Assembly: GCA_949282305.1 (NCBI GenBank)
Contig: CASDPB010000060.1
Coordinates: 1-64,000 of the forward strand
Reading direction: 5' to 3'
DNA from: an uncultured Lentisphaeria bacterium
Lineage (GTDB): Bacteria > Verrucomicrobiota > Lentisphaeria > Victivallales > UBA1829
Length of the DNA stretch: 64,000 nt
Shown here: piece by piece, positions 1-64,000 of the stretch
How the letters are laid out: the number at the start of each line of letters is the position of its first letter
How positions within the stretch are numbered: position 1 is the first letter of the stretch
Program-made: the position numbers and the translations under genes
Notes under the pieces: generated by a model
What the model saw: the letters and a program-made list of their open reading frames with translations, nothing else
Database searches by the model: none
What the model was told of the DNA's origin: nothing

Positions 1-250
1 GCTGAGCCTTTCTCTTTAGTGTGGTTTCTGTTGCGAGTCGTGATCCTTTCACGTCGTCGCCTTATTCTCAGTAGCACACTTTTTTAGGTTCAGCCATCTT
101 TTTTTACAATTTACACCTGCTTTCTTTTACCATAGCAACTTCCGTCATATTTGAAACCTGCCGTTTTCTTCCGGCAAGATAAACCGTTTCAGGCAATTTT
201 CCAGCGTCCGCAGAGTTTATCTGAACCTTTTTCGCCGGAATCGGGACTTG
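1..250. other. Left edge, no supported gene
   Basis: I recognise no gene in these 250 bases. They lie downstream of the DUF4838 gene on the minus strand. A weak minus-strand reading frame opens at a GTG at 50-52 and runs off the window. It is only 17 codons long and resembles nothing I know. A short imperfect hairpin sits near 158-176 but has no T-run on either strand. Confidence 0.4.
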
Positions 251-2578
251 TCATGGGAGACGTCCTGTCCTGCCTGCGTTTTTTTTCTCCTTCAGAATCA
301 GGCGGTCCATGCTCAGTGTTCTGCCTGACATTTTCGCCGATACAAACAGTTCATAGGACGTGCCCGGCTGTACCAGGCGGTAGAACTCGCATCGGATTCC
401 CGTCAGATCGGGAATATACAGATGCACGCGCCCGTTGTTGGGGAATGCAATGTCGCCCACCTTGAGCCAGTGATATTTTCCGTCGGGAGGAAGCACTTCC
501 GGATTCAGGGACAGCGCCGCCATTTGACCGCCGTCCATCCAGTTGTTCACAGCGATGTTTGCCGCTTCGGTGTCTTTCAAGGAGAGAGTCATTGCCTTGC
601 CGTGGAACGCATCCGGATCCCTGACCAGTTTTGCCCGCATTCCCTCCTGGAGAAAATGTCCTGCGTTCAGATCGATCACGTCGCCTGTGACGGTTCCGAT
701 TTCGGCGGGCAGTGTTCCGGCGACGGCATGGGCGGCAAAGCGCTGTTCGCATTTTTCCAGTTCCCGCAGGATTTCACTCCTGAACCCGTTGCTGTCAGTC
801 GGGAAATAATAGTCCAGCGATGCAAGTGTCTCCTTCCGGAATTCCTGCATCAGAGCCGTATGGTTGTAATGTTTTTCCGGATTGTCCAGATACTTCCACC
901 GCATCAGCAGACCGCCCAGCAGTGCCGGACGTTCCCGGCGGATGCGTTTCACCGTGTCGGTGTCCGTTCCCGCTTCCCGTTCCGCCTGGTCCAGCAGCCG
1001 GAATGCCGTCGCGAAGAAGCTGTCGTCGAGATATTCCCGGCGGCTGACGTCGACTCCCGCGATGCGCTGATCGTATTCATCCTGCCGTTTCTGCATATAG
1101 TCCAGCAGCTTGCGCATGGTTCCCGCCGCCTTTCCATAGTAGTTTTCCATGAACATTGCAATCACTTCTTCCGCATTCCTGTCGGGATCGTCCATTAGTT
1201 TGTACCCGAGATAGCGGGTCAGAGGGAAAAAGTTGTTCCAGTGCGGGTTTTCATATTCCGCAAACAGGAATGACACGTGATTGTCCCGGTAAAACTTCAG
1301 GTCTTTCGGGATGGCGTCAACGCGCACGTAAGGCTCGGGATACAGCGGATAGAGCGTCCAGTAATCCCAGCGGGCGATGTGGCCGGTATGCTGCGCCCAT
1401 TGCTTCAGCAGATCGCGGGTGGCAGTGTTGAGCGGGTGCTCCAGTGACCGCAGCGTATCGTAGGTGTAATACCCCGCGCCGAATTCTATGCCCACCTGTG
1501 CCAGATGAATGATGACATTGGGTTCCGCCTTTATGGTTCTGGGCGGTTTTTCGCTGTACTGATAAGCAAAGGTGCGGATGAGGATTTCCGGATATTCACG
1601 ATGAATTTCCCGGGCGATGTGGTTGATGAAGTCCAGCAGCGGCGCCGCGTAGGAACCTTCCCGTTCCGCGAGAGCCTTGCAGTCCGCACAGACACAATAT
1701 TGATTGTTGTCGTTCTGGCTGATGTCGTAAATCAGCGGTGCCGGATAGCCTTTTGCGGCGGCTTCCGCACGGTCGTTCCTGATGAATGTCCGCAGCTGGG
1801 CGAGAGTCCGCTCGCGTGCTTCCGGATTGCTCATGCAGATTTGTCCGGGGCCTACGCCTGAGGTCGGTATGATGGCTTCTCCCGCCTCGTTCCGGCTGAA
1901 CAGTTCTTTCCGGTCCTTGGGCCAGGAGGAACAATAATCAAAGAACGTATGATGGGGGCGCTGACCGCCGATCAGCCGTGCCATGCCGTTGTCCGCCTGT
2001 GAATAGCTGAATCCCTTGTTGTGTTCCTTGAAGCGCCCCGCCACCGGGAACCAGTCGAGACGGTCGAATATCCAGCGGTTGCCGAAGCACGGTTTCCGCC
2101 GCAGGTTCCATGTGCCGGCTGCAAGCGTCGGATTGGAGGGAACCACTTCCACTGTTTCATCAAGCCAGTGAACTCCGCACTGCCGTTCCAGATAATCATA
2201 TACCGCATAGAGAATGCCGCGCAGCTTTCCGCCGGTCAGAATGAGATTTCCGTCGGACATGCTCCGAATGATCCACTCCTCCTGATCCAGCGATTTGTAA
2301 TCCACTCCGTTGCTGCGTGCATAGACAGTCTGTCCCACGTATGCCGCTTTCTGTCCCGCGGGCACCTGGTTTTCAGACATGACAGTGAAATCGCAGCCTG
2401 TGATTTTTTTGAGATATTGCGCCAGTTCCGCTGCCGCCTTCCGTTCCGCGGGCAGCGGTTCGGCTGGAACGGCAATGACATAATCCGCTTTGCCGTCGCG
2501 GAGCCAGAGGGGACCTGCCGCTGCTGTGAACATTCCGGCGCAGAGCATCAGAATCTGACATAAGTATTTCATTTTCAT
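251..2578 (-). CDS. Exported DUF4838 glycosidase-like protein
   Basis: A 775-residue secreted protein. A signal peptide spans about residues 1-22 (hydrophobic stretch ending AAAG). An N-terminal domain resembles the alpha/beta domain that precedes alpha-glucuronidase and GH20 barrels (AERKAAAELAQYLKKITG). The DUF4838 core follows, with CVCADC and the conserved SQNDNNQ region. The family is linked to polysaccharide breakdown, but its chemistry is not settled. I chose the ATG at 2578 because AGGAG lies 8 bases upstream. A longer reading from 2599 would overlap the upstream pseudopilin gene, which ends 14 bases before the chosen start. It is last in a regulator - pseudopilin - enzyme operon, so its substrate is probably the sugar sensed by the GntR-type regulator. 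Domain assignment is firm; substrate is unknown. Confidence 0.85.
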   Translation of the reverse strand: MKMKYLCQILMLCAGMFTAAAGPLWLRDGKADYVIAVPAEPLPAERKAAAELAQYLKKITGCDFTVMSENQVPAGQKAAYVGQTVYARSNGVDYKSLDQEEWIIRSMSDGNLILTGGKLRGILYAVYDYLERQCGVHWLDETVEVVPSNPTLAAGTWNLRRKPCFGNRWIFDRLDWFPVAGRFKEHNKGFSYSQADNGMARLIGGQRPHHTFFDYCSSWPKDRKELFSRNEAGEAIIPTSGVGPGQICMSNPEARERTLAQLRTFIRNDRAEAAAKGYPAPLIYDISQNDNNQYCVCADCKALAEREGSYAAPLLDFINHIAREIHREYPEILIRTFAYQYSEKPPRTIKAEPNVIIHLAQVGIEFGAGYYTYDTLRSLEHPLNTATRDLLKQWAQHTGHIARWDYWTLYPLYPEPYVRVDAIPKDLKFYRDNHVSFLFAEYENPHWNNFFPLTRYLGYKLMDDPDRNAEEVIAMFMENYYGKAAGTMRKLLDYMQKRQDEYDQRIAGVDVSRREYLDDSFFATAFRLLDQAEREAGTDTDTVKRIRRERPALLGGLLMRWKYLDNPEKHYNHTALMQEFRKETLASLDYYFPTDSNGFRSEILRELEKCEQRFAAHAVAGTLPAEIGTVTGDVIDLNAGHFLQEGMRAKLVRDPDAFHGKAMTLSLKDTEAANIAVNNWMDGGQMAALSLNPEVLPPDGKYHWLKVGDIAFPNNGRVHLYIPDLTGIRCEFYRLVQPGTSYELFVSAKMSGRTLSMDRLILKEKKNAGRTGRLP

Positions 2579-2592
2579 AAACATTTCTCCTG

Positions 2593-3291
2593 TTACCAAA
2601 ACAATTTAGATGAATATTTCTTTGGAAAGCCGCTGGCTGTGAAATCGTCAATATCTGCCTGTAATATCTGTGTCGTGACCGGCGCACTGTGTCCATCAAG
2701 CCATGCGGCGTTTGCCTTTCTGTTGTGAATGGTGCGGATGGTGTAGAAACTGATGTTGGGGATTACGGTCTTCAGCGTCGGGTTGTCATTGGCGTTGGCA
2801 TGTACATAATAACTGTTGTCCACATCAAGGTCGGAAGCGCCGTCGGCAAAGACCAGCTGATCGCCGGGGCTGTGCGCCAGAGTTGTCACTTTATGCGGCG
2901 ACAGGGCGCCTGTCCAGACAACTTGCAGTGAGTTCATTGCATAGGTATTGGGAATGAGGGCATTGCCGACTTTCGTCATTACCGGGCATACGTAGCTGCG
3001 CTTGTTTTCGCCGTTTGAGTATGACGTGTTGCTCAGGTAGTCTTCCATCAGAAAGAACCATTGCCGTTTGACTCCGTCCGCACAGGTTCCGTAATAAGTC
3101 ATTGTATAGTCGTTATTGTCACTGATGTACATGGAATGGAACAGTCCCAGCTGCTTCAACTGATTGGTGCAGTAAATGGATTGCGCGCTTCCACGTGCTT
3201 TGCTCAAGGCAGGAAGCAGCATCGCGGCAAGGATTGCAATAATTGCAACAACGACAAGAAGTTCTATCAAGGTGAACAACTTCCTCATCAA
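2593..3291 (-). CDS. Prepilin-like H-X9-DG protein (pseudopilin)
   Basis: A 232-residue type II secretion/type IV pilin-like protein. The N-terminus is the prepilin helix FTLIELLVV with the +5 Glu (E9) after a four-residue leader. The usual -1 Gly is replaced by Leu. The C-terminal half carries H-X9-DG ([12 protein letters not shown]), the processing-associated motif typical of the large Planctomycetes/Lentisphaerae pseudopilin family. A strong AGGAGG site lies 7 bases before the ATG. The gene sits 71 bases after the GntR-type regulator and 14 bases before the exported DUF4838 enzyme. It probably stays in the inner membrane by its N-terminal helix with a periplasmic C-terminal domain. Its role is unknown; adaptor or scaffold for the neighbouring enzyme is inference. 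Confidence 0.9.
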
Positions 3292-3362
3292 ATTCCTCCT
3301 TTTTTTGTTATTATGCCTGATATATCTTAATTTCCGTCAGGCGGATCACTGTCGCCGGCTTG

Positions 3363-4463
3363 TCACTTGCGCGCTCCTGTATGACCATGCCGTGCGAAGA
3401 AATCTTTCCTTCCGGAAACCTGTTTAATTGGTTCAATAAGCTCAACGCCAAACGGCGGCGTCTCGCCTTTCATGTAATTCTGAATATTGGCAAATACACG
3501 CCGGATCTGCCTGCCGACGGGATTCACATACTTGATGACAGGCACGGAAAACTGAGCCGCATCGCATCCCAGGTTTGCATGGCTGGCAATAATCAGGTCT
3601 TCCGGGATCCGCATTCCCCGGGAGAACGCAGCCTGAATCATTCCGAATGTCATCAGGGAATCGCTGCTGATGACACCCAGCGGACGGGCGTCGCAGTGCT
3701 CCCATAGTTCTGTCAGTGCATCAAAGCCACCCTGCTGGGAGACCGGGACCCGTTTGTACAACGCCTGATCGTGCAGTTTTCCAATTCGTTTCAATCCGTC
3801 AAAATATCCGCGTCTGGTCATGTCCGGCGTGCTTGACCAGTCCATGGAAACATCCATATCGAACAATGCGATCTTCCGGCAGCCGAGCCGGTTCAGTTCC
3901 AGAACGGCGTCGTGTGCCATGCGGTAGGTGTTGAAGATCAGCGAATAGCTCAGTTCCTTGTAATTGTAGATTCCGATTGTGTAGACCATCCGGTCGCGGA
4001 AAAGCGTATCGTAGTTCCGGGCGATGTACAGGCTGCCGATGAAAACCGCGTCAAACTCGTTCTGCGCCAGCTTCACCAGAAAGGAACGCGCCGAATTTCC
4101 ATCCACCACATTGGGGAACAGCTCATACGACCAGTTCAGATCCATGCACTGCTGGTCAATCTCTTTCAGGATGATGTGCAGGGAGGAGTATGCCGAAGTG
4201 CTGTAAGCGAAAACCCGGTCAAGAACAATGGCGATCCGGCAGCTTTTTTTCTCGCAGACGAAAATTCCTCTGCCTGCGATCCGCTGCACGAGCCCATACT
4301 GTTCCAGAAATTCCATTGCCCTGCTGACCGTTGCCACAGTGGTTTTATAGCGTTCCGCCAGTTTGACAATGGGTTCCAGCTGTTCTCCCGGATGCAAGGC
4401 GCCCGAGGCAATTTGTATTTTCAATACCTCTGACAGCTCACGACTTTTGCTTTTCGGTGCCAT
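3363..4463 (-). CDS. GntR-type HTH / LacI-type sensor regulator
   Basis: A 366-residue transcription factor combining a GntR winged helix (about residues 5-75; LAERYKTTVATVSRAMEFLE) with a LacI-type periplasmic-binding-protein sensor domain (about 80-350), as in AraR. It is cytoplasmic and probably senses a sugar released by the downstream enzyme. I chose the ATG at 4463: the upstream ATG at 4514 falls inside the -10 box of a perfect promoter and would not be in the transcript. GGGAG lies 10 bases before the chosen start. It heads a minus-strand operon with the pseudopilin and DUF4838 genes. A near-palindrome over the promoter suggests autoregulation. Ligand unknown. Confidence 0.85.
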   Translation of the reverse strand: MAPKSKSRELSEVLKIQIASGALHPGEQLEPIVKLAERYKTTVATVSRAMEFLEQYGLVQRIAGRGIFVCEKKSCRIAIVLDRVFAYSTSAYSSLHIILKEIDQQCMDLNWSYELFPNVVDGNSARSFLVKLAQNEFDAVFIGSLYIARNYDTLFRDRMVYTIGIYNYKELSYSLIFNTYRMAHDAVLELNRLGCRKIALFDMDVSMDWSSTPDMTRRGYFDGLKRIGKLHDQALYKRVPVSQQGGFDALTELWEHCDARPLGVISSDSLMTFGMIQAAFSRGMRIPEDLIIASHANLGCDAAQFSVPVIKYVNPVGRQIRRVFANIQNYMKGETPPFGVELIEPIKQVSGRKDFFARHGHTGARK

Positions 4464-4490
4464 ATCGCGCCGACTCCCGGTTTGATTTTC

Positions 4491-4504
4491 GCATTCTAGA
4501 ATTC
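4491..4504. promoter_or_regulatory. Candidate operator of the GntR-type regulator
   Basis: GCATTCTAGAATTC is an almost perfect palindrome (core ATTCTAGAAT) just downstream of the -10 box. An inverted half-copy, TAGAATGC, lies at 4527-4534 between the -35 and -10 boxes. Placement at the promoter of the adjacent regulator makes autoregulation likely. This is inference; no footprint data exist. Confidence 0.5.
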
Positions 4505-4513
4505 TCTGTTTCA

Positions 4514-4542
4514 ATTATAATCTATTTAGAATGCAATGTCAA
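4514..4542 (-). promoter_or_regulatory. Consensus sigma-70 promoter of the GntR operon
   Basis: On the minus strand TTGACA (4537-4542) and TATAAT (4514-4519) are separated by exactly 17 bases. Both boxes match consensus at all six positions. Transcription would start near 4507 and read the regulator - pseudopilin - DUF4838 operon. Such a strong promoter suggests tight repression by an overlapping operator. Confidence 0.85.
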
Positions 4543-4662
4543 CCCCCCTTTCATGAAAAAAATCTGTTTTTTTATAAAAATGATGAAGTTATGATGAGTT
4601 TTTCATGTGATTCGCGGAAAAAACATGCTTGTCCGGGAAAAACGGATATTTTGCGGAATGCC

Positions 4663-5589
4663 TTAAAATTTTCGCTTTGCGGCATGCAGTTTGCGGTATG
4701 CCGCGGGAGAAAGCCCGTAATGCCGTCTGAACAAGTCATAAAAACGGCTGAGGCTTTTAATGTTCAAATGATCCGCAATCTGTATGATGTCCTCTTTGGT
4801 GTCGATCAGCAGACGTGCGGCATGGCTGATCCGCAGTTCATTGACGAAGTCAGTCGGAGTTTTCCCGAGATATTTCTGAAAGCATTTGCACAAATGTCCG
4901 GGTGTGCGGCATGCCAGCTTCTGCATGCGTTCCACTCCGGCGCAGAAGTTTTCCTCCTTGCGCATCAGGGTGCAGAGTTTCACCAGCCAGTCGGGCACCT
5001 GCGCCTCGCTCAGCAGGTTCACTTCATCAATAAAGAAACGGGAATACAGTTCCCCGAGCAGTATTTTCAGTTTGATTTTCCTTAACAGCGGGGGAATTGC
5101 GGGCGAATTGAGTTTCAGCAGACGGGAATAAAGCCGGCTGGTTTCGGCGGGGTCCAGGGAGAACTGCGGCGGCAGAACGGGAGCGGTCAGCTGCTGCAGG
5201 AAAGAGTCGTTTTCCAGGTAAATGCTCAGACTCAGAAACAGTTCCAGGTCAAAATCAATCAGCAGGACTTCCGTCTGATTGAAGTCGTCGTCCGGCAGAA
5301 AGCAGTGTATGTCGTCCGGACGCAGAAAAATGAGATTGCCTGCACGGATTTTCTGCCGTTCGCCATTGATTTTATGGCACAACCCGCCGGAATTGATAAA
5401 AATAATTTCAGCGAAATCATGACAGTGCGGCAGGGTTCCCGACAAGGGAATCCGGTGGAAATAAAGATCTCCGCCGGTCTGTATGAAATGGAAATTTTTT
5501 TCTTCCGTCCAAGTGATTTCATGACAGCTGACGCGCCCTTTCAAGATGGGATCCAGCCAGCCTTCGCTTTTCTGCCGTGATAAATCCAC
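4663..5589 (-). CDS. AraC family transcriptional regulator
   Basis: A 308-residue cupin-AraC regulator. The N-terminal cupin-like sensor (about residues 45-130) carries LPHCHDFAEIIFI and the pattern RAGNLIFLRPDDIHCF. The C-terminal pair of helix-turn-helix motifs ends in RFYDLFRRHYGLSPAAYRKL. The start is uncertain. The longest frame begins at a TTG at 5655 (330 residues). The GTG at 5587-5589 is preferred because GGGAG lies about 10 bases upstream. It is divergent from the corrinoid methyl-transfer operon at 5894, so it probably controls that operon and senses a methylated substrate or sugar. Family assignment is firm; target and ligand are inferred. Confidence 0.85.
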   Translation of the reverse strand: MDLSRQKSEGWLDPILKGRVSCHEITWTEEKNFHFIQTGGDLYFHRIPLSGTLPHCHDFAEIIFINSGGLCHKINGERQKIRAGNLIFLRPDDIHCFLPDDDFNQTEVLLIDFDLELFLSLSIYLENDSFLQQLTAPVLPPQFSLDPAETSRLYSRLLKLNSPAIPPLLRKIKLKILLGELYSRFFIDEVNLLSEAQVPDWLVKLCTLMRKEENFCAGVERMQKLACRTPGHLCKCFQKYLGKTPTDFVNELRISHAARLLIDTKEDIIQIADHLNIKSLSRFYDLFRRHYGLSPAAYRKLHAAKRKF

Positions 5590-5893
5590 TCCTGCATTTC
5601 TCCCTTGTTTCCACGGATACGGCGATGATCGGTCGATAATGATAATGTAGAGCAATAAATAGAAAATAGCAAGGAAGATTTTAGTAAAAAAACGGATATA
5701 ATTAAAGAAAGAACATCTATGGCGTGAATCCTCTGGAAATTCATTTCAATGAGGGTTGCGGCATGATTTTCTGCCGTGGCAGTGCAGGGGGTGACTCCGC
5801 CGGATGAGCTGTGAATTACGGCGGCTGCCGGAAAAAAGTTTTCGTCCTGATGGATGCAGTAAGATGACGTTGCAATGCAAATAAGGAGGAAGA
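5590..5893 (+). promoter_or_regulatory. Divergent intergenic region with structured operon leader
   Basis: This 304-base spacer holds a TATAAT at 5697-5702 reading toward the corrinoid operon, but no clear -35 box at normal spacing. Downstream are two hairpins. The first pairs CGGCA (5759-5763) with TGCCG (5772-5776). The second is bipartite: GGCAG (5778-5782) and CCGCCG (5797-5802) pair with CGGCGG (5819-5824) and CTGCC (5825-5829), leaving a 14-base internal bulge and a 16-base loop. AGGAGG lies 4 bases before the ATG at 5894. I cannot match the structure to a known riboswitch; it lacks the cobalamin B12-box. Candidate cis-regulatory RNA. Confidence 0.5.
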
Positions 5894-6907
5894 ATGTTGT
5901 TTCAGAAGTTGGACTTTATCAATGAAGTGCTCGAAAGCCCGAAAAGAAAAGTGCTTCCGATCATGACTTCTCCCGGCATGGAACTGCTCGGCGTGCCGCC
6001 GCGCAGTGTGTTCCAGGATGGAGAGCTTCAATTCAAGTGTATTCAGGCTCTTGCCGCCGAGGCGCCAGTGGATGCCCAGGTGACGTTTATGGATCTTTCC
6101 GTCGAGGCGGAGGCGTTCGGCGCGCCGATTGCGTTTTCCGATTATGAAAATCCGACTGTGACCGAGCCGATAGCCGGTACGGAGGAGGCGGTCCGCAATC
6201 TGAAAATGCCGGCGGTCGGGGACAAGCGCACAGGGGAGGTTCTCCGATGCGCAAAGCTGTGCGCGGAGCGTCTGGAGCGTCCCACATTCGGAGGGCTGAT
6301 CGGTCCGTATTCTCTTGCCGGACGTCTTGCCGGCATGACGGAGATGATGATCCTGACGGCGGCGGAACCGGAAACGGCACATGCGCTGCTGCGCAAGGCG
6401 ACGGATTTTTTGAAATGCTACATTCAGGCATTCAAGGCTGCCGGCGTTGCCGGTGTGGTAATCGCGGAACCGGCAGCCGGTCTTCTGTCTCCGGACATGT
6501 GCCAGGAATTTGCCGCGGATTATCTGAAAGAGGTGGTCGCCTCGGTGAAGTCTGATTCCTTCATGGTGATTTTGCATAACTGCGGCAATACGGAAAAACA
6601 GATTCCCGCTCTTCTCTCGACCGGCGCGGACGCCCTTCACATCGGAAATGCGGCTGATATTCTTGCCGTGCTGCCGCAAATGCCGGAAAATGTTCTGCTG
6701 ATGGGAAATCTTGATCCGGTGAATGTGTTCAAAACGATGACGGAGGAACAGGTTTACGCCACGACCATGGAACTGCTGGAGCGGACTGCCGCCTTCCGGA
6801 ATTATGTTCTTTCCAGCGGCTGTGACCTGCCGCCGGCGGTTCCGATGAAAAATATTCTTGCATTTTTAAAAGCTTTGCAAAATTACAATCAAAAAACAGG
6901 GGTATGA
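5894..6907 (+). CDS. UroD/MtaA-family corrinoid methyltransferase
   Basis: A 337-residue cytoplasmic protein of the uroporphyrinogen decarboxylase superfamily, in the methyltransferase branch (MtaA/MtbA/CmuA-like). It shows the zinc-site pattern of that branch: H228-x-C230 in HNCGN, and C310 in SSGCDLPP. These residues activate a thiol methyl acceptor or related substrate in studied homologues. True UroD would lack this site. It is followed 4 bases later by a corrinoid protein, an iron-sulfur/ASKHA activator and DUF1638, so it takes or gives a methyl group through the corrinoid protein. Donor and acceptor cannot be read from the sequence. No separate MttB/MtaB-type substrate methyltransferase is encoded nearby, so it may be the substrate enzyme itself. 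Confidence 0.85.
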   Translation: MLFQKLDFINEVLESPKRKVLPIMTSPGMELLGVPPRSVFQDGELQFKCIQALAAEAPVDAQVTFMDLSVEAEAFGAPIAFSDYENPTVTEPIAGTEEAVRNLKMPAVGDKRTGEVLRCAKLCAERLERPTFGGLIGPYSLAGRLAGMTEMMILTAAEPETAHALLRKATDFLKCYIQAFKAAGVAGVVIAEPAAGLLSPDMCQEFAADYLKEVVASVKSDSFMVILHNCGNTEKQIPALLSTGADALHIGNAADILAVLPQMPENVLLMGNLDPVNVFKTMTEEQVYATTMELLERTAAFRNYVLSSGCDLPPAVPMKNILAFLKALQNYNQKTGV

Positions 6908-6911
6908 CAAA

Positions 6912-7535
6912 ATGACTGATTTTGAAGCGCTGAAAGCTGCCGTGATCAAAGGAAAACGCAATGATGTCACGGCGATTGTCCAGGAGGCAATCAACAACAA
7001 GGAAAATATCAATGACATCCTGGACAAAGGCATGATCCCGGCGATGCGCGAGATCGGAGACCGGTTCAGCCGCAATGAGGCTTATGTCCCGGAACTGCTG
7101 ATTGCCGCGCGTGCCATGCAGTCCGGACTGGCTTTGATTGAGCCGCTGCTTGCCGCTTCCGGCCGGAAATCCATGGGCAAGATCGCGATCGGGACAGTGA
7201 AAGGGGATCTGCATGATATCGGCAAGAATCTGGTCGCGATCATGCTGAAGGGCGCAGGTTATGATGTGATTGATCTCGGCGTCAACTGCGATGTTGAAAA
7301 ATATGAACAGGGAATGCGGGACGGTGCGCAGATCATTGCCTGCAGCAGCCTGCTGACAACAACGATGCCCTATATGAAGGAGGTTGTCGAACATTTCAGG
7401 GGAAAAGGGGTGAAGGTCATTATCGGAGGAGCCCCCGTTACCCAGAGTTATGCGGATGAGATCGGCGCGGACGGCTACAGCGAAGACGCCAACGGGGCGG
7501 TCCGGCTGGTCGATTCACTTCTGAAAGCCTGCTGA
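6912..7535 (+). CDS. Methyltransferase corrinoid protein
   Basis: A 207-residue cobalamin-binding protein of the MtaC/MtbC/MttC type. An N-terminal helical cap domain spans about residues 1-85. The Rossmann-like B12 domain carries D99-x-H101-x-x-G104 (GDLHDIGKN), where H101 is the expected lower axial ligand to cobalt. Length matches the family (about 210). It shuttles a methyl group between the UroD-like methyltransferase and its partner, cycling Co(I)/methyl-Co(III). It lies 4 bases after the methyltransferase gene and 10 bases before the activator. Confidence 0.92.
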   Translation: MTDFEALKAAVIKGKRNDVTAIVQEAINNKENINDILDKGMIPAMREIGDRFSRNEAYVPELLIAARAMQSGLALIEPLLAASGRKSMGKIAIGTVKGDLHDIGKNLVAIMLKGAGYDVIDLGVNCDVEKYEQGMRDGAQIIACSSLLTTTMPYMKEVVEHFRGKGVKVIIGGAPVTQSYADEIGADGYSEDANGAVRLVDSLLKAC

Positions 7536-7545
7536 ATCATTTCTC

Positions 7546-8922
7546 ATGCGCATTACTGTAACATCGAAAGAGAATCTTGCGAAAGTTCTTGAGGAAAACG
7601 GATATGCTTCGGAACTGCGCTGCGGCGGGCAGGGAACCTGCGGGCGCTGCGCGGTTCAGCTGCTTTCCGGGGTCTGGCAGGTGGAAGACAGAGTTGTCCA
7701 GGCACCTGTCCGGGCCCTCAGCTGCCGTTCTTCTCTGCTGAGCGATTCCGGTGAAGTTGAATTTGAACCGGCTCCCCGTGCGGGGAATATTGTCATGGAC
7801 TGGAATCTTATGCCGTTGCCGGTGCGGCCGGAAACTGTGATCGGAGTTGATATCGGCACCACGACTGTTGCCGCCGTCAAGATCAGTCGTGGGCAGGTTG
7901 TTTCCAGAGCCAGCTGTTTCAATGCGCAGAACCGTTATGGCGACAACGTTGTCACCAGGATCAGTCAGTCCGCAGCGAATTTAAGCGGATTGCAGGCGGC
8001 AGTTCATGAATCCGTCCGGAATGTGCTCGACGAGCTGGAATTGGAACATACTGCGAGGATTGCCATTGCGGGAAACACTGTGATGACATGTCTGTTCCAT
8101 GGAATTGATCCGTCTTCCATCGGCGTGATGCCGTTTGCTCCGCCGCGGCGTCTTTTTCCCGTTTCCGCATGGAAGGGCATCCCGTTGCTGACGATGCCGT
8201 GCATTGCCGGTTACGTCGGGGGGGATTTGACCGCCGGTCTGTCTGCCGTATCGCTGCGGACCGGTGAAATGCTGGTGGACATCGGGACAAACTGTGAGAT
8301 CATTTTCAACACGGATCAGGGGATGTTCTGCACGGCGGCGGCTGCCGGGCCCGCGTTTGAAGGCGCCGGATTGCATTTCGGCTGTCGGGCGGTGACCGGC
8401 GCGATTGATCATTACAGCGGTTCTTCGGATTATTCCGTAATCGGCGGCGGAAAAGTGCTCGGCTTCTGCGGTTCCGGCTACATTGATTTTCTGGCAGTGG
8501 AGCGCCGCAGGGGGCATCTGAATGAGTTCGGACGGTACGAGCCGCCCGCGGAGCAGATGCCGGTTGCCGACGGCGTCTTCGTCCATGAGTATGACATTGA
8601 GCAGCTGTTGAAGGCGAAAGCCGCGGTATGGGCGGGGATCAAAACGTTGGAAGACCATTGCGCACAGCAGGCGCATACCATTTATCTTGCCGGAGGTTTT
8701 ACACAACATCTGAACATTGAAAATGCCGTTGCGATCGGCATGCTGCCGGAACGGAACTACAAGACGGTCGGGAATGCCAGCTTGTACGGCGCGGCGTCTC
8801 TGGCGGCTGCACCCGAAACGCTGCCGGAGCTGGAACGTTTGATTGATCTGCCCCGGGAAATCCCGCTGAATGTGCTCCCGGAATTTGAAGACAACTTTAT
8901 TGACGGACTGCTTTTGCCATGA
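7546..8922 (+). CDS. Short 2Fe-2S/ASKHA corrinoid reductive activator
   Basis: A 458-residue RACo-like protein. The N-terminus is a plant-type [2Fe-2S] ferredoxin domain with cysteines C26, C32, C35 and C60 (C-x5-C-x2-C...C). The rest is a DUF4445 ASKHA ATPase domain beginning with VIGVDIGTTTVAAVKI near residue 102. The family uses ATP to reduce inactive Co(II) corrinoid back to Co(I). It is shorter than the roughly 530-630 residues I expect for RamA or CoFeSP-type RACo: the linker/middle region between ferredoxin and ASKHA is almost absent. It follows the corrinoid protein by 10 bases and overlaps the next gene by ATGA. The partner is almost certainly the adjacent corrinoid protein. Confidence 0.88.
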   Translation: MRITVTSKENLAKVLEENGYASELRCGGQGTCGRCAVQLLSGVWQVEDRVVQAPVRALSCRSSLLSDSGEVEFEPAPRAGNIVMDWNLMPLPVRPETVIGVDIGTTTVAAVKISRGQVVSRASCFNAQNRYGDNVVTRISQSAANLSGLQAAVHESVRNVLDELELEHTARIAIAGNTVMTCLFHGIDPSSIGVMPFAPPRRLFPVSAWKGIPLLTMPCIAGYVGGDLTAGLSAVSLRTGEMLVDIGTNCEIIFNTDQGMFCTAAAAGPAFEGAGLHFGCRAVTGAIDHYSGSSDYSVIGGGKVLGFCGSGYIDFLAVERRRGHLNEFGRYEPPAEQMPVADGVFVHEYDIEQLLKAKAAVWAGIKTLEDHCAQQAHTIYLAGGFTQHLNIENAVAIGMLPERNYKTVGNASLYGAASLAAAPETLPELERLIDLPREIPLNVLPEFEDNFIDGLLLP

Positions 8923-9626
8923 AATTGAAACTGATTGCCTGTAAAGTGTTCAAGGCGGAACTGGATTTTCTGATTCCGGAGAGTCCGCACCAGCTGGAGA
9001 CGGAATATCTGGAGCTGGGGGAACATGCCAGACCGAAGGTGTTGCGTGAGAAACTTCAGCAGTGCATTGACGATTCCGTTCAGTATGATGCAGTTCTCCT
9101 GGGATACGGTCTGTGCGGCACTGCAACCGCCGGAATCACTGCCCGCAGTGTGCCGCTGATCCTCCCCCGCAGTCATGACTGCGGAGGAATTCTGCTCGGC
9201 AGCCGCAAACGTTTTGAAGATATTTTCAGAGCAATGCCCAGCACGCCGTTTTCTTCCATCGGTTTTGTGGAGTCGGGCGATTACTATTTCTCGGACGGAG
9301 AGCTGGTACTGGGGGACAGCTACAGCAGACTGGTGGAGGAATACGGGGAAGACAATGCCCGTTATGTTTGGGATGCGATGCACCCCAAACTGGACGGAAA
9401 ACCTGTGCCGGTCTATTTTATTCATACTCTTCCTTCTCCGAATGCCGTGAAGCAATGCCGTGACAGAGCCGCTGCGGAAGATCGTGAATTCCGTGAACTG
9501 GAAGGGGATCTGCGTCTGCTCCGCATGCTGATTTGCGGGGAATGGCCTTCGGATGAATTTCTGACTGTCCCGCCGGGAAAGACAATCCGGCAGGCGGGCG
9601 ACTGGAACTTGATTGTAACAACGTGA
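8919..9626 (+). CDS. DUF1638 protein of corrinoid operon
   Basis: A 235-residue DUF1638 protein. Conserved features visible are an N-terminal IACKVFKAEL, the GYGLCG motif and the LPRSHDCGGILLG motif with His and Cys residues suited to metal or cofactor binding. DUF1638 genes recur beside methanogen and bacterial corrinoid methyltransferases, but no activity is established to my knowledge. The start overlaps the activator stop (ATGA), implying translational coupling. It may help corrinoid loading, repair or methyl transfer; this is inference from context. Confidence 0.85.
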   Translation: MKLKLIACKVFKAELDFLIPESPHQLETEYLELGEHARPKVLREKLQQCIDDSVQYDAVLLGYGLCGTATAGITARSVPLILPRSHDCGGILLGSRKRFEDIFRAMPSTPFSSIGFVESGDYYFSDGELVLGDSYSRLVEEYGEDNARYVWDAMHPKLDGKPVPVYFIHTLPSPNAVKQCRDRAAAEDREFRELEGDLRLLRMLICGEWPSDEFLTVPPGKTIRQAGDWNLIVTT

Positions 9627-9765
9627 CTTCCGGTTCCTGAAAGTTGATTTCAGCCGGTGAAGCCTGTGCCGCGGCGGAATGGGGAAATCGGGGAAAGACG
9701 GATTTCCGTATTGTCTGCGGAGCTCCTGACCGGAAGTTGATCGCAAAGGAGGACCGGCTGCGGAA

Positions 9766-10239
9766 ATGAATTCAGAATCGGAATGTTCAGAAAATTTGGA
9801 TGTCGTTCTGCTGGCAAAATGGCTAATTCTTCTTGCCGCCCGGCGGAACTGTCCCGTCACCAATTCCAGGTTGCAGGTTCTGCTTTATTACAGTCAGGTA
9901 TGGCATCTGGTGTTTTACCGGCGCAAGCTGTTTAACGAGCCGTTGGAAGCCTGGCTGCATGGTCCGGCAGTCTTTCAAGTTTACAAGCAGTTTGAGTCCG
10001 GAAGTTTTTTAAGACTGCCGTCTCAGTCTGATCTGCCTGAAATACCCTTGCGGATCCAGAAGCATCTGTGCGAAATTCTGGAAGTTTATCTGCCGTTTTC
10101 CACTGGTGATTTGGAGAAAATGGTCAGGAATGAGTTCCCCTGGCAGAATGCCCGCCGGGGATTGGCGGAACGGGAGACTTCACGAATGCCGATTGCTGTA
10201 AAGGACATTTTGAATTTTTATGGTTCAGGAGGGAAATAG
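9766..10239 (+). CDS. Panacea (DUF4065/SocA-like) domain protein
   Basis: A 157-residue protein dominated by the Panacea domain. Typical features are the repeated aromatic core LLYYSQVWHLVFYRRKLFNEPL and the AWLHGPAVFQVYKQF segment; the first is described only in part here. Panacea is the antitoxin or chaperone-like domain of many type II toxin-antitoxin pairs and of SocA. AGGAGG lies about 12 bases before the ATG. No toxin-like gene is adjacent: the next gene, LysR, converges with a 3-base gap, and 139 bases separate it from the corrinoid operon. It could be a solitary antitoxin, a regulator or a remnant of a toxin-antitoxin pair. Confidence 0.82.
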   Translation: MNSESECSENLDVVLLAKWLILLAARRNCPVTNSRLQVLLYYSQVWHLVFYRRKLFNEPLEAWLHGPAVFQVYKQFESGSFLRLPSQSDLPEIPLRIQKHLCEILEVYLPFSTGDLEKMVRNEFPWQNARRGLAERETSRMPIAVKDILNFYGSGGK

Positions 10240-10242
10240 CCG

Positions 10243-11166
10243 CTATGTCGCAGATGGGAAATGATCTGTTTCCGGCATGAACTTTTCCCTGACCCGCTCC
10301 AGAAATATTTCGGCGGCTTTGGAGAACACCTGATACTTCTTCCAGACGAGATTGAGTTTCGATTCGAGCGGCGGAGACAGCGGCCGGAAGCAGAGCTGCG
10401 AGTCGCCGGAGACATTTACGAGTCCGTCGAGCGAGAGCGCGCAGCCGAGCCCTTCCTCCACCATCAGCGTCGCGTTGTAGACGAGGTTGTAGACGGCTAT
10501 GATGTTCAGTTTCTCAAAATCCTTGCCGAACCAGTCGATGCAGTCATTGCGTCCGGATTTCAATTGCTGCAGGAATTTTCGCGAGCAGATCAGCGGAACT
10601 TCCAGCAGGTCCCGGCGGGTGATGAAATCTTTCCGCGCCAGCGGATGATCCCGGCGCATCAGGATTCCCCGGACGTCGGCTGCCGGCAGATTGATGAAAT
10701 CGTATTTGTCAATATCAGCCGGCTGGATCAGGAGCCCGAAATCCAGTGTGCCCTTGTCGAGCCGTTCCGTGATGTCCGCGGCGCTGCCGCTGTGAAAATG
10801 GTAGCGGATCGCCGGATATTCTCCTTGCAGCTCCCGGATGACCTGAATGATTAACCGCATTCTCTCGGTTTCCGCTCCGCCGATGCGGACATCTCCGCCG
10901 ACCAGTTCGTCCATGGAGTTGAAATCAGCTTCGGTTTTTTCGACTAGCTCCATGATCTCCTCGGCGCGCTTTCGCAGGAACATTCCCTCCGGCGTCAGGG
11001 AAATCGTGCGGGTGCTGCGGGTGAAAAGTTTCTGCCCGAGTTCGTCTTCCAGATCCTGCAGTTGCCGCGAAAGTGTCGGTTGGGTTACGTGCAGATAGCG
11101 GGCGGCGTCGGTGATGGTGCCCTCACGGACGACGGCAAGGAAGTAACGCAGAACTCTGAGCTCCAT
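10243..11166 (-). CDS. LysR family transcriptional regulator
   Basis: A 307-residue LysR regulator. The N-terminal winged HTH (residues 1-60) shows the usual pattern MELRVLRYFLAVVREG and VTQPTLSRQLQDLE. A substrate-binding domain of two periplasmic-like lobes follows (about 90-295). I chose the ATG at 11166 because AGGAGA lies 7 bases upstream and the family starts at this Met; a longer frame to 11226 adds 20 unrelated residues. It is divergent from the esterase - aldo-keto reductase pair. A perfect palindrome at 11211-11227 in between is the likely binding site. It converges with the Panacea gene with only 3 bases between stops. Confidence 0.92.
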   Translation of the reverse strand: MELRVLRYFLAVVREGTITDAARYLHVTQPTLSRQLQDLEDELGQKLFTRSTRTISLTPEGMFLRKRAEEIMELVEKTEADFNSMDELVGGDVRIGGAETERMRLIIQVIRELQGEYPAIRYHFHSGSAADITERLDKGTLDFGLLIQPADIDKYDFINLPAADVRGILMRRDHPLARKDFITRRDLLEVPLICSRKFLQQLKSGRNDCIDWFGKDFEKLNIIAVYNLVYNATLMVEEGLGCALSLDGLVNVSGDSQLCFRPLSPPLESKLNLVWKKYQVFSKAAEIFLERVREKFMPETDHFPSAT

Positions 11167-11210
11167 GGCAGGTCTCCTGATGAAGAATAATCTATTATAT
11201 CTCTTTATTT

Positions 11211-11227
11211 CATGCTTTTCAAGCATG
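11211..11227. promoter_or_regulatory. Palindrome between LysR and esterase genes
   Basis: CATGCTT and AAGCATG form perfect 7-base arms around TTC. The site is 45 bases from the LysR start and 80 bases before the esterase start. LysR proteins usually bind such T-N11-A dyads in the divergent promoter, so this is the best candidate operator. Confidence 0.55.
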
Positions 11228-11307
11228 GAATTTCATAATTAATAAGTATTTGCCATTGCAGAAAAACGAAATATAATAAAAAGCAAACCAGAAAAGGAGC
11301 TGCAAAG

Positions 11308-12504
11308 ATGAGAATCAATCCGGACAGACACAGAATATTTTGGATCGCAGGCTGGGCATTGGGAACGTTACTGCTCGCCGGATGCGCGGGGACGGGCGAC
11401 CTGGAAAAACCGATCACGCTGAAAACGATGGGCAGTCTTTATTTCGGAGGGACGGTCACGAAACTCGATAACGGCGAAACTTTTCATGGCGATCACGGCT
11501 ATGCGCAGTATTTCATTCCCGCGAAATCGCGCAACTATCCATTGATCATGTGGCACGGCATCGGACAGTCCGGTCGCAGTTACGAATCCACGCCGGACGG
11601 ACGCGAGGGATTCATGGCGATCCTGCCGCGCCGCGACTGGCCGGTTTACATCATCGACCAGCCGCGGCGGGGACGCGCCGGGCGGACACTTGACACAAAG
11701 ATCATCAACGTCATCCCGACCACAATGCGCGAAAGCTCCGCGTGGAACGCCTTCCGCAACGGCATCTGGGATCCGCCGAAAGCGCCGTATTGTTATCCTG
11801 GAACGCAGTTCCCGCACGATCCTGCTTCCATCGACCAGTTTTTCCGCCAGCAGACGCCCGACACCGGCGCGGAACCGCGCACGTCCGATTACTACCGGTT
11901 CATGGGAAACACGATGGCGGAACTGCTCAGGCAAACCGGACCGGCAGTGCTGATCACCCATTCCAACAGTGGGAAATATGGCTGGTTCAGCGGGATGGCT
12001 GCGCCGGAGTCGTTGAAGGCGATCGTCGCCTTTGAACCGGGGCACATCGTGCTGCCGGAGAATGAGAAAGTGTTCGATCCGCCCGCCGGAACCGAGGACG
12101 CCGGGCGCAATATGCAGCCGATCCGGGTGGCGGAAGAGGAGTTCCGGAAACTCGCGAAAATACCGATCCTGATCGTCTACGGAGACAACATCGCCACCGA
12201 GCCGAGCACGATTTTCAATGTGAATATCTGGCGGCTCTCCAGCATCCGCGCGAGGCAGTTTGCCGATGCTCTCAACCGGCGCGGCGGAGATGTCCGGGTG
12301 ATCCGCCTGCCGGAGCTGGGAATCCGGGGCAACACTCATGCGCCGTTTGCCGATCGGAACAACCTTGAGATTGCCGATCTGCTCGAACGGTATCTGCACG
12401 AAAAGGGATTGGACGGGCGCGACCGCCCGCACTCCGGTCCGGCGCGGAAAGCCGTTCCTCAATACACGATTCCGTTGCAGAACGCCAATACACAGCAGGA
12501 ATAA
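11308..12504 (+). CDS. Alpha/beta hydrolase lipoprotein (esterase-like)
   Basis: A 398-residue alpha/beta-hydrolase exported as a lipoprotein: hydrophobic signal and lipobox LLAGC with Cys26. The nucleophile elbow is T-H-S219-N-S-G, a variant of G-x-S-x-G. A late Asp in IVYGDNIATEP and His in GNTHAPFADRNN complete a plausible catalytic triad. HGIGQSGRSYE may form the oxyanion region. AGGAG lies 8 bases before the ATG. It is co-transcribed with an exported aldo-keto reductase 11 bases downstream and faces a divergent LysR regulator. Substrate unknown; esters of plant or animal aromatics or sugars are possible. Confidence 0.85.
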   Translation: MRINPDRHRIFWIAGWALGTLLLAGCAGTGDLEKPITLKTMGSLYFGGTVTKLDNGETFHGDHGYAQYFIPAKSRNYPLIMWHGIGQSGRSYESTPDGREGFMAILPRRDWPVYIIDQPRRGRAGRTLDTKIINVIPTTMRESSAWNAFRNGIWDPPKAPYCYPGTQFPHDPASIDQFFRQQTPDTGAEPRTSDYYRFMGNTMAELLRQTGPAVLITHSNSGKYGWFSGMAAPESLKAIVAFEPGHIVLPENEKVFDPPAGTEDAGRNMQPIRVAEEEFRKLAKIPILIVYGDNIATEPSTIFNVNIWRLSSIRARQFADALNRRGGDVRVIRLPELGIRGNTHAPFADRNNLEIADLLERYLHEKGLDGRDRPHSGPARKAVPQYTIPLQNANTQQE

Positions 12505-12515
12505 GGAGACTGACA

Positions 12516-13679
12516 ATGAGTGAAACAGAAAAATCAGGCATGAGCCGCCGGGATTTCATCAAAAGCGCGGCGTTGGTCGGAGCCATGCTGAGCGTGTCTC
12601 CCGTGGTCGGCGGATGTGCCGCAGAGCTGGTGGGCGGCAGTGCTCCATCCGCTGGAAATACGGTGGAGAACGGCGGTCTGCCGCATCGCATCCTCGGCAG
12701 GGGAAGCGCGGCTCTTGAGGTTTCCGCGCTCGGCTTCGGCTGCATGGGACTGAACTATCATCGGAGCCGGCATCCCGATCAAAAGATGGCGATCCGGCTT
12801 GTGCACGAAGCGATTGACCGTGGCGTGACGCTGTTCGACACCGCTGAGAGTTACGGACCTTACACCAACGAGGAACTTGTCGGAAAGGCGCTGAAAGGAT
12901 ATGCGGACAAAGTGTTTGTCACATCCAAATTCGGGCACAAATTTGTGAATGGGCAGCGGGTGATGTCCGAGGAGGACAGCTCTCCCGCCAATATCCGCAA
13001 GGTCTGCGAAGAGTCGCTCCGCCGCCTGAACGTGGAGACTCTTGCCATATTCTACCAGCACCGCGCCGATCCGAATACTCCGATCGAAGTTGTCGCCGAA
13101 ACGGTGAAGGAGTTGATCCGTGAGGGAAAAGTTCAACATTTCGGGCTGTGCGAGGTCAACGCCGATACGATCCGCCGCGCCCACGCGATCCAGCCGGTTA
13201 CGGCGATTCAGAGTGAATACCATCTGATGCATCGGACAGTGGAGCAAAGCGTTCTGCCGCTGTGCGAGGAACTGGGAATCGGCTTCGTGCCGTACAGTCC
13301 GCTGAACCGGGGCTTCCTCGGCGGTTCACTGAATGAATACACGGTTTTCGACGCCTCGAACGACAACCGGCAGACCCTGCCGCGTTTCACGCCGGAAGCG
13401 ATGCGTGCCAATCTGCGCATCGTCGAAGTGCTGCACTCCTTCGGACGGACACGCGGAATCACTGCCGCCCAGATTGCCCAGGCGTGGCTGCTGAACAAAA
13501 AGCCGTGGATCGTTCCCATTACCGGAACAACGAAACTTTCCCATCTTGAGGAAAATCTGCACTCGCTGGAAATCCGCTTCTCTCCGGCGGAGATGCGGGA
13601 ACTGGAGAATGCCGTTGCCGCAATTCCCATTGTCGGCAGCCGCTACAATGCCGAACAGGAAGCCAAAGTGCAGAAATGA
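12516..13679 (+). CDS. Tat-exported aldo-keto reductase
   Basis: A 387-residue aldo-keto reductase. The N-terminus has a twin-arginine signal (SRRDFIK) followed by a lipobox-like VGGC with Cys34, so the protein is probably folded with cofactor before export and may be lipid-anchored. The barrel begins near residue 55. The catalytic tetrad is visible as D108 and Y113 (FDTAESYG), K138 (VTSKFG) and H182 (FYQHR). The C-terminal NADP-binding region contains PITGTTKLSHLEEN. AAGGAG lies 7 bases before the start. An extracytoplasmic NADPH enzyme is unusual because the cofactor must be retained or co-exported. Partner of the upstream lipoprotein esterase. Confidence 0.9.
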   Translation: MSETEKSGMSRRDFIKSAALVGAMLSVSPVVGGCAAELVGGSAPSAGNTVENGGLPHRILGRGSAALEVSALGFGCMGLNYHRSRHPDQKMAIRLVHEAIDRGVTLFDTAESYGPYTNEELVGKALKGYADKVFVTSKFGHKFVNGQRVMSEEDSSPANIRKVCEESLRRLNVETLAIFYQHRADPNTPIEVVAETVKELIREGKVQHFGLCEVNADTIRRAHAIQPVTAIQSEYHLMHRTVEQSVLPLCEELGIGFVPYSPLNRGFLGGSLNEYTVFDASNDNRQTLPRFTPEAMRANLRIVEVLHSFGRTRGITAAQIAQAWLLNKKPWIVPITGTTKLSHLEENLHSLEIRFSPAEMRELENAVAAIPIVGSRYNAEQEAKVQK

Positions 13680-13713
13680 CAATCGGCGGGGGGCGGAACT
13701 TGAACCGGAAGGC

Positions 13714-14700
13714 TTATGGCGGAGAAGTTTTCTTTTCCGCCGCAAGCCTGAAACCCACTGTTCCATAGCGCCCTTTCGGGTTTCTGCCCTCGCCGCGATA
13801 TGACGTCCGGCAACTGTTCCTGCCGGCATACCATGATCCGCCGCGAATCGCTTTTACTCTTTTCCCCCGTTCCGCTCCGTTTGCCGCAATAATATCGGAG
13901 CTGGTCCATTCCCACGCATTGCCCGCCATATCGAAACAGCCGTAAAAACTTTTCCCGTCCGGATAGAAGTCGACGGGGGTGGTAAAGCCGCCGCGGAGAA
14001 CAAGCTCCCGGAACAGATCCGTATAAACAAAGCCGGTGTAATTCCGATGATCGATCCATCCGCGGACTTTACCGGACGCATCGACGGAAAGCAGATCCGA
14101 TAATCTGATCTGTCTGCCCCGCTGTGCTGATTTCCTGTGAATGAACGTCAATTGTCTTTCGGGATGGTTCTTCAGATAATATGCCGCCGCAACGGCATTG
14201 AAATTGAAGCGCGATATGAGAACGGCGTCTTTCAGATGCACACCGGAATGATTTCCCCAGGGAAATTCCAGGTGTTCCGGTCCCGCGGCGGCATTTTCCC
14301 ATTCCGCTTCGGAAGGAAGCCGGAAATTCCAGCCGGGGTATTTTTTCCCGAGCCATTTGCAGTAAGCCTCCGCATCCGAATAGGAGACCTCAAGCACGGG
14401 ATGTTTTTCCCTGCCCGGAGGAAATCTGCCGTTTTTCCAGTATCCCGGGGTGCGGTGTCCTGTTTCGGCGGTAAATCTTGCATATTCGGCATTGGTGACT
14501 GGATATATTGCCAGATAGTAGTCGGAGGCGACAGGCGATTTTTCGCCCCGTTCCCGGCTGTGCGGAGAGCATTTCCGGATAAAGGCGAATTCCGGATTTG
14601 CCGGTATCTTCACAAGAAAACGCTCCGGCGGCATTTTCTCCTGTCCTGCGGCAAGCAGAGCGGTGATGAACAACAGCATTGCCAGGATGCAGCGCTTCAT
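13714..14700 (-). CDS. Exported SUMF1/FGE-domain protein 1
   Basis: A 328-residue secreted protein with a signal peptide (about residues 1-19) and a C-terminal formylglycine-generating-enzyme-like fold. Visible motifs are PVTNAEYARF, RLPSEAEWENAA, GNAWEWTSS and GGSWYAGRNSC ending in VGFRL. Active FGE uses two cysteines in the GGSxxC...xxC segment. Here only the second is present; the first is Ala. Sulfatase maturation is therefore doubtful, and no sulfatase is encoded in this window. AAGGAGG lies 6 bases before the ATG. It converges with the aldo-keto reductase gene with a 34-base gap. Confidence 0.85.
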   Translation of the reverse strand: MKRCILAMLLFITALLAAGQEKMPPERFLVKIPANPEFAFIRKCSPHSRERGEKSPVASDYYLAIYPVTNAEYARFTAETGHRTPGYWKNGRFPPGREKHPVLEVSYSDAEAYCKWLGKKYPGWNFRLPSEAEWENAAAGPEHLEFPWGNHSGVHLKDAVLISRFNFNAVAAAYYLKNHPERQLTFIHRKSAQRGRQIRLSDLLSVDASGKVRGWIDHRNYTGFVYTDLFRELVLRGGFTTPVDFYPDGKSFYGCFDMAGNAWEWTSSDIIAANGAERGKRVKAIRGGSWYAGRNSCRTSYRGEGRNPKGRYGTVGFRLAAEKKTSPP

Positions 14701-14888
14701 ATCAATCCTCCTTTTCGTTATTCGGCAGATGTCTGTCCGGATAACGCCTGACCATCCTGATTTATTGTGTCCGATGCGCCGTCTTGGACATTTTCCGCAG
14801 TATTTTCATGCGAGATCCGGATTCCGGATGTATTTCGGAAGTCCTGCATGTATATTACATGACGGAGAAAACGAAGAGGAGAATGTCC

Positions 14889-15422
14889 ATGCAGTATATC
14901 AGACGCTATGAGTCCCCGCTCGGCGGCGTTTTGCTTGCCTGCGATGATGCCGGATTGACCGGGCTGTGGTTTGAGGGACAGAAATATTTTGCCCGCGGTC
15001 TCAGCCCGGAGCATAAGGAAAAAGATCATCCTCATTTTGAACAGGCTGTCCGCTGGCTTGACATTTATTTTTCGGGCCGGGAACCGGATTTCATGCCGCC
15101 GCTTCATCTGACCGGCTCCCCTTTTCAGCTTGCGGTCTGGGAGGTTCTGCGCCGGATTCCATATGGAACCGTAGCAACTTACGGGGATATCTCGCAGATC
15201 ATTGCCCGCCGGAGAGGGGTGCCCCGGATGTCCGCGCAGGCGGTCGGCGGTGCGGTTGGGCATAATGAAATATCCATTATTGTGCCCTGTCACCGGGTGG
15301 TTGGAACGAACGGCAGTCTGACTGGATATGCCGGAGGGATTCAAAAGAAAATCCGTCTGCTTGCTCTGGAGAAGGTGAACCTGGAGAAACTGTTCATTCC
15401 CTCCGGCGGTTCCGCGCTTTGA
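14889..15422 (+). CDS. ogt: Methylated-DNA-protein-cysteine methyltransferase
   Basis: A 177-residue DNA repair protein that moves methyl groups from O6-methylguanine to its own cysteine. The PCHR motif with the acceptor C134 is intact, followed by VVGTNGSLTGYAGG. The HTH region RMSAQAVGGAVGHN precedes it. I chose the ATG at 14889 (MQYIRRYESPLGG) because AGGAG lies 7 bases upstream and homologues start with this strand. An upstream in-frame extension to 14784 adds unrelated residues. It stands alone on the plus strand between minus-strand genes and converges with the kinase gene with 16 bases between stops. Confidence 0.95.
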   Translation: MQYIRRYESPLGGVLLACDDAGLTGLWFEGQKYFARGLSPEHKEKDHPHFEQAVRWLDIYFSGREPDFMPPLHLTGSPFQLAVWEVLRRIPYGTVATYGDISQIIARRRGVPRMSAQAVGGAVGHNEISIIVPCHRVVGTNGSLTGYAGGIQKKIRLLALEKVNLEKLFIPSGGSAL

Positions 15423-15438
15423 AGATGACGGCGGCAGG

Positions 15439-17682
15439 TTAGCGGAAACGGTTCTTTTTTTCTTCCAGCTCTTTTTGGAATTCCGGCAGTCTCGGACCGT
15501 GATAACAGTCCAGCTGCCGACGGATTTTCTCCTGAAGCGATGCTGCCTCATCGTGCTGTCCGCTGCGCAGGAGCAGTTCCAGACGGCGGATTTGAAGGTG
15601 CAGAAGATTTTCTTTCACCGCATCGGATATTTCCGGGTTGTAAAAGAGAATTTCCAGAATGTTGAGAAGGCGGTCCGCCTCTTTTCCGGCTTTGGCGTTT
15701 TCTCCGTTTCTGCGCAGATATTCGGTATATCGTCTGTGCAGCCGAACCACTGCGGAGACAATCTGCGGATCGTTCGGCCAGCATCCGAGAAGTCTTTCCG
15801 AAAGATTCATCGTGTCGGTCAGTTCCCGTCTGTCTGTCCGGAAAGACCGGGGAAGGTGAAGTTTCCGCAACATCAGTTCGACTGCGGCAAGCCCGTATTC
15901 CGGCCGTTCAGGATAAGCATCGGCAAGCTGCAGAAGCAGAACGGAGGCGTTCGGTTCGATGCCGGGGATGCGCTTTTTGCGGAACAGGCGCGGATTGCTT
16001 CCCAGAAGCTGTGCGTATTGAAACCGGTAATCCGGGTTGTCCGTATGATCTGCCAGCAGAGATTCCAGAATTTGAAATGCTTCGGCGCATTCTTCACTTG
16101 CGGGAGAGGCGGACAGTTCCAGCAGTGCGCGGGCGACTTCAAAACGATCCGCTTCCCGCCCGGATGCCGCGAAGCGGGCGACTACCTGCCGGAAGAGTTC
16201 CGCCGCTTCTTTCTCCCTGCCCAGTTTTTTCAACGCGGCGGCAAGCCGGTTGACGGGAAAGGCGTCCTGCCTGAGTTTCGTCATGTTCCGGAATGCCTCC
16301 GCCGCGAGCTCATAGCTTCCAGCACGCAGCGCGCATTCTCCGACAACGGCGTTGGCTTCACAGATTCTTGAATCCGGAAGATTGCGTTCTTCGGCGATCA
16401 TCCGGTAGTAGGGCAGCAGAGCGGAAAGCAGCTGTGTGTTTTTCTGTGACGGCGGCTGTTCCGCAATCCGGGCGAATACTTGTGACAATGTGGCATCTGC
16501 GACGGCGGCATTCCGTTCCGCCAGCTTCAGCGCCGCCGCAGTCCTGCAGTAACCGATGACCAGTGCGGCGGCAAGGGCCGCTGTGCAGACCGCCGTTGCC
16601 GCGGTCAGTGCGGTGACTGCCGGTTTACGCTTTGCCCACAGCACAAATCGTCTTGCCGGAGACGGCACCGCGGCATTGACCGGTTCGTGATTCAGAAAAT
16701 GCTGCAAATCCTCTGCAAGTTCATCCATATTCCGGTAACGGTCTTCCGGATGGTAGCTGATGCTTTTGTTGATGATGGCGGAGAGATCCGGTTCTCCGCA
16801 TTTCAGCGGCGGAACCGGTTTCCCGCAGATTCTTGCCGTCAGTTCCTCCGGTGTCCGTTCCGGAAGAAGAGGAGCTTTTGCAATGAGCTCATAGAGAGTT
16901 GCGCCGAGGGAATACTGGTCGGCGGAAAAGGTGTTGACTCCGTGTGCCAGGCGTTCCGGCGACATGTAGCGCAGAGTTCCGCTCCGGGAACCTTCCGCTT
17001 CAATGAACCGACTGTCCTCCCGCAGGGCGAAGGCAAGTCCGAAATCGCCGACATGGACTTCTCCCGCGGCGTCAAGCAGCAGGTTTGCCGGTTTGACGTC
17101 CCTGTGCATAATGCCGCAGCTGTGCGCATACGCCAGCGCCTTTGCCGCCTGGAGTCCGATCCGGGCGATTTCGCGCGGATCGCTGAACTTGCACCGGTCG
17201 AGTCCCCTGCCTTCGATCAGTTCCATGGCGTAGTAGCAGCATTCCCGGCTGCATCCGGCGCTTAGAATCTTGACGATGTTCGGATGATGGAGCATGGCGA
17301 TGACGCGCGCTTCCTTTTCAAACCGGCTGCGCTGAGAGGCATCCTTCAGCAACGGGGATGACAATAGTTTGACGGCGACTTTTCTGTTCAGGGAAACCTG
17401 CAGTGCTTCAAACACGACGCCCATGCCGCCGCTCCCGATTTTCCGGATGAGCCGGTAATCGGAGTCCGGCAGATTCGGCGTGTCGGAAGAGCGCGGGGAG
17501 GACGGCGCCGTTTTCTCCTTCCGCATGTCTTCCATTTCCGCGATCAGCGGCAGAATCCGCAGCAGTTCCGCGGTGTGCTCCGGATAACCTGCGGCGAATG
17601 CGTCAACATCCGGTGCGTCGCCGGCGCGGAGACGGTCCAGAAATTGTTCGAGCAGGACTTCCAGGGGGATGTTTTCATTCAT
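15439..17682 (-). CDS. Membrane Ser/Thr protein kinase, PknB-like
   Basis: A 747-residue Hanks-type kinase. A short N-terminal region (1-73) is followed by a kinase domain (about 75-335) with glycine loop GSGGMGVVF, the VAVK lysine, catalytic HRDVKPANLLL, DFGLAF and SPERL. One transmembrane helix follows near residues 357-381. The C-terminal 360 residues are helical and repeat-like, probably TPR-related and extracytoplasmic. Its ATG overlaps the TGA of the ECF sigma factor gene, so the two are translationally coupled. ECF - kinase pairs are a known arrangement in Planctomycetes. Likely role: sense a signal outside or at the membrane and phosphorylate the sigma factor or FHA proteins; that link is inference. 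Confidence 0.92.
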   Translation of the reverse strand: MNENIPLEVLLEQFLDRLRAGDAPDVDAFAAGYPEHTAELLRILPLIAEMEDMRKEKTAPSSPRSSDTPNLPDSDYRLIRKIGSGGMGVVFEALQVSLNRKVAVKLLSSPLLKDASQRSRFEKEARVIAMLHHPNIVKILSAGCSRECCYYAMELIEGRGLDRCKFSDPREIARIGLQAAKALAYAHSCGIMHRDVKPANLLLDAAGEVHVGDFGLAFALREDSRFIEAEGSRSGTLRYMSPERLAHGVNTFSADQYSLGATLYELIAKAPLLPERTPEELTARICGKPVPPLKCGEPDLSAIINKSISYHPEDRYRNMDELAEDLQHFLNHEPVNAAVPSPARRFVLWAKRKPAVTALTAATAVCTAALAAALVIGYCRTAAALKLAERNAAVADATLSQVFARIAEQPPSQKNTQLLSALLPYYRMIAEERNLPDSRICEANAVVGECALRAGSYELAAEAFRNMTKLRQDAFPVNRLAAALKKLGREKEAAELFRQVVARFAASGREADRFEVARALLELSASPASEECAEAFQILESLLADHTDNPDYRFQYAQLLGSNPRLFRKKRIPGIEPNASVLLLQLADAYPERPEYGLAAVELMLRKLHLPRSFRTDRRELTDTMNLSERLLGCWPNDPQIVSAVVRLHRRYTEYLRRNGENAKAGKEADRLLNILEILFYNPEISDAVKENLLHLQIRRLELLLRSGQHDEAASLQEKIRRQLDCYHGPRLPEFQKELEEKKNRFR

Positions 17683-18275
17683 GTCTGAAACTCGGTGAAT
17701 TCGATCAGCAGTTTTTGCAGTTTCTGAAGTGCGCGCGCATAACGGATGCTGGCGGCTTTCGGCGCGATTTTCAGGATTTGAGCGCAGTCGGAATTGGACA
17801 TGCCGTCAAAATGACGAAGTTCCAGAATCCGCCGGTCGTTTTCCGGCAGGGACTCCAGCGCTTTCCGGAGCAATGCGCAACGGTCGGTGCGGATGGCTCG
17901 GGTTGCCGGCCCGGTTGCGGTGTCGGCGAACATGTTCCAGCTGACCCGGGCGGAGGAGGCGTTGCTGTCTTCCGTCACTTCCTGTTCCTTGTATACATCG
18001 CGTTTCCGAGACTGCAGATGTTTCCGTTCCATTGCGGAAATGGTTTGAAACAGGAGCATCCGCAGTTTGGAACGGATTGGGATTTCCGGATTGTTTTTGA
18101 AAAAATCAATTTTCCCGCATGCCGACGACAAAGTGTCCTGCACCACGTCTTCGGCGGAAACACGCTTCGAGAGGACGGGGTTAAGGTGTTTCCTCGCCAG
18201 GGAAAGCAGCTGTTCCCTGTGTTCCAGAAAGCGATCCGCCCAGACATTCCGTTCTGCCGTGTCGTTCTGCCGCAT
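17679..18275 (-). CDS. ECF-type RNA polymerase sigma factor
   Basis: A 198-residue sigma-70 family protein. Region 2 (about residues 12-85) includes VVQDTLSSACGKIDFF. Region 4 (about 130-190) includes LPENDRRILELRHFDGMSNS and an HTH, ILKIAPKAASIRYARAL. I chose the ATG at 18275, four bases after the MBL-hydrolase stop; an upstream ATG at 18326 would sit inside that gene. Its stop overlaps the kinase start by ATGA. There is no anti-sigma factor next to it, which fits groups in which a Ser/Thr kinase controls the sigma factor by phosphorylation. Confidence 0.9.
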   Translation of the reverse strand: MRQNDTAERNVWADRFLEHREQLLSLARKHLNPVLSKRVSAEDVVQDTLSSACGKIDFFKNNPEIPIRSKLRMLLFQTISAMERKHLQSRKRDVYKEQEVTEDSNASSARVSWNMFADTATGPATRAIRTDRCALLRKALESLPENDRRILELRHFDGMSNSDCAQILKIAPKAASIRYARALQKLQKLLIEFTEFQT

Positions 18276-18279
18276 TGCG

Positions 18280-19122
18280 TCAGTTCCGTGTTTCGCCTGC
18301 GGGCAGGTAGACATATCCCGCTTCATTCCGTTCGATCCGCCCGATTCCGGGCCAGGGCAGGTGCATTCCGGCTATCGCCTTTGAAGATTCCGCGGCGAGT
18401 TCATAGAACCGCAGTCGCGTCTTTGCCGCCTTTTCCGGATCCACGTCGTAGGTCGCACTGACTTCCGGGCGCGGCACCTGAACCGCAGCCGCGTGCAGCA
18501 GATCGCCGACGATCAGCAGGGAATCCGTTTTGAATACGGTATGCCCCGGGGTATGCCCGGAGGCGTCGAGCGCCTTGATGCCCGGCAGGACTTCTTCCCC
18601 GAACCGGAATGTTCTGATCCGTCCGCCATAGGTTTTCAATACCTTCTGCGCCAGTTCTCCGCGCGGACCGGCGGCATTCTGCCAGTAATCCCGTTCCGGT
18701 TCGGAGACATATACCAGCGCCCGCGGGAAAACTGCTTTTCCGTCTTTTCCGAGGAGCCCGCCGATGTGGTCCCCGTGCATGTGCGTGAGCAGAATGCAGT
18801 CGATTTTTTCCGGCGGGATACCGTTCTGTTCCAGTCTGCAGAGCATCGCGCCGCGATCTCCGCCGTTTCCGGTGTCAACCAGGATCGTTCCGCTGTCGCG
18901 CTTCAGCAGGAAGACATTGACGGAGGACGGTGCGCGCTTTCCTCCCGCCAGTTTGCGGAACTCCGCTTCCGTTATTCCGGGGAAGAGTTCGGAACGCATT
19001 GCGGATGGCGCATCCCGGATGGCGGTCACTTCAAAACTTCCGAACTGGAACTGCTGATTTTTCTCCCCTGCGGCAATCACCGCTGAAAACATGGTCATCG
19101 CACTTAACAGCCATCTCATCAT
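18280..19122 (-). CDS. Exported MBL-fold metallo-hydrolase
   Basis: A 280-residue secreted metallo-beta-lactamase-fold hydrolase. A signal peptide covers about residues 1-18 (MMRWLLSAMTMFSAVIAAG). The zinc motif is T-H114-M-H116-G-D118-H119. A further His lies in DASGHTPGHT and the last in GMHLPWPGIG, completing a dinuclear site. AGGAGG is 7 bases before the chosen ATG at 19122; an upstream Met at 19230 is rejected. It is first in an operon with the ECF sigma factor and kinase, so it may act on the signal they monitor. Lactonase or esterase activity is possible; substrate unknown. Confidence 0.9.
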   Translation of the reverse strand: MMRWLLSAMTMFSAVIAAGEKNQQFQFGSFEVTAIRDAPSAMRSELFPGITEAEFRKLAGGKRAPSSVNVFLLKRDSGTILVDTGNGGDRGAMLCRLEQNGIPPEKIDCILLTHMHGDHIGGLLGKDGKAVFPRALVYVSEPERDYWQNAAGPRGELAQKVLKTYGGRIRTFRFGEEVLPGIKALDASGHTPGHTVFKTDSLLIVGDLLHAAAVQVPRPEVSATYDVDPEKAAKTRLRFYELAAESSKAIAGMHLPWPGIGRIERNEAGYVYLPAGETRN

Positions 19123-19202
19123 AAGGCATCCTCCTGACTGATTCCGGTAATTTGGTGATATTCTGTTGTCATTCAATCCGTAAATGTTGCGCGGCTCCGC
19201 AC

Positions 19203-19230
19203 AATATACCATTTCCTGGAAAGAATGCAA
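19203..19230 (-). promoter_or_regulatory. Promoter of the MBL - sigma - kinase operon
   Basis: On the minus strand TTGCAT (19225-19230) and TATATT (19203-19208) are 16 bases apart, about 80 bases before the MBL-hydrolase start. It resembles a housekeeping promoter rather than a typical ECF promoter (no AAC...CGT pair noticed). Confidence 0.5.
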
Positions 19231-19254
19231 ACTTTCTGAAAACTGCTGCCGGAA

Positions 19255-20241
19255 TCAGTTTTCACGAATTATCCGGAATCCGACGTCGCTGAAAGACGAG
19301 GATGGATCTCTGCCTTCGCCTTTCTGTTCGGTGCGGCAGCTGGTCCGCGGCGAATTCCAGGAACCGCCTTTTACAGCTATGAGTTTTTTGCCGGGTTCCG
19401 CGTTTCCGGCGGATGTGACCGGAGTGGAGGTCCATTCCCAGCAGTTTCCCCACATGTCAATCGCACCACATGCCGCCAGGGTTCCGGCGTAGGCGTCGAC
19501 CGGGGTCGTGCCGTTTTTTTCGCCGCAGTTGAAATCCGCGTCCTTCGGCATGTGTCCGGCGGCAAACTCCCATTCCTCTTCCGTCGGCAGACGGTAAACG
19601 GCGTTTCCATCCCGTGCCGAGAGCCACTTGCAGTATGCCGTGGCATCGTCATAGGAGACGTTCACCACCGGATGCCGTTTCTCCGCCGCGGGCATGATTC
19701 CGCCGTGCCAGCCTTCCGGCGGTTTTCTGCCCGTTTCCTTTATGAATCTGGAATATTCCTCATTTGTGACGGGAGTGCGGGCGATCGACACATTCCGGGC
19801 GGCACCGATCACCGGCAGATACCCGTCCTCCGTGTTGCGGGAACCGGGGCGGAGCCGGGGATCGGTGAACCGGCGGATGCTCTGCTCGATACGCTTCTCC
19901 CTGTTCCTGACCATCTCGTCCACGATTTCCTGCATCTCCTGAATTTTCGACACATGCCGGGCGGTTCGTTTCAGCTCCTCAAGTTTTGCCTTTTTGCGTT
20001 CCACGACCTTGTCATAATTGAGCGCGACCTGTTTTCTCAACGCCGCCAGATTCGCTTCGGACGGATTGCGCCGGCAGACGGCAATCAGCCTTCGGGTTTC
20101 TTCATTCAGCTGCGGGCGCTCCTTTTCGATTGTGGTGCTGAATCTGTGCAGTTTGGCTTGTCCGCCCGGAAGCGCGAAGCCTGTGCTGACTGCCGCTGCC
20201 GTGCATACGAGAATTGCGATTTTCTGCTGTGTGATGTTCAT
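19255..20241 (-). CDS. Exported SUMF1/FGE-domain protein 2 with coiled coil
   Basis: A 328-residue secreted protein. A signal peptide (about residues 1-24) is followed by a highly charged coiled-coil segment (about 30-125; many E/K/R, no Gly or Pro) and then an FGE-like domain (about 140-328). Motifs: TPVTNEEYSRFI, RLPTEEEWEFAAG, WGNCWEWTSTP and GGSWNSPRTSC ending in VGFRI. As in the other SUMF1 protein of this window, the first active-site Cys is missing. An adaptor or binding role is more likely than sulfatase activation. GGGAGG lies just before the ATG. The MBL-hydrolase operon starts downstream from its own promoter. Confidence 0.85.
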   Translation of the reverse strand: MNITQQKIAILVCTAAAVSTGFALPGGQAKLHRFSTTIEKERPQLNEETRRLIAVCRRNPSEANLAALRKQVALNYDKVVERKKAKLEELKRTARHVSKIQEMQEIVDEMVRNREKRIEQSIRRFTDPRLRPGSRNTEDGYLPVIGAARNVSIARTPVTNEEYSRFIKETGRKPPEGWHGGIMPAAEKRHPVVNVSYDDATAYCKWLSARDGNAVYRLPTEEEWEFAAGHMPKDADFNCGEKNGTTPVDAYAGTLAACGAIDMWGNCWEWTSTPVTSAGNAEPGKKLIAVKGGSWNSPRTSCRTEQKGEGRDPSSSFSDVGFRIIREN

Positions 20242-20397
20242 GATTGTCCTCCCCGGGGGTTGATTGTGTCCGGCTTTCCGCCGGAATTGTCCCGTTCCGG
20301 AGGTAAGAATGCGTTTCAGGAGAAAAATCTACATCGCCTATGAAAAAAAATCATGATTTTTGAAAGCGGGCGGCGGCACGGGAATGCGTATCCGGTT

Positions 20398-21000
20398 TTA
20401 TACGCCTTCCTCTATGAAATGTTCCGGATACTTGTCCCAGTATCCTTTATAGACCCGATTCTGACAGCGGTCAAAATTGAGCTGGTACATCCGGAATGTG
20501 ACGGAGATGTTTTTAGGCATGCACTGTTCCACATAGCTGTAACAGTATTTCATGCCGATTTTTCGCATGACGCCGCCGCTGCGCGGATTACGCACATCAT
20601 GTGTTGCCGTGATGTAGGGATACCCCGCGCTGCGGATGCGCTCCGTCACCGCTCCGGCAGCTTCCGTGACAATTCCCCGATGCCAGAATTCGGAACGCAG
20701 TCCGTAGCCGAAGTCATGGCTTTCACCGTCGTTCAAACCGATGTAGCCGATGGGGAGGTCATCATTTTTGCGGCAGATGACATAGCGATATGCCGAAGGT
20801 TTCGCGTAAAAGTCAAAAAAATGTTTTCGGGCATGCAGCACGGCATCCTTCAGGTTTTCCGCGGGGAACCATGGCAGAAAGATATTGGTTTCCCTGTCCT
20901 TCAGGATTTCAAACATTGCCTGCAGATCAGCCGGGGTGTCGGTGAGTTTTCTCAGGATCAGGCGTTCCGTTTCAAGCTGCGGTGTGTTTTCAGAAATCAT
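20398..21000 (-). CDS. GNAT family N-acetyltransferase (RimJ/RimL-like)
   Basis: A 200-residue acetyl-CoA-dependent acetyltransferase. It begins with LETERLILRKLTDTPADLQAMF, typical of RimJ/RimL relatives and quoted here only in outline. The acetyl-CoA loop is represented by IGYIGLNDGESHDFGYGL and WHRGIVTEAAGAV. I chose the ATG at 21000, with GGAGC 8 bases upstream; the longer frame to 21183 overlaps nagB and a terminator. Substrate unknown: a protein N-terminus, an antibiotic or a small amine are all possible. Confidence 0.85.
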   Translation of the reverse strand: MISENTPQLETERLILRKLTDTPADLQAMFEILKDRETNIFLPWFPAENLKDAVLHARKHFFDFYAKPSAYRYVICRKNDDLPIGYIGLNDGESHDFGYGLRSEFWHRGIVTEAAGAVTERIRSAGYPYITATHDVRNPRSGGVMRKIGMKYCYSYVEQCMPKNISVTFRMYQLNFDRCQNRVYKGYWDKYPEHFIEEGV

Positions 21001-21041
21001 GGTGAAAGCTCCGGATGTTCGGCGGTGACTGCGGGGATATG

Positions 21042-21081
21042 CGGAAAAACTTCCGGAAGGGGAGCTTCCGGAAGTTTTCCG
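21042..21081 (-). terminator. Strong hairpin terminator after nagB
   Basis: CGGAAAAACTTCCGGAAG and CTTCCGGAAGTTTTCCG pair around GGGAG. Each arm contains the palindrome CTTCCGGAAG. On the minus strand the stem ends in a short T-run 15 bases past the nagB stop. It separates nagB from the GNAT gene. Confidence 0.75.
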
Positions 21082-21095
21082 TGTCTGCGGGGCAA

Positions 21096-21845
21096 TCAGT
21101 ATTTGCCTGTCAGAAGGGATGCCGAGTCCTTGTCGAGGAAGGTGTGGCAGTCCTTGTGTGTCTGAAGGATGGAGGAGGGGCACAGATTGGAAACGGGACC
21201 TTCGAGAGCACCTTTGACCGCTTTTGCCTTGCGCAGATCAGGAACCGTGTTGATGATCGCGGCGCTTTTCATGATCTGTTTGATGCCCATGGAGATTGCC
21301 TGTTTCGGAACATCGTCGAAAGTCGGGAACCAGCCTTCGCCGAGCTGCTGCTTCCGGCAGACTTCATCCAGCGTGATTACGAGATACGCTTTTTCCGTTT
21401 CAAAGTCCGCCGGCGGATCGTTGAATGCAAGGTGCCCGTTTTCTCCGATTCCGACGAATGCGACGTCGATCGGGCATGCCGCGATTTCCTTGCCGAGCAC
21501 TTCGCAGGCATGTTCCGGGTCCGGATCGCTGCCGTTGACCGGATGGAAAGATGCCGGTTTCTGCGGCAGGTGGGCGATGAAACGCTCACGGATGTATTTG
21601 CGGAAACCTGCGGGGTGTTCCTCCGGGAGACCGATGTATTCGTCGAGGTGGAAAATGTTGACCTTGCTCCAGTCGATGTCCGCTTCTTTCGTAAGCGCGG
21701 AAAGCATTTCAAACTGGCTGGCGCCGGTCGCGACGATGATGTTCGCATGACCGTTCTTCTTGATCGCGTCCCTGATGTACTGAGCGCCGCATGAGGCGGC
21801 GGCTTTGCCGAGGGAGTTCTTGTCCTGGAAAATTTGTACGTCCAT
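21096..21845 (-). CDS. nagB: Glucosamine-6-phosphate deaminase
   Basis: A 249-residue enzyme converting glucosamine 6-phosphate to fructose 6-phosphate and ammonia. Landmarks: the phosphate-binding IIVATGASQ, catalytic D68-E69 in FHLDEYIG, and G-I-G-E135-N-G-H138 with the ring-opening His. Length is close to E. coli NagB (266). AAGGAG lies 8 bases before the ATG. It is the last gene of a LacI - Gfo/Idh - NagB operon and is followed by a strong terminator. No nagA or transporter is present, so the operon handles part of an amino-sugar route or acts on a related sugar. Confidence 0.93.
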
Positions 21846-21888
21846 TTTGTTTTCTCCTTGTGGTTTTTATATTTTGGAGCGTATTTGC

Positions 21889-23091
21889 TTATTTCAGCAG
21901 TTCCCTGATGAAGACGACGCGGTTTTCCGCGCGGGAAAGTTCGGCTGCCTCGCCGATGGCGGTGGAGAGCATACCCTGTTCAAATGTGGAGGTGTTGGTT
22001 TCCTTGCCGCGGATGGTCCGGATGAAACTTTCCACGAGTCCCGGATCGGCTCCGGCATGTCCTCCGCTGACTTCGGGGATTTCATAGGTGATTGTTTCAT
22101 GCGTCCATCGTTTGATGACCGTGATCGTGCGTCCGGAGAGACTCAGGGAAGCCTGCCCGAGCGTGCCGACGATCGTGTAAAGACGGTCGCTCATTCCGGT
22201 GACGAAACATTCCATGTGGCTTGCGCGCACGCCGTTTTCATATTCCACCATGGCAATGCCGTTGTCATGCACGCTCAAATCCGAAAGATACATGCAGGAG
22301 TCTTTGACATAACCGTCCACCTTCTGCGCGACCTTGCCCCATTCCTCGCCCTCATAGGTCATTGCATCCCTGCAGACTCCGTTTTTCGCATAATGGCATT
22401 CGGAACAGCAGGGACCGGGCTTGATGCCTTTTTCCAGGGGGAAGGGGAATCCTTCCGGCGTGAACACGTTCATTCCGGCGAACGCCGTGACTTTGTAAGG
22501 TTTCGGGAAGCCGAAGAGCCAGTTGAAGATGTCGAAATCGTGACTTCCCTTGTGAATCCAGAGTCCGCCGCTGGAGGATTTCTTCCCGTTCCAGCGCGCC
22601 ATATAGGTGCGTCCGCCGTCGTAGAATTCGCGGTTTTCGGCAAGGAAGATTTTTCCGAGGACGCCTTCATCGACAATGCTTTTGAGTTTCAGCAGAAGCG
22701 GCGCGTGGCGCAGATTGAATCCGATCATGGCGACCTTTTTGCTTTTCTTCGCTTCCCTGATGATGTTCCGGCAGCCTTTGACGCTGGTGGCAAGCGGTTT
22801 GTCGATCAGGACATTGACCTTGTGCTTCAGCGCTTTGACCGCGCATTCCTCGTGGAACGCATCCGGCGTGGTGATGATGACCGCATCCAGTTTTTCCTTG
22901 TTGAGCATCTCGTCCAGGTCGGTATAGACTTTGGGGGATCCGATCTTCTCCGCCATGATCTTTGCCCGCACTTCATTGAGATCGCAGACCGCTTTGATGA
23001 CGCAGTCGGAACGCTCCTTCAGGTGATGCCCGAAGCAGCTGATTCCCCGAAGCCCCGTTCCGACGATGCCGAAATTCAGTTTCTTTTCCAT
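21889..23091 (-). CDS. Gfo/Idh/MocA family oxidoreductase
   Basis: A 400-residue NAD(P)-dependent sugar oxidoreductase. The Rossmann fold shows GIVGTGLRG and a DKPLA motif in place of the usual EKP. A C-terminal GFO/IDH domain follows. Unusual is a cysteine cluster CCSECHYAKNGVC around residues 225-240 that could bind a metal; it is absent in most characterised members, to my knowledge. It lies 36 bases after the LacI gene and 43 before nagB. It probably oxidises, reduces or epimerises an amino sugar or hexose. Substrate unknown. Confidence 0.88.
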   Translation of the reverse strand: MEKKLNFGIVGTGLRGISCFGHHLKERSDCVIKAVCDLNEVRAKIMAEKIGSPKVYTDLDEMLNKEKLDAVIITTPDAFHEECAVKALKHKVNVLIDKPLATSVKGCRNIIREAKKSKKVAMIGFNLRHAPLLLKLKSIVDEGVLGKIFLAENREFYDGGRTYMARWNGKKSSSGGLWIHKGSHDFDIFNWLFGFPKPYKVTAFAGMNVFTPEGFPFPLEKGIKPGPCCSECHYAKNGVCRDAMTYEGEEWGKVAQKVDGYVKDSCMYLSDLSVHDNGIAMVEYENGVRASHMECFVTGMSDRLYTIVGTLGQASLSLSGRTITVIKRWTHETITYEIPEVSGGHAGADPGLVESFIRTIRGKETNTSTFEQGMLSTAIGEAAELSRAENRVVFIRELLK

Positions 23092-23127
23092 GATTTGTCC
23101 TTTATATTGTGAAAATGGTAAAAGATT

Positions 23128-24111
23128 TCATGCCGAGTTCCTGATGACGAGACGCATCGGGACGCGGATGTTTTCCGGTGCATTCCTCTTTGTCCCGCTG
23201 ATCCGTTCAAACAGCATCTGTGCGCTGATTCTGCCGACCTCCGCACTGGGCTGCGCCAGAGTCGTAAGCGGAGGATTGAGCATTCCGGCAAGTTCCCTGT
23301 CGTCGAAACCGAGAACCGCAATGTCCTGCGGAACCGTTATTCCCGCTTCCGCAAATCCCGCAAGAAGCCCCGACGCCATGTAGTCGGAGGTCTGAACCGC
23401 GTCCGGCGGATTTTCCCACGCCGCCATCTCCTTTGCGATCCTGACTCCGTCTTTCCGTATTTCCGGCAGAGACTCCAGGTTTCCCGGAATGATGAGTTCC
23501 GGAAGTCCCAGTTCCCGGACAGCTTTCTGATACCCGAGCTTCCGGTTTCTGGAACGGAAAGTTTCGCAGAAGACAATCCTGCGCCGTCCCTTTTCGTAAA
23601 GGTAGCGGATGGAGTCGTAGACCCCGCCGAAACGGTCGATGTAAACGCAGTCGATATCCGGCACGCCGTCGAATGTAATCATGACGCAGGGCATTTTCCT
23701 GCGGAGTTCACGCACCTTGCCGATGATGAAGCCTGACGATGCGATGATGATGAGCCCCGCGGGATTCTGTTCCAGGATGTCGGGCAGGAGCGCGGAAAAT
23801 GTGCTCTGCGGATAATCTTCGCTGGTGAAATGGACTCCCATCGTGTAACCGCAGTCCGCCGCATATTCCTTGATTGCCGCGAGCTTTTCAATGTGGAGAT
23901 AATCATAGGACTCCGCAACGACCGTGATCTGCCGCGACTTGCGCCTCCGGAGATCCTGCGCCGCGCGGTTCGGATGATAATCCAGCTCTTTCACGGTCTT
24001 CCTGACCAGTTCCGCTGTTTTCAGGGAAACATAACCGCTTCCGCGGATGGCGCGGCTGACCGTATTCATGGAAAGACCGGTTGCCTGCGCTATATCTTTG
24101 AGTGTCGCCAT
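23128..24111 (-). CDS. LacI family transcriptional regulator
   Basis: A 327-residue LacI repressor. N-terminal HTH and hinge: MATLKDIAQATGLSMNTVSR, ending LDYHPNRAAQDLRRRKS. The sensor domain (about 60-320) contains AVLGFDDRELAGMLNPPLTT. It heads the minus-strand operon with Gfo/Idh and NagB and likely senses their substrate. A palindromic site with central CG lies just upstream at 24132-24147, beside the promoter, suggesting autoregulation. Confidence 0.93.
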   Translation of the reverse strand: MATLKDIAQATGLSMNTVSRAIRGSGYVSLKTAELVRKTVKELDYHPNRAAQDLRRRKSRQITVVAESYDYLHIEKLAAIKEYAADCGYTMGVHFTSEDYPQSTFSALLPDILEQNPAGLIIIASSGFIIGKVRELRRKMPCVMITFDGVPDIDCVYIDRFGGVYDSIRYLYEKGRRRIVFCETFRSRNRKLGYQKAVRELGLPELIIPGNLESLPEIRKDGVRIAKEMAAWENPPDAVQTSDYMASGLLAGFAEAGITVPQDIAVLGFDDRELAGMLNPPLTTLAQPSAEVGRISAQMLFERISGTKRNAPENIRVPMRLVIRNSA

Positions 24112-24131
24112 GTTTCCCTCTCGTTTTGATT

Positions 24132-24177
24132 ATCTCAACGTTAACATATATTATAATCATCTTTTTCCGTTTCGCAA
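24132..24177 (-). promoter_or_regulatory. Promoter and operator of the LacI - Gfo/Idh - nagB operon
   Basis: On the minus strand TTGCGA (24172-24177) and TATAAT (24150-24155) are 16 bases apart. Immediately downstream, 24132-24147 holds ATGTTAAC/GTTGAGAT (minus strand), a dyad with central CG and 6 of 8 matching positions, the usual form of LacI-family operators. Confidence 0.6.
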
Positions 24178-24381
24178 TAGCCGATTGAGAAAAAATTCAT
24201 TTTTTCCAGAAAAAACTTTCTGGTTGTCACCGGGTCATGAGACATCTCAGGCGGAGTTGCCGTCTCTCTGACGGAGATGGGGATGGATTTCCAATGCAGG
24301 AATCTGTCCTCCGTATTCATGCCGCAGTGAACGGAATGCTGCTTGTCCTCTCCTGCAGAATCCGGGGGGAGGGAGATATCG

Positions 24382-25638
24382 TCACCGTTTCAGGAGAACA
24401 TCGGTTTCATACCGCCGGATCTGTTTCATGAATTCATAGTCATCCGGCAGATTCTGAGATTCACAATAGTAATTCCAGACGCTGTTCCAGGGAAGAGTCT
24501 TGATCTGTTCCAGCCGTGCCAGCCTGCCGGAAAAATCGAAACTGTTCTCTTCTTTCTTCAAAAGATCGGTCGGCTCAAGAAGAGCGATCAGCAATGCCTT
24601 TTGCAGATTGCGCGCACCGATGACCCACGCCGCAATGCGGTTGATACTGGCATCAAAATAATCCAGGCAGAATCTGATTTTATCGAGATAGCCGTATGCA
24701 ACAGCTTCCCGTGCAATGGAAAGAAGTTCATCATTGAGCACAATTACATGATCACTGTCCCAGTGGACTCCGCGGCTGACATGGAGCAGGATGCTGCCTT
24801 GCTGCGAGATTACCGCGCTGAGCTTGTCTGCGATAGATTCCGTCGGATGAAAATGACCGGAATCCAGGCAGATCATCTTGCCGCGCCGGGCGGCATACAT
24901 CATGTAAAAGTCGTTGGAGCCGACGGTATAGGATTCCACGCCGATGCCGAACAGTTTGGATTCAACCGCGTCAATTTCATAACGTTCGTCGATCTTTTCC
25001 TCGAATATGGCGTCCAGAGATTCCGAAAGACGCCTGCGGGGAGTGAAACGGTCAGCCGGAATGTCCTTGCTGCCGTCCGGCACCCAGAAGTTGCAGATCG
25101 AAGGCGTTCCAAGCGTTTTTCCGAATTCCGCTGCAATACGACGGATCATTTTGCCGTGATTGATCCAGAATTGCCGGATTTCCGGGTTGGAGTGGGAGAG
25201 GGAGTAACCGTGATCCAGTTTCGGATGGGAATAAAATGCGGGGGCAATGTCCAACCCGAGCCGATTCTGTTTTGCCCAGTCCAGCCAGGCGGAGAAATTT
25301 TCAATCGTAAATGCGTCACGGTCCACGCCCGGCAACATCCGGTCCACCTGATGTCCTTGCAGACAGACCCGTTTCGTTCCGGGAATCAGGCGCAGGGCGG
25401 TATCCAGATCCAGTCGCAGTTCATCGGCATTGCGGGCACGTCCGGGATAGTTGCCTGTGACCTGGCACCCGCCAGTGAGTGCCGATTCAAAATCTTCAAA
25501 ACCGACCACGTCATCGCCCTGCCAGGCATGAATGGAAACTGGAATTCCATTCAAGTTTTCCATGGCTTTGACAGGATTCACTCCATATTCCCTGTAAATT
25601 TCGCAGGCAACTCTGAAAGCATCTTCTTTCCGGTTCAT
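24382..25638 (-). CDS. rhaA: L-rhamnose isomerase
   Basis: A 418-residue enzyme converting L-rhamnose to L-rhamnulose. Diagnostic segments: CLDSGHFHPTE, HVSRGVHWDSDHVI and LDYFDASINRIAAWVIG, which carry the metal-binding Asp and His residues. Length matches E. coli RhaA (419). I chose the ATG at 25638 because AGGA lies 7-8 bases upstream; a longer frame to 25665 adds nine residues. No rhaB or rhaD is next to it; the gene stands alone, divergent from an AraC regulator. The 270 bases downstream, before the LacI gene, hold no gene. Confidence 0.96.
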   Translation of the reverse strand: MNRKEDAFRVACEIYREYGVNPVKAMENLNGIPVSIHAWQGDDVVGFEDFESALTGGCQVTGNYPGRARNADELRLDLDTALRLIPGTKRVCLQGHQVDRMLPGVDRDAFTIENFSAWLDWAKQNRLGLDIAPAFYSHPKLDHGYSLSHSNPEIRQFWINHGKMIRRIAAEFGKTLGTPSICNFWVPDGSKDIPADRFTPRRRLSESLDAIFEEKIDERYEIDAVESKLFGIGVESYTVGSNDFYMMYAARRGKMICLDSGHFHPTESIADKLSAVISQQGSILLHVSRGVHWDSDHVIVLNDELLSIAREAVAYGYLDKIRFCLDYFDASINRIAAWVIGARNLQKALLIALLEPTDLLKKEENSFDFSGRLARLEQIKTLPWNSVWNYYCESQNLPDDYEFMKQIRRYETDVLLKR

Positions 25639-25664
25639 TTTCTGTCCTTTCTGTGTTGGATTCA

Positions 25665-25684
25665 CTGCTTAATATAGTAAGCAG
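25665..25684. promoter_or_regulatory. Inverted repeat upstream of rhaA
   Basis: CTGCTTA and TAAGCAG are perfect 7-base arms around ATATAG, starting 26 bases before the rhaA ATG and lying in the rhaA - AraC divergent region. It overlaps a TATATT (minus strand) that may be the rhaA -10 box. Likely binding site for a rhamnose-responsive regulator; inference only. Confidence 0.5.
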
Positions 25685-25743
25685 CGTTATTTCCTGAAAT
25701 ATAATAAAAACGTCATCTATATAATAAATCATTCATTTTATAT

Positions 25744-25771
25744 TTGAAAAATACAAAGTGCGGAATATAAT
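25744..25771 (+). promoter_or_regulatory. Promoter of the divergent AraC gene
   Basis: TTGAAA (25744-25749) and TATAAT (25766-25771) are 16 bases apart, 34 bases before the ATG at 25806. ATAATAAA occurs three times in the spacer (near 25699, 25719 and 25767), perhaps simply reflecting AT-richness. Confidence 0.65.
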
Positions 25772-25805
25772 AAACGGCGGATAAAGAAACAGGAGAGGCA
25801 GTTTT

Positions 25806-26681
25806 ATGGCGTTGACCCTTACCAATCATTCACTTTTCTCCAAAGACAAATTTTTTCCTCTGCGCGGTTTTTTCTATGCTCAGCCTGATATGCCGCCGCA
25901 CAAACAGGAGTTTACGGAAGTGATTTTTATCCTGAAAGGCAAGGTGCTGCATTATTCCGATCCTGCCGGCTGGGAGGAGTCCGCCGCCGGTGATGTCTGG
26001 CTGATTCCTCCCGGCGGCATACACGGTTATCTGAAAGCTGAAAATCTTCAGATATTCAATCTGCTTTTCATTGCGGATCAGCTTCCGGTGCCCCTGCTGG
26101 AACTTTACCGGCATCCCGGATATAAGAAACTGTTTTCCCGGGACAATTCTTTCTGGGAAAACGCGGGATATTATCCGCGCCTGCGTCTGGAACCCCGGCA
26201 GCAGAAAGATTTTACGGCGCTGCTGAATTTATTTGTCCGGCAGCAGAAATCGAAAGCTCCCGGCAGAATCGGCGGCAAATATGGATTGTTCATGGCAATC
26301 ATTTCCATGCTGTGCGATATTGCTGTGAAAGAGAATGAAATGTTCCGGCAGGAACGGCCGCTTGATATGTCCCGGATCAGTAGCTTTCTCAATGAAAATT
26401 ATGCCGCAAATATCAAGCTTTCGGATTTGATGCATCTTACTTCCATGTCGGAAAGTTCGTTGCGCAGGCATTTCAGGAAGACATTCGGGTGTGCTCCTGT
26501 CGGATATATTCGTAAATTCCGCCTGGAAGTTGCGGCGAAGTTGCTGCTGAACACCAATTTCCCGGTGAAAGAAATCGCACAGATGAGCGGGTTCAATACT
26601 GTCAGCTATTTCTGTAAAATTTTTCGTCAGGTTTATAAGTGTTCCCCGCAGAATTACCGGCTCTGGATCAATGCCTGCTGA
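25806..26681 (+). CDS. AraC family regulator, probably of rhaA
   Basis: A 291-residue cupin-AraC protein. The sensor half has PHKQEFTEVIFILKG and the cupin pattern AAGDVWLIPPGGIHGY. The C-terminal double HTH contains MSESSLRRHFRKTFGCAPVG and ends with the signature SYFCKIFRQVYKCSPQNYR. It is divergent from L-rhamnose isomerase, resembling the RhaR/RhaS arrangement, so rhamnose control is likely. A hairpin follows the gene at 26684-26735. Confidence 0.9.
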   Translation: MALTLTNHSLFSKDKFFPLRGFFYAQPDMPPHKQEFTEVIFILKGKVLHYSDPAGWEESAAGDVWLIPPGGIHGYLKAENLQIFNLLFIADQLPVPLLELYRHPGYKKLFSRDNSFWENAGYYPRLRLEPRQQKDFTALLNLFVRQQKSKAPGRIGGKYGLFMAIISMLCDIAVKENEMFRQERPLDMSRISSFLNENYAANIKLSDLMHLTSMSESSLRRHFRKTFGCAPVGYIRKFRLEVAAKLLLNTNFPVKEIAQMSGFNTVSYFCKIFRQVYKCSPQNYRLWINAC

Positions 26682-26683
26682 AA

Positions 26684-26735
26684 GGGACTTTTGATCCTGT
26701 CTGTTATCCCGGAGAACGGCATAACGATAGGTCCC
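26684..26735 (+). terminator. Probable terminator hairpin after AraC
   Basis: GGGAC (26684-26688) pairs with GTCCC (26731-26735), and inside GTTATcCCG (26703-26711) pairs with CGGcATAAC (26717-26725). A T-rich tract follows. It starts two bases after the AraC stop codon. Confidence 0.5.
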
Positions 26736-26852
26736 GTTGAATTTTCTTCTTGCTGCAGCAGGATTGTGATTGCCGAAAAATGGCATGTGCTGCCGATTTG
26801 AACAGGCGTCAGGAGGAGAATTGAAAAATCATCTTTTTTTTGAAAACAGGGC

Positions 26853-26882
26853 TTGACACAAACAGGTACCGAGGTTTAAAAT
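26853..26882 (+). promoter_or_regulatory. Promoter of the GntR - CapA - pseudopilin operon
   Basis: TTGACA (26853-26858) and TAAAAT (26877-26882) are 18 bases apart. The spacer contains an imperfect dyad, AACAGGTACCGAGGTT with the palindromic core GGTACC, a candidate operator for the regulator encoded 55 bases downstream. Confidence 0.65.
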
Positions 26883-26936
26883 CATTGACAGTCCGCAATG
26901 ACTGCGAACCGGAGCTATTGATGGAATGAAACTGTT

Positions 26937-28109
26937 ATGAGAACAAACAGCAAAAACAGCAAGTTGTATGAAAAGTTGAAGGAGGATATTCTCAGCGGAG
27001 TCTGTCCTCCGGGATTTCAGTTTCCGCCGGAGATTTCCTATGCGCGGACTCTCGGCGTTTCACGCAATACGCTGCGTCTTGCCTTGAAACAGCTGGAGGC
27101 GGAAGACCTGATTCTCCGGGAGGGGAGCAAGGGAACGTTCGTCAATCCCGCCTACATGCAGAAGAAATCCAGGCGGTACCTGCTGATCCTGAGTTCCTCG
27201 CCGCCGGTGCCTCATTCCGAACATATTGTTCCCCAGATCACAAGAGGAATCGAACAGGCGCTTTATGACCGTGACATCGATCTGGAAACCTGTTCCTATG
27301 AACATCTCATGACGTTGTCTCCGGAGGAGCTGACGGAAATGATTGTCCGCCGCAGAATATCCGGTGTTCTGTGGAAGGCGACAAATTTTCAAGGGACGGA
27401 AAAGATTTTTCTGGCGCTGAAGCGGCTGCCCATTCCCGTGGTTCTTCTCTACTGCGACGCCGGGGATTACCGGATTACCGGCTGGGCGGCGATTCCGCAG
27501 AACACCCGGAACGCCTGGTGCGAAGCCCTGCGGTATCTCCGCCGCTGCGGACATACCAGGATCGGCGTCATCGATCCCATGAAGGACGGACTCGTAAGAT
27601 GTGAATTCAAGCTGGAGGAATATGCGGAGCTTCTGCGCGGTTTCGGGCTTGACCCCGACCCGGAGCTGATTGTTTCCGCGCTCGTCACGGATTCCTCCGT
27701 GGAGGAAAGTGTCAGGAAGCTGATGGCGCTTCCCGAGCCTCCGACTGCGATACTCTGTTATTCCGACTACTGGGCGCCGCTGGTTTACCGGGCGCTGAAG
27801 AAACTGCATTTGAGAATCCCCGATGACGTTTCCGTGATGGGATACTGCGGCACGCCCAACAGCGCCTACATGAATCCGCCCCTGTCAACGGTCGCCATTG
27901 ATTACAGGGAGATCGGCGGAAAGGCGATTGACATTCTGGAGGACATGGATCAGTGGTTCTGCCCCGATGCGCCGGAACATTCGCTTCCCCCGTTTATTCC
28001 TGCGACTTACAGGGTGATCGAACGGCAGAGCACAAAATCTCCGGCGGTCTGGAGAACGAGACCGGCTGTCCGGGGGCATCTCAAAAAGAAAGGACCGGAT
28101 TCCCGTTGA
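26937..28109 (+). CDS. GntR-type HTH / LacI-type sensor regulator
   Basis: A 390-residue regulator with the same architecture as the one at 3363. The GntR winged helix (about residues 8-72) includes PPEISYARTLGVSRNTLRLA. A LacI-type sensor domain follows (about 80-370), with SVMGYCGTPNSAYMNPPLST near the end. Only GGAA precedes the ATG, so the ribosome site is weak. It starts a plus-strand operon with a CapA-like protein, a pseudopilin and a 1189-residue exported protein. It probably senses an oligosaccharide product of that system. Confidence 0.88.
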   Translation: MRTNSKNSKLYEKLKEDILSGVCPPGFQFPPEISYARTLGVSRNTLRLALKQLEAEDLILREGSKGTFVNPAYMQKKSRRYLLILSSSPPVPHSEHIVPQITRGIEQALYDRDIDLETCSYEHLMTLSPEELTEMIVRRRISGVLWKATNFQGTEKIFLALKRLPIPVVLLYCDAGDYRITGWAAIPQNTRNAWCEALRYLRRCGHTRIGVIDPMKDGLVRCEFKLEEYAELLRGFGLDPDPELIVSALVTDSSVEESVRKLMALPEPPTAILCYSDYWAPLVYRALKKLHLRIPDDVSVMGYCGTPNSAYMNPPLSTVAIDYREIGGKAIDILEDMDQWFCPDAPEHSLPPFIPATYRVIERQSTKSPAVWRTRPAVRGHLKKKGPDSR

Positions 28110-28183
28110 GACAAGGACAAGGTGATCCGGAAGACTTGTTTTCAGGGAACCGCTGAAAGAGAGCTGGAAAGGGTGGTGTTTTT

Positions 28184-29425
28184 ATGTTTGAAAACGGGAT
28201 TTGTTCGTGGCGGAAAAGCGGCGGGAGAAATCTTTCCGTCGCGATTGCGGGGGATGTCTGCCCGGGAGACCATGCGGCGGATGCCATTCTGAACGGGGAA
28301 AGCGGGAATATACTGCGGGAGATTCAGCCAGCGCTGGATCGTGCGGATTTGCGGCTGGTTCAGTGGGAGACAGTGATTTCCGAACATCGGAAGCCGATCA
28401 CGAAATCCGGTCCGAACCTGCTCGTTCCCCCCGGCTGCGAGGCGTTCATCACCGCCGGCAGGTTTGACGTGGCGCTCCTTGCCAACAATCACATCGGAGA
28501 CCATTCCCCGTCCGGAGTGCTGGATACGATCCGCTACATCCGGAATGCCGGAGCGAGGACTGTCGGCGCCGGGTGCGATTCCGCGGATGCCGCGAAACCC
28601 TTGCGTCTCGAAAAGAAGGGATTGCGCATTTCCATCCTGAATTTCTGCGAGACGGAGTTCGGGACAGCCGGGGAGGATGTGCCCGGAAGCAATGCCATGG
28701 ACGAGATGGGGGCACTTCTTCAGATCCGTGCCGAACGCGGGGAAAATGATGTTGTGCTGGTTGTCGTTCATGGGGGGAATGAATACAATCCCATTCCGTC
28801 GCCGCGCATGCGCAAGCTCTATTCCGCGTTCGCCCGCGCCGGAGCGTCCGCCGTCGTCAACATTCATACCCATTGTCCGCAGGGAATCGAGCTTGTTGAA
28901 AATGTGCCGATTGTCTACTGCCCCGGCAATTTCTTCTTCCCGTCCGTTTCCGGCGCGCCGTTCGACCCGCATCAGTTCTGGTGGAGCGGCTACCTTCCCC
29001 GCATTTCCTTCGATGAACGGGGAGCATACGAGATTGAAATCACTCCCTGCTGTTTTTCTCCTGATCCGTGGAAGATTGAGCCTTTGCGCGGGAAGCAGAG
29101 ACAATGGTTTCTCGAGTATGTGGATCGGATCAGCCGCATGGCGCTTTCCGAAGGGGAACACTGGTTTGACGTCTGGTGCGCCTTTCGCTGTGAGGCAATG
29201 CTTTCCTGGGTGAAGAATTCCCCGGCGGCGGCTCTGCTGGAAAACCTGTCCGATCCTGAAGCGCTTCGGAAACTGCCTGTGATTCGGCATATGTTCACCT
29301 GTCAGGCTCATTGCGAGGTGACGCGGCGGATGTTTCTGCTGATTGAACAGGGGAAAATACAGCGGCTCCGCGAGGAACTGCCCCGGCTGGCTGAGCTCCA
29401 GAGGGCGGGATTCGCGGATCTGTAA
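28184..29425 (+). CDS. CapA family metallophosphatase-like protein
   Basis: A 413-residue CapA (PgsA) family protein of the calcineurin-like fold. Metal-site motifs include the N-terminal AGDVCPGD, VQWETVIS, ALLANNHIGD and the late VVVHGGNE and INIHTH-like VNIHTHC. Family members are linked to poly-gamma-glutamate or capsule synthesis, but most lack a tested activity. No signal peptide or membrane helix is visible, so this copy is probably cytoplasmic, unlike capsule-associated CapA. It is 74 bases after the GntR regulator and 25 before the pseudopilin. A hydrolase role in the sugar pathway is inference. Confidence 0.85.
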   Translation: MFENGICSWRKSGGRNLSVAIAGDVCPGDHAADAILNGESGNILREIQPALDRADLRLVQWETVISEHRKPITKSGPNLLVPPGCEAFITAGRFDVALLANNHIGDHSPSGVLDTIRYIRNAGARTVGAGCDSADAAKPLRLEKKGLRISILNFCETEFGTAGEDVPGSNAMDEMGALLQIRAERGENDVVLVVVHGGNEYNPIPSPRMRKLYSAFARAGASAVVNIHTHCPQGIELVENVPIVYCPGNFFFPSVSGAPFDPHQFWWSGYLPRISFDERGAYEIEITPCCFSPDPWKIEPLRGKQRQWFLEYVDRISRMALSEGEHWFDVWCAFRCEAMLSWVKNSPAAALLENLSDPEALRKLPVIRHMFTCQAHCEVTRRMFLLIEQGKIQRLREELPRLAELQRAGFADL

Positions 29426-29450
29426 CATAATACAAACGAAAGGATTGCCA

Positions 29451-30329
29451 ATGTTGACAATAAAGTCCGGTTTTGCTGTTGTCCGGTGTTTTCCCGTTCC
29501 TTCCTCTTTCGGCGTTTCCTCTCCGGATGTTCTTCCCGCCAGGGGAAAAACAGGAATTTTCACCCTGATAGAGCTCCTCATCGTTGTTGCGATCATTGCA
29601 ATTCTCGCCGCCATGCTGCTGCCTGCGTTGGGCAGAGCGAGAGCCACGGCGCAGAGAATCGCCTGCGTCAGCAATCTTGCGAATATGGTGAAAGCCGCGA
29701 GCATGTATATCAGCGACAACAGGGGCTATCTTTCCTCTTATTACAACAACGGAAAGGGCAAGGGGGATCTGGGAGGATGGAGCGGCGGACGCGGAACCGA
29801 TTTTTTTCAGTCGAAGGACGGATACGGCTTAGGCGCCTACCTGCAGATGAAAGAAGGGATGGCAAGTCTGGGGGGATTGTTCCGGAAATACGACGGCGAT
29901 GTGTTCATTTCAAAACTGGCATGTCCCGTGGCGACGGAGGATGTCCCGGCGTCAAACAATCAGACAAATTACACTTTGGGATACAATTCTTTCATTATGC
30001 GGGGCTCCGACCTGAAAGCGGAACGTTTTCCGAAGCCGTCCGGGCTTTTCCTGTTCGGAGACAGGAATACAAAGTTCGGGACGCTTGATTTCCACTGGCA
30101 GTGGAGAAATCCGGGCAGTTATCCTCTGGAAACGCAGACAAGTTATCTGACATTCCGCCACAACGGAACGATGAATGTCGTCTGCCTCGCCGGGAATGCG
30201 GATTCCATACAGAAGAGGGACCCCCGTGCTTCCGCAGCGGCGGAAAACGTGATTGCGCCGGCATGGCACGCCGGAAAAGGATGTTGTTACGCGACTGGCG
30301 GTTCTTCCGCCTGTCTGCTGTGCAAATAA
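29451..30329 (+). CDS. Prepilin-like protein with variant H-X9-DG motif
   Basis: A 292-residue prepilin-like protein. The leader is long (36 residues) and the cleavage region reads [11 protein letters not shown], with Ile instead of Gly at -1 and Glu41 at +5. A hydrophobic helix and the typical PALGRARATAQRIACVSNL follow. The C-terminal motif is H-X9-AG (HNGTMNVVCLAG), with Ala in place of Asp. I chose the ATG at 29451, with AAAGGA 8 bases upstream; a longer frame from 29343 overlaps the CapA gene. It lies between CapA and the large exported protein and matches the pseudopilins at 2593 and 56173. Confidence 0.88.
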   Translation: MLTIKSGFAVVRCFPVPSSFGVSSPDVLPARGKTGIFTLIELLIVVAIIAILAAMLLPALGRARATAQRIACVSNLANMVKAASMYISDNRGYLSSYYNNGKGKGDLGGWSGGRGTDFFQSKDGYGLGAYLQMKEGMASLGGLFRKYDGDVFISKLACPVATEDVPASNNQTNYTLGYNSFIMRGSDLKAERFPKPSGLFLFGDRNTKFGTLDFHWQWRNPGSYPLETQTSYLTFRHNGTMNVVCLAGNADSIQKRDPRASAAAENVIAPAWHAGKGCCYATGGSSACLLCK

Positions 30330-30384
30330 GCCGGACGGGAGTTCTCCTCTGGAGAGTGAAACTAATCAAGGAAGGAAACAGGAC

Positions 30385-33300
30385 ATGAAGACAGTCAGGA
30401 CTGGTGTGATCTGCGCATCGCTGCTTGCGGCGGGGGTGTGCTTTGCGGATTTTGACCGCGGCGGAGTTGCATTTCCGATGGAACAAATTTCCAGGGAACG
30501 TTTTCAGGCAGTATCGCAGGAACAGGGCAATCTCCTGAAGAATCCGGATCTGAAGGGGGCGCCCGTTGCCTGGCACAAAATGGATACCGGATGGGTTGTC
30601 GGAAGATGGATATTCGGTCCGGAGAACCGAGCGCAATTTGATGAAAAGACCGCGCGGATCGGGCATGCGGAATTCGTTGATACGGAGTCGGGCAGAGTCA
30701 TGGAGCTGAAGCGTCCCGTCGAGCTGGAGGATTTGATGGGGCAGCTGTCGTCACAGTTCTCCCTGAGTTTTTCCCAGGTTCTGATTCTGCCGGAAAATGG
30801 CGGGGGGACGTTCCGCATCTCCTTTGAGAGCCGCAACCAGGTGATCGGGAAAAACAAATTTGATCAGATGCTGCTGATCTTCTTCTATGACAACAGTTCG
30901 CGGTATCCCGGGCAGGGAAAGGAAACAGGGCGGTATATTTGCAGAAAACTGAATTCCAATCCGGAATGGCAGACGCACAGCTATGAGTTTACCGTTCCGG
31001 AGGGGACGCGCAAAGTGAAAATAACGTTCCGGGGCGACGGCTGCGGCTTGCTTCAGATCAGAAAGCCGCATCTGGCAAGGGTGATGCCGGAAAAGCCTCT
31101 TGCGGTTGAAGTGACGCCGGGTGAGCTGCTCGACAGAACTTTTGTCCTGGCGTCCAATTCCCCCGGTATTCTTGCATTCCGCATGAAGAATCATCTCCCG
31201 AAGGGAAAGCTGCAGGCGGATACGATCAGAATGAATCTGGAACTGCCGTCCGAGGTTGCCGTAATCGGAACGAACCGCATGTTCGGAGCCCGGCTGGAAA
31301 GCAGGGACATTCAGAAAAACGGCAAAGCATGGAAATGCTGGTCGTTTGATGTTGCGCCGTCCATTGTTTCCCATCTGCGCAATACGCAGGTGTTCACCGG
31401 ATGGTATCTGCCTTCGGTGATGCTTCTCGGCAATGCCGCGGAAAATTCCCGATGGGACGACTGCCGTTTTTTTCTTTCGGCGGGCGGCAGCAGAATCAGC
31501 AATACGGGCACGTTCGTCTTACGGATGATGAAACCGTTTGAGAAGACGACGGCCCCCAGGCAGTTCCTCACCGGCTTCCATTCGGTGAACAGCGACATTG
31601 ATTTTCATCAGCCGGAAGCGCAGCGGATGCTTTCGGAATTTTTCGGCAGAACCGGAAATACTCTGATCACCTCGAAACTTCCGCCCGATTATCTGAAAAT
31701 GCTCCGTGAAAACGGGATTCGCCTGATTACGGCGGAATCCTACTATTTCGCCAACGGCTTCCGGGTCGGCGTCATGGAAAAGGGAAAGAAGCCGGCTTAT
31801 TCCAATTATCTGGACAAGGATGGAAAAACCGTTTCTCCGCGCCGCAGTCTTCTCTGGAGCTGTCCCGTTTCGATCTACAACCGGACGCCTTATTACACGG
31901 AGGTTGTCCTGCCGCAGCTCAGAAAATCGCTTGAAGGCCTGGACGGTCTCCAGCCGAACTGGGAGCCTTACATGTCCCGCAATAAAGGCTGTTTCTGCGA
32001 CAACTGCCGTGGGGAATTCGCGAAGTTCGCAAAACTTTCCCCGGAAAAGGTGAAGGAAATCTGGCCCGCGCAGATGCTGCCGGGAATGCCTTACCATGAG
32101 CAGGCAACCCGTTTCCGCGCCTGGCAGCACGGACGGCTCATCAAGACACTGCACGAAGACTCTCTCAAGCTGGGCGCGGGGAAAATCGGTTTCTGTCCCG
32201 AGGTCGGCACGGATCAGATCATCCGCTATCCGGAGTATTTCAAGGAACAGTGGGAGTTCACGCCGTATGAATATGCCGGAAGCCTGAAATGGCTGAATGT
32301 CTGGGGACCTTATGCCTGGTTCCTCGCCGATCAGCCGTATGATTACCGCAGGGATGCGCATCTGTATGTGTGGGAGATGGCAAAGCGGGCTGTCCGCGAC
32401 TACCGGAAATTTTTTCCGGACCCTGCAAAGCGCGCGAAACTCATGGCGATGCCGCACGGCAGTCAATTGAATCAGACTGCGCTGGGACAGCCCGAAGGCA
32501 TGGCAATGGATCAGGTCAGTTCCTTCCTTGCCGGTTACGACGCTTCGATCCTTTATTACTTCCCGCGCGGTTACGATCACCGTTTCTGGAAAGCGCTTGC
32601 GGACAGTACCGCGCTGATTGCGGCGAATGAAGAGATCGTCATGCACGGGAAGGAGAGAGAAGGAGTCAGCGCAGTCCCCCTGACTCCATTCCCGGCTCCC
32701 TCTGCGTTCCAGACCAGGGATACTGCCGCGGGGGTTCTTCCGAAATATCTGCCGGATGTCAGGAAAAGCGTTCTGCTTCAGACAGCCGCATTTGAAAAGG
32801 ACGGACGGATTCTTGTCGCCGCCGGCAACTTCTGGGAGAAAGGCGACGTCGTGTTTCAGCTTCGCGTTCCGGGACTGAAACCGGATCAGGAATATACCGT
32901 TCAGGAAAAGGCGTTCCGGCGTCAGTTCGTGCCGGAACAGGGGAAATTCTTCACGGGGAAAATGCTTGCGGACGGGATTCTGCTTCACGCCGGAGCCATG
33001 CGCTGGGTGTTCTTCGAGATCGCCCCCGCCGCGAAGATTCCGGCGGCAGCCGTAACCTCCGCGGAGATGCGCAGGGAATTGGAACGCTGTCAGAAGGAGA
33101 ACCGGCGCGCCGCCGATGAGGAAGCCGCCCGCGACAAGGCGCTCCATGCGGAAAACGACATCGGCGAACTTAAAAGCATGAGTTCCGGCGCACTTTCCTG
33201 CAAGCCTGTCCAGAAAAACGGCAAGCCCATGCTGGAGGTCGTTTTCGGAAAAAACACCCTGCTCTTGAATCCCTGCGGCATGGCTCTGGAATCCTGGACG

Positions 33301-33954
33301 GTGGACGGAACGGAGCAATGCAGTGCGAACTTCGGGCAGTCCGCCTTCTGGACGCCCGGAAAAACCGGCATGGTCGTAAGCGGCAACTACCGCGTCACAG
33401 ACCAGAAAATTTCCGCGGACGGATTGCAGGTCACGGCGGAATTCACGACGACGGTGCGCACGTATCCCTGGCTGCCGGGACTGAAGATCAGGAAGACAGT
33501 CGCTGTTTCCCCGGATTTGAAGCAGCTTGCCTTCCATGTGAAACTGAATAACACGCAGACGACCGCCATGAACAGCGTCGGCTACCGCTGGAGCTTCATT
33601 CCGGCGGGGTGGAGCAAAGCGGGCAGGGGGATTGTGAAGAATGCCGGAACGGAGATGGCGCGGCCGGAGAAACATCTGCTGCTTGCGGGGGAGAACTGCA
33701 CCGCATGGGCGGAACAGGTGATCGGCAGACTGTTCAGTGTCCGGGAGACAATCCGGAAACTTCAGGGCAATGAGTTTCAGTTTACGATTTCCGGCGGACG
33801 TGCCGTTTCTGCGCGTTTTCTTCCCGGAAATCAATTTGCCGGAGCGGCGGTGTGGAGTACGCCGCAGGCTTCCACCTTTGAACCGTTTTACCTGCCGGCT
33901 CTTATTGCTCCCGGCGAATCCGTCTCCTATTCTGCGGAGTTCCGGATGGAATAA
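30385..33954 (+). CDS. Large exported glycosidase-like protein
   Basis: A 1189-residue secreted protein with a signal peptide cleaved near residue 22 (CFA/DF). An N-terminal jelly-roll-like region (about 25-240) resembles carbohydrate-binding modules. The centre (about 400-800) looks like a TIM-barrel glycosidase with GLDGLQPNWEPYMSR and GCFCDNCRGEF, the CxxC pattern also seen in DUF4838 and beta-galactosidase-like families. A C-terminal beta-rich region (about 900-1189) follows. I cannot place it in a named family. AGGAAGGA precedes the ATG at 30385; an upstream extension to 30253 overlaps the pseudopilin. Last in the GntR operon, so it is probably the exported enzyme of that module. Confidence 0.8.
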   Translation: MKTVRTGVICASLLAAGVCFADFDRGGVAFPMEQISRERFQAVSQEQGNLLKNPDLKGAPVAWHKMDTGWVVGRWIFGPENRAQFDEKTARIGHAEFVDTESGRVMELKRPVELEDLMGQLSSQFSLSFSQVLILPENGGGTFRISFESRNQVIGKNKFDQMLLIFFYDNSSRYPGQGKETGRYICRKLNSNPEWQTHSYEFTVPEGTRKVKITFRGDGCGLLQIRKPHLARVMPEKPLAVEVTPGELLDRTFVLASNSPGILAFRMKNHLPKGKLQADTIRMNLELPSEVAVIGTNRMFGARLESRDIQKNGKAWKCWSFDVAPSIVSHLRNTQVFTGWYLPSVMLLGNAAENSRWDDCRFFLSAGGSRISNTGTFVLRMMKPFEKTTAPRQFLTGFHSVNSDIDFHQPEAQRMLSEFFGRTGNTLITSKLPPDYLKMLRENGIRLITAESYYFANGFRVGVMEKGKKPAYSNYLDKDGKTVSPRRSLLWSCPVSIYNRTPYYTEVVLPQLRKSLEGLDGLQPNWEPYMSRNKGCFCDNCRGEFAKFAKLSPEKVKEIWPAQMLPGMPYHEQATRFRAWQHGRLIKTLHEDSLKLGAGKIGFCPEVGTDQIIRYPEYFKEQWEFTPYEYAGSLKWLNVWGPYAWFLADQPYDYRRDAHLYVWEMAKRAVRDYRKFFPDPAKRAKLMAMPHGSQLNQTALGQPEGMAMDQVSSFLAGYDASILYYFPRGYDHRFWKALADSTALIAANEEIVMHGKEREGVSAVPLTPFPAPSAFQTRDTAAGVLPKYLPDVRKSVLLQTAAFEKDGRILVAAGNFWEKGDVVFQLRVPGLKPDQEYTVQEKAFRRQFVPEQGKFFTGKMLADGILLHAGAMRWVFFEIAPAAKIPAAAVTSAEMRRELERCQKENRRAADEEAARDKALHAENDIGELKSMSSGALSCKPVQKNGKPMLEVVFGKNTLLLNPCGMALESWTVDGTEQCSANFGQSAFWTPGKTGMVVSGNYRVTDQKISADGLQVTAEFTTTVRTYPWLPGLKIRKTVAVSPDLKQLAFHVKLNNTQTTAMNSVGYRWSFIPAGWSKAGRGIVKNAGTEMARPEKHLLLAGENCTAWAEQVIGRLFSVRETIRKLQGNEFQFTISGGRAVSARFLPGNQFAGAAVWSTPQASTFEPFYLPALIAPGESVSYSAEFRME

Positions 33955-34143
33955 GCGAATGCCCGCGGCATTTCCGGCTGCTGCCCTTTCCGGGGAAGGA
34001 ACGGGCGGGAGATGCCGCTGTTTCTTCTCTTTTTCCGTTTTTTCAGTGCTTTTTTGTGGAAAAGTGTCATGAGAGATGTATATTCCATAAATGTAGGTTT
34101 GGAAACCGCTTTCAGCATTAAAAAATGGACACAGGGATAAGAT

Positions 34144-34947
34144 ATGAAACAGAAACTCCTGCTTCTCGGTGCCGTGTTATTCGGCGTATTGGCTTTCATG
34201 TTCACGTTCAGCCAGATCAATAAGGAAAAGGCGCGTCTGCAGGGGGAAACCTATAAGATTTATCTGACTCAGGTGGTCAAAGACATTCCGGAGGGGGAGA
34301 AAATTACGGAAGATATGATCCAGAAGAAACTGGTTCAGCGTTTCCGTAACACCAGGTATGAGCGTGAAATCCCGTATGACCGGCATTCGCTGGTGATCGG
34401 GCGCGAGGCGCAGTCCGTGATCCCTGCCGGGACTCTGCTGCAATGGAGCGACCTCAAAGTATCCCTTACGTCCGGGAAGACCGGTCTGACTTCTCTGATC
34501 CGCCCCGGTTATCGCGCAATTTCGATTTCCGTCGATGCGACCAGCTCCGTGACGGGGCTGGTTCAGCCCAACAATTATGTGGATCTGATCGGGACGTTCC
34601 GTTTTCCCGATGCCCGGGGGGATTCCTCGCTGGACACCATCACTCTTACCATTCTCCAGCGCGTCCGCGTGATCGCGACCGGAACCGACATGGGGTATCT
34701 TGCGTCCTCCTCCGCCGGGCAGAACTACGGGGCGCGAAACTACAGCACGGTGACGCTGGAGCTGACGCCGAAGGAAGTTGAGATGATTATCTTTGCCTCG
34801 CAGAAAGGACGTCTGACGATGAGTCTGCGCAATTATGAGGAGTCCGCAATCACCCAGAAACTGCAGAGCGTCAACTGGGACTTCCTCCAGAAGAATATCA
34901 TGAGTTACAATGCCGAGCGCGAAAAGATGATGAGAGCCGGAAGATAA
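34144..34947 (+). CDS. cpaB: Flp/Tad pilus assembly protein CpaB
   Basis: A 267-residue inner-membrane-anchored periplasmic protein. One N-terminal membrane helix (about residues 5-23) is followed by a SAF domain (about 38-105; DIPEGEKITEDMIQKK and SVIPAGTLL) and an RcpC/CpaB C-terminal domain (about 110-235; VDLIGTF). In Tad systems CpaB/RcpC contacts the secretin channel. AGGGAT lies before the ATG. It opens an operon of nine closely spaced genes to 42998. No secretin gene is adjacent, so the outer-membrane partner must be elsewhere or replaced. Confidence 0.9.
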   Translation: MKQKLLLLGAVLFGVLAFMFTFSQINKEKARLQGETYKIYLTQVVKDIPEGEKITEDMIQKKLVQRFRNTRYEREIPYDRHSLVIGREAQSVIPAGTLLQWSDLKVSLTSGKTGLTSLIRPGYRAISISVDATSSVTGLVQPNNYVDLIGTFRFPDARGDSSLDTITLTILQRVRVIATGTDMGYLASSSAGQNYGARNYSTVTLELTPKEVEMIIFASQKGRLTMSLRNYEESAITQKLQSVNWDFLQKNIMSYNAEREKMMRAGR

Positions 34948-34965
34948 GGTCGGGGAGGGGTTCTC

Positions 34966-36723
34966 ATGTATGACATCATAATCAGAGTCCCGGAGAATGA
35001 GCCGGTTTCCGGACAGCTGGGCAGCGGGATTTATATTGTCGGTTCCGGCGCCGATTCCCATATCCAGCTGGATGCGGACGGCGTTTCTCCCCGTCATTGT
35101 CAGCTGATGGTGGAGGAGGACGGAATCAAGGTTCTGGATCTGGGGTCGAATACGGGAACTTTCCTGGACGGGGAGCGTCTGGGAACCGGAGCGAAAGAAG
35201 TGCTGCCCGGCGATGAAATCCGTATCGGAGGCATCGTCATTGAGTTCCCGATGAAGGAGCCGGAACCCATTGACGCCCGGCCGCTGGTCAATGCGGAGTC
35301 TTCTGAGCCGTCCCGGGAGGAGACACCGCCGTCTGCCGCCGATTCCATCGAAAGCAGACTGGAGACGATTTCCTCTCCGGGGCACAGCGGAGTGGAGATT
35401 CTGGCAGTTTCCGGCGTGCCGTTCGAGCATCGCCCGCTTTTGCAGGAGATCAAAAAGCGCGCCCATGCGGAACTGATCAAACGCCTGAATCTGAAGCGCC
35501 TCGTGATGAGCGGCACTTCGGACAACGAACTGAACAAAAGAGCGGCGAATACGATTCATGAGATCATTGAGGAAATCTCCATCCCCCTGCCGGAAGGCAT
35601 CACCAAGGAGCTGATCGAACGGGAACTGCTTCACGAGGCGATCGGACTGGGACCGCTGGAAGAGTTGATCGCGATGCCGTCCATTACGGAAATCATGGTG
35701 AACGGTCCCGATCATATTTATGTGGAATACAAGGGAAAGCTCCATCGGACGGATATGGCGTTCGCGGACAACAATCAGGTGATTGCGGCGATTGAGCGCA
35801 TCGTATCGCCCCTCGGCAGACGCATAGATGAAAGTTCTCCGATGGTGGACGCCCGTTTGAAGGACGGTTCCCGCGTGAACGCGATCATTCCACCGCTTTC
35901 TCTTGTGGGACCCTCCATCACGATCCGTAAGTTCTCAAAGGTTCCGCTGAAAGTGGAGGATCTGATCCGGTTCGGTTCCATCTCCGCGGACATTGCCCAT
36001 TTTCTTGATATCTGCGTGAAACTGCGCAAGAACATTGTGATCTCCGGCGGAACCGGTTCCGGAAAGACGACTCTTTTGAACATTCTGAGCGGATTTCTGC
36101 CGGATACGGAGCGCATTCTGACGATTGAAGACGCCGCCGAACTCCAGTTGAGGCAGGATCATGTCGTGAGGCTGGAGGCGCGCCCGGCAAACATCGAAGG
36201 CAAAGGCGAGATCAGCATCCGCGATCTCGTGAAGAACGCACTGCGAATGAGACCGGACCGCATTGTGATCGGCGAGTGCCGCGGCGGCGAGGCGCTGGAT
36301 ATGCTTCAGGCGATGAATACCGGTCACGACGGTTCGCTGACGACCATTCACGCAAACTCGCCGCGCGATGCTCTTTCCCGTCTTGAGACTCTGGTTCTGA
36401 TGGCGGGATTCGACCTGCCGCTGCGTGCGATTCGCGAACAGATTGCCTCGGCAATTGCAATCATCGTGCAGATTTCCCGTGAAAAGGACGGTTCCCGCAA
36501 GGTGACTCATGTCAGCGAGATTACGAAAATGGAGGGCGAGATCATTACCATGCAGGATATTTTCGTATTCAAACAGGACGGCTGGGACAAGGACGGGAAG
36601 ATGACCGGTCGCTATGTGCCGACGGGCAGCATTCCGACCTTCATGGACGATATCAAACGCGCCGGGATGAATCTGGACATTGCCATGTTCAGCAAGGGCG
36701 CCGGAAATGGAGGGCTCCGATGA
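34966..36723 (+). CDS. cpaF: FHA-CpaF fusion: Tad secretion ATPase
   Basis: A 585-residue protein joining an N-terminal FHA domain (about residues 10-95; SPRHC and GSNTGT, the phospho-threonine pocket) to a CpaF/TadA secretion ATPase. Walker [10 protein letters not shown] lies near 361-369; [11 protein letters not shown] and the TTIHANSP His-box follow near 437-465. CpaF powers assembly of Flp/Tad filaments on the cytoplasmic face. Most CpaF proteins have no FHA domain; this fusion suggests control by Thr phosphorylation, perhaps by a kinase such as the one at 15439. Its ATG overlaps the next gene start by ATGA at the 3' end. Confidence 0.93.
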
Positions 36724-37601
36724 ATCTGACGATCCTTGCCAGTCTCTGTGCCGGAATTGCCGTGACCTGCACTGCGCTTGTTTTCGTGGAATTCTTTTCG
36801 ACGCTTTCCGCCCGCTACCGGGAACGCTTCATTCAGGAAACTTCCGTGGAAATGGACGATGTTCTCCTGAATATGCCGCCGTCCAAGATTCTGGATGTGA
36901 GTCTGGCGCTTTCCGCCGCATGTGCCGCTGCCGCGGTGCTTGCCGTCGGATTTCTGGTGGAGAACATGACCGTGATGAAAGGCGTGGTTGCGGCGCTGCT
37001 TGCCGCGGTTCTTGCGTTTCCTGCGCCGCGTCTGCTGCTGCGGCATCTGCGGAAACAGCGGCTTGCGAAATTCAATGAACAGCTGGAGGATGCCCTGCTG
37101 TCGATCAGCGGTTCCTTGAAGGCGGGATTCAGCATCAATCAGGCGCTTGAGGTGATTGCGAATGAAAACCGCAAGCCGCTTTCCTCCGAATTCAGCCTGC
37201 TGATGCACGAAATTCATCTCGGCGTGTCTCTGGACGATGCTCTGGACAAGATGGTGGCGCGCTTGAACTGTCCGGATTTTGAGCTCGTCGCAATTTCGAT
37301 TATTACGGCACGCCAGACCGGCGGCGAACTTACTTCCATCCTGGAGCGCCTGGCGTCCGTGATTCGCGAACGTGTCCGCATTACCGGAAGGATCAAGGCT
37401 CTGACGGCGCAGGGACGGATGCAGGCTGTCATCATCGGGCTCATGCCCTGGGCGCTTTTCGCCGCCATGATGTACATTGCCACGGACATGATGATGAATT
37501 TCTTTTCCAGTCTGCCCGGCATTCTCTGCATCATCGTCGTGATTGTGCTTGACGTATCCGGTTTCCTGCTGATCCGCAAGATAACCGCCATTGATATCTG
37601 A
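36720..37601 (+). CDS. tadB: Tad assembly membrane protein TadB
   Basis: A 293-residue type II secretion F-domain membrane protein. Hydrophobic helices lie near residues 5-25, 60-80, 85-105 and the C-terminus (about 245-285). The F domain contains LEDALLSISGSLKAGFSINQ and ARQTGGELTSILERLA. TadB and TadC form the inner-membrane platform driven by CpaF. The start overlaps the CpaF stop (ATGA) and TadC follows after 14 bases. Confidence 0.9.
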   Translation: MNLTILASLCAGIAVTCTALVFVEFFSTLSARYRERFIQETSVEMDDVLLNMPPSKILDVSLALSAACAAAAVLAVGFLVENMTVMKGVVAALLAAVLAFPAPRLLLRHLRKQRLAKFNEQLEDALLSISGSLKAGFSINQALEVIANENRKPLSSEFSLLMHEIHLGVSLDDALDKMVARLNCPDFELVAISIITARQTGGELTSILERLASVIRERVRITGRIKALTAQGRMQAVIIGLMPWALFAAMMYIATDMMMNFFSSLPGILCIIVVIVLDVSGFLLIRKITAIDI

Positions 37602-37615
37602 AGGAGAAAACGCTT

Positions 37616-38494
37616 ATGGTTCTTACACTGCTCGCTTCTCTCTGCGCCGCGATTTCCGCGGGCTGTATCTTTCTCCTGTTTTTCGATCTTGTCCGCATGA
37701 TTGAAATTGAAAAACGGGATGACGAGATGCACGAATACAAGCGCCTTCCGCTGATTTTCCGTTTTTTCCTTCCGCTGGTTTCCAATGTGGGGTTTGTCGC
37801 GAACCTGCCGCTGTTTGACGTTTCGCGCAGGAGCACGGAGGAGATGATTCAGATGGCGAGTCTTGACCACGCCGTTTCCGGGCGGCGTTTCTTTGCATTG
37901 AAAATATTCATGGCGTTTTTCGGTTTTCTGCTGTTCATTGTGTTTGCGTTGATGGACAACGCCCTTTCCGGACTGCTTCTCGGCGTGGCGTTCGCAGTTT
38001 ATCCCTCCGTCTGGCTGAAGCAGATTGTCGCCAGGCGTCATCTTTCGATTCTGAAGGCTTTGCCGAATGTTCTGGATCTGCTTACGCTTTCCGTCGAGGC
38101 TGGAAAAGATTTTCTGACGGCGCTTCGGGATATTATGGCGCGGCGTAAAGAGGACCCGCTCGGAGAGGAATTGAACCGGGTGCTTCATGAAATCCAGCTC
38201 GGGAAAGGGCGCCAGGCTGCTTTGAAGGAGATGAGCGAACGGGTGCGCCAGCCGGAACTTTCATCGGTCGTGAACGCGATTGTCCAGGCGGATGAGCTTG
38301 GCGTGAGCATCGGGCAGCTGCTGCGGATTCAGGGGGATCAGCTCCGCAACAAAAGGTTTGTCCGGGCGGAGAAACTGGCAAACGAGGCTCCGGTCAAGAT
38401 TCTGTTTCCGGTCGTGGTGTTTATTTTTCCGTCGGTGTTCATTATTCTGATCGGGCCGATCGTCTATCAGGCGTTGAGAACGTTGGCGAGGTAG
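37616..38494 (+). CDS. tadC: Tad assembly membrane protein TadC
   Basis: A 292-residue F-domain protein, the usual partner of TadB. Helices lie near residues 3-25, 95-130 and 262-285. The F domain contains LPNVLDLLTLSVEAGKDFLT and QADELGVSIGQLLRIQ, with the downstream RVRQPEL segment. TadC is normally paired with TadB directly downstream, as here. AAGGAG lies 7-8 bases before the ATG. Confidence 0.9.
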   Translation: MVLTLLASLCAAISAGCIFLLFFDLVRMIEIEKRDDEMHEYKRLPLIFRFFLPLVSNVGFVANLPLFDVSRRSTEEMIQMASLDHAVSGRRFFALKIFMAFFGFLLFIVFALMDNALSGLLLGVAFAVYPSVWLKQIVARRHLSILKALPNVLDLLTLSVEAGKDFLTALRDIMARRKEDPLGEELNRVLHEIQLGKGRQAALKEMSERVRQPELSSVVNAIVQADELGVSIGQLLRIQGDQLRNKRFVRAEKLANEAPVKILFPVVVFIFPSVFIILIGPIVYQALRTLAR

Positions 38495-38500
38495 GACGGC

Positions 38501-38926
38501 ATGATCTGCAATCTGACGAAAAAGACCGTGATCTCTTTCCGGACGGAATGCGCCATTGGACTCTGGCAGCGGGCAAGGGGAATGATCCGGCGGAATTTTG
38601 ACGTTTTTGATGCGATGGTGTTCGACCGGTGCAATTCGATTCATACGTGTTTCATGTCAATGCCTCTGGATGTGATTTTCGTCGGACGGGATCTTAAAAT
38701 CTTGAAAACGGTGAAGAATTTGATGCCGTGGCGGCTGTTTGTATGTTGCAAAAAAGCATATTATGTGATAGAATTACCTCCTGGTGCAATAGAACGGACC
38801 CGCAGTGCCTGCGGTGATATTGTGGATCTGGCGGCAGTGATGGATGCCAGGACGGAAAGAGAGTTCGGCAGTGCTCTGCTCCGGCGGAACGCCGGGAGCG
38901 CGGTCCGGTGTGAAAAAAAGGATTGA
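38501..38926 (+). CDS. DUF192 family protein
   Basis: A 141-residue DUF192 protein. Family pattern visible: RARGMIRR, FDRCNSIHTCFMSMPLDVIF, ending in VIELPPGAIERT. Many DUF192 proteins are exported, but this one has no signal peptide and probably stays in the cytoplasm. The function of the family is unknown; members do appear in some Tad gene clusters. It is 6 bases after TadC and 3 before the FHA gene, so it is co-expressed with the assembly machine. Confidence 0.85.
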   Translation: MICNLTKKTVISFRTECAIGLWQRARGMIRRNFDVFDAMVFDRCNSIHTCFMSMPLDVIFVGRDLKILKTVKNLMPWRLFVCCKKAYYVIELPPGAIERTRSACGDIVDLAAVMDARTEREFGSALLRRNAGSAVRCEKKD

Positions 38927-38929
38927 GAT

Positions 38930-40432
38930 ATGGTGAAACTTTATTTTCTGAATGGCCCCCGTACCGGAGAGTCGACGGAGGTGCCGCAGTCCGGAGTCAG
39001 CATCGGCAGGGAGACGGACAATGATGTTCAGCTTCTTGTCGGAGGCGTTTCGCGTTATCACGCAAAAATCAGCCTGAATCCCGCAGGAAAGTGGCGCATT
39101 GAGGACCTGGGCAGCACCAACGGGACGAAACTCAACGGCAATCCGTTGACGATGCCTTCGCTTCTGAGGGATGGCGATCTGATCGTTGTGGGCGACCAGG
39201 TGCTGCGTTTCAGCGAGGAGAATGCCGGAACAGCGGAGAAGACCGCGGAACTGCTGGAAGAGCAGACCCCGAAAAAGAAGAAGCCGCAGGTCATTTTCCA
39301 TACGTCCCGCCCGGTTTCCTCCATACCGCAGGACAGCGCGCCTGCCGGGAGCGGACCGTCTGAACCGCCGCGGAAAGAGAGTTCTCCGAAAAAACTGGTG
39401 ACGATTTCCGTCCCGCCCGTGAAAACTCCCCCCGCCTCGGAAAAAAACTCTGCGGCAGCGCCGGATATCAATAATCTTTTTTCCGGAAAGAAAGAGGAGA
39501 AAAGCGTTCCCGAACGTCATTTCCTGCGTCGCGGAAATATCCTGTTCACTATAGGCGTGGTCGGGATTGCCGTGATCTTTGTCAGCCTGTTTCTGATCTT
39601 TGACTCGCCTCCTGCCGGGAACAGTGCTCCGGCGGTTTCCGTTTCCCTGTCGGACCGCAATCCGTTCTACCTGAATTACGAGAAACAGATTGTGTCCAGG
39701 GACAATGTGTTCCGCTTTGCCTTGAAGGTGGAAGACAATTCCGCGGTTTTCCGGCTGGACGACCTGAAACACCGGCGGCATTTCGTCCGCAAAATCGGCG
39801 AAGTCAATCAGGAGTATCTGAAAACTCTGCTCAGTTCAATCAAAGAGACAGACTTCATGAAATTGGAGGAGGAAGAACCTTCCCCCTCCGCCGACGGTGT
39901 GGATGAAACCCGTTCCCTGACCGTCAGTTACGGTCCTTATCTGAACAGCATCACAGTGCGCAACAATTATCCGAAAAGCTCTTTTGAGGCGATTGAAATG
40001 GCGGTGGACCGCTTCGCCGAGGATTACGGACTGAAAACGGTTTCGCTGTCTGCCGAGGAAATGCGTGATGAGGCGGAGAAGGCGTTCCTGAAAGCGGAAG
40101 ACCTGTTTGCCAATTATCAGGCGCGCCCGGATAATCTGCGCAACGCGATTCTGCGTTATCAGATTGCGGTCGAGTTTTATGAGCAGTTCGATCCGCCGCC
40201 GAAAGAGTTGAACCTTGCTTCCAGGCATCTGAAAGAGGCGGAGGGAATTCTCCGCAAGATGATTAAGGACGCGGAAACGAATATCAATATCCTGTTCCGC
40301 AGGAGGCAGTATGCGGAGGCTGCGCAGGAGTGTCAGAAACTGATGGAATATCTGGATCCGGACAGCAAGCCTTATCAGAAAGCGCGTGCCAATAAAATCA
40401 AACTTGAAACTTTAGCGAGCGAAAAGAGATGA
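38930..40432 (+). CDS. FHA-domain membrane protein of Tad operon
   Basis: A 500-residue protein. An N-terminal FHA domain (about residues 10-98) is canonical: SIGRETDNDV, SRYHAKI, STNGTKLNG. A low-complexity Pro/Ser/Lys linker (about 105-200) leads to one transmembrane helix (about 205-225; GVVGIAVIFVSLFLIF). A periplasmic, helix-rich C-terminal region follows (about 240-500). It would join a cytoplasmic phospho-Thr sensor to a periplasmic domain, possibly coupling kinase signals to assembly. Its stop overlaps the PEGA gene start by ATGA. Confidence 0.88.
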   Translation: MVKLYFLNGPRTGESTEVPQSGVSIGRETDNDVQLLVGGVSRYHAKISLNPAGKWRIEDLGSTNGTKLNGNPLTMPSLLRDGDLIVVGDQVLRFSEENAGTAEKTAELLEEQTPKKKKPQVIFHTSRPVSSIPQDSAPAGSGPSEPPRKESSPKKLVTISVPPVKTPPASEKNSAAAPDINNLFSGKKEEKSVPERHFLRRGNILFTIGVVGIAVIFVSLFLIFDSPPAGNSAPAVSVSLSDRNPFYLNYEKQIVSRDNVFRFALKVEDNSAVFRLDDLKHRRHFVRKIGEVNQEYLKTLLSSIKETDFMKLEEEEPSPSADGVDETRSLTVSYGPYLNSITVRNNYPKSSFEAIEMAVDRFAEDYGLKTVSLSAEEMRDEAEKAFLKAEDLFANYQARPDNLRNAILRYQIAVEFYEQFDPPPKELNLASRHLKEAEGILRKMIKDAETNINILFRRRQYAEAAQECQKLMEYLDPDSKPYQKARANKIKLETLASEKR

Positions 40433-41775
40433 AGAAGAATATGAAGAAACTGTTTTCCGTGCTGTCCGTCCTTTCTCTGGCGTTCTTCTTTGCTGCCGGA
40501 TGCGGGGAGAAGAAAGCGGAAGTGAGAAAACCGAAACTGGACATTATATCGACGCCGGCGGGAGCGACAGTGTCGCTGCTCGGAAAAGAGCGGGGCATGA
40601 CGCCGTTCCATTGTTCGCTGCTGCCGTCCACTTACATCGTCAAACTTGAAAAGCCCGGCTATAAGACGGAACTGGTCAAGGTGGAGGTCAAGCAGGGAAC
40701 GGACAGGAAGATTGACGTGACGCTGAAACCCGTCACCGCGTCCGTGATGCTGACCAGTGTTCCCACTGCGGCTCCGGTGATTTTCCAGGGGAAAAAGATA
40801 GGAGAGACTCCGCTTGTGATCAAGGATCTGCCCTATGGGGAATATTCCGCCGAGCTTGCCAAGAGCGGTTATACGAAACGGACGGTTTCCTGGAAAATGG
40901 ATGAGGACGGACGTCCCCTTCAAATCAGGACGGATCTTGCTTCCAATGTCGGCACATTGAAAATCACCTCCAGTCCTTCCGGCGCAACCGTCACTTTGGA
41001 CGGCACCGTAATGGGGCGCACACCTTTCTCTGAACGCATTGAGGAAGGGCGGCACAATCTGGAAATTTCCAGGGACGGCTATGTCACTTTGAAACAGGTT
41101 GTGACAGTGACGCGCCGTCAGGAGACGTCATTGAAGGATGTGAAACTTGAGATTATTCCCAGCACGCTGAAGATTACTTCTACGCCGTCCGGCGCAAGAG
41201 TCTTTGTGAATGAAAAACAGTATTCGGATACCCCGATGGAGCTTAAGCAGCTGAGTCCCGGCGTCTATAAGATCCGTCTGGAGAAGGAAGGCTATGATCC
41301 GGCGACGCGCGATGTCACGGTCACGGCGGGCAATGAGCTCGAAGTCGCCTTGAATCTGGACAGCAACACCGGGGGGATTGATCTTGTGACGGTTCCCGGC
41401 TACATCACGATTTATCTGGACGGCAAAATGGTGGGAACAAGCGAACCGGACCCCGCCAATCCCGGCATGTCCAAACTGCTTTCACTCCGCAACCTGAGCA
41501 TGGGGAAGCATGTTGTTACAATTGCCCATAAGCGTGCCCGTCCCGAAAAACGCTCCTACTCGGTTGAGATTAAAAAAGGTGAGGTCAAGCGTCTGCCGAA
41601 TCTCACGCTTTGGATACCGAATGTCAAGCTGACACTGAAATCCGGTCTGACGAGGGTCGGGCGTCTCGCCTCGAATTTGAAAGATGAAATCATGTTCGAG
41701 CCGGAACCCGGTGTAAAGCAGTCTTACAAAAAAGCGGCGATCAGTGATATTGAATATCTGAAAGCCAATGAATAA
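40429..41775 (+). CDS. PEGA-repeat lipoprotein of Tad operon
   Basis: A 448-residue lipoprotein: signal and lipobox FAAGC with Cys25. It then carries five PEGA-type beta repeats, starting near residues 36, 104, 178, 240 and 305. Typical phrases are STPAGATVSLLGK, SSPSGATVTLDG and STPSGARVFVNE, each followed by G-T/E-TP and a PG.Y..LEK.GY element. PEGA domains are extracytoplasmic and often bind surface structures. It may be an outer-membrane or surface component of the machine and partly make up for the missing secretin or pilotin; that is speculation. Confidence 0.9.
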   Translation: MKKNMKKLFSVLSVLSLAFFFAAGCGEKKAEVRKPKLDIISTPAGATVSLLGKERGMTPFHCSLLPSTYIVKLEKPGYKTELVKVEVKQGTDRKIDVTLKPVTASVMLTSVPTAAPVIFQGKKIGETPLVIKDLPYGEYSAELAKSGYTKRTVSWKMDEDGRPLQIRTDLASNVGTLKITSSPSGATVTLDGTVMGRTPFSERIEEGRHNLEISRDGYVTLKQVVTVTRRQETSLKDVKLEIIPSTLKITSTPSGARVFVNEKQYSDTPMELKQLSPGVYKIRLEKEGYDPATRDVTVTAGNELEVALNLDSNTGGIDLVTVPGYITIYLDGKMVGTSEPDPANPGMSKLLSLRNLSMGKHVVTIAHKRARPEKRSYSVEIKKGEVKRLPNLTLWIPNVKLTLKSGLTRVGRLASNLKDEIMFEPEPGVKQSYKKAAISDIEYLKANE

Positions 41776-41796
41776 ACGTCATGAAGAAGGAATAAA

Positions 41797-42339
41797 ATGA
41801 TTTTAGCGATTTCTCTGATTGTCTGCATCCTCATTTCCGCATTGATCGCGGTGGCAACGGGATGCCTGATCCGGCCGGCAAGCCTGAAAAAATGGGAGGC
41901 GCTGCCTCGGCAGCGCGGTGCGGGAGCGGTGCTCGGACTCCTTGCACTTCTGTTTTTCATTCCGAATGTGGAGCCGATGTTTTCCGCAAAGGAAAATCTT
42001 GTGCTTCTCGTGATTGCCGCCGTTGTCCTGACGGTGCTCTGCTATTTGTATCTGGATTACCTGTTTTCCCGTGCCTTTGCGGGGGCGTTGATCCTGATTG
42101 CGCATTTCATGCTCAGCATTTCCTATGCCGCGGACTTGAAGTATTCATCGTTTTTCGCCTTCATGTGTTTTGTGGTCGGAACGATCGGAATCTTCATTTC
42201 CGCCAAGCCGCACTGGATGCGTGACTGGATCCGCAAAATTGCCGCCAGCACAAAGTGGCGCATTGTTTCCACGGCAGTTCCGGTGCTTTTCGCAGTCGCT
42301 TCGCTGATTCTTGTGATCCAGTTGAAAGGAGCATCATGA
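41797..42339 (+). CDS. Six-helix membrane protein, unknown
   Basis: A 180-residue integral membrane protein that I do not recognise. About six hydrophobic helices lie near residues 1-24, 42-60, 68-90, 93-115, 118-138 and 155-178. There are no obvious motifs or signal peptide. It sits 21 bases after the PEGA lipoprotein, with AAGGA before the ATG, and its stop overlaps the rsmG start. A role with the Tad-like machine is suggested only by position. Confidence 0.75.
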   Translation: MILAISLIVCILISALIAVATGCLIRPASLKKWEALPRQRGAGAVLGLLALLFFIPNVEPMFSAKENLVLLVIAAVVLTVLCYLYLDYLFSRAFAGALILIAHFMLSISYAADLKYSSFFAFMCFVVGTIGIFISAKPHWMRDWIRKIAASTKWRIVSTAVPVLFAVASLILVIQLKGAS

Positions 42340-42998
42340 TTCCGGTCCCGTCTGAGTCTGCAACAGCATTTCTCCGTGCCTGCCGCCCCGCTGATTTCGA
42401 TGGATTCCTGAAGAAGATGGCGCTTCTCGGCGAACTGCTTTACGAGACGAATGAATCCTTCAATCTTACGGCGGTCAGGCCGGACGGTTTCTGGTGCAGA
42501 CATATTGCCGATTCGCTTTCCCCCGCATTTGCGATGCCGGATTTTTTCAGGACGCCGAAACATATCTGCGATCTCGGCTGCGGCGCGGGATTCCCGTCGC
42601 TGGTGCTTGCGGCGGCGTTTCCGCACTGTTCCTTCACATCGGTGGATTCCACCCGCAAGAAGGTCGATTATGTGAATGCAGCCGCGGAACGGCTGGAACT
42701 GAAGAATCTGAAGGCTGTCCATGCGCGCGGAAATGAGCTGGGGCGCAAGGTGCCGTATCAACATGCCTATGAATGCGTGACGGCGCGTGCCGTTGCTTCC
42801 TCGGAGATTCTGATCCGTGAAAGTTCAGGGCTTCTGAACCGCCGCGGCTGTCTGATGGTTTACCGGACTCCGGCGCAGTATGAAACCGAACTCGCCTTTC
42901 TTGAGAAAAACAGGAAAACATCTTTTGAAACGACGGATACCTTCACACTCCCGGAGGATGCCGGCACCCGTCTGTTTCTGCTGATCCGCGTCAGATAG
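42336..42998 (+). CDS. rsmG: 16S rRNA (guanine527-N7)-methyltransferase
   Basis: A 220-residue SAM-dependent methyltransferase. Motif I is CDLGCGAGFPSL (residues 78-89). NLTAVR and the upstream FWCRHIADSL are typical of RsmG. It methylates N7 of G527 in 16S rRNA. I chose the ATG at 42336, with AAAGGAG 5 bases upstream and an ATGA overlap with the previous gene. It is the last gene of the Tad-like operon, an unusual position: rsmG is more often with gidA/parAB. Confidence 0.93.
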   Translation: MIPVPSESATAFLRACRPADFDGFLKKMALLGELLYETNESFNLTAVRPDGFWCRHIADSLSPAFAMPDFFRTPKHICDLGCGAGFPSLVLAAAFPHCSFTSVDSTRKKVDYVNAAAERLELKNLKAVHARGNELGRKVPYQHAYECVTARAVASSEILIRESSGLLNRRGCLMVYRTPAQYETELAFLEKNRKTSFETTDTFTLPEDAGTRLFLLIRVR

Positions 42999-43131
42999 CG
43001 GAGGGTCTGCGGAACTTCTTCCGGCAACGGCGTCCGGGAGTTCATGCCGGTTTTCCGTGGAAAGAGAGAATGTGCCTCTCCTTGCCGGCAGGATCGGACG
43101 CCGCCGCCAACCCTCATGCGGAATGCCTGGT

Positions 43132-44151
43132 TCAGTCCGCCCATTCCGTGATGGCGGCAACACACGCGCAGTCCACGATGTCATCGGCGGAGCATCCGCG
43201 GGAAACGTCCATGAAGGGTCTGCGGAGTCCCTGCGCCAGCGGTCCGATGGCGGTTGCGCCGGCGAGACGTTCGGTGGCTTTGTAGATGCTGTTGCCGCAG
43301 TTCAGGTCGGGGAAGACAAGCACGTTGCAGTGTCCGGCGATTTTGGAGTCGGGCGCCTTTTTCGCGGCGATTTCCGGCAGAATGGCGGCGTCGAACTGAA
43401 GTTCTCCTTCGATTGCGAGATCGGGCGCGAGCGCTTTGGCTTTGGCGGTCGCTTCCACGACTTTGTCAATGATCGGGTCATGCGCGGAACCCTTTGTCGA
43501 ACAGCTGATCATACCGACTTTGGGTTCGCCGCCGACAAGTTCCCTGAATGTTTTTGCCGTGGTGACGGCGATTTCCGCAAGCTGGTCTGCATTCGGATTG
43601 ATGTTCATGCCGCAGTCCGCATAGACGAATACACCGTTGTAGCCCCATTTGGTGTCGGGCATCTGCATGATGAAGCAGGAGGACGCCGTCTTGATGCCGG
43701 AAGCTGTCTTGAAGAGCTGAAGCGCCGGGCGTGTCTTGGATGCCGTGTTGTGGTTGTAGCCTTTGGGATTGCCGCCGCCGGAGACATACCCGTGGGCGTC
43801 GCCCGCCATGACCATGGTTGCGGAGAAGAAGCAGGTGTCCTTAAGAGCCTTGCGCGCCTGTTCCGGGGTCATGCCTTTTTTCTTGCGGAGCTCGCAGACG
43901 AGATCAATGTATTTCTGCAGGTCGGGAGTCTTTTCGACATCGACAATTTCAACTCCGTCGAGACAGATTCCGTTTTCCGCCGCAAGTTTGACGATTGCAT
44001 CGGCATCACCGACAAGGACGGGTTTTGCATAACCGGTCTGCACAAGTTTTTCCGCGGCTTTGAGATTTCTCGGATCATCGCTTTCCGTGAGACAGATTTT
44101 CTTTCCGAGCGTTTTTGCTTTCGCACGGATTTGTTCCAGGACGTTTGGCAT
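43132..44151 (-). CDS. pta: Phosphate acetyltransferase
   Basis: A 339-residue enzyme interconverting acetyl-CoA and acetyl phosphate. The C-terminal half carries the family signature VLVFPDLNCGNSIYKATERL and GPLAQGLRRPFMDVSRGCS. It is the short Pta form, without the N-terminal DRTGG/BioD-like domain of E. coli Pta. AAGGA lies 8 bases before the ATG. No ackA is adjacent. It converges with rsmG over 133 bases and supports fermentative acetate formation. Confidence 0.93.
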   Translation of the reverse strand: MPNVLEQIRAKAKTLGKKICLTESDDPRNLKAAEKLVQTGYAKPVLVGDADAIVKLAAENGICLDGVEIVDVEKTPDLQKYIDLVCELRKKKGMTPEQARKALKDTCFFSATMVMAGDAHGYVSGGGNPKGYNHNTASKTRPALQLFKTASGIKTASSCFIMQMPDTKWGYNGVFVYADCGMNINPNADQLAEIAVTTAKTFRELVGGEPKVGMISCSTKGSAHDPIIDKVVEATAKAKALAPDLAIEGELQFDAAILPEIAAKKAPDSKIAGHCNVLVFPDLNCGNSIYKATERLAGATAIGPLAQGLRRPFMDVSRGCSADDIVDCACVAAITEWAD

Positions 44152-44504
44152 TTTTCAGTTCCTTTGTTTTGATGTGAAAGTTGAAATTTCTGCTCTATAA
44201 CTTAACACGTTTTTCCGGAGATTAAAGCCGGGAAAAACTCTTTTGGAGCAAAAAACATCAAAATTGAGCAGAAACTCGCAGAAATGGACTGTGCCGCCGC
44301 CGGAGTGCGGGCAGGGCGCTTGACTTGAGATTTCCTGAAAACGGCTCAGGGCAGGGCGGTGCCCGATGGAGGAGCAAAGGCTCCGACCCGGGACTGACTG
44401 TTCCTCCGCCTTTTTCCGCAGAATATATCTGTCCGAAGTTGAAAACACCGGAGTTTGCATTATTTTGATGCAGGTGCAACACAATAATTTCAAGGGTGAA
44501 AGTC
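44152..44504 (+). promoter_or_regulatory. Pta/Nif11 divergent spacer with terminator-like RNA and promoter
   Basis: This 353-base gap has no gene. On the plus strand a GC-rich segment from 44355 to 44410 can fold (GGCGG 44355-44359 with CCGCC 44406-44410; GAGGA 44369-44373 with TCCTC 44402-44406; inner GGAG/CTCC). TTTTT follows at 44411-44415, as in an intrinsic terminator. Downstream is a promoter for the Nif11-like gene: TTGAAA (44439-44444) and TATTTT (44461-44466), 16 bases apart. A short terminated RNA or the end of a leader is possible. I find no match to 4.5S, 6S or RNase P RNA. Confidence 0.45.
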
Positions 44505-44720
44505 ATGAGTCAGGAAAATGTGGAACGGTTCTATGCGGAACTGAAACGTAATCCGGAGCTTCACAGCAAGGCTCTGCAGCTTCAGGCGAAATTTGAAAGA
44601 CAGGAAGAGGTCATCGAAGCCTTCCTGATGCTGGCGCGGGAGAACGGTTTCCCATTCACGGAACACGAATTCATTGCCTATGTCTATGAAAACGGGGAAG
44701 AAGTGTCCGAACGTCCATGA
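44505..44720 (+). CDS. Nif11-domain-like small protein
   Basis: A 71-residue protein matching the Nif11 leader-domain pattern: SQENVERFYAELKRNPEL at the start, a central helical region, and ARENGFPFTEHEF near the end. Nif11 domains occur in nitrogen-fixation clusters and as leaders of ribosomal natural products. Here nothing follows the domain: there is no Gly-Gly site or core peptide. I chose the ATG at 44505 with AAGGG 8 bases upstream; a GTG at 44496 is also in frame. Its stop overlaps the J-domain gene start (ATGA), so the two are translationally coupled. Confidence 0.72.
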   Translation: MSQENVERFYAELKRNPELHSKALQLQAKFERQEEVIEAFLMLARENGFPFTEHEFIAYVYENGEEVSERP

Positions 44721-45490
44721 ACTATTACGAGCTGCTCGGAATTGCCGCGGACTGTGATTTCGCGACCATCAAAAAAGCCTATTACAGGAAAGCGAAGGAG
44801 TGCCATCCGGATCTCTTCGGGAACGCTCCGGAAAAGGCGGAGGAGTTCAAGCGCCTTGTCATGATCTTCGATACGCTTTCCGATCCGGTCAAGCGGCGCA
44901 GTTACGATGAGACGATTTCAGACGGCAGCCGGCTCTCCCCTGTGGCGCCGCCCGGCGGGAATTCCATTATGGACTCGGATGCGGACGATACTCTTGAAGA
45001 GCTTATCGTCGGAAACGAACCGCCCGGGGACACGCGCCTTACGACTCTGTTCCTGGATTTGGAAAAGACGTTTGTCTTCATGACCTGCCGCGAGGCGAAA
45101 AATCTTTACATGTCAAGAAATTACAAACTGTCCGCGGAATTTTTCACCCGGCTTGTCGGCATGGCGCCGTCGAACATTCTCTACCGTGTCTGGCTGGCGC
45201 GCTCGCTCGTGCAGCTCCGTAAATACGGAAGCGCGAAGATTCATTACAATGCGGCGCTGCTTCTGGGCAGCCGCCGTATTCCCGCGCAGAAACTGCAGGT
45301 CGTCCGCCGGGAACTGGACGAACTGTCGCGCCGCCGTGCTCCGCTTCTGCATAAAATCAGGCGTTTCTTCAATCCGCCGCAGGAAACGATGATCGTGATG
45401 CCCGACGACCGGATGATTGAAGAAGCCTCCCGCATCATGGAACGGATGCTGGACGAGGACCGCAGGCAGAACCGCAGACGGCTGAAATGA
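44717..45490 (+). CDS. J-domain protein with helical C-terminus
   Basis: A 257-residue DnaJ-like co-chaperone. The J domain fills residues 1-66, with H30-P31-D32 intact and the usual YYELLGIA start and LSDPVKRRSYDE end, so it should stimulate a DnaK partner. It lacks the G/F, zinc-finger and CTD regions of true DnaJ. Residues about 110-210 form helices resembling TPR repeats (NYKLSAEFFTRLVGMAPSNI), followed by a basic, charged tail. Coupled to the Nif11-like gene by ATGA. A specialised chaperone for that partner is possible. Confidence 0.9.
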   Translation: MNYYELLGIAADCDFATIKKAYYRKAKECHPDLFGNAPEKAEEFKRLVMIFDTLSDPVKRRSYDETISDGSRLSPVAPPGGNSIMDSDADDTLEELIVGNEPPGDTRLTTLFLDLEKTFVFMTCREAKNLYMSRNYKLSAEFFTRLVGMAPSNILYRVWLARSLVQLRKYGSAKIHYNAALLLGSRRIPAQKLQVVRRELDELSRRRAPLLHKIRRFFNPPQETMIVMPDDRMIEEASRIMERMLDEDRRQNRRRLK

Positions 45491-45596
45491 TTTCAGACTG
45501 TTCCGTCTGCATTTCCCCGCATATTTCTGCCGCTGCTTTAAGTTCTGTTTTGTGATGCGAATTGATCTGACGGCACTCCGGGAGGCAAGAGGACTG

Positions 45597-47615
45597 TCAT
45601 ACGTGCCGGCGGAACGGAATGGCGGGAAAACCTGAATCACTGTACAAATTTCCTGTCGGAAAATTGCTCCAGGCATAGTAGACGCCTTTCGGTTCCGGAA
45701 CCTCCGGGTGAAAAACCTCCAGCTCATGATCGCTGATGATGCGGACTTCCGCCGGATAAAGTTTTCCGTCTGCTCCGCAGACCGCAAAACCGTCCGGTTT
45801 TCCATGGAACACAAGTTTCCCGCCCCATGTTTCAAAACGGATTCGGAGGGTGTTTCCTTCGACTGTCACAAGAGAAAGGCTGGGACTGCGCGGGACATTC
45901 CGTCCCGAGATCAATGCCGCCGCACATTCCGCCGCTCTCCGGGCGACAGGCAGTTTATCCTTTGGATGCAGGTCGTTTTCATCGCCCGTGTCGTAACAGG
46001 CGATCACTTCCGCGTTTCTGGAACGGCCTGCGAGGTACTGCGCTTCGCGCAGAAGCGCCCACTGGCTGTGTATGGATACCAGGCGGCGGTGCTGATAACC
46101 CGGCAGCTGAATGATCAGAAAATCCAGATGGCGCTGTCCCCAGCGGCCGCGCCAGTCGTCGATCAGATTTTCCAGCAGTTCCTGATACGCTGCCGCGCCT
46201 GAGATTGCGTTGCATTCTCCCTGATACCAGAGAACCCCGCGCAGGGCATAGGGGATCAGTGGATGGATCATGTTGTCAAACAGAGTGCACATGGTATGCG
46301 GTTCTCCCGGACCGCTGCGGGGGATGAAGTCCGAACCGATGCTGCCGCAGTCATGTTCCTGCCGCAGTTTCCAGCGTCCGGCAAGCGGGATCTGCCGGTG
46401 CGGAGTTTCCAGGAACATCTGCTCCGCAGGCCCGATGAGTCCGCCGTCCATGACAATTGAAATCTGCGATGCCGCCCGTACGGCAATCACATTGCGTCCC
46501 GCCCGTACCAGTTCGCCGGGAATCCGGTAAACTCTCGGCAGGAATGTCGCGGACAGGTCGATGCCGTTGCCGGTGCTTCCTACTTCAACGCCGTTGAAGT
46601 AGGTGATGTCGCCTTTATCGACGGCACCCAGCGAGAGAGTCAGCGCCTGTCCCCGGCATTCCTGCGGCAGCTCCACTTCCCGCCGGAACCAGAACACACC
46701 GGCATGACGATGCCCCGCAAGAGTCCAGCTGTCGGGAAGTTCCATGGACTCCCACTCTGTATCGTCATGATCCGGATCGGCAAATCCCGCCTGGGCGCCT
46801 TCATTCGGCAGGGGCGCCGGGAAAAGTTTCGCAATTCCCCGCATGATCTGTTCATCCGGCGCAGGCATCAGCTGTCCTTCCGGAAGTGTTTCGTAGTTTG
46901 CGGGGGCATACTTTGCGCAGTCGAATGCTTCAACACGGCTGCTCCATACGGAATTTTTCATAAGCCCTTCGCGACTGATCCAGCATTCCGCGCCCGTGCC
47001 CCCCAGGGAGGCCTCAATGATTCCGATCTTGCAGCCTGTCCGTTCCGCCAGACTGTGTGCGAAGAGAAATGCCACGCCCGAGAAACTGCCTGCCGATTCC
47101 GCGGACGCCGTCTGCCAGACTCCATGCGTGTCTGCCGCCCGTACCGGATAGGCTGTCCGGGGAACCTTGAAATAATGGACTGAAGACAGGTTCCGCTTTT
47201 CCGGGCCGGACAGCATTTCCGTGTATTCCCGCAGGGCATTCAGCGGCAGCTCCATGTTGGATTGTCCGGACGCCAGATAGACTTCTCCGATCCAGATGTC
47301 ATGCAGAATTTTTTCAGAGCCGTTGGGCAGCTGCCGGATTTTGAGCTCAAACGGTCCTCCCGCTTCAAGCGGAGGAAGTCTCAGAAAGAAGCTGCCGTCG
47401 GCATTGCCGACCGTGACAGCGGAAACTCCGCCGAGCGAACAGAGAATCCGCCGGTTCGGAGCCGCCTTGCCCCATACGGGAACGGCGGTGTTTCTCTGAA
47501 AGACTGCATGATCCTGAAACAGCGAATTGAGCTGCAACGGCATCTCCTGCGGTTCCGCGGAGTCATTGCGGTATAGTCCGGTTTTCCTGCCGTCCGGCGG
47601 CTGAGTGTGCAGCAT
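45597..47615 (-). CDS. Sialate O-acetylesterase-like enzyme
   Basis: A 672-residue SGNH esterase of the sialate O-acetylesterase (SASA) type. The catalytic Ser lies in LASGQSNMELPL. The C-terminal DENDLHPKDK carries the Asp and His. A jelly-roll sugar-binding domain of GH2 N-terminal type is inserted in the middle (about residues 230-370; YFNGVEVGSTGNG). It removes acetyl groups from sialic acid or other sugars. I chose the ATG at 47615, with AAGGAAG 7 bases upstream. Unlike many relatives it has no signal peptide, so it probably acts in the cytoplasm on imported sugars. It stands alone. Confidence 0.88.
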   Translation of the reverse strand: MLHTQPPDGRKTGLYRNDSAEPQEMPLQLNSLFQDHAVFQRNTAVPVWGKAAPNRRILCSLGGVSAVTVGNADGSFFLRLPPLEAGGPFELKIRQLPNGSEKILHDIWIGEVYLASGQSNMELPLNALREYTEMLSGPEKRNLSSVHYFKVPRTAYPVRAADTHGVWQTASAESAGSFSGVAFLFAHSLAERTGCKIGIIEASLGGTGAECWISREGLMKNSVWSSRVEAFDCAKYAPANYETLPEGQLMPAPDEQIMRGIAKLFPAPLPNEGAQAGFADPDHDDTEWESMELPDSWTLAGHRHAGVFWFRREVELPQECRGQALTLSLGAVDKGDITYFNGVEVGSTGNGIDLSATFLPRVYRIPGELVRAGRNVIAVRAASQISIVMDGGLIGPAEQMFLETPHRQIPLAGRWKLRQEHDCGSIGSDFIPRSGPGEPHTMCTLFDNMIHPLIPYALRGVLWYQGECNAISGAAAYQELLENLIDDWRGRWGQRHLDFLIIQLPGYQHRRLVSIHSQWALLREAQYLAGRSRNAEVIACYDTGDENDLHPKDKLPVARRAAECAAALISGRNVPRSPSLSLVTVEGNTLRIRFETWGGKLVFHGKPDGFAVCGADGKLYPAEVRIISDHELEVFHPEVPEPKGVYYAWSNFPTGNLYSDSGFPAIPFRRHV

Positions 47616-47696
47616 TTTCAATCTTCCTTGTTTTGGCAGAAACCTGCTGAGATGAAAAATCAAACTGTCTTATGCTGATATGCGGGCATGAAAAGG

Positions 47697-47731
47697 AAAA
47701 ACCAGCCGCCGCGGAAGCGATGGCTGGTTTT
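47697..47731 (-). terminator. Intrinsic terminator of the lipoprotein pair
   Basis: AAAAACCAGCC (47697-47707) pairs with GGCTGGTTTT (47722-47731) around a 14-base loop, 14 bases after the stop of the first lipoprotein gene. On the minus strand the stem ends in TTTTT. It may also stop plus-strand transcription. Confidence 0.85.
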
Positions 47732-47744
47732 GAAAGAAACGGAC

Positions 47745-48125
47745 TTACTTGACCGCGTTTCCGGAGATATTGATGGAACGGGTATAGAAGATCAGTCCGG
47801 TCTCGCTGTACTGAGAGGCGAGATTCAGTGTCTTTGATGCTCCGAGAGCTTTGCTCTTGGCAGTGAGAACGGGCATCAGAGAAGGCACGTTGACGGTGTC
47901 CTGCAGCACGTCAATGCTGCCGGGATTTTTCGTGGAACCCGTCAGCAGCGGAATGGAGAAGAGGTAGATGCCCCAGTTCTGGGCATCAATATGGGCAATG
48001 GTCTTTCCGCTGTTTGCGATGGCCTGTCCATTGAGATTCGGATCCTTTACGACTTCGACGCTGGCGCAGGCGCTCATGAAGAGGCCGACGGCGGCAATGG
48101 AGAGAAGAAGCATGATTTTTTTCAT
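47745..48125 (-). CDS. Small lipoprotein, paralogue 1
   Basis: A 126-residue lipoprotein with lipobox MSAC (Cys20). I do not recognise the family. It is clearly paralogous to the next gene: both share VxxxNLNGQxI-type LNGQ, SGxT/SxAH, SIPLLTGS with NPGSI, a V-L/K-T-x-KSK segment, and the ending SGNAVK/SGNSVK. The mature part of about 105 residues is probably beta-rich. A terminator follows. Its position, second in a two-gene operon with a 39-base gap, suggests the two act together, perhaps as envelope lipoproteins. Confidence 0.82.
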   Translation of the reverse strand: MKKIMLLLSIAAVGLFMSACASVEVVKDPNLNGQAIANSGKTIAHIDAQNWGIYLFSIPLLTGSTKNPGSIDVLQDTVNVPSLMPVLTAKSKALGASKTLNLASQYSETGLIFYTRSINISGNAVK

Positions 48126-48164
48126 GATAGATTTCCTAAGTTAGAGTTTTCCGCATCAGGCGGG

Positions 48165-48566
48165 TTATTTGACGGAGTTTCCGGAAACCATGGCTGTCTT
48201 CCAGTAGAAGAGATACGGAATCGGAATCGGAATATTGGTGCTGCCGGTCATGGAAACGAGGTCAATCGTTTTGCTGCCCTTCAGGTCTTTGCTTTTCTTT
48301 GTGACCATTTTCGTAACGGCTGTGACGTTGACGGAATCCTCACCGAATGTAATGGAACCGGGATTGTCCGCCGAACCGACGATCAGGGGGATGGAGAGCA
48401 GATAGAGTCCGCTGGAATAGCCACTGACGTGAGCCACTGATGTGCCGGAGGCTGTGATGTCCTGCCCGTTCAGTTCTTTGCTGCCAGCATACTGGACTGT
48501 GGAACAACCGGCGAACAGTACCGCCGCTCCGGTCATCGCAAGCAGGAGCGAGAGTTTTTTCTTCAT
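48165..48566 (-). CDS. Small lipoprotein, paralogue 2
   Basis: A 133-residue lipoprotein with lipobox LFAGC (Cys21), paralogous to the gene at 47745. Shared elements are ELNGQDI, LLSIPLIVGSADNPGSI, MVTKKSKDLKG and the C-terminal MVSGNSVK. I chose the ATG at 48566 (MKKKLSLLL), with AAGGA 9 bases upstream; two earlier ATGs are too close to the ribosome site. First gene of the pair. A weak -10 (TATAGT) lies about 85 bases upstream. Function unknown. Confidence 0.82.
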   Translation of the reverse strand: MKKKLSLLLAMTGAAVLFAGCSTVQYAGSKELNGQDITASGTSVAHVSGYSSGLYLLSIPLIVGSADNPGSITFGEDSVNVTAVTKMVTKKSKDLKGSKTIDLVSMTGSTNIPIPIPYLFYWKTAMVSGNSVK

Positions 48567-49090
48567 TTTCATCATTCCTTTCTTTGATGTTGTGATTGAT
48601 TTATGCCCGACTTTGCAGAACAGGCATCCCTGTCCCCTAACTATAGCCGTTTTTTTGAAAAATGATACCCTTGTTTCTATTTTTTTACCGGTTTTTACAG
48701 CATTCCGCGGGGGAAGGGAAAGTGATCTTCCGGGGATTTCCTGGGAATGACCGGTTGCGGAATTGTCTGCCTCAGCCGGAGATTCTCCTGTTTCCGTTTG
48801 CAAAAATCGTTTTCCCGGCAGATTCATGAAAAACCGCGTCTGCGGTATTCTGCATTTCCGGACAGGTTGCGGTTGAAGTGCGGGAGAGACAGCTTTTCCT
48901 CAACGGCGTGCCGGTCAAATCCGGAAAGTGACTTCGGACCTTGTTCCGCGAGGTGTCGGCGGCGATTCCTGATCTCAGGATGTCCATGACTCCTTGCGGG
49001 ACATTGCGAGGGAAGTTTCCGGCTGAAATAAAAGACTGCGGAAAACTTCCGGGATTCCGCCCGGAAGAATTTTCCTGCGTCCTGATGAAA
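48567..49090. other. 524-base gap with possible gene remnant
   Basis: No intact gene is supported between the lipoproteins and the GHL6 gene. The left part holds the lipoprotein 5' region. A possible decayed GH2 fragment lies on the plus strand at about 48851-48931 and is listed separately. The rest shows only short, unconvincing frames on either strand. Confidence 0.6.
48851..48931 (+). pseudogene. Possible GH2 beta-glycosidase remnant
   Basis: One plus-strand frame reads VEVRERQLFLNGVPVK at 48872-48919, a close match to the GH2 motif that ends the second domain and starts the barrel. In GH2 it continues LRGVNRH; here a TGA follows three codons later at 48929-48931. No start, no upstream domain and no catalytic Glu region are visible. 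It looks like a short scar of a deleted gene. A 16-residue match could still be chance. Confidence 0.35.
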
Positions 49091-51121
49091 TCAGTAATGG
49101 AAAACCACCATCTGATGACAGACCAGACGGTCAAGTCTGACTTCATATCTGCCGTCCGTCTGCTGCAGGGGCAGTTCGATGCCCTGCGGTTCCAGTGTGA
49201 TCCTGCGGATTGTCTCGGGAACCTTTACTGAAGCCGTGACATGGTCAATCGGATTCAATTCCTCAATCACCTCAATCGTCGTTGCATTGCGGACGTTTCC
49301 GCCGGACATTTCCATCTTGCTGCCGCGGTTGATCGTATTCACGTAAAGCAGATGCAGAATGTAACGTCTCTCCTCCTCCTGCTTCATCAGGGTGGCGCGT
49401 CCCTGAGACGGCAGATTTGTATGAACCGGCAGTTCTTTCCCTGCAAAGGCGAAGACCGCTTTTGCGACAAAGTGTTTCAGCGCGACATTGCCGTATCCCG
49501 CATAGAGCCCGAACACCGGATGCGCAAAATAGAGAATATTGTCCGTCATGACGCCTGCGTCGCAGCCGGAGGGGGCGGGCTTGTAAGGGGTATGCTGATG
49601 CGATGAAAAATGAGCATAGGTTCTGTTGAAGTAAGGATCGTAAATTTCACCGAGCGATGTTCCGGATCTGACTTTGATCCGGTGCGACGGCTGATACATC
49701 ACGAACGGCGTTTTCACGAAGTCCGGGGCAAATTCAGGCGCCGCCTTGATGTAATCGGGAAACAGCGGATTGATTCCCATATATTCACAGGGCAGATCGA
49801 ATGCGGGGACATCTTCGTCTTTCCGCAGAATGGAGGCGCCGGAAAGAATCAGTTTTCCGCCACGGGCAAGAAATGCGTCGAGACGTGCCTTGAGCTCCGG
49901 CGAAATGCGGAGATCGTCGGCAAGAACCAGTATCCGGTAAGGATCGAAGCTCATTTCCTGATCCAGGGCGTCAAAGTGGATATGGCTTTCCAGAAGGAGC
50001 CGGGAGGCGCCGACTTCTCCATGGGGAGCCCAGGCGCCTTCGGGGGTCGAGCCGGGATTGAACGCCGTATTGGAGAGAATCGCGACATCGGCAGCGCTTT
50101 TGGCGTGTCTGCACCACGGTTCTTTCTGTTCCACTTCCGAGTATGCCGCCCCGATCAGTTCATAGGTGCTTTCATCAAGACTGCCGGAGGGATGAAGCTG
50201 GTCGCCGATGCTGCATTTGGAACCCTGTGCCAGCATTGCGGCGCATTCGTAACGGAGCGCGTTCGGATGCTTGAACCCGCCGAATTCTCCCCATGTGGTA
50301 TGAAACTTTCCGGTCATGCCGAGGAAATCGAGATCCAGTTTCCGGCAGTAGGCGGCGGACATCGGATAATGATCGTAGCCCCAGCCGCCAGTCGGCAGGG
50401 ATTCCAGCTCCAGGTGGCTGAAGTAAGGCAGAATGGCACGGTTTCCGGCGGTCACATTGCCGCTGTTATGGAAAACCGGCATGTCCGGGTTGAGGGAACG
50501 GGCGGCGGCAGTCGTGCGCCGGTAGTATTTCAGCAGAGTCCGCCTGGCAAAACGTTCGCGGTCTTCCGGATTGAGGGGATCGTATCCCTCTTTTGCCATG
50601 TCCTCCATGCACCATTTGCAGCAGCAGGGGGATTGAGTGACAATGTCAATGAAAACGCCGTCCGCGTCCGGGAAAAGCCGCACCGCTTCCTCAATCATGC
50701 GGCAGAGATAATCCAGATAGGGGGTGTTGAAGCAGAGTTTTCGGAATCCCGGTTCAAGAGGGCTGCTGACCCAGCCCGCCGGCTTGCCTTCGGCTGTAAT
50801 CTCCCGCCATTCCGGGTGCTCCTCCGCGGCAAGGTTGTTTACACCGCCCGTCAGGTAGATCGGGACATTGACATTGATTTCATGGCAGGCGTCCATTTGC
50901 GCACGGAGCAGATTGAAATTAAGTCCCGGGTGCATTTTTCCCACCTGCGTCGGATGGTAACTCCAGCCGTGATGACATGAAGAAAAACAGGTGATCGAAT
51001 CGACATGCGCTTTTTTCAATGCGTCCTGCCATTGTTTTTTGTCGAATTTCGCGCCGATTGCCGGTATGTGGGGCGATGTATGAAAATCCAGGTGAACCTG
51101 GCGGAATCGAAGTTCTTTCAT
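49091..51121 (-). CDS. GHL6-type putative glycoside hydrolase
   Basis: A 676-residue cytoplasmic protein. The first 350 residues look like a hypothetical glycosyl hydrolase 6 barrel: RQVHLDFHTSPHIPAIG, SSCHHGWSYHP and the downstream DGVFIDIVTQSPCCCKWC. The middle (about 360-450) resembles the GH42-type trimerisation/flavodoxin-like domain (ILVLADDLRISPELKARL). I chose the ATG at 51121, with AGGAG 7 bases upstream. No signal peptide. Substrate unknown; the family is linked to plant or host glycan use. It stands alone, with repeated AGGTG motifs over its promoter. Confidence 0.82.
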   Translation of the reverse strand: MKELRFRQVHLDFHTSPHIPAIGAKFDKKQWQDALKKAHVDSITCFSSCHHGWSYHPTQVGKMHPGLNFNLLRAQMDACHEINVNVPIYLTGGVNNLAAEEHPEWREITAEGKPAGWVSSPLEPGFRKLCFNTPYLDYLCRMIEEAVRLFPDADGVFIDIVTQSPCCCKWCMEDMAKEGYDPLNPEDRERFARRTLLKYYRRTTAAARSLNPDMPVFHNSGNVTAGNRAILPYFSHLELESLPTGGWGYDHYPMSAAYCRKLDLDFLGMTGKFHTTWGEFGGFKHPNALRYECAAMLAQGSKCSIGDQLHPSGSLDESTYELIGAAYSEVEQKEPWCRHAKSAADVAILSNTAFNPGSTPEGAWAPHGEVGASRLLLESHIHFDALDQEMSFDPYRILVLADDLRISPELKARLDAFLARGGKLILSGASILRKDEDVPAFDLPCEYMGINPLFPDYIKAAPEFAPDFVKTPFVMYQPSHRIKVRSGTSLGEIYDPYFNRTYAHFSSHQHTPYKPAPSGCDAGVMTDNILYFAHPVFGLYAGYGNVALKHFVAKAVFAFAGKELPVHTNLPSQGRATLMKQEEERRYILHLLYVNTINRGSKMEMSGGNVRNATTIEVIEELNPIDHVTASVKVPETIRRITLEPQGIELPLQQTDGRYEVRLDRLVCHQMVVFHY

Positions 51122-51141
51122 GAAAAGGCTCCTGTTCAATA

Positions 51142-51225
51142 AGGTGATTTGCTTTTTTTTAACTTTAAAATAGGTGCTTTCAATAGAAAATCAATCGTTG
51201 TTTTATGAATAAAATCACCTATTTT
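51142..51225 (-). promoter_or_regulatory. GHL6 promoter with repeated AGGTG motifs
   Basis: On the minus strand TTGATT (51189-51194) and TATTTT (51167-51172) are 16 bases apart. Around it are AGGTGATTT (51142-51150), AGGTGCTTT (51172-51180) and the inverted copy AAATCACCT (51212-51220). AAAATAGGTG (51167-51176) and CACCTATTTT (51216-51225) form a perfect 10-base inverted repeat. This looks like a multi-site operator for a regulator encoded elsewhere. Confidence 0.6.
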
Positions 51226-51360
51226 ATGCGTTGGAAAAGCAGAACGGCATGATCGGGGAAGGCGGCGCGGGAAGGGTGAAAACATCGGGGGGAGGGAGAG
51301 CACGGGGAGCGGAAAAACAGGATGAGGTTCCTGTTTCCGCTCCTGCCGGATGACGGGATT

Positions 51361-53511
51361 TCAGGCTTCCGCCTGTCTGCCGAATTGCGTGTCGTGCAGT
51401 TTTTTGTATCTGCCGCCGAGCTGAAGCAGTTCTTCATGCGTTCCGGCTTCCACGATATGTCCTTTGTCGAGGACAATGATCATGTTTGCATTTTTGATGG
51501 TGCTCAGGCGATGCGCGATGGCGAAGACTGTGCGGTTTGCCATGACTTTGTTCAGCGCGTCCTGCACCAGTTTTTCCGTGACGGTGTCAAGGGCACTGGT
51601 TGCTTCGTCAAGAATCAGGATCGGCGGGTTCTTGAGGATCGCGCGGGCAATGGAGACGCGCTGTTTTTCTCCGCCGCTGAGGAGAAATCCTTTTTCTCCG
51701 ACGATGGTGTCATAACCGTCCTTGTGGCGTCCGTCCGTGATGAAACGGTGCGCATTTGCCTGCTTTGCCGCCTGAATGATCTCCCCCCGCGACGCATCGG
51801 GAACGCCGTAGGCAATATTGTTCGCGATGGTGTCGTTGAAGAGGATTGCGTCCTGCGTGACAATTCCGATCAAATCGCGCAGGGAATCGGTCTTCACGTC
51901 GCGCAGGTCAATTCCGTCAATCGTCACTTTTCCTCCGTTTACATCATAGAAACGCGCGATCAGGTTTGCGATTGTGGTCTTGCCGGAACCCGTTTCCCCG
52001 ACGACCGCGACCACGTGCCCTTTCGGAATTGTCAGATTGATGCCGTCGAGGATTCTCTTCTGATCGTAAGCGAAGACCACATCGGTGAAGCGGATTTCCT
52101 TTTTGAATTCCCTGATTTCAACGGGGTTTTCCTTTTCGTGCAGACTCGTATCAATGTCGATCAGCTGAAAATAACGGTCCGCGGCTGCCATGCTCCGCTG
52201 GAACTGTGCGGAGATTTTCGCCAGCGCCTTGATCGGAGCGTATGCCAGGAAACACGGGGTCAGGAGCTGTGCCAGTTCGGTCAGAGTGACTCCCTGGCTG
52301 TAGCTGAATACAAAAAACACCAGCGTGGAACCGACTGCGACGGTTTCCATCAGGGGCGCCATGAAAAGCTGCATTTTCAGCGCCCGGTTTACGGAATTGA
52401 AATATCGGGCGTTGGTCTCCTCGAAACGCCGGATCTCCCGGTTTTCCGCATGGTATGCCTTCACGACGATGATGCCGGAAAGCACCTCGTGCATCCGCGT
52501 GACGACATCCGCAATCTGAGAGAAGGAGCGTCTGTAGATCTTGCGGATTTTTCTTGCGATGATCATGATCGGAAGCACGCAGAGCGGAAGCCCGATGAAA
52601 AGAATGACGGCAAGCAGCCAGTTGTTGTATTTGAAACTGGCAAGGAGAATCGCGGCAAAGCAGGCGAGAATCTCCAGCGGGCAGCGCGTGGCGTCCGCTA
52701 TGGAGTTTGTGATTGCCGCCTCCAGCGCTCCCGTGTCATTGGTCGAACAGCTGATCAGCTGTCCGACGTCGATCTGCCCGTAGAAGCGCATGGACTGGGT
52801 CATCATTTTCCGGAATGCTTCGTCGCGCATATCCGTGGAGACTTTCGTCCCGACCCAGCGCGTGTAATAGTTGTTGATGAATATGAAGAGATTGCGGATC
52901 ACCCAGAGGAATACGAAGCCGGCGACGAAGATGGAGAAGAACTGCCATGTCATGCTTCCCGACGGCGTTTCCGCCGGAAGATCCAGAAGGACGGTTTTCC
53001 CGATGGAAAACACTATATCGCCGTTCCGGTAGGAGATGTGCATGTCCCAGGAGGCGGGAACCACACTGTTGAGCTGTTCGTCCGCTTTGAGCAGCTTCTT
53101 TTCCAGCTCTCCCCGGTTGTCGGGGGTTTGCAGAATTGAGGCGACCGTCTTGATTTTTTCCTGTTCCGTGGCGTTCCGCCCGCCGGTGCTCTGGACAATG
53201 CGTTCCGCCAGCTGCTGCTGCGGGACTGCGAGGAGGCTGCTGACGCTTTTGATTTTTTCCTGCGGGTCCGTCTCGCGTTCCATGACCTGAACGATTCTTG
53301 CCGCTGTTTTTTCCGCCGCGACGACGTTTTCCGGTTTGCTGGGATCGACTCCTTTCATAAGATAGGGGATCATCAGCAGTCCGCCGAACAGTGAGCTGCT
53401 GGCGATGAAACCTGCCAGAATCCCTATGGTGAGACGCCACTTATAGGGTTTTGCATATCCCAGCAGGCGCCAGTAATTCATGAAATCGCGTTTTCTGTTG
53501 TGGTGAGACAT
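51361..53511 (-). CDS. ABC exporter (MsbA-like) with extracytoplasmic insertion
   Basis: A 716-residue half-transporter: membrane domain then ATPase. The ATPase shows Walker A GETGSGKTT, signature LSGGEKQRVSIARAI, Walker B ILILDEATSALD and the H-loop AIAHRLSTI. The membrane part is longer than the usual 580-600-residue MsbA type because of about 135 residues between the first two helices (about 55-190). These include two copies of QEKIK-S/T-V-S/A-S-L/I-L (QEKIKSVSSLL and QEKIKTVASIL). I chose the ATG at 53511 with AAGGA 6 bases upstream. Cargo unknown: lipid, polysaccharide precursor or peptide. Confidence 0.9.
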   Translation of the reverse strand: MSHHNRKRDFMNYWRLLGYAKPYKWRLTIGILAGFIASSSLFGGLLMIPYLMKGVDPSKPENVVAAEKTAARIVQVMERETDPQEKIKSVSSLLAVPQQQLAERIVQSTGGRNATEQEKIKTVASILQTPDNRGELEKKLLKADEQLNSVVPASWDMHISYRNGDIVFSIGKTVLLDLPAETPSGSMTWQFFSIFVAGFVFLWVIRNLFIFINNYYTRWVGTKVSTDMRDEAFRKMMTQSMRFYGQIDVGQLISCSTNDTGALEAAITNSIADATRCPLEILACFAAILLASFKYNNWLLAVILFIGLPLCVLPIMIIARKIRKIYRRSFSQIADVVTRMHEVLSGIIVVKAYHAENREIRRFEETNARYFNSVNRALKMQLFMAPLMETVAVGSTLVFFVFSYSQGVTLTELAQLLTPCFLAYAPIKALAKISAQFQRSMAAADRYFQLIDIDTSLHEKENPVEIREFKKEIRFTDVVFAYDQKRILDGINLTIPKGHVVAVVGETGSGKTTIANLIARFYDVNGGKVTIDGIDLRDVKTDSLRDLIGIVTQDAILFNDTIANNIAYGVPDASRGEIIQAAKQANAHRFITDGRHKDGYDTIVGEKGFLLSGGEKQRVSIARAILKNPPILILDEATSALDTVTEKLVQDALNKVMANRTVFAIAHRLSTIKNANMIIVLDKGHIVEAGTHEELLQLGGRYKKLHDTQFGRQAEA

Positions 53512-53812
53512 CAGGGTTCCTTCTTTAACAAAATTCATTTTCCGGTAACTTGACAAGTCGATAAGATAACACAGAAACTGTTTTTTTCCATATCCCGTTG
53601 CCGGAAAAAGAGAAGTTATTTCTTCCGGAGGAACTTTCACGGGCAAGGCGGAAGGAAAAGGAACCGCGGAAAACGAAGCGGTTATGGCAGAACGGGAAAA
53701 CCGGGCTGAGCTCAGTTTCTCTCAAGCCGGTTTTTCCCGTTTCCCCTGCGGATTTCGGTGTCCCGGAACCTTGTGTCCCGGTGCCGTTTCATGTTTTCAA
53801 ATCGGGATTTCG
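53512..53812. other. Spacer with large inverted repeat (possible terminator)
   Basis: No gene is seen in these 301 bases. AACGGGAAAACCGG (53691-53704) pairs with CCGGTTTTTCCCGTT (53727-53741), with further pairing inside (TGAG/CTCA). The hairpin is 72-122 bases past the beta-helix gene stop and could end its transcript before the ABC exporter promoter. No clear promoter for the exporter was found. Confidence 0.5.
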
Positions 53813-56152
53813 TTACTCTTCGGGAGCCTGCAATATGACATTGGATGTGAAGACACGCATATTTCCCGCTCCATACACGTCTTTGCCTCCGGAGCTGCGC
53901 CGCGAAATGCCGGAACGGTTGCCGAAAGCCAGTCCCTCGGCTCCGCATACGAAATCTTCGAGAACCAGCATTTTCGGCAATGCCGCCGCATGAAGAAACG
54001 CCAGATGGCAGTAACGGTTGGCATGTTGGGAAAAGCCTTCCGAGATCATGATCGAATCCGCCGGAGAGAAGTTGCAGAGCGGTGTCATACCCATGAATTC
54101 GCCGCCGAAACGATTCCCGAGACAGTAAATCCTGCCGTGATTGTCGATCCAGCGGGCATTCACGCCCCACTGCTTGTCCCGGAATTTCCCCGTGTCTTCG
54201 CGTCCGTTGCCGATTTTGGTTTTCGGAAGGATCGGCACCAGCAGGTTGTATTGGAACAGCAGTTCACCGCCGCGGTTTATAAAAAAGCCGGTGTTGTGCA
54301 TTCTCCCGTCGTTCATGCACCAGTTCTTTTCGATCTCTTTCCGTGTCAGGTCGGCATCAAGTGCACACATTGTGCCGAGGAAACGGCTGCGCCCGATTTT
54401 GAGTTTGCTTTCATCACCTTTTTTTGCGGTGCGCGCAAGAACCGAAGCGGAGGACTGATCCGTGAAGAGACAGAAATCAAAAAGATATTCCCCGTCCGGC
54501 GCTGCCTGGATTTCCACAGCATTGCGTCCGCCGGCAAATCCGATGCCTTCCCAGACGTTCCGGCGGTTTCCCTGAACGCGGAAAAGCGGTCCCGGAAACT
54601 CTTTCGGTGCAAGAAACAGCGAGTTGCCGTCCGAGGACAGCCTGATATTGTCCGGAACGGAAAGCGTCCGTCTGATCCGGATGTTGGCGGAAGGGAACAC
54701 CACGGTCGCGGGAGCCTCTTTTGCGGCGGCGGCAAGGGCGGCTTCCACGGCGGCGCTTTCATCCTTGCCTTTTCCCGTCACCCCGTATTTCCCGGCGTCA
54801 ATCCGTTTCGCAAAGACCGCATCGGGATCAAAGGAAAGTCTGACCGGTTTCATTTTCGCTGCCGCGGCGATCTTCTTCGGCAGCGGAGTCGTCAGAAAAT
54901 CATCGGCTCCGGGCGTCAGTTCCGGATCAATGTTGTCGCTGCATCCTGAAACGCAGAAGCTGAATGAGAGATTGCGGTCGCGGTCCTTGTAATAGCAGAG
55001 ACGGTTGAGAAAATCGTTTTTCGACAGAGGTTTCCCGTAACTTACCGCGCGCACTGCGCGTCCGCTCGGGTCCGTCACATTGCGGATTGCGATCAGATTG
55101 GGGGACGTTCCCGCCGCAAGGAAAACAATTCCCCCTTCGGGGCAGCCCGCGCTTTTGATTCTGGAATCCGCCACCCGGATTACCGTGCTGAGATAACCGG
55201 GCTTCAGATCTGATTTTACAAGACACCAGCCGTCCGCGCCTTTGACGTCAAATTCACATTCGTCGATGTAAAGGAGCGCTTTGTTTTCCACCGTTGCCGA
55301 AATGTCAATCCAGTATGGCGAATCCGCTTTGCCGCCGGAGCCCATGCCCTTTACATTCCGGAAGTAGACCTGATTCATCAGCCGGAATACCGGGCCTTTC
55401 TGCGCTTTCGGCGTTGTGATTCGTGAATTGCGGATGATTGCCAGATCGCACGAGAGATCCATGACGCGGGCGCAGTTTGAGAAATCGCAGTTCTCAATGT
55501 CGAACAGTGTGGAATTCCAGAATTCCGAACGCCCCGGCTTTGCGGGTATGGGTGTCAGCTGTGGAACAGTCTGTGAAATCCAGTTCACCTGATATGGCGC
55601 TTTCAGCACTTTGTTTTCCACGGGAATGCGGCAGACGACCGCGGTGTCTGAAGAGCCTTCAAGACGGCACCCGTCCAGATGAACCATCGCCGTATCGGAA
55701 TTCTGCGTCCATACCTGAAGCTGTGTTTTTCCCCCGCGGAGAACGAGGGAGCGGATCATCAGGCGGAATACATTGTTGAAATAAAACAGATCTGCCTTCG
55801 GGTCGCTTTGAACGATCACGGCGCCTTTTTCCCCGCGTAAACTGATTTTACGGCTCAGGGAATTCGGTCCCGGATAAACCAGCGGACGCGTGATTTTGTA
55901 GGTGCCTGCCGGGAAATACACTTCGTTGAATGCCCCTTCTCCTCCCCAGCCGCTGCCGAAACTGCCGCCCATCGTGCTGATTAAAGCGAAAGTCTCGGAA
56001 TATGACGCATTCAGCAGCGCCTTCTGAATTGCGGCGGTATCGTCTGCGGTGCCGTCTCCCACCGCGCCGAAAGATTTTACATTGTATCTGTTGCCGAAAA
56101 CACTGAACGCGCCCAGCAGCAGAATTCCGAACATCAGCAAAGTCTTTTTCAT
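53813..56152 (-). CDS. Exported pectate-lyase-3-like beta-helix protein
   Basis: A 779-residue secreted protein. A signal peptide (about residues 1-20) is followed by a pectate lyase superfamily / GH28-GH55-like right-handed beta-helix. The opening VKSFGAVGDGTADDTAAIQK and YFPAGTYKITRPL are diagnostic. A second, similar start near residues 435-480 (GKYGVTGKGKDESAAVEAAL) suggests two tandem helices, as in GH55 or phage tailspikes. Lyase or hydrolase activity is plausible but catalytic residues are not obvious. It lies 20 bases after the pseudopilin gene and is the exported enzyme of a LacI - pseudopilin - enzyme operon. Confidence 0.85.
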   Translation of the reverse strand: MKKTLLMFGILLLGAFSVFGNRYNVKSFGAVGDGTADDTAAIQKALLNASYSETFALISTMGGSFGSGWGGEGAFNEVYFPAGTYKITRPLVYPGPNSLSRKISLRGEKGAVIVQSDPKADLFYFNNVFRLMIRSLVLRGGKTQLQVWTQNSDTAMVHLDGCRLEGSSDTAVVCRIPVENKVLKAPYQVNWISQTVPQLTPIPAKPGRSEFWNSTLFDIENCDFSNCARVMDLSCDLAIIRNSRITTPKAQKGPVFRLMNQVYFRNVKGMGSGGKADSPYWIDISATVENKALLYIDECEFDVKGADGWCLVKSDLKPGYLSTVIRVADSRIKSAGCPEGGIVFLAAGTSPNLIAIRNVTDPSGRAVRAVSYGKPLSKNDFLNRLCYYKDRDRNLSFSFCVSGCSDNIDPELTPGADDFLTTPLPKKIAAAAKMKPVRLSFDPDAVFAKRIDAGKYGVTGKGKDESAAVEAALAAAAKEAPATVVFPSANIRIRRTLSVPDNIRLSSDGNSLFLAPKEFPGPLFRVQGNRRNVWEGIGFAGGRNAVEIQAAPDGEYLFDFCLFTDQSSASVLARTAKKGDESKLKIGRSRFLGTMCALDADLTRKEIEKNWCMNDGRMHNTGFFINRGGELLFQYNLLVPILPKTKIGNGREDTGKFRDKQWGVNARWIDNHGRIYCLGNRFGGEFMGMTPLCNFSPADSIMISEGFSQHANRYCHLAFLHAAALPKMLVLEDFVCGAEGLAFGNRSGISRRSSGGKDVYGAGNMRVFTSNVILQAPEE

Positions 56153-56172
56153 AATGGATATGGTCTCCTTTT

Positions 56173-57063
56173 TCAGTTTCCGATATTGCCGTTGTAGTCG
56201 GGGTTGAAGTAGTAATTGATCCTCCTGCTCGGAGCACCCATTGAAGTATAATATGCCTGAAGTTCGCGGATCGGTTTTACAAGGCTTTCCGTGTGGCCGT
56301 CCGCCCAGACAATATTTGCCGCCCCTGAATGACGTTCATGAACGTGTGTCCATAATGTATAATACATTTGAGCATCATAAGCGCCCATTTGATTCATGCT
56401 GTTAAAGGAGTCAGTTAACAAGAGTTTGTGCGAAGGTCCTTTTATGCGGCTGACCTGTGCCGAACCGACATATCCTCCCCAGTAGTCATATCCTCCTATG
56501 TTCCGGTTGTAGCCATAGGAAATATAAAGATACGCCCAGCCGTTTCCCGGGGTGTTCAGATTGGCTGACCCCTGCAGACTGTTGGAGCACGCGGGCAGGC
56601 TCCACTTGTATTTTGTATAACTGGTGATGGAGTCGCAGAAATATATTTTTGTTTTCGTGTAATTTAAGCGCGCCAGAGTCCTGACCCAGTTTTCCGCGTA
56701 ATAAGTGTTGGCAAGATCCCGCGGATACAGCTCCGGCATTCTGCCCGCATAATCATCGGCATAGGAATGCATTGCAAGACCGCACTGCCGCAGATTGTTG
56801 TTGCAGGAAATCGCTCTGGCGCGTTCTCGCGCCTTGTTCAGCGACGGCAGAAGCAGACTGGCAAGAATCGCGATGATCGCGATAACGACCAGAAGTTCTA
56901 TCAGTGTGAAAATATTCATTTTTCCCGCAAAGCCGCAGGGTGCGGCTGCCGGAGCAAAGCGATTCTGCACACTGCCCGTGAATACATCTCCGTAAACTTT
57001 CCTCTTTCTCCCGTTCCCGATTTTTCCGGATGGGATTGTCTCTTTCCGACACTCGTTCAACAT
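56173..57063 (-). CDS. Prepilin-like H-X9-DG protein
   Basis: A 296-residue pseudopilin. A 51-residue leader precedes [11 protein letters not shown], with Ile at -1 instead of Gly and Glu56 at +5. A hydrophobic helix and [20 protein letters not shown] follow. The C-terminal motif is H-X9-DG ([12 protein letters not shown]). I used the ATG at 57063; a start at the internal Met (MNIFTLIE) would give a conventional short leader and cannot be excluded. It lies 62 bases after the LacI gene and 20 before the beta-helix protein. Confidence 0.88.
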
Positions 57064-57125
57064 AAGCCGTTTTTCCTTTTCCTTTAATGTGCTCCCCGTT
57101 GAGAAATTACAACCCGCCGCTGTCT

Positions 57126-58205
57126 TCATCTCTTTGCCGCCGCTCCCCTCTGTTTTATATTTTCACGCAACTTGAAAAATACGCTTTTTTCCGAAACCAT
57201 GCCGATGGATTCCCTGGGAATGAAACGCGCATGCACGGTCTCGATAAAACTTTCCAGCGGAAGCGCGGGATCATTGAGATGCCGGCAGATCAGCTCCCAG
57301 GCACGTTGTCCCATGAGATCGCCACCGGTGTCAATCGTGGACAGCGAAATGGTATTGTATTCCGCGAACAGGTCGTTTTCCGAACCGATCACGGAAATGT
57401 CACCGGGAACGGAGACTCCCATTTCATAAAAACGGCGCATGATGCCCATTGCAAAGCGGTCGCTGAAACATTGAATTGCCGTGACGCTCGGTTTTTCTTC
57501 CAGGAGTTTTCCTCCTGCCATGTATCCCTGCTCGAACGCATTCAGGTCTTCGTGCAGTTCACAGCGGAATGCAGGATCCCAGTCGTTGATTCCGGCAGCC
57601 TTCAGCTTTTCAGTGAAAAAATTGTGGACTTCGGAGAATCTGCTGGAATATACCGTGTGGGCAATATGCCGGTGCCCGAGCTTGAGGAGCAGGTCGATGC
57701 ACTCGCCGACCGCATTCAGATTTTCCATGTCGATTCCGTAAAGTCCCGGCATGGGACGCCAGTCCTGCGGAGGGCCGAGCACGACCAGCGGTTTCCGCCG
57801 GGCGAGGAATTTTTCAACCAGATCCTCCAGCGGCTTCAGCCAGGTCATCTGGCAGATTGCCGCCGCGCAGTTGGACTCCAGGAGGAGTTCAAAACTGCGG
57901 CGCTGCCGGGACGGGTCAAGTTCCAGCTCAATCATGTTCAACTCATAACCGTCGTTCCGGACGCAGTTCCGCAGTTCCACGGAAATTTTGCTGAACGGAT
58001 GCGGGGTATGGAGCATGGTGATCATCCGGTTCACGCCGGATTTCAGGGCAACGGCATTTGTGTTGGGGCGATAGCCTATGTCACGGGCAATCGCCATAAT
58101 GCGCTCGCGTGTTTCGGGTCTGATCTTGCCGATTCCGCGCAACGCCATGCTGACGGTCGCATGACTGACATTCGCCGTCCGCGCAATATCGTAAATTGTT
58201 GCCAT
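57126..58205 (-). CDS. LacI family transcriptional regulator
   Basis: A 359-residue LacI repressor. The HTH and hinge read [20 protein letters not shown], then [17 protein letters not shown]. The sensor domain (about 60-340) includes [20 protein letters not shown]. It heads the operon with the pseudopilin and beta-helix protein. A consensus promoter and an adjacent dyad lie upstream, so it is probably autoregulated. It is also divergent from the GH130 gene at 58552 and may control it. Confidence 0.93.
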
Positions 58206-58551
58206 GAAACGATCCTGTTAAATTGTAATTTACTCGATTAACCTGTATTAATTATATTACAAAATCCTGATATTGTCAATAGGGTAAACTGCAAAAAAAC
58301 GAAAAAAAGTTGATTTTTCTGCTGTTCGCCGGGGGAAGCGGGTGCAGCCGGGGGAATCCGCGGTCTGAATGCCTGAAGACGGGATTCTGCTTCCGGCGGA
58401 ACTGTCCGCTGACGATCTTCCGGCGCGGAAGACAGGGAAAAGCAGGAATCATTAAATATAAAGCAGTAATTGCGTAGTATCATGGCGTTTTTACTGTATA
58501 GTTCATTCAGTATATATTCTGCTGCCGCAATTCAATGAGGAGTGAAATAAA
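58206..58551. promoter_or_regulatory. LacI/GH130 divergent region with consensus promoter
   Basis: On the minus strand TTGACA (58274-58279) and TATAAT (58251-58256) are exactly 17 bases apart, a perfect sigma-70 promoter for the LacI operon. Directly downstream, ATTAA-CCTGTA-TTAAT (58237-58252) is an inverted repeat over the start site, a likely operator. Toward the GH130 gene I see only a weak TATATA near 58511 and AGGAG before its ATG. The rest of the 346 bases holds no gene. Confidence 0.7.
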
Positions 58552-59523
58552 ATGGCGAAAATCATCGGAACAGCCTGCCCGAATCTTCCCTGGCAGGAAC
58601 GTCCTGCAAACTGGCACCGCCCGATCTGGCGCGATACCGGAAACCCGATCATCAGACATAATCAGCTCAGGAGCTCAAACAGCATTTTCAACAGCGCCGT
58701 GGTCCCGTTTCGGGATGGATTCGCCGGCGTGTTCCGCTGCGATGACATTGCACGGCACTGCAGACTGCATGCCGGTTTCAGCAAAGACGGCATTCACTGG
58801 CAGATCGACGAGTCCCCGATTCAATTTGAAAGCGACATTCCCTTTGAGTACGGATATGATCCCCGTGTCTGCCGGATAGAGGACCGCTGGTATGTGACCT
58901 GGTGCAACGGAATGAATGGCGAACCGACGATCGGTCTGGCGGAGACAACCGATTTCAGGAAGTTCCGGCAGATGGAAAACGCCTTCCTTCCATACAACCG
59001 GAACGGAGTTCTTTTTCCCCGCAGAATCAACGGCATGTATGTCATGCTCAGCAGACCGAGCGACAACGGCGCGACTCCTTTCGGCGATATTTATCTGAGC
59101 CGCAGTCCGGATCTGCGTTACTGGGGAGACCATCGCCTGGTGATGCGTCCGGTGAAGTTCGGCTGGCAGTCCACAAAGATCGGCGCCGGCCCGGTGCCGA
59201 TCGAAACGGATGCCGGATGGCTGCTGATCTATCATGGCGTTCTGACCAGCTGCAACGGGCTTGTCTATGCCTTCGGCGCGGCTTTGCTGGATCTTGACGA
59301 TCCGTCGAAGGTCATCAGGCGTACGCCCAATTATCTGCTGGCTCCGGAAGAACTTTACGAACGGGTGGGAGACGTGTCGAACGTGGTCTTCCCCTGTGCG
59401 ACGTTGCAGGATTCCGCAACCGGACGGATCGCAATCTACTACGGATGCGCGGATACCTGCGTCGGGATCGCCTACGGGTATCTTGATGACGTGATCGCTG
59501 AAATGCGGGATGTCCCGCAATGA
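58552..59523 (+). CDS. GH130 mannoside phosphorylase/hydrolase 1
   Basis: A 323-residue five-bladed beta-propeller enzyme of family GH130. The conserved [16 protein letters not shown] segment marks it, along with later VFPCATL and [16 protein letters not shown]130 members split beta-mannosides by phosphorolysis or hydrolysis, releasing mannose 1-phosphate or mannose. I cannot tell which from sequence alone. GAGGAG lies 9 bases before the ATG. No signal peptide: cytoplasmic. It is followed by a PocR-AraC regulator and faces a LacI regulator. Confidence 0.9.
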
Positions 59524-59635
59524 GCTGAGGCAGAATTTCCTCCCGGATTCGGAACAGGAGCGCCCCGGCTTGCATTTTCAGATTTTTGTTTTATCTTAAG
59601 TGGAGATTTGGAAACATTCAGGAGGTCGGGCAGAC

Positions 59636-60481
59636 ATGAATTCCGAATTGTCGGCAAAGAAAATTCTGCAGCAGTATCATAACGCATTCTACAAGCTGTT
59701 CCATGTTCCGCTTGACTGGATCGACCAGAAGAACAGAACCTTTACCCTGTGCTCCAATGAACACTGCCATCCGCTCTGCAGGAAGATCATGGAGCACAGG
59801 CAGGGACGCGAAAGTTGTGAAAAGCTGACGTCTGAACGGATACAGCGCTGTCTGAGCGGCAGAACGTTTCAGATTTCCCGCTGCCATGCGGGGCTTGTCG
59901 ATGCCATTGTGCCCCTGTTTGTGGGGAACCGTTACATCGGCAGTCTGTGCGTAGGACAGTTTCTGAGGGAAAAGCCGTCGGAAGCTGATCTCCGCGTTCT
60001 GCGCCGCAGACTGGATTATCTGGGGTTGCCGCCGGGAGAGCTGGAAGAGTATTACGCCCGGACTCCCGTGATTCTCCCGGAACAGCTGGAAGGGATGCTG
60101 GAACTGCTCAAAATGATTGGCGAATATGTCGGCGAGTCGGAATCCCGGATTCTGTTTCTGCGTTCCATCAACGAAAGCAATCCGGTGCTTGCCGCCAGAG
60201 AATACATGGAAATCCACTTCAAGTCAAAACTCTCCGTGGATGGCATTGCCAGGAAAATCGGGATGAGCCCCAGTTATTTCAGCCATATTTTTCAGAAGGA
60301 AACGGGCAGCAGTCCGATTCAATATTTGAATTCATTCCGCATTCAAAAGGCCTGCGAGCTTCTGCAGGAGACGTCTCTCAGCATATCGGAAATCGCTTTT
60401 GAATGCGGTTTTCAGAGTCTGCCGCATTTCAACAGGATCTTCCGGAAAATGACAGGGAAGACCCCGCGGATGTTTCGCTGA
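59636..60481 (+). CDS. PocR-domain AraC family regulator
   Basis: A 281-residue regulator. The N-terminal PocR sensor (about residues 8-165) has the Cys-rich pattern LCSNEHCHPLCRK, SCEKL and SRCHAGLVDAIVPL and the GSLCVGQF element. PocR domains bind small hydrocarbons or alcohols, for example in propanediol control. The C-terminal HTH pair shows SPSYFSHIFQKETGSSP and SLPHFNRIFRKMTGKTP. I chose the ATG at 59636, with AGGAGG 10 bases upstream. It follows the GH130 gene by 112 bases and converges with the minus-strand operon that encodes a second GH130; it may control either. Confidence 0.9.
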   Translation: MNSELSAKKILQQYHNAFYKLFHVPLDWIDQKNRTFTLCSNEHCHPLCRKIMEHRQGRESCEKLTSERIQRCLSGRTFQISRCHAGLVDAIVPLFVGNRYIGSLCVGQFLREKPSEADLRVLRRRLDYLGLPPGELEEYYARTPVILPEQLEGMLELLKMIGEYVGESESRILFLRSINESNPVLAAREYMEIHFKSKLSVDGIARKIGMSPSYFSHIFQKETGSSPIQYLNSFRIQKACELLQETSLSISEIAFECGFQSLPHFNRIFRKMTGKTPRMFR

Positions 60482-60509
60482 CGTTTCGGCCGCCGCCGCT
60501 GTTCTGCGG

Positions 60510-62537
60510 TTATTTTTTCCTGACGACATCGACCACGCCGATGCCATGAGGCGGAATCCGCAGTTCGCAATGAATTCCATATTTCCCGTCGCGCCTGGGT
60601 TCCCAGTAAAGGGGACGCCCGCGGAATCCGTTGGCAATGGACATGCTTTCGACGTCACAGGTTGTCAGAAACGCTCCGAGGATATAGCGATGCAGGACAT
60701 TCCCGACCAGATAACGGCTGGTTCCGTCAGCCAGTTTCAGGGCTGTCAGCCTGAAATAATTCGCGTCCGGCAGATTGAATTCCCGGTTGATGCCGATATC
60801 CCCTGCTGTCGCGGCGTTGATGACGGATACCGCATGGCGGTAAAATTCCGGTGACAGCGCCCTGTAGAATTGTTCATGGAAGAAAGTTTTGGGCTCGGGG
60901 ATGTTTCTGAGGTCATCCGCTTCACACTCTGAAACGGGTTCGGAGTATTCCGGTTTCCCGGCAGAATCCCCGTTCAATACCTCAAACTTCATCTGAGTTT
61001 CGTCTCCGTCTGTATTGCCGACGAGGAAGACCTGATGCTTCCGGTATGCCCGGATTTTTTTCTGCTGTTCTTCCGGCAGCAGTCCCGGGTTGATGACCAG
61101 GAGCGGAGTGTCAATTTCCTCCAGATTGTCGATTCTTGCCGCCGCGTCGCAGTTCATGCCGTTCGCCAGAAGATTATAAAAGATATTGGCTGTCAGGCTG
61201 TTGCGGGTTTTCAGGTAGTATTGCAGTTCCGCTTCCACGATTTCATCGCTCCAGAGCAGGGTGACACCTTCTACAGCAACGGGTTCCTCCGCGAATCCAA
61301 GATCCGCCTTTTCAAAGATTTGGCGCCATTCATAGGATTCGATATCGGCGGCAAGGCAGATCTGAAGTCCCTCAAAACATCTTTCAGGTTTTCCTTTTCG
61401 GTCATAGAGATAGAAATTGCTGTAAGAGAGGATTTCCCGTTCAAGAAATGCCGGCGCATGCCGCAGGCTTGACCAGCCTTCCGTAATATCCTGGGTGCAG
61501 CAGTTGAACAGATATTTTCCCGCGGGCGCACAGGCTTTCGTCAGCAGCGACGTTCCCTTGATGACATTGAAGAACGGAAGCGGAAAGTGTGCCTGGCAAG
61601 CGCAGTCGAGCAGTTCGCCCATGGCGCTGCATGTTTCGATCACCAGAAAATCTATTCCGATTTCCGGCAGACGGCGGTAGTCGATGCCGTAACGGTAAAT
61701 CGCCTCCACCGGATCGCGGGTCCAGCAGGTATTGCTGCTGACGATTTTTCCCTGTGAATGGAGACACTTTACGATTTTCCCGAGGTAACTTTCATAGCGT
61801 ATCCGATGGAATTGAATCCATTCCTGCCGCAGTTCGCGGTAAATGTACTGTGCCCGTTCTTCCAGAAGCACCGGGTCGTGATCCGCCTTGCCGTTCCATT
61901 TTTCCGGCAGAAACACCGTGTCCAGAGTGGAGCGGAATTGCTCGATCATGTCGTCGGAATAGTCCGCATGGCAGAGCTGGAACCAGCTGTGATTGTATCC
62001 GTCTGCCAGATGCCAGCCGTCAAAGCCGTAGTCGCGGAGCACGGCGCTTACTTTTTCCAGCAGGAAATCTTCATACAGCCGTCCGTCCGACATGTGACGC
62101 AGGGGATTGATGATGACGTCTGCGGGCTGCATGGAACTGATGCAGCGGTAGCCGACTTCGGGATGCTCACTGACCGCCCATTCCCGATGGAATTTGTTGT
62201 TCAGCGTCAGGGGAAAGATGGAGAACAGAACCTTTACGCCGCGAAGCTGGAACTCCCGGATCAGCCTTTTCAGCTGGAATTTTGTCCACGGCGGTCCGGA
62301 TTTTTTCGGCCCGTCGAAATACGGGTCCATGTATGCGCCGATGTCCGCGGGAAACTCTTCGTCGGTTTCCAGTCCGTTGTGCAGATGGACAAAGTCCGGG
62401 CCCCACATGAAAACGGAGACCGTATCCGGTATCAGTCCCAGATTGTCCAGATATGCCTGCACCCCCATGTCCTCCGCCTGATTGTCAAAGGCGATCAGCT
62501 CCACCCAGAGCGCTTTCCTGTAAGCCGTGTTATTCAT
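60510..62537 (-). CDS. Unassigned TIM-barrel glycosidase-like protein
   Basis: A 675-residue cytoplasmic protein without signal peptide. The first 400 residues look like a (beta/alpha)8 glycosidase: LIREFQLRGVKVLFSIFP, YGFDGWHLADGYNHSW and KIVSSNTCWTRDP. A beta-rich C-terminal domain follows (about 570-675). I cannot name the family. It overlaps the GH130 gene stop by 8 bases and so is co-translated with it. Context with two GH130 enzymes suggests it acts on the same mannose-containing oligosaccharides. Confidence 0.75.
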   Translation of the reverse strand: MNNTAYRKALWVELIAFDNQAEDMGVQAYLDNLGLIPDTVSVFMWGPDFVHLHNGLETDEEFPADIGAYMDPYFDGPKKSGPPWTKFQLKRLIREFQLRGVKVLFSIFPLTLNNKFHREWAVSEHPEVGYRCISSMQPADVIINPLRHMSDGRLYEDFLLEKVSAVLRDYGFDGWHLADGYNHSWFQLCHADYSDDMIEQFRSTLDTVFLPEKWNGKADHDPVLLEERAQYIYRELRQEWIQFHRIRYESYLGKIVKCLHSQGKIVSSNTCWTRDPVEAIYRYGIDYRRLPEIGIDFLVIETCSAMGELLDCACQAHFPLPFFNVIKGTSLLTKACAPAGKYLFNCCTQDITEGWSSLRHAPAFLEREILSYSNFYLYDRKGKPERCFEGLQICLAADIESYEWRQIFEKADLGFAEEPVAVEGVTLLWSDEIVEAELQYYLKTRNSLTANIFYNLLANGMNCDAAARIDNLEEIDTPLLVINPGLLPEEQQKKIRAYRKHQVFLVGNTDGDETQMKFEVLNGDSAGKPEYSEPVSECEADDLRNIPEPKTFFHEQFYRALSPEFYRHAVSVINAATAGDIGINREFNLPDANYFRLTALKLADGTSRYLVGNVLHRYILGAFLTTCDVESMSIANGFRGRPLYWEPRRDGKYGIHCELRIPPHGIGVVDVVRKK

Positions 62538-63546
62538 TGGACCCCCCCGGATGTTGAATCATTTCATTGAGCAGCTGTTCCAGATTGCAGTGCGCGATGC
62601 CGATATATTTGTCTGCGGCGCCGTAGTAGACCAGAAGTTCGCCGTTGATGACGACGTTTCCGCAGGGGAACACCACTCCTTTGTAGCTGTGGCAGCCTGC
62701 CAGCTCATACCATTCCTCCGGTTCAAAGATCGGCTCCTCCGTTCTGGCGATGACGGTGTCCGGATTCTCCAGATCCAGAAGGAGCGCTCCCAGCCTGTAA
62801 TAGTCATCGGAGCCCAGCCCGTGGTAGATGACCAGCCAGCCTTTGTCCGTTTTGAGCGGCGGTGCGTTTGCACCGATTTTCTGTGCCTCCCAGTCGCGGA
62901 CGGGGAAGGCAAGTTTTCTGGAATTGCGGAGCCGCAGAGGATTGTCGGTGTCGGCAAGCCAGATGCCGGGAATCTCCGTGCCGAAAACAGGGCGGTGAAG
63001 ATAATAAAAACGGTTGTGAATTTTTTCCGGAAACAGGATGACGTCATGATCTTCATGCCCCGGTTCCGTGATGAAACCCGCCCGGATCCAGTTGCGCAGG
63101 TCTTTGGAAAATGCGATTGCAGTATTCATGCCGTTGCTGCACAGCGGTTCCGGCAGAGAGGGATCCGGAATAAAGCGGAATTTTCTTTCCGACGGTTTCA
63201 TCCAATACTGTCCGTTGACGAATGGACGGCAGGCATAGGTAAGATAATACCATTCCCCGAATTTCACCAGCCGCGGGTCTTCCACTCCGCCGCCGTCGAC
63301 AAAACCGTCCAGCGGAGAGAGAACCGGGCGGTCGGATGAACGGGTGAAGTGATAACCGTCGGAACTTTCCGCCAGCCCCAGATGCACGATATAGCGGGGA
63401 TCTTTTCCTGCGGCACGGTACAGCAGATAGACTTTGCCCGCCTTTTCATCATGGAAGGCTGCCGGATTGGTTACGACAAGATCCTCCCAGTCGTGACCGG
63501 GTTCCGGTGCGAGAACGGGTTGTTTTGAGAAGCGTGTGAGTTTCAT
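62530..63546 (-). CDS. GH130 mannoside phosphorylase/hydrolase 2
   Basis: A 338-residue GH130 propeller enzyme. The family core GGGVEDPRLVKFGEWYYLTY is intact, with the upstream HLGLAESSDGYHF blade and the later IYHGLGSDDYYRLGALLLD. No signal peptide: cytoplasmic. Its start overlaps the stop of the preceding partial gene (ATGA) and its stop overlaps the glycosidase-like gene, making a three-gene coupled operon. With the GH130 at 58552 it gives this locus two beta-mannoside enzymes of different subgroup, as judged from their low similarity. Confidence 0.92.
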   Translation of the reverse strand: MKLTRFSKQPVLAPEPGHDWEDLVVTNPAAFHDEKAGKVYLLYRAAGKDPRYIVHLGLAESSDGYHFTRSSDRPVLSPLDGFVDGGGVEDPRLVKFGEWYYLTYACRPFVNGQYWMKPSERKFRFIPDPSLPEPLCSNGMNTAIAFSKDLRNWIRAGFITEPGHEDHDVILFPEKIHNRFYYLHRPVFGTEIPGIWLADTDNPLRLRNSRKLAFPVRDWEAQKIGANAPPLKTDKGWLVIYHGLGSDDYYRLGALLLDLENPDTVIARTEEPIFEPEEWYELAGCHSYKGVVFPCGNVVINGELLVYYGAADKYIGIAHCNLEQLLNEMIQHPGGSNE

Positions 63547-64000
63547 TGTTGTTTTCCTGTGTTTTGAAGTTCCACTTCGACGATGGTGAAATCATGGGCG
63601 GCAAGACCGAGTCTGCATTTCCCGTTCTGCAATTCCAGGGGAGAATTGTCCCTCCACCGGTCAACTGCACGGACGGCGCCCGGAACGGAAAGCGTTGTCA
63701 TTGTTTCCGTATCATTCAAATTGGCGACCACAGCCAAAAGCTTTCCATCTTTGCTCCAATAACTTGCATAAACATTTTTGCCCGATGCGGCAACTGCCGG
63801 AGTTTTTTCATAATAGGGATGCCATTGAGCCTCATTTACTCCGAAATCAGACAGTATTTTCCATGCTTTCCCGCACATCCGGTAGTTGTCCTCTTTGAAG
63901 AAGGAGTAGTTGCCGTATGTTTTCATCCAGTAGGTTTCCCTGTGGAGGAGCGCCATTCCCAGAAGGGAAAGCTGCGCGGGCTGGTAGCAGAGATAGTTTC
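63543..64000 (-). CDS. Partial gene, C-terminal end of a glycosidase-like protein
   Basis: The last 151 residues of a minus-strand gene that continues beyond the window; the frame is open to the edge. The end is beta-rich, with NVYASYWSKDGKLLAVVANL and SPLELQNGKCRLGLAAHDF, resembling the C-terminal beta-sandwich of several glycosidases. It may belong to a DUF6067/GH-like enzyme, but I cannot confirm that. It is coupled by ATGA to the GH130 gene and so is part of the same operon. Confidence 0.75.
   Translation of the reverse strand, partial: NYLCYQPAQLSLLGMALLHRETYWMKTYGNYSFFKEDNYRMCGKAWKILSDFGVNEAQWHPYYEKTPAVAASGKNVYASYWSKDGKLLAVVANLNDTETMTTLSVPGAVRAVDRWRDNSPLELQNGKCRLGLAAHDFTIVEVELQNTGKQQ

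Follow-up and report, generated by a model that had tools for sequence, protein, structure and literature searches.

A four-gene corrinoid methyl-transfer operon in an uncultured Lentisphaeria bacterium as a possible hub for UroD-type demethylases

The four-gene vitamin-B12 (corrinoid) methyl-transfer operon at positions 5894-9626 of the window (the whole stretch of 64,000 nucleotides analysed, from an uncultured Lentisphaeria bacterium) was confirmed as real and its coordinates as right, and the substrate enzyme that it seemingly misses probably comes from the UroD superfamily, members of which are encoded elsewhere in this genome and within the same operon in relatives. It is plausible, if a little short of probable, that these four genes form the invariable core of a UroD-based system for corrinoid methyl transfer, a hub that interchangeable UroD-type demethylases would feed.

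The first-pass annotation had described tightly packed genes for a UroD-like protein, a corrinoid protein, an activator and a DUF1638 protein, and both the Pfam matches and the ORF coordinates agree with it (Table 1): all four genes are co-directional, with gaps of 4 bp and 10 bp followed by a 4-bp overlap. The corrinoid protein matched Pfam B12-binding and B12-binding_2, both above cut-off, and scored under the cut-offs of the NCBIfam corrinoid models. The activase, which matched RACo_C_ter, Raco_middle and Fer2 (all above cut-off), is the sole RACo/RamA-type activase of the genome. DUF1638 has been linked genetically to RamA-like proteins and corrinoid methionine synthase (PMC5764234), and by analogy the DUF1638 protein here is a probable helper of corrinoid reactivation. 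The pair of UroD and corrinoid protein recurs in other genera and phyla, thus the pairing is not due to chance. Victivallis vadensis DSM 14823 has the same cluster. Near the Lentisphaeria loci, no conserved genes of note were found beyond the core.

Table 1. Features of the operon and of the divergent regulator, in window positions.
Feature	Positions	Strand	Evidence
AraC-family regulator with cupin (AraC_binding) domain, divergent	4663-5655	-	Pfam HTH_18, HTH_AraC, AraC_binding
Conserved 38-bp site, GATAATRTAGAGCAA-N15-AAGGAAGA, candidate operator	5641-5678	+	Alignment of AraC-UroD intergenic regions
UroD-superfamily (MtaA-like) methyltransferase, 337 aa	5894-6907	+	Pfam URO-D 195.6 bits, above cut-off
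Corrinoid protein, 207 aa, cap and B12-binding domains, GDLHDIG motif	6912-7535	+	
RACo/RamA-type corrinoid activase, 458 aa, N-terminal 2Fe-2S domain	7546-8922	+	
DUF1638 protein, 235 aa	8919-9626	+	Pfam DUF1638 80.1 bits, above cut-off

The zinc site that had been read in the UroD-like protein, H228, C230 and C310 (H-N-C plus a third Cys; hence HNC UroD), was invariant in 53 homologues and aligned with the H-I-C and GC residues of MtaA (PDB 4ay7). An AF2 model of the enzyme (pLDDT 96) was nearest in fold to MtaA (4ay7/4ay8; TM 0.86-0.88), which was also its best PDB match by profile. Scores against the family models were all below cut-off (104.8 bits against 400 for MtaA, 116.6 against 600 for MtbA and 134.4 against 235.4 for mtaA_cmuA), and CdmB matched the HNC profile weakly, in its C-terminal part alone. 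In trees that held one SCMT reference and were built without OdmB, MtvB, CmuA and the published Mlp1-3, the HNC clade (support 100/99) stood apart from MtaA and from three Acetoanaerobium cluster UroDs (Mlp-type), and placement inside a branch of known function was not seen with these few references. Judged from its sequence, the window enzyme belongs to a branch of the MtaA-like family, known from methanogens, whose members are uncharacterised.

A search of the 96%-complete genome for MttB (PF06253) and MtaB (PF12176) substrate methyltransferases gave no match, and the statement that MtaB/MttB/MtgB-type enzymes are absent thus holds for the operon as well as for the rest of the genome. To call the operon one 'without a substrate methyltransferase' is nevertheless misleading, since UroD-superfamily proteins (MtvB, OdmB, VdmB, MtoB and CdmB) are themselves the substrate-demethylating enzymes of known systems (PMC13222342), and the absence of MtaB, MttB and MtgB is therefore not the absence of a substrate methyltransferase. 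The pterin-binding domain (PF00809) was confined to FolP and MetH, and no folate MT-II was found in the genome outside MetH. A homocysteine-methyltransferase/MTHFR fusion is encoded on contig C74.

The suggestion of a distant partner is likely to be right. In relatives, the operon often holds extra UroD paralogues that vary in class and number (some clusters harbour two or more UroDs, against one in the window), while the HNC UroD is constant; such invariance of type beside variable UroDs would suit an acceptor-side enzyme that all of them share. With the exception of the H-I-C class, the extra UroDs are without the third zinc Cys. Three of the in-operon paralogue types have orthologue-like copies scattered in the window's genome, at 51-62% identity: those on contigs C113 and C36 are, respectively, 62% and 52% identical to one in-operon UroD of a relative, and that on C131 is 58% identical to other in-operon UroDs. 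These trans UroDs lie close to glycoside hydrolase or Gfo/Idh/MocA genes. Furthermore, the activase was present in 74 of the 81 Lentisphaeria genomes with at least two UroD matches, against 19 of the 117 others of the class. Evidence against a hub came from the H-I-C paralogues, which also have the full H-C-C set; from clusters with no extra UroD within 7 kb (7 of 24 in the class, and 17 of 55 other clusters with a corrinoid protein); and from the trans UroDs, which have no operator in common with the operon. For two classes of the divergent UroDs, no PDB relatives were found by sequence at E 0.01. E-X14-E-X20-H, an O-demethylase zinc motif, gave a single stray match among the divergent UroDs (in L073) and was rejected.

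In the proposed hub, the substrate demethylase (MT-I) would be another paralogue of the UroD superfamily and would methylate the corrinoid protein in its Co(I) state; the HNC UroD with its His-Cys-Cys zinc site would then hand the methyl group to a thiol, possibly homocysteine, and the RACo-type activase, aided by the DUF1638 protein, would return Co(II) to Co(I). MT-I would here be encoded in trans, with candidates on C113, C36, C131 and other contigs, while in relatives it would be found inside the operon or fused to the corrinoid protein. To our knowledge, CoM is not expected as the acceptor in this bacterium. Alternatively, and somewhat unlikely in our estimation, the HNC UroD may itself be the MT-I for a compound methylated on S, Se or O, with the methyl group leaving the corrinoid protein via MetH, the C74 fusion or an H-I-C UroD. 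Such a role would agree with the lack of any other candidate in cis in the operon, with the known MT-I enzymes of the UroD superfamily (PMC13222342) and with homocysteine methyltransferase domains joined to the corrinoid protein in some relatives and to MTHFR here, yet a His-Cys-Cys zinc site is typical of S-methyltransferases that act on thiols (PMC10418091) and the invariance of the HNC type points to the acceptor side.

Fusions in relatives bear on the acceptor of the hub. Among gut Bacteroidales, a divergent UroD-like domain and the corrinoid protein can form a single polypeptide in Bacteroides, and in Palleniella and Prevotella (Prevotellaceae) a homocysteine S-methyltransferase domain lies between the two. 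As modelling of the divergent domain gave a mediocre fold (pLDDT 72) with a weak match to UroD, the assignment to UroD rests on the profile match. Corrinoid proteins that already bear a homocysteine methyltransferase domain still have an HNC UroD next to them, thus homocysteine may not be the acceptor of this UroD.

The substrates would most likely be polysaccharide-derived methyl ethers, O-methyl sugars or the like, with O-methyl sugars favoured, although unproven. About one-fifth of 80 scanned loci had GH31, GH141 or sugar-transporter-type genes, and GH31, GH141 and SSF genes were near many Bacteroidales loci, both as raw observations without genomic background. Of the inducers that had been suggested, a methoxy-sugar fits these neighbourhoods (again unproven), whereas nothing was found that points to an aromatic. 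Enzymes of Bacteroides are known to liberate 2-O-methyl fucose from rhamnogalacturonan II (PMC12282258); the open-access literature yielded no corrinoid enzyme for the demethylation of such sugars, and nothing that joins corrinoid or UroD with O-methyl sugars. A wider reading, which we regard as doubtful, is a widespread anaerobic O-demethylation of sugars in which interchangeable UroD sugar:corrinoid methyltransferases would feed one common corrinoid protein, from which the methyl group would go to a thiol by way of an MtaA-like H-C-C UroD or of a fused homocysteine domain, such that gut Bacteroidales, Clostridia and Lentisphaerota would gain both sugar and, independently of folate, methyl groups for methionine. 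If the hub model is right, a testable function would be at hand for many UroD-like proteins in Lentisphaerota and in gut Bacteroidales, and the natural fusions of UroD-like, homocysteine methyltransferase and corrinoid domains make the question of the acceptor directly testable, partly in cultured strains.

The divergent cupin-AraC sensor of the first-pass annotation was borne out by its Pfam domains and by the conserved 38-bp site, and AraC homologues of 44-70% identity adjoin the same UroD in relatives. The site scored 48, against a shuffled maximum of 13.8. Since the TTG start of the AraC gene overlaps it, the true start may be internal. The window's copy is the sole full match in the genome; the two matches with three mismatches are near chance, as a reversed control gave one. 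A search at the trans UroD loci found none, and co-regulation in trans via this AraC-side site was rejected. A substrate enzyme co-regulated elsewhere is supported by gene position in relatives, but not by a shared operator in the genome.

Among known systems, the split corrinoid methionine synthase of Phaeobacter inhibens (PMC5764234) has the same reactivation set of corrinoid protein, RamA-like activase and DUF1638. The operon could by this likeness be a corrinoid methionine-synthase or corrinoid-repair module, in which the HNC UroD and corrinoid protein would lead to methionine with the activase and DUF1638 protein as reactivation partners, and the stand-alone methionine-synthase-activation-like protein beside the HNC UroD in 39 of the 80 loci is consistent with such a role. 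This is improbable, however, as the operon has neither separate pterin/homocysteine pieces nor a pterin-binding partner, a full MetH (1235 aa, with corrinoid (PF02607) and pterin (PF00809) domains) is present in the genome, three congeners are without the operon, and no Rfam match to an RNA element was found at it. The MttB/MtgB and MtaB systems differ in their PF06253 and PF12176 proteins, which this genome does not have. The soluble methylcobamide:CoM methyltransferases MtaA/MtbA (SCMT) of Methanosarcina (PDB 4ay7) have the UroD fold and the His-Cys-Cys zinc residues in common with the window UroD, which nonetheless scores far under their model cut-offs and lies outside the clade of MtaA (one SCMT reference in the tree).

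The type 1 mlp gene clusters (MGCs) of Kountz and Balskus (PMC10418091) are alike in that an MtaA-like UroD, a corrinoid protein and a RamA-type activase are clustered with no folate methylase. A reduced mlp cluster that salvages methyl-sulfur or methyl-selenium compounds, the role put forward for type 1 MGCs, would explain the shared component types and zinc ligands, and ClMlp2 methylates selenide (PMC10418091). We consider it improbable: a type 1 cluster has at least two Mlps with the corrinoid and Ram proteins and the window operon a single UroD, the HNC clade is separate from MtaA and the Acetoanaerobium Mlp-type proteins (in a tree without published Mlp1-3), and no recurrent sulfur or selenium genes were seen near the relatives' loci. 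Selenium salvage is further disfavoured as no SelD was found above cut-off in the genome, while selenium machinery, frequent but not strictly defining, occurs in 87% of MGC species; the text of that paper makes no mention of DUF1638, Lentisphaerota or Bacteroidota. As to the hub itself, the OdmB, VdmB, MtvB, MtoB and CdmB systems use a folate MT-II, which this genome has only within MetH, and the zinc ligands of UroD-type O-demethylases are altered to carboxylate, or zinc is absent, where the window UroD has H-C-C. Like the window operon, these UroD-type O-demethylase and dehalogenase systems combine a UroD methyltransferase, a corrinoid protein and an activating enzyme (PMC13222342).

The four genes of the operon lie closely packed on one strand, and Pfam assigns their products to URO-D, a corrinoid protein with cap and B12-binding domains, a RACo-type activase that carries a 2Fe-2S domain, and DUF1638. 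A cupin-AraC regulator is encoded divergently, in line with the first-pass annotation. The lack of an MtaB/MttB-type enzyme, also remarked there, extends to the whole genome (4.36 Mb, 96% complete), in which no MttB- or MtaB-family match was found. This genome contains 10 UroD-superfamily matches, one activase and, MetH aside, one cap-type corrinoid protein; SelD was not found in it above cut-off. Its pterin-binding domains are those of FolP and MetH only, so there is no dedicated folate acceptor-side methyltransferase of pterin-binding type; contig C74 carries a homocysteine-methyltransferase/MTHFR fusion gene. Since UroD and activase matches are both missing from three congeners, the system is an accessory trait. 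Among 198 genomes of the class, the activase was found in 74 of the 81 with at least two UroD matches versus 19 of the 117 others (Fisher p about 8e-28, which overstates independence because the genomes are akin). The best UroD match in the window's genome reached 195 bits, versus 400 and more for HemE-like scores in some class members; canonical uroporphyrinogen decarboxylase (HemE) seems to be absent.

In same-class relatives, the operon's UroD type (HNC, after its H-N-C motif) recurs with the corrinoid protein and additional UroD paralogues of several classes. An H-I-C UroD lies a few bases 3′ of the corrinoid gene in locus L047, H-S-C and H-I-C UroDs sit between corrinoid protein and activase in L048, and L053 (G097:C80, 1-8137) has six extra UroD-like ORFs, giving seven around one corrinoid protein on the same strand. 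Most extra UroDs, the H-I-C class excepted, miss the third zinc cysteine. Homologues of these in-operon UroDs occur elsewhere in the window's genome: identity to the L047 protein is 62% for the one on C113 and 52% for the one on C36, and the C131 protein shares 57-58% identity with in-cluster UroDs of L061, L062 and L066. A distant partner, one of two options offered earlier for the missing substrate methyltransferase, is therefore likely. First-look candidates of the UroD superfamily number 142, 114 and 92 in three class genomes (G018, G060 and G019), nearly all without known function.

Tentatively, at slightly under even chances, the operon is best read as a shared acceptor hub, to which interchangeable UroD-type demethylases would deliver methyl groups that would end on a thiol. 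The identity of the components, the zinc residues, the order of the genes, the cis and trans paralogues and the fusions are shown by the sequences, whereas we infer the direction of transfer, the acceptor and the substrate. In UroDs, zinc ligands are changed or absent in O-demethylating members and retained as His-Cys-Cys in S-methyltransferases (PMC10418091, PMC13222342). Several Bacteroides loci, B. salyersiae DSM 18765 included, fuse a divergent UroD-like domain to the corrinoid protein, and in a Palleniella muris protein a divergent UroD-like domain is followed by homocysteine S-methyltransferase and then by the corrinoid protein; a Prevotella protein aligns with this fusion over its full length, GGCCGTT motif included. 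The three-domain fusions are without a pterin domain, and each could be a folate-free methionine synthase supplied by a demethylase. Of the 80 best HNC UroD loci, 39 also have a methionine-synthase-activation-like protein. The strongest doubt about the hub is that the HNC UroD is retained beside corrinoid proteins already bearing a homocysteine methyltransferase domain.

Aligned AraC-UroD intergenic regions have a 38-bp site in common, which in the window scores 48 versus a shuffled maximum of 13.8, a value inflated because the window site is among the seven sequences building the matrix. The only full match in the genome is the window copy, which suggests a locally acting regulator and other control for the UroDs elsewhere. 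Near the latter are GH39 and CBM9, GH78, GH130 and GH42, GH38 or Gfo/Idh/MocA genes, and both H-I-C loci have a carbon-nitrogen hydrolase gene nearby. GH31-type and GH141-type genes each occur in about 15 of the 80 loci and an SSF transporter in 20. All these neighbourhoods are raw tallies, and genes of these kinds abound in Lentisphaeria genomes. In another sugar context, on Peptoclostridium acidaminophilum plasmid EAL2_808p (L088), a corrinoid protein and H-I-C-motif UroD directly follow a sugar ABC transporter and DUF4091 gene. No toxin adjoining the window's SocA/Panacea gene was identified.

Coordinates of features in the window and in related loci
Feature	Location	Strand	Remark
DUF4838 protein	window 251-2599	-	weak GH67 N-terminal match; adjoins pseudopilin-like gene
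Pseudopilin-like gene	window 2593-3291		beside DUF4838 gene
GntR/LacI-type regulator	window 3363-4514		same neighbourhood as DUF4838 gene
SocA/Panacea-domain protein	window 9766-10239	+	antitoxin-like family; downstream of operon
Pilin-like and large-protein arrangement	L064:3895-7021		resembles the DUF4838/pseudopilin-like pair
Carbon-nitrogen hydrolase	L064:7084-8010		near H-I-C UroD
Carbon-nitrogen hydrolase	L065:5266-6234		near H-I-C UroD
Three-domain fusions (Palleniella, Prevotella)	L140:5013-7964, L146:5053-7941, L169:9629-12475		~950-985 aa

A scan of genome contigs met HNC UroDs in Bacteroidales, Clostridia, Smithellaceae and others, with H-N-C and the third cysteine kept in 80 of the 80 best loci. 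H228, N229, C230 and C310, which include the three residues previously proposed as the zinc site, are unvaried across 53 homologues; in an alignment to MtaA they fall on its H-I-C and GC residues. The likeness extends to the AlphaFold2 model (mean pLDDT 96), whose nearest fold is MtaA (4ay7/4ay8, TM 0.86-0.88), followed by uroporphyrinogen decarboxylases and, at greater distance, MetE. The NCBI models MtaA, MtbA and mtaA_cmuA match the protein with scores well under their cut-offs. In two trees the HNC proteins form one fully supported group (100/99 in one), apart from the H-I-C group (94/79) and from a clade of MtaA and three Acetoanaerobium-cluster UroDs (99/96 and 99/91), although the first, larger tree places one long-branched HNC sequence (L070) in that clade. 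The phylogeny suggested earlier separates HNC from MtaA and the H-I-C group; as references are few and branches long, its position outside characterised branches is limited to the sequences tested. The Acetoanaerobium cluster has a gene content fitting the published mlp-cluster criteria, and its three UroDs group with MtaA and not with HNC. The operon is not categorically new as a system.
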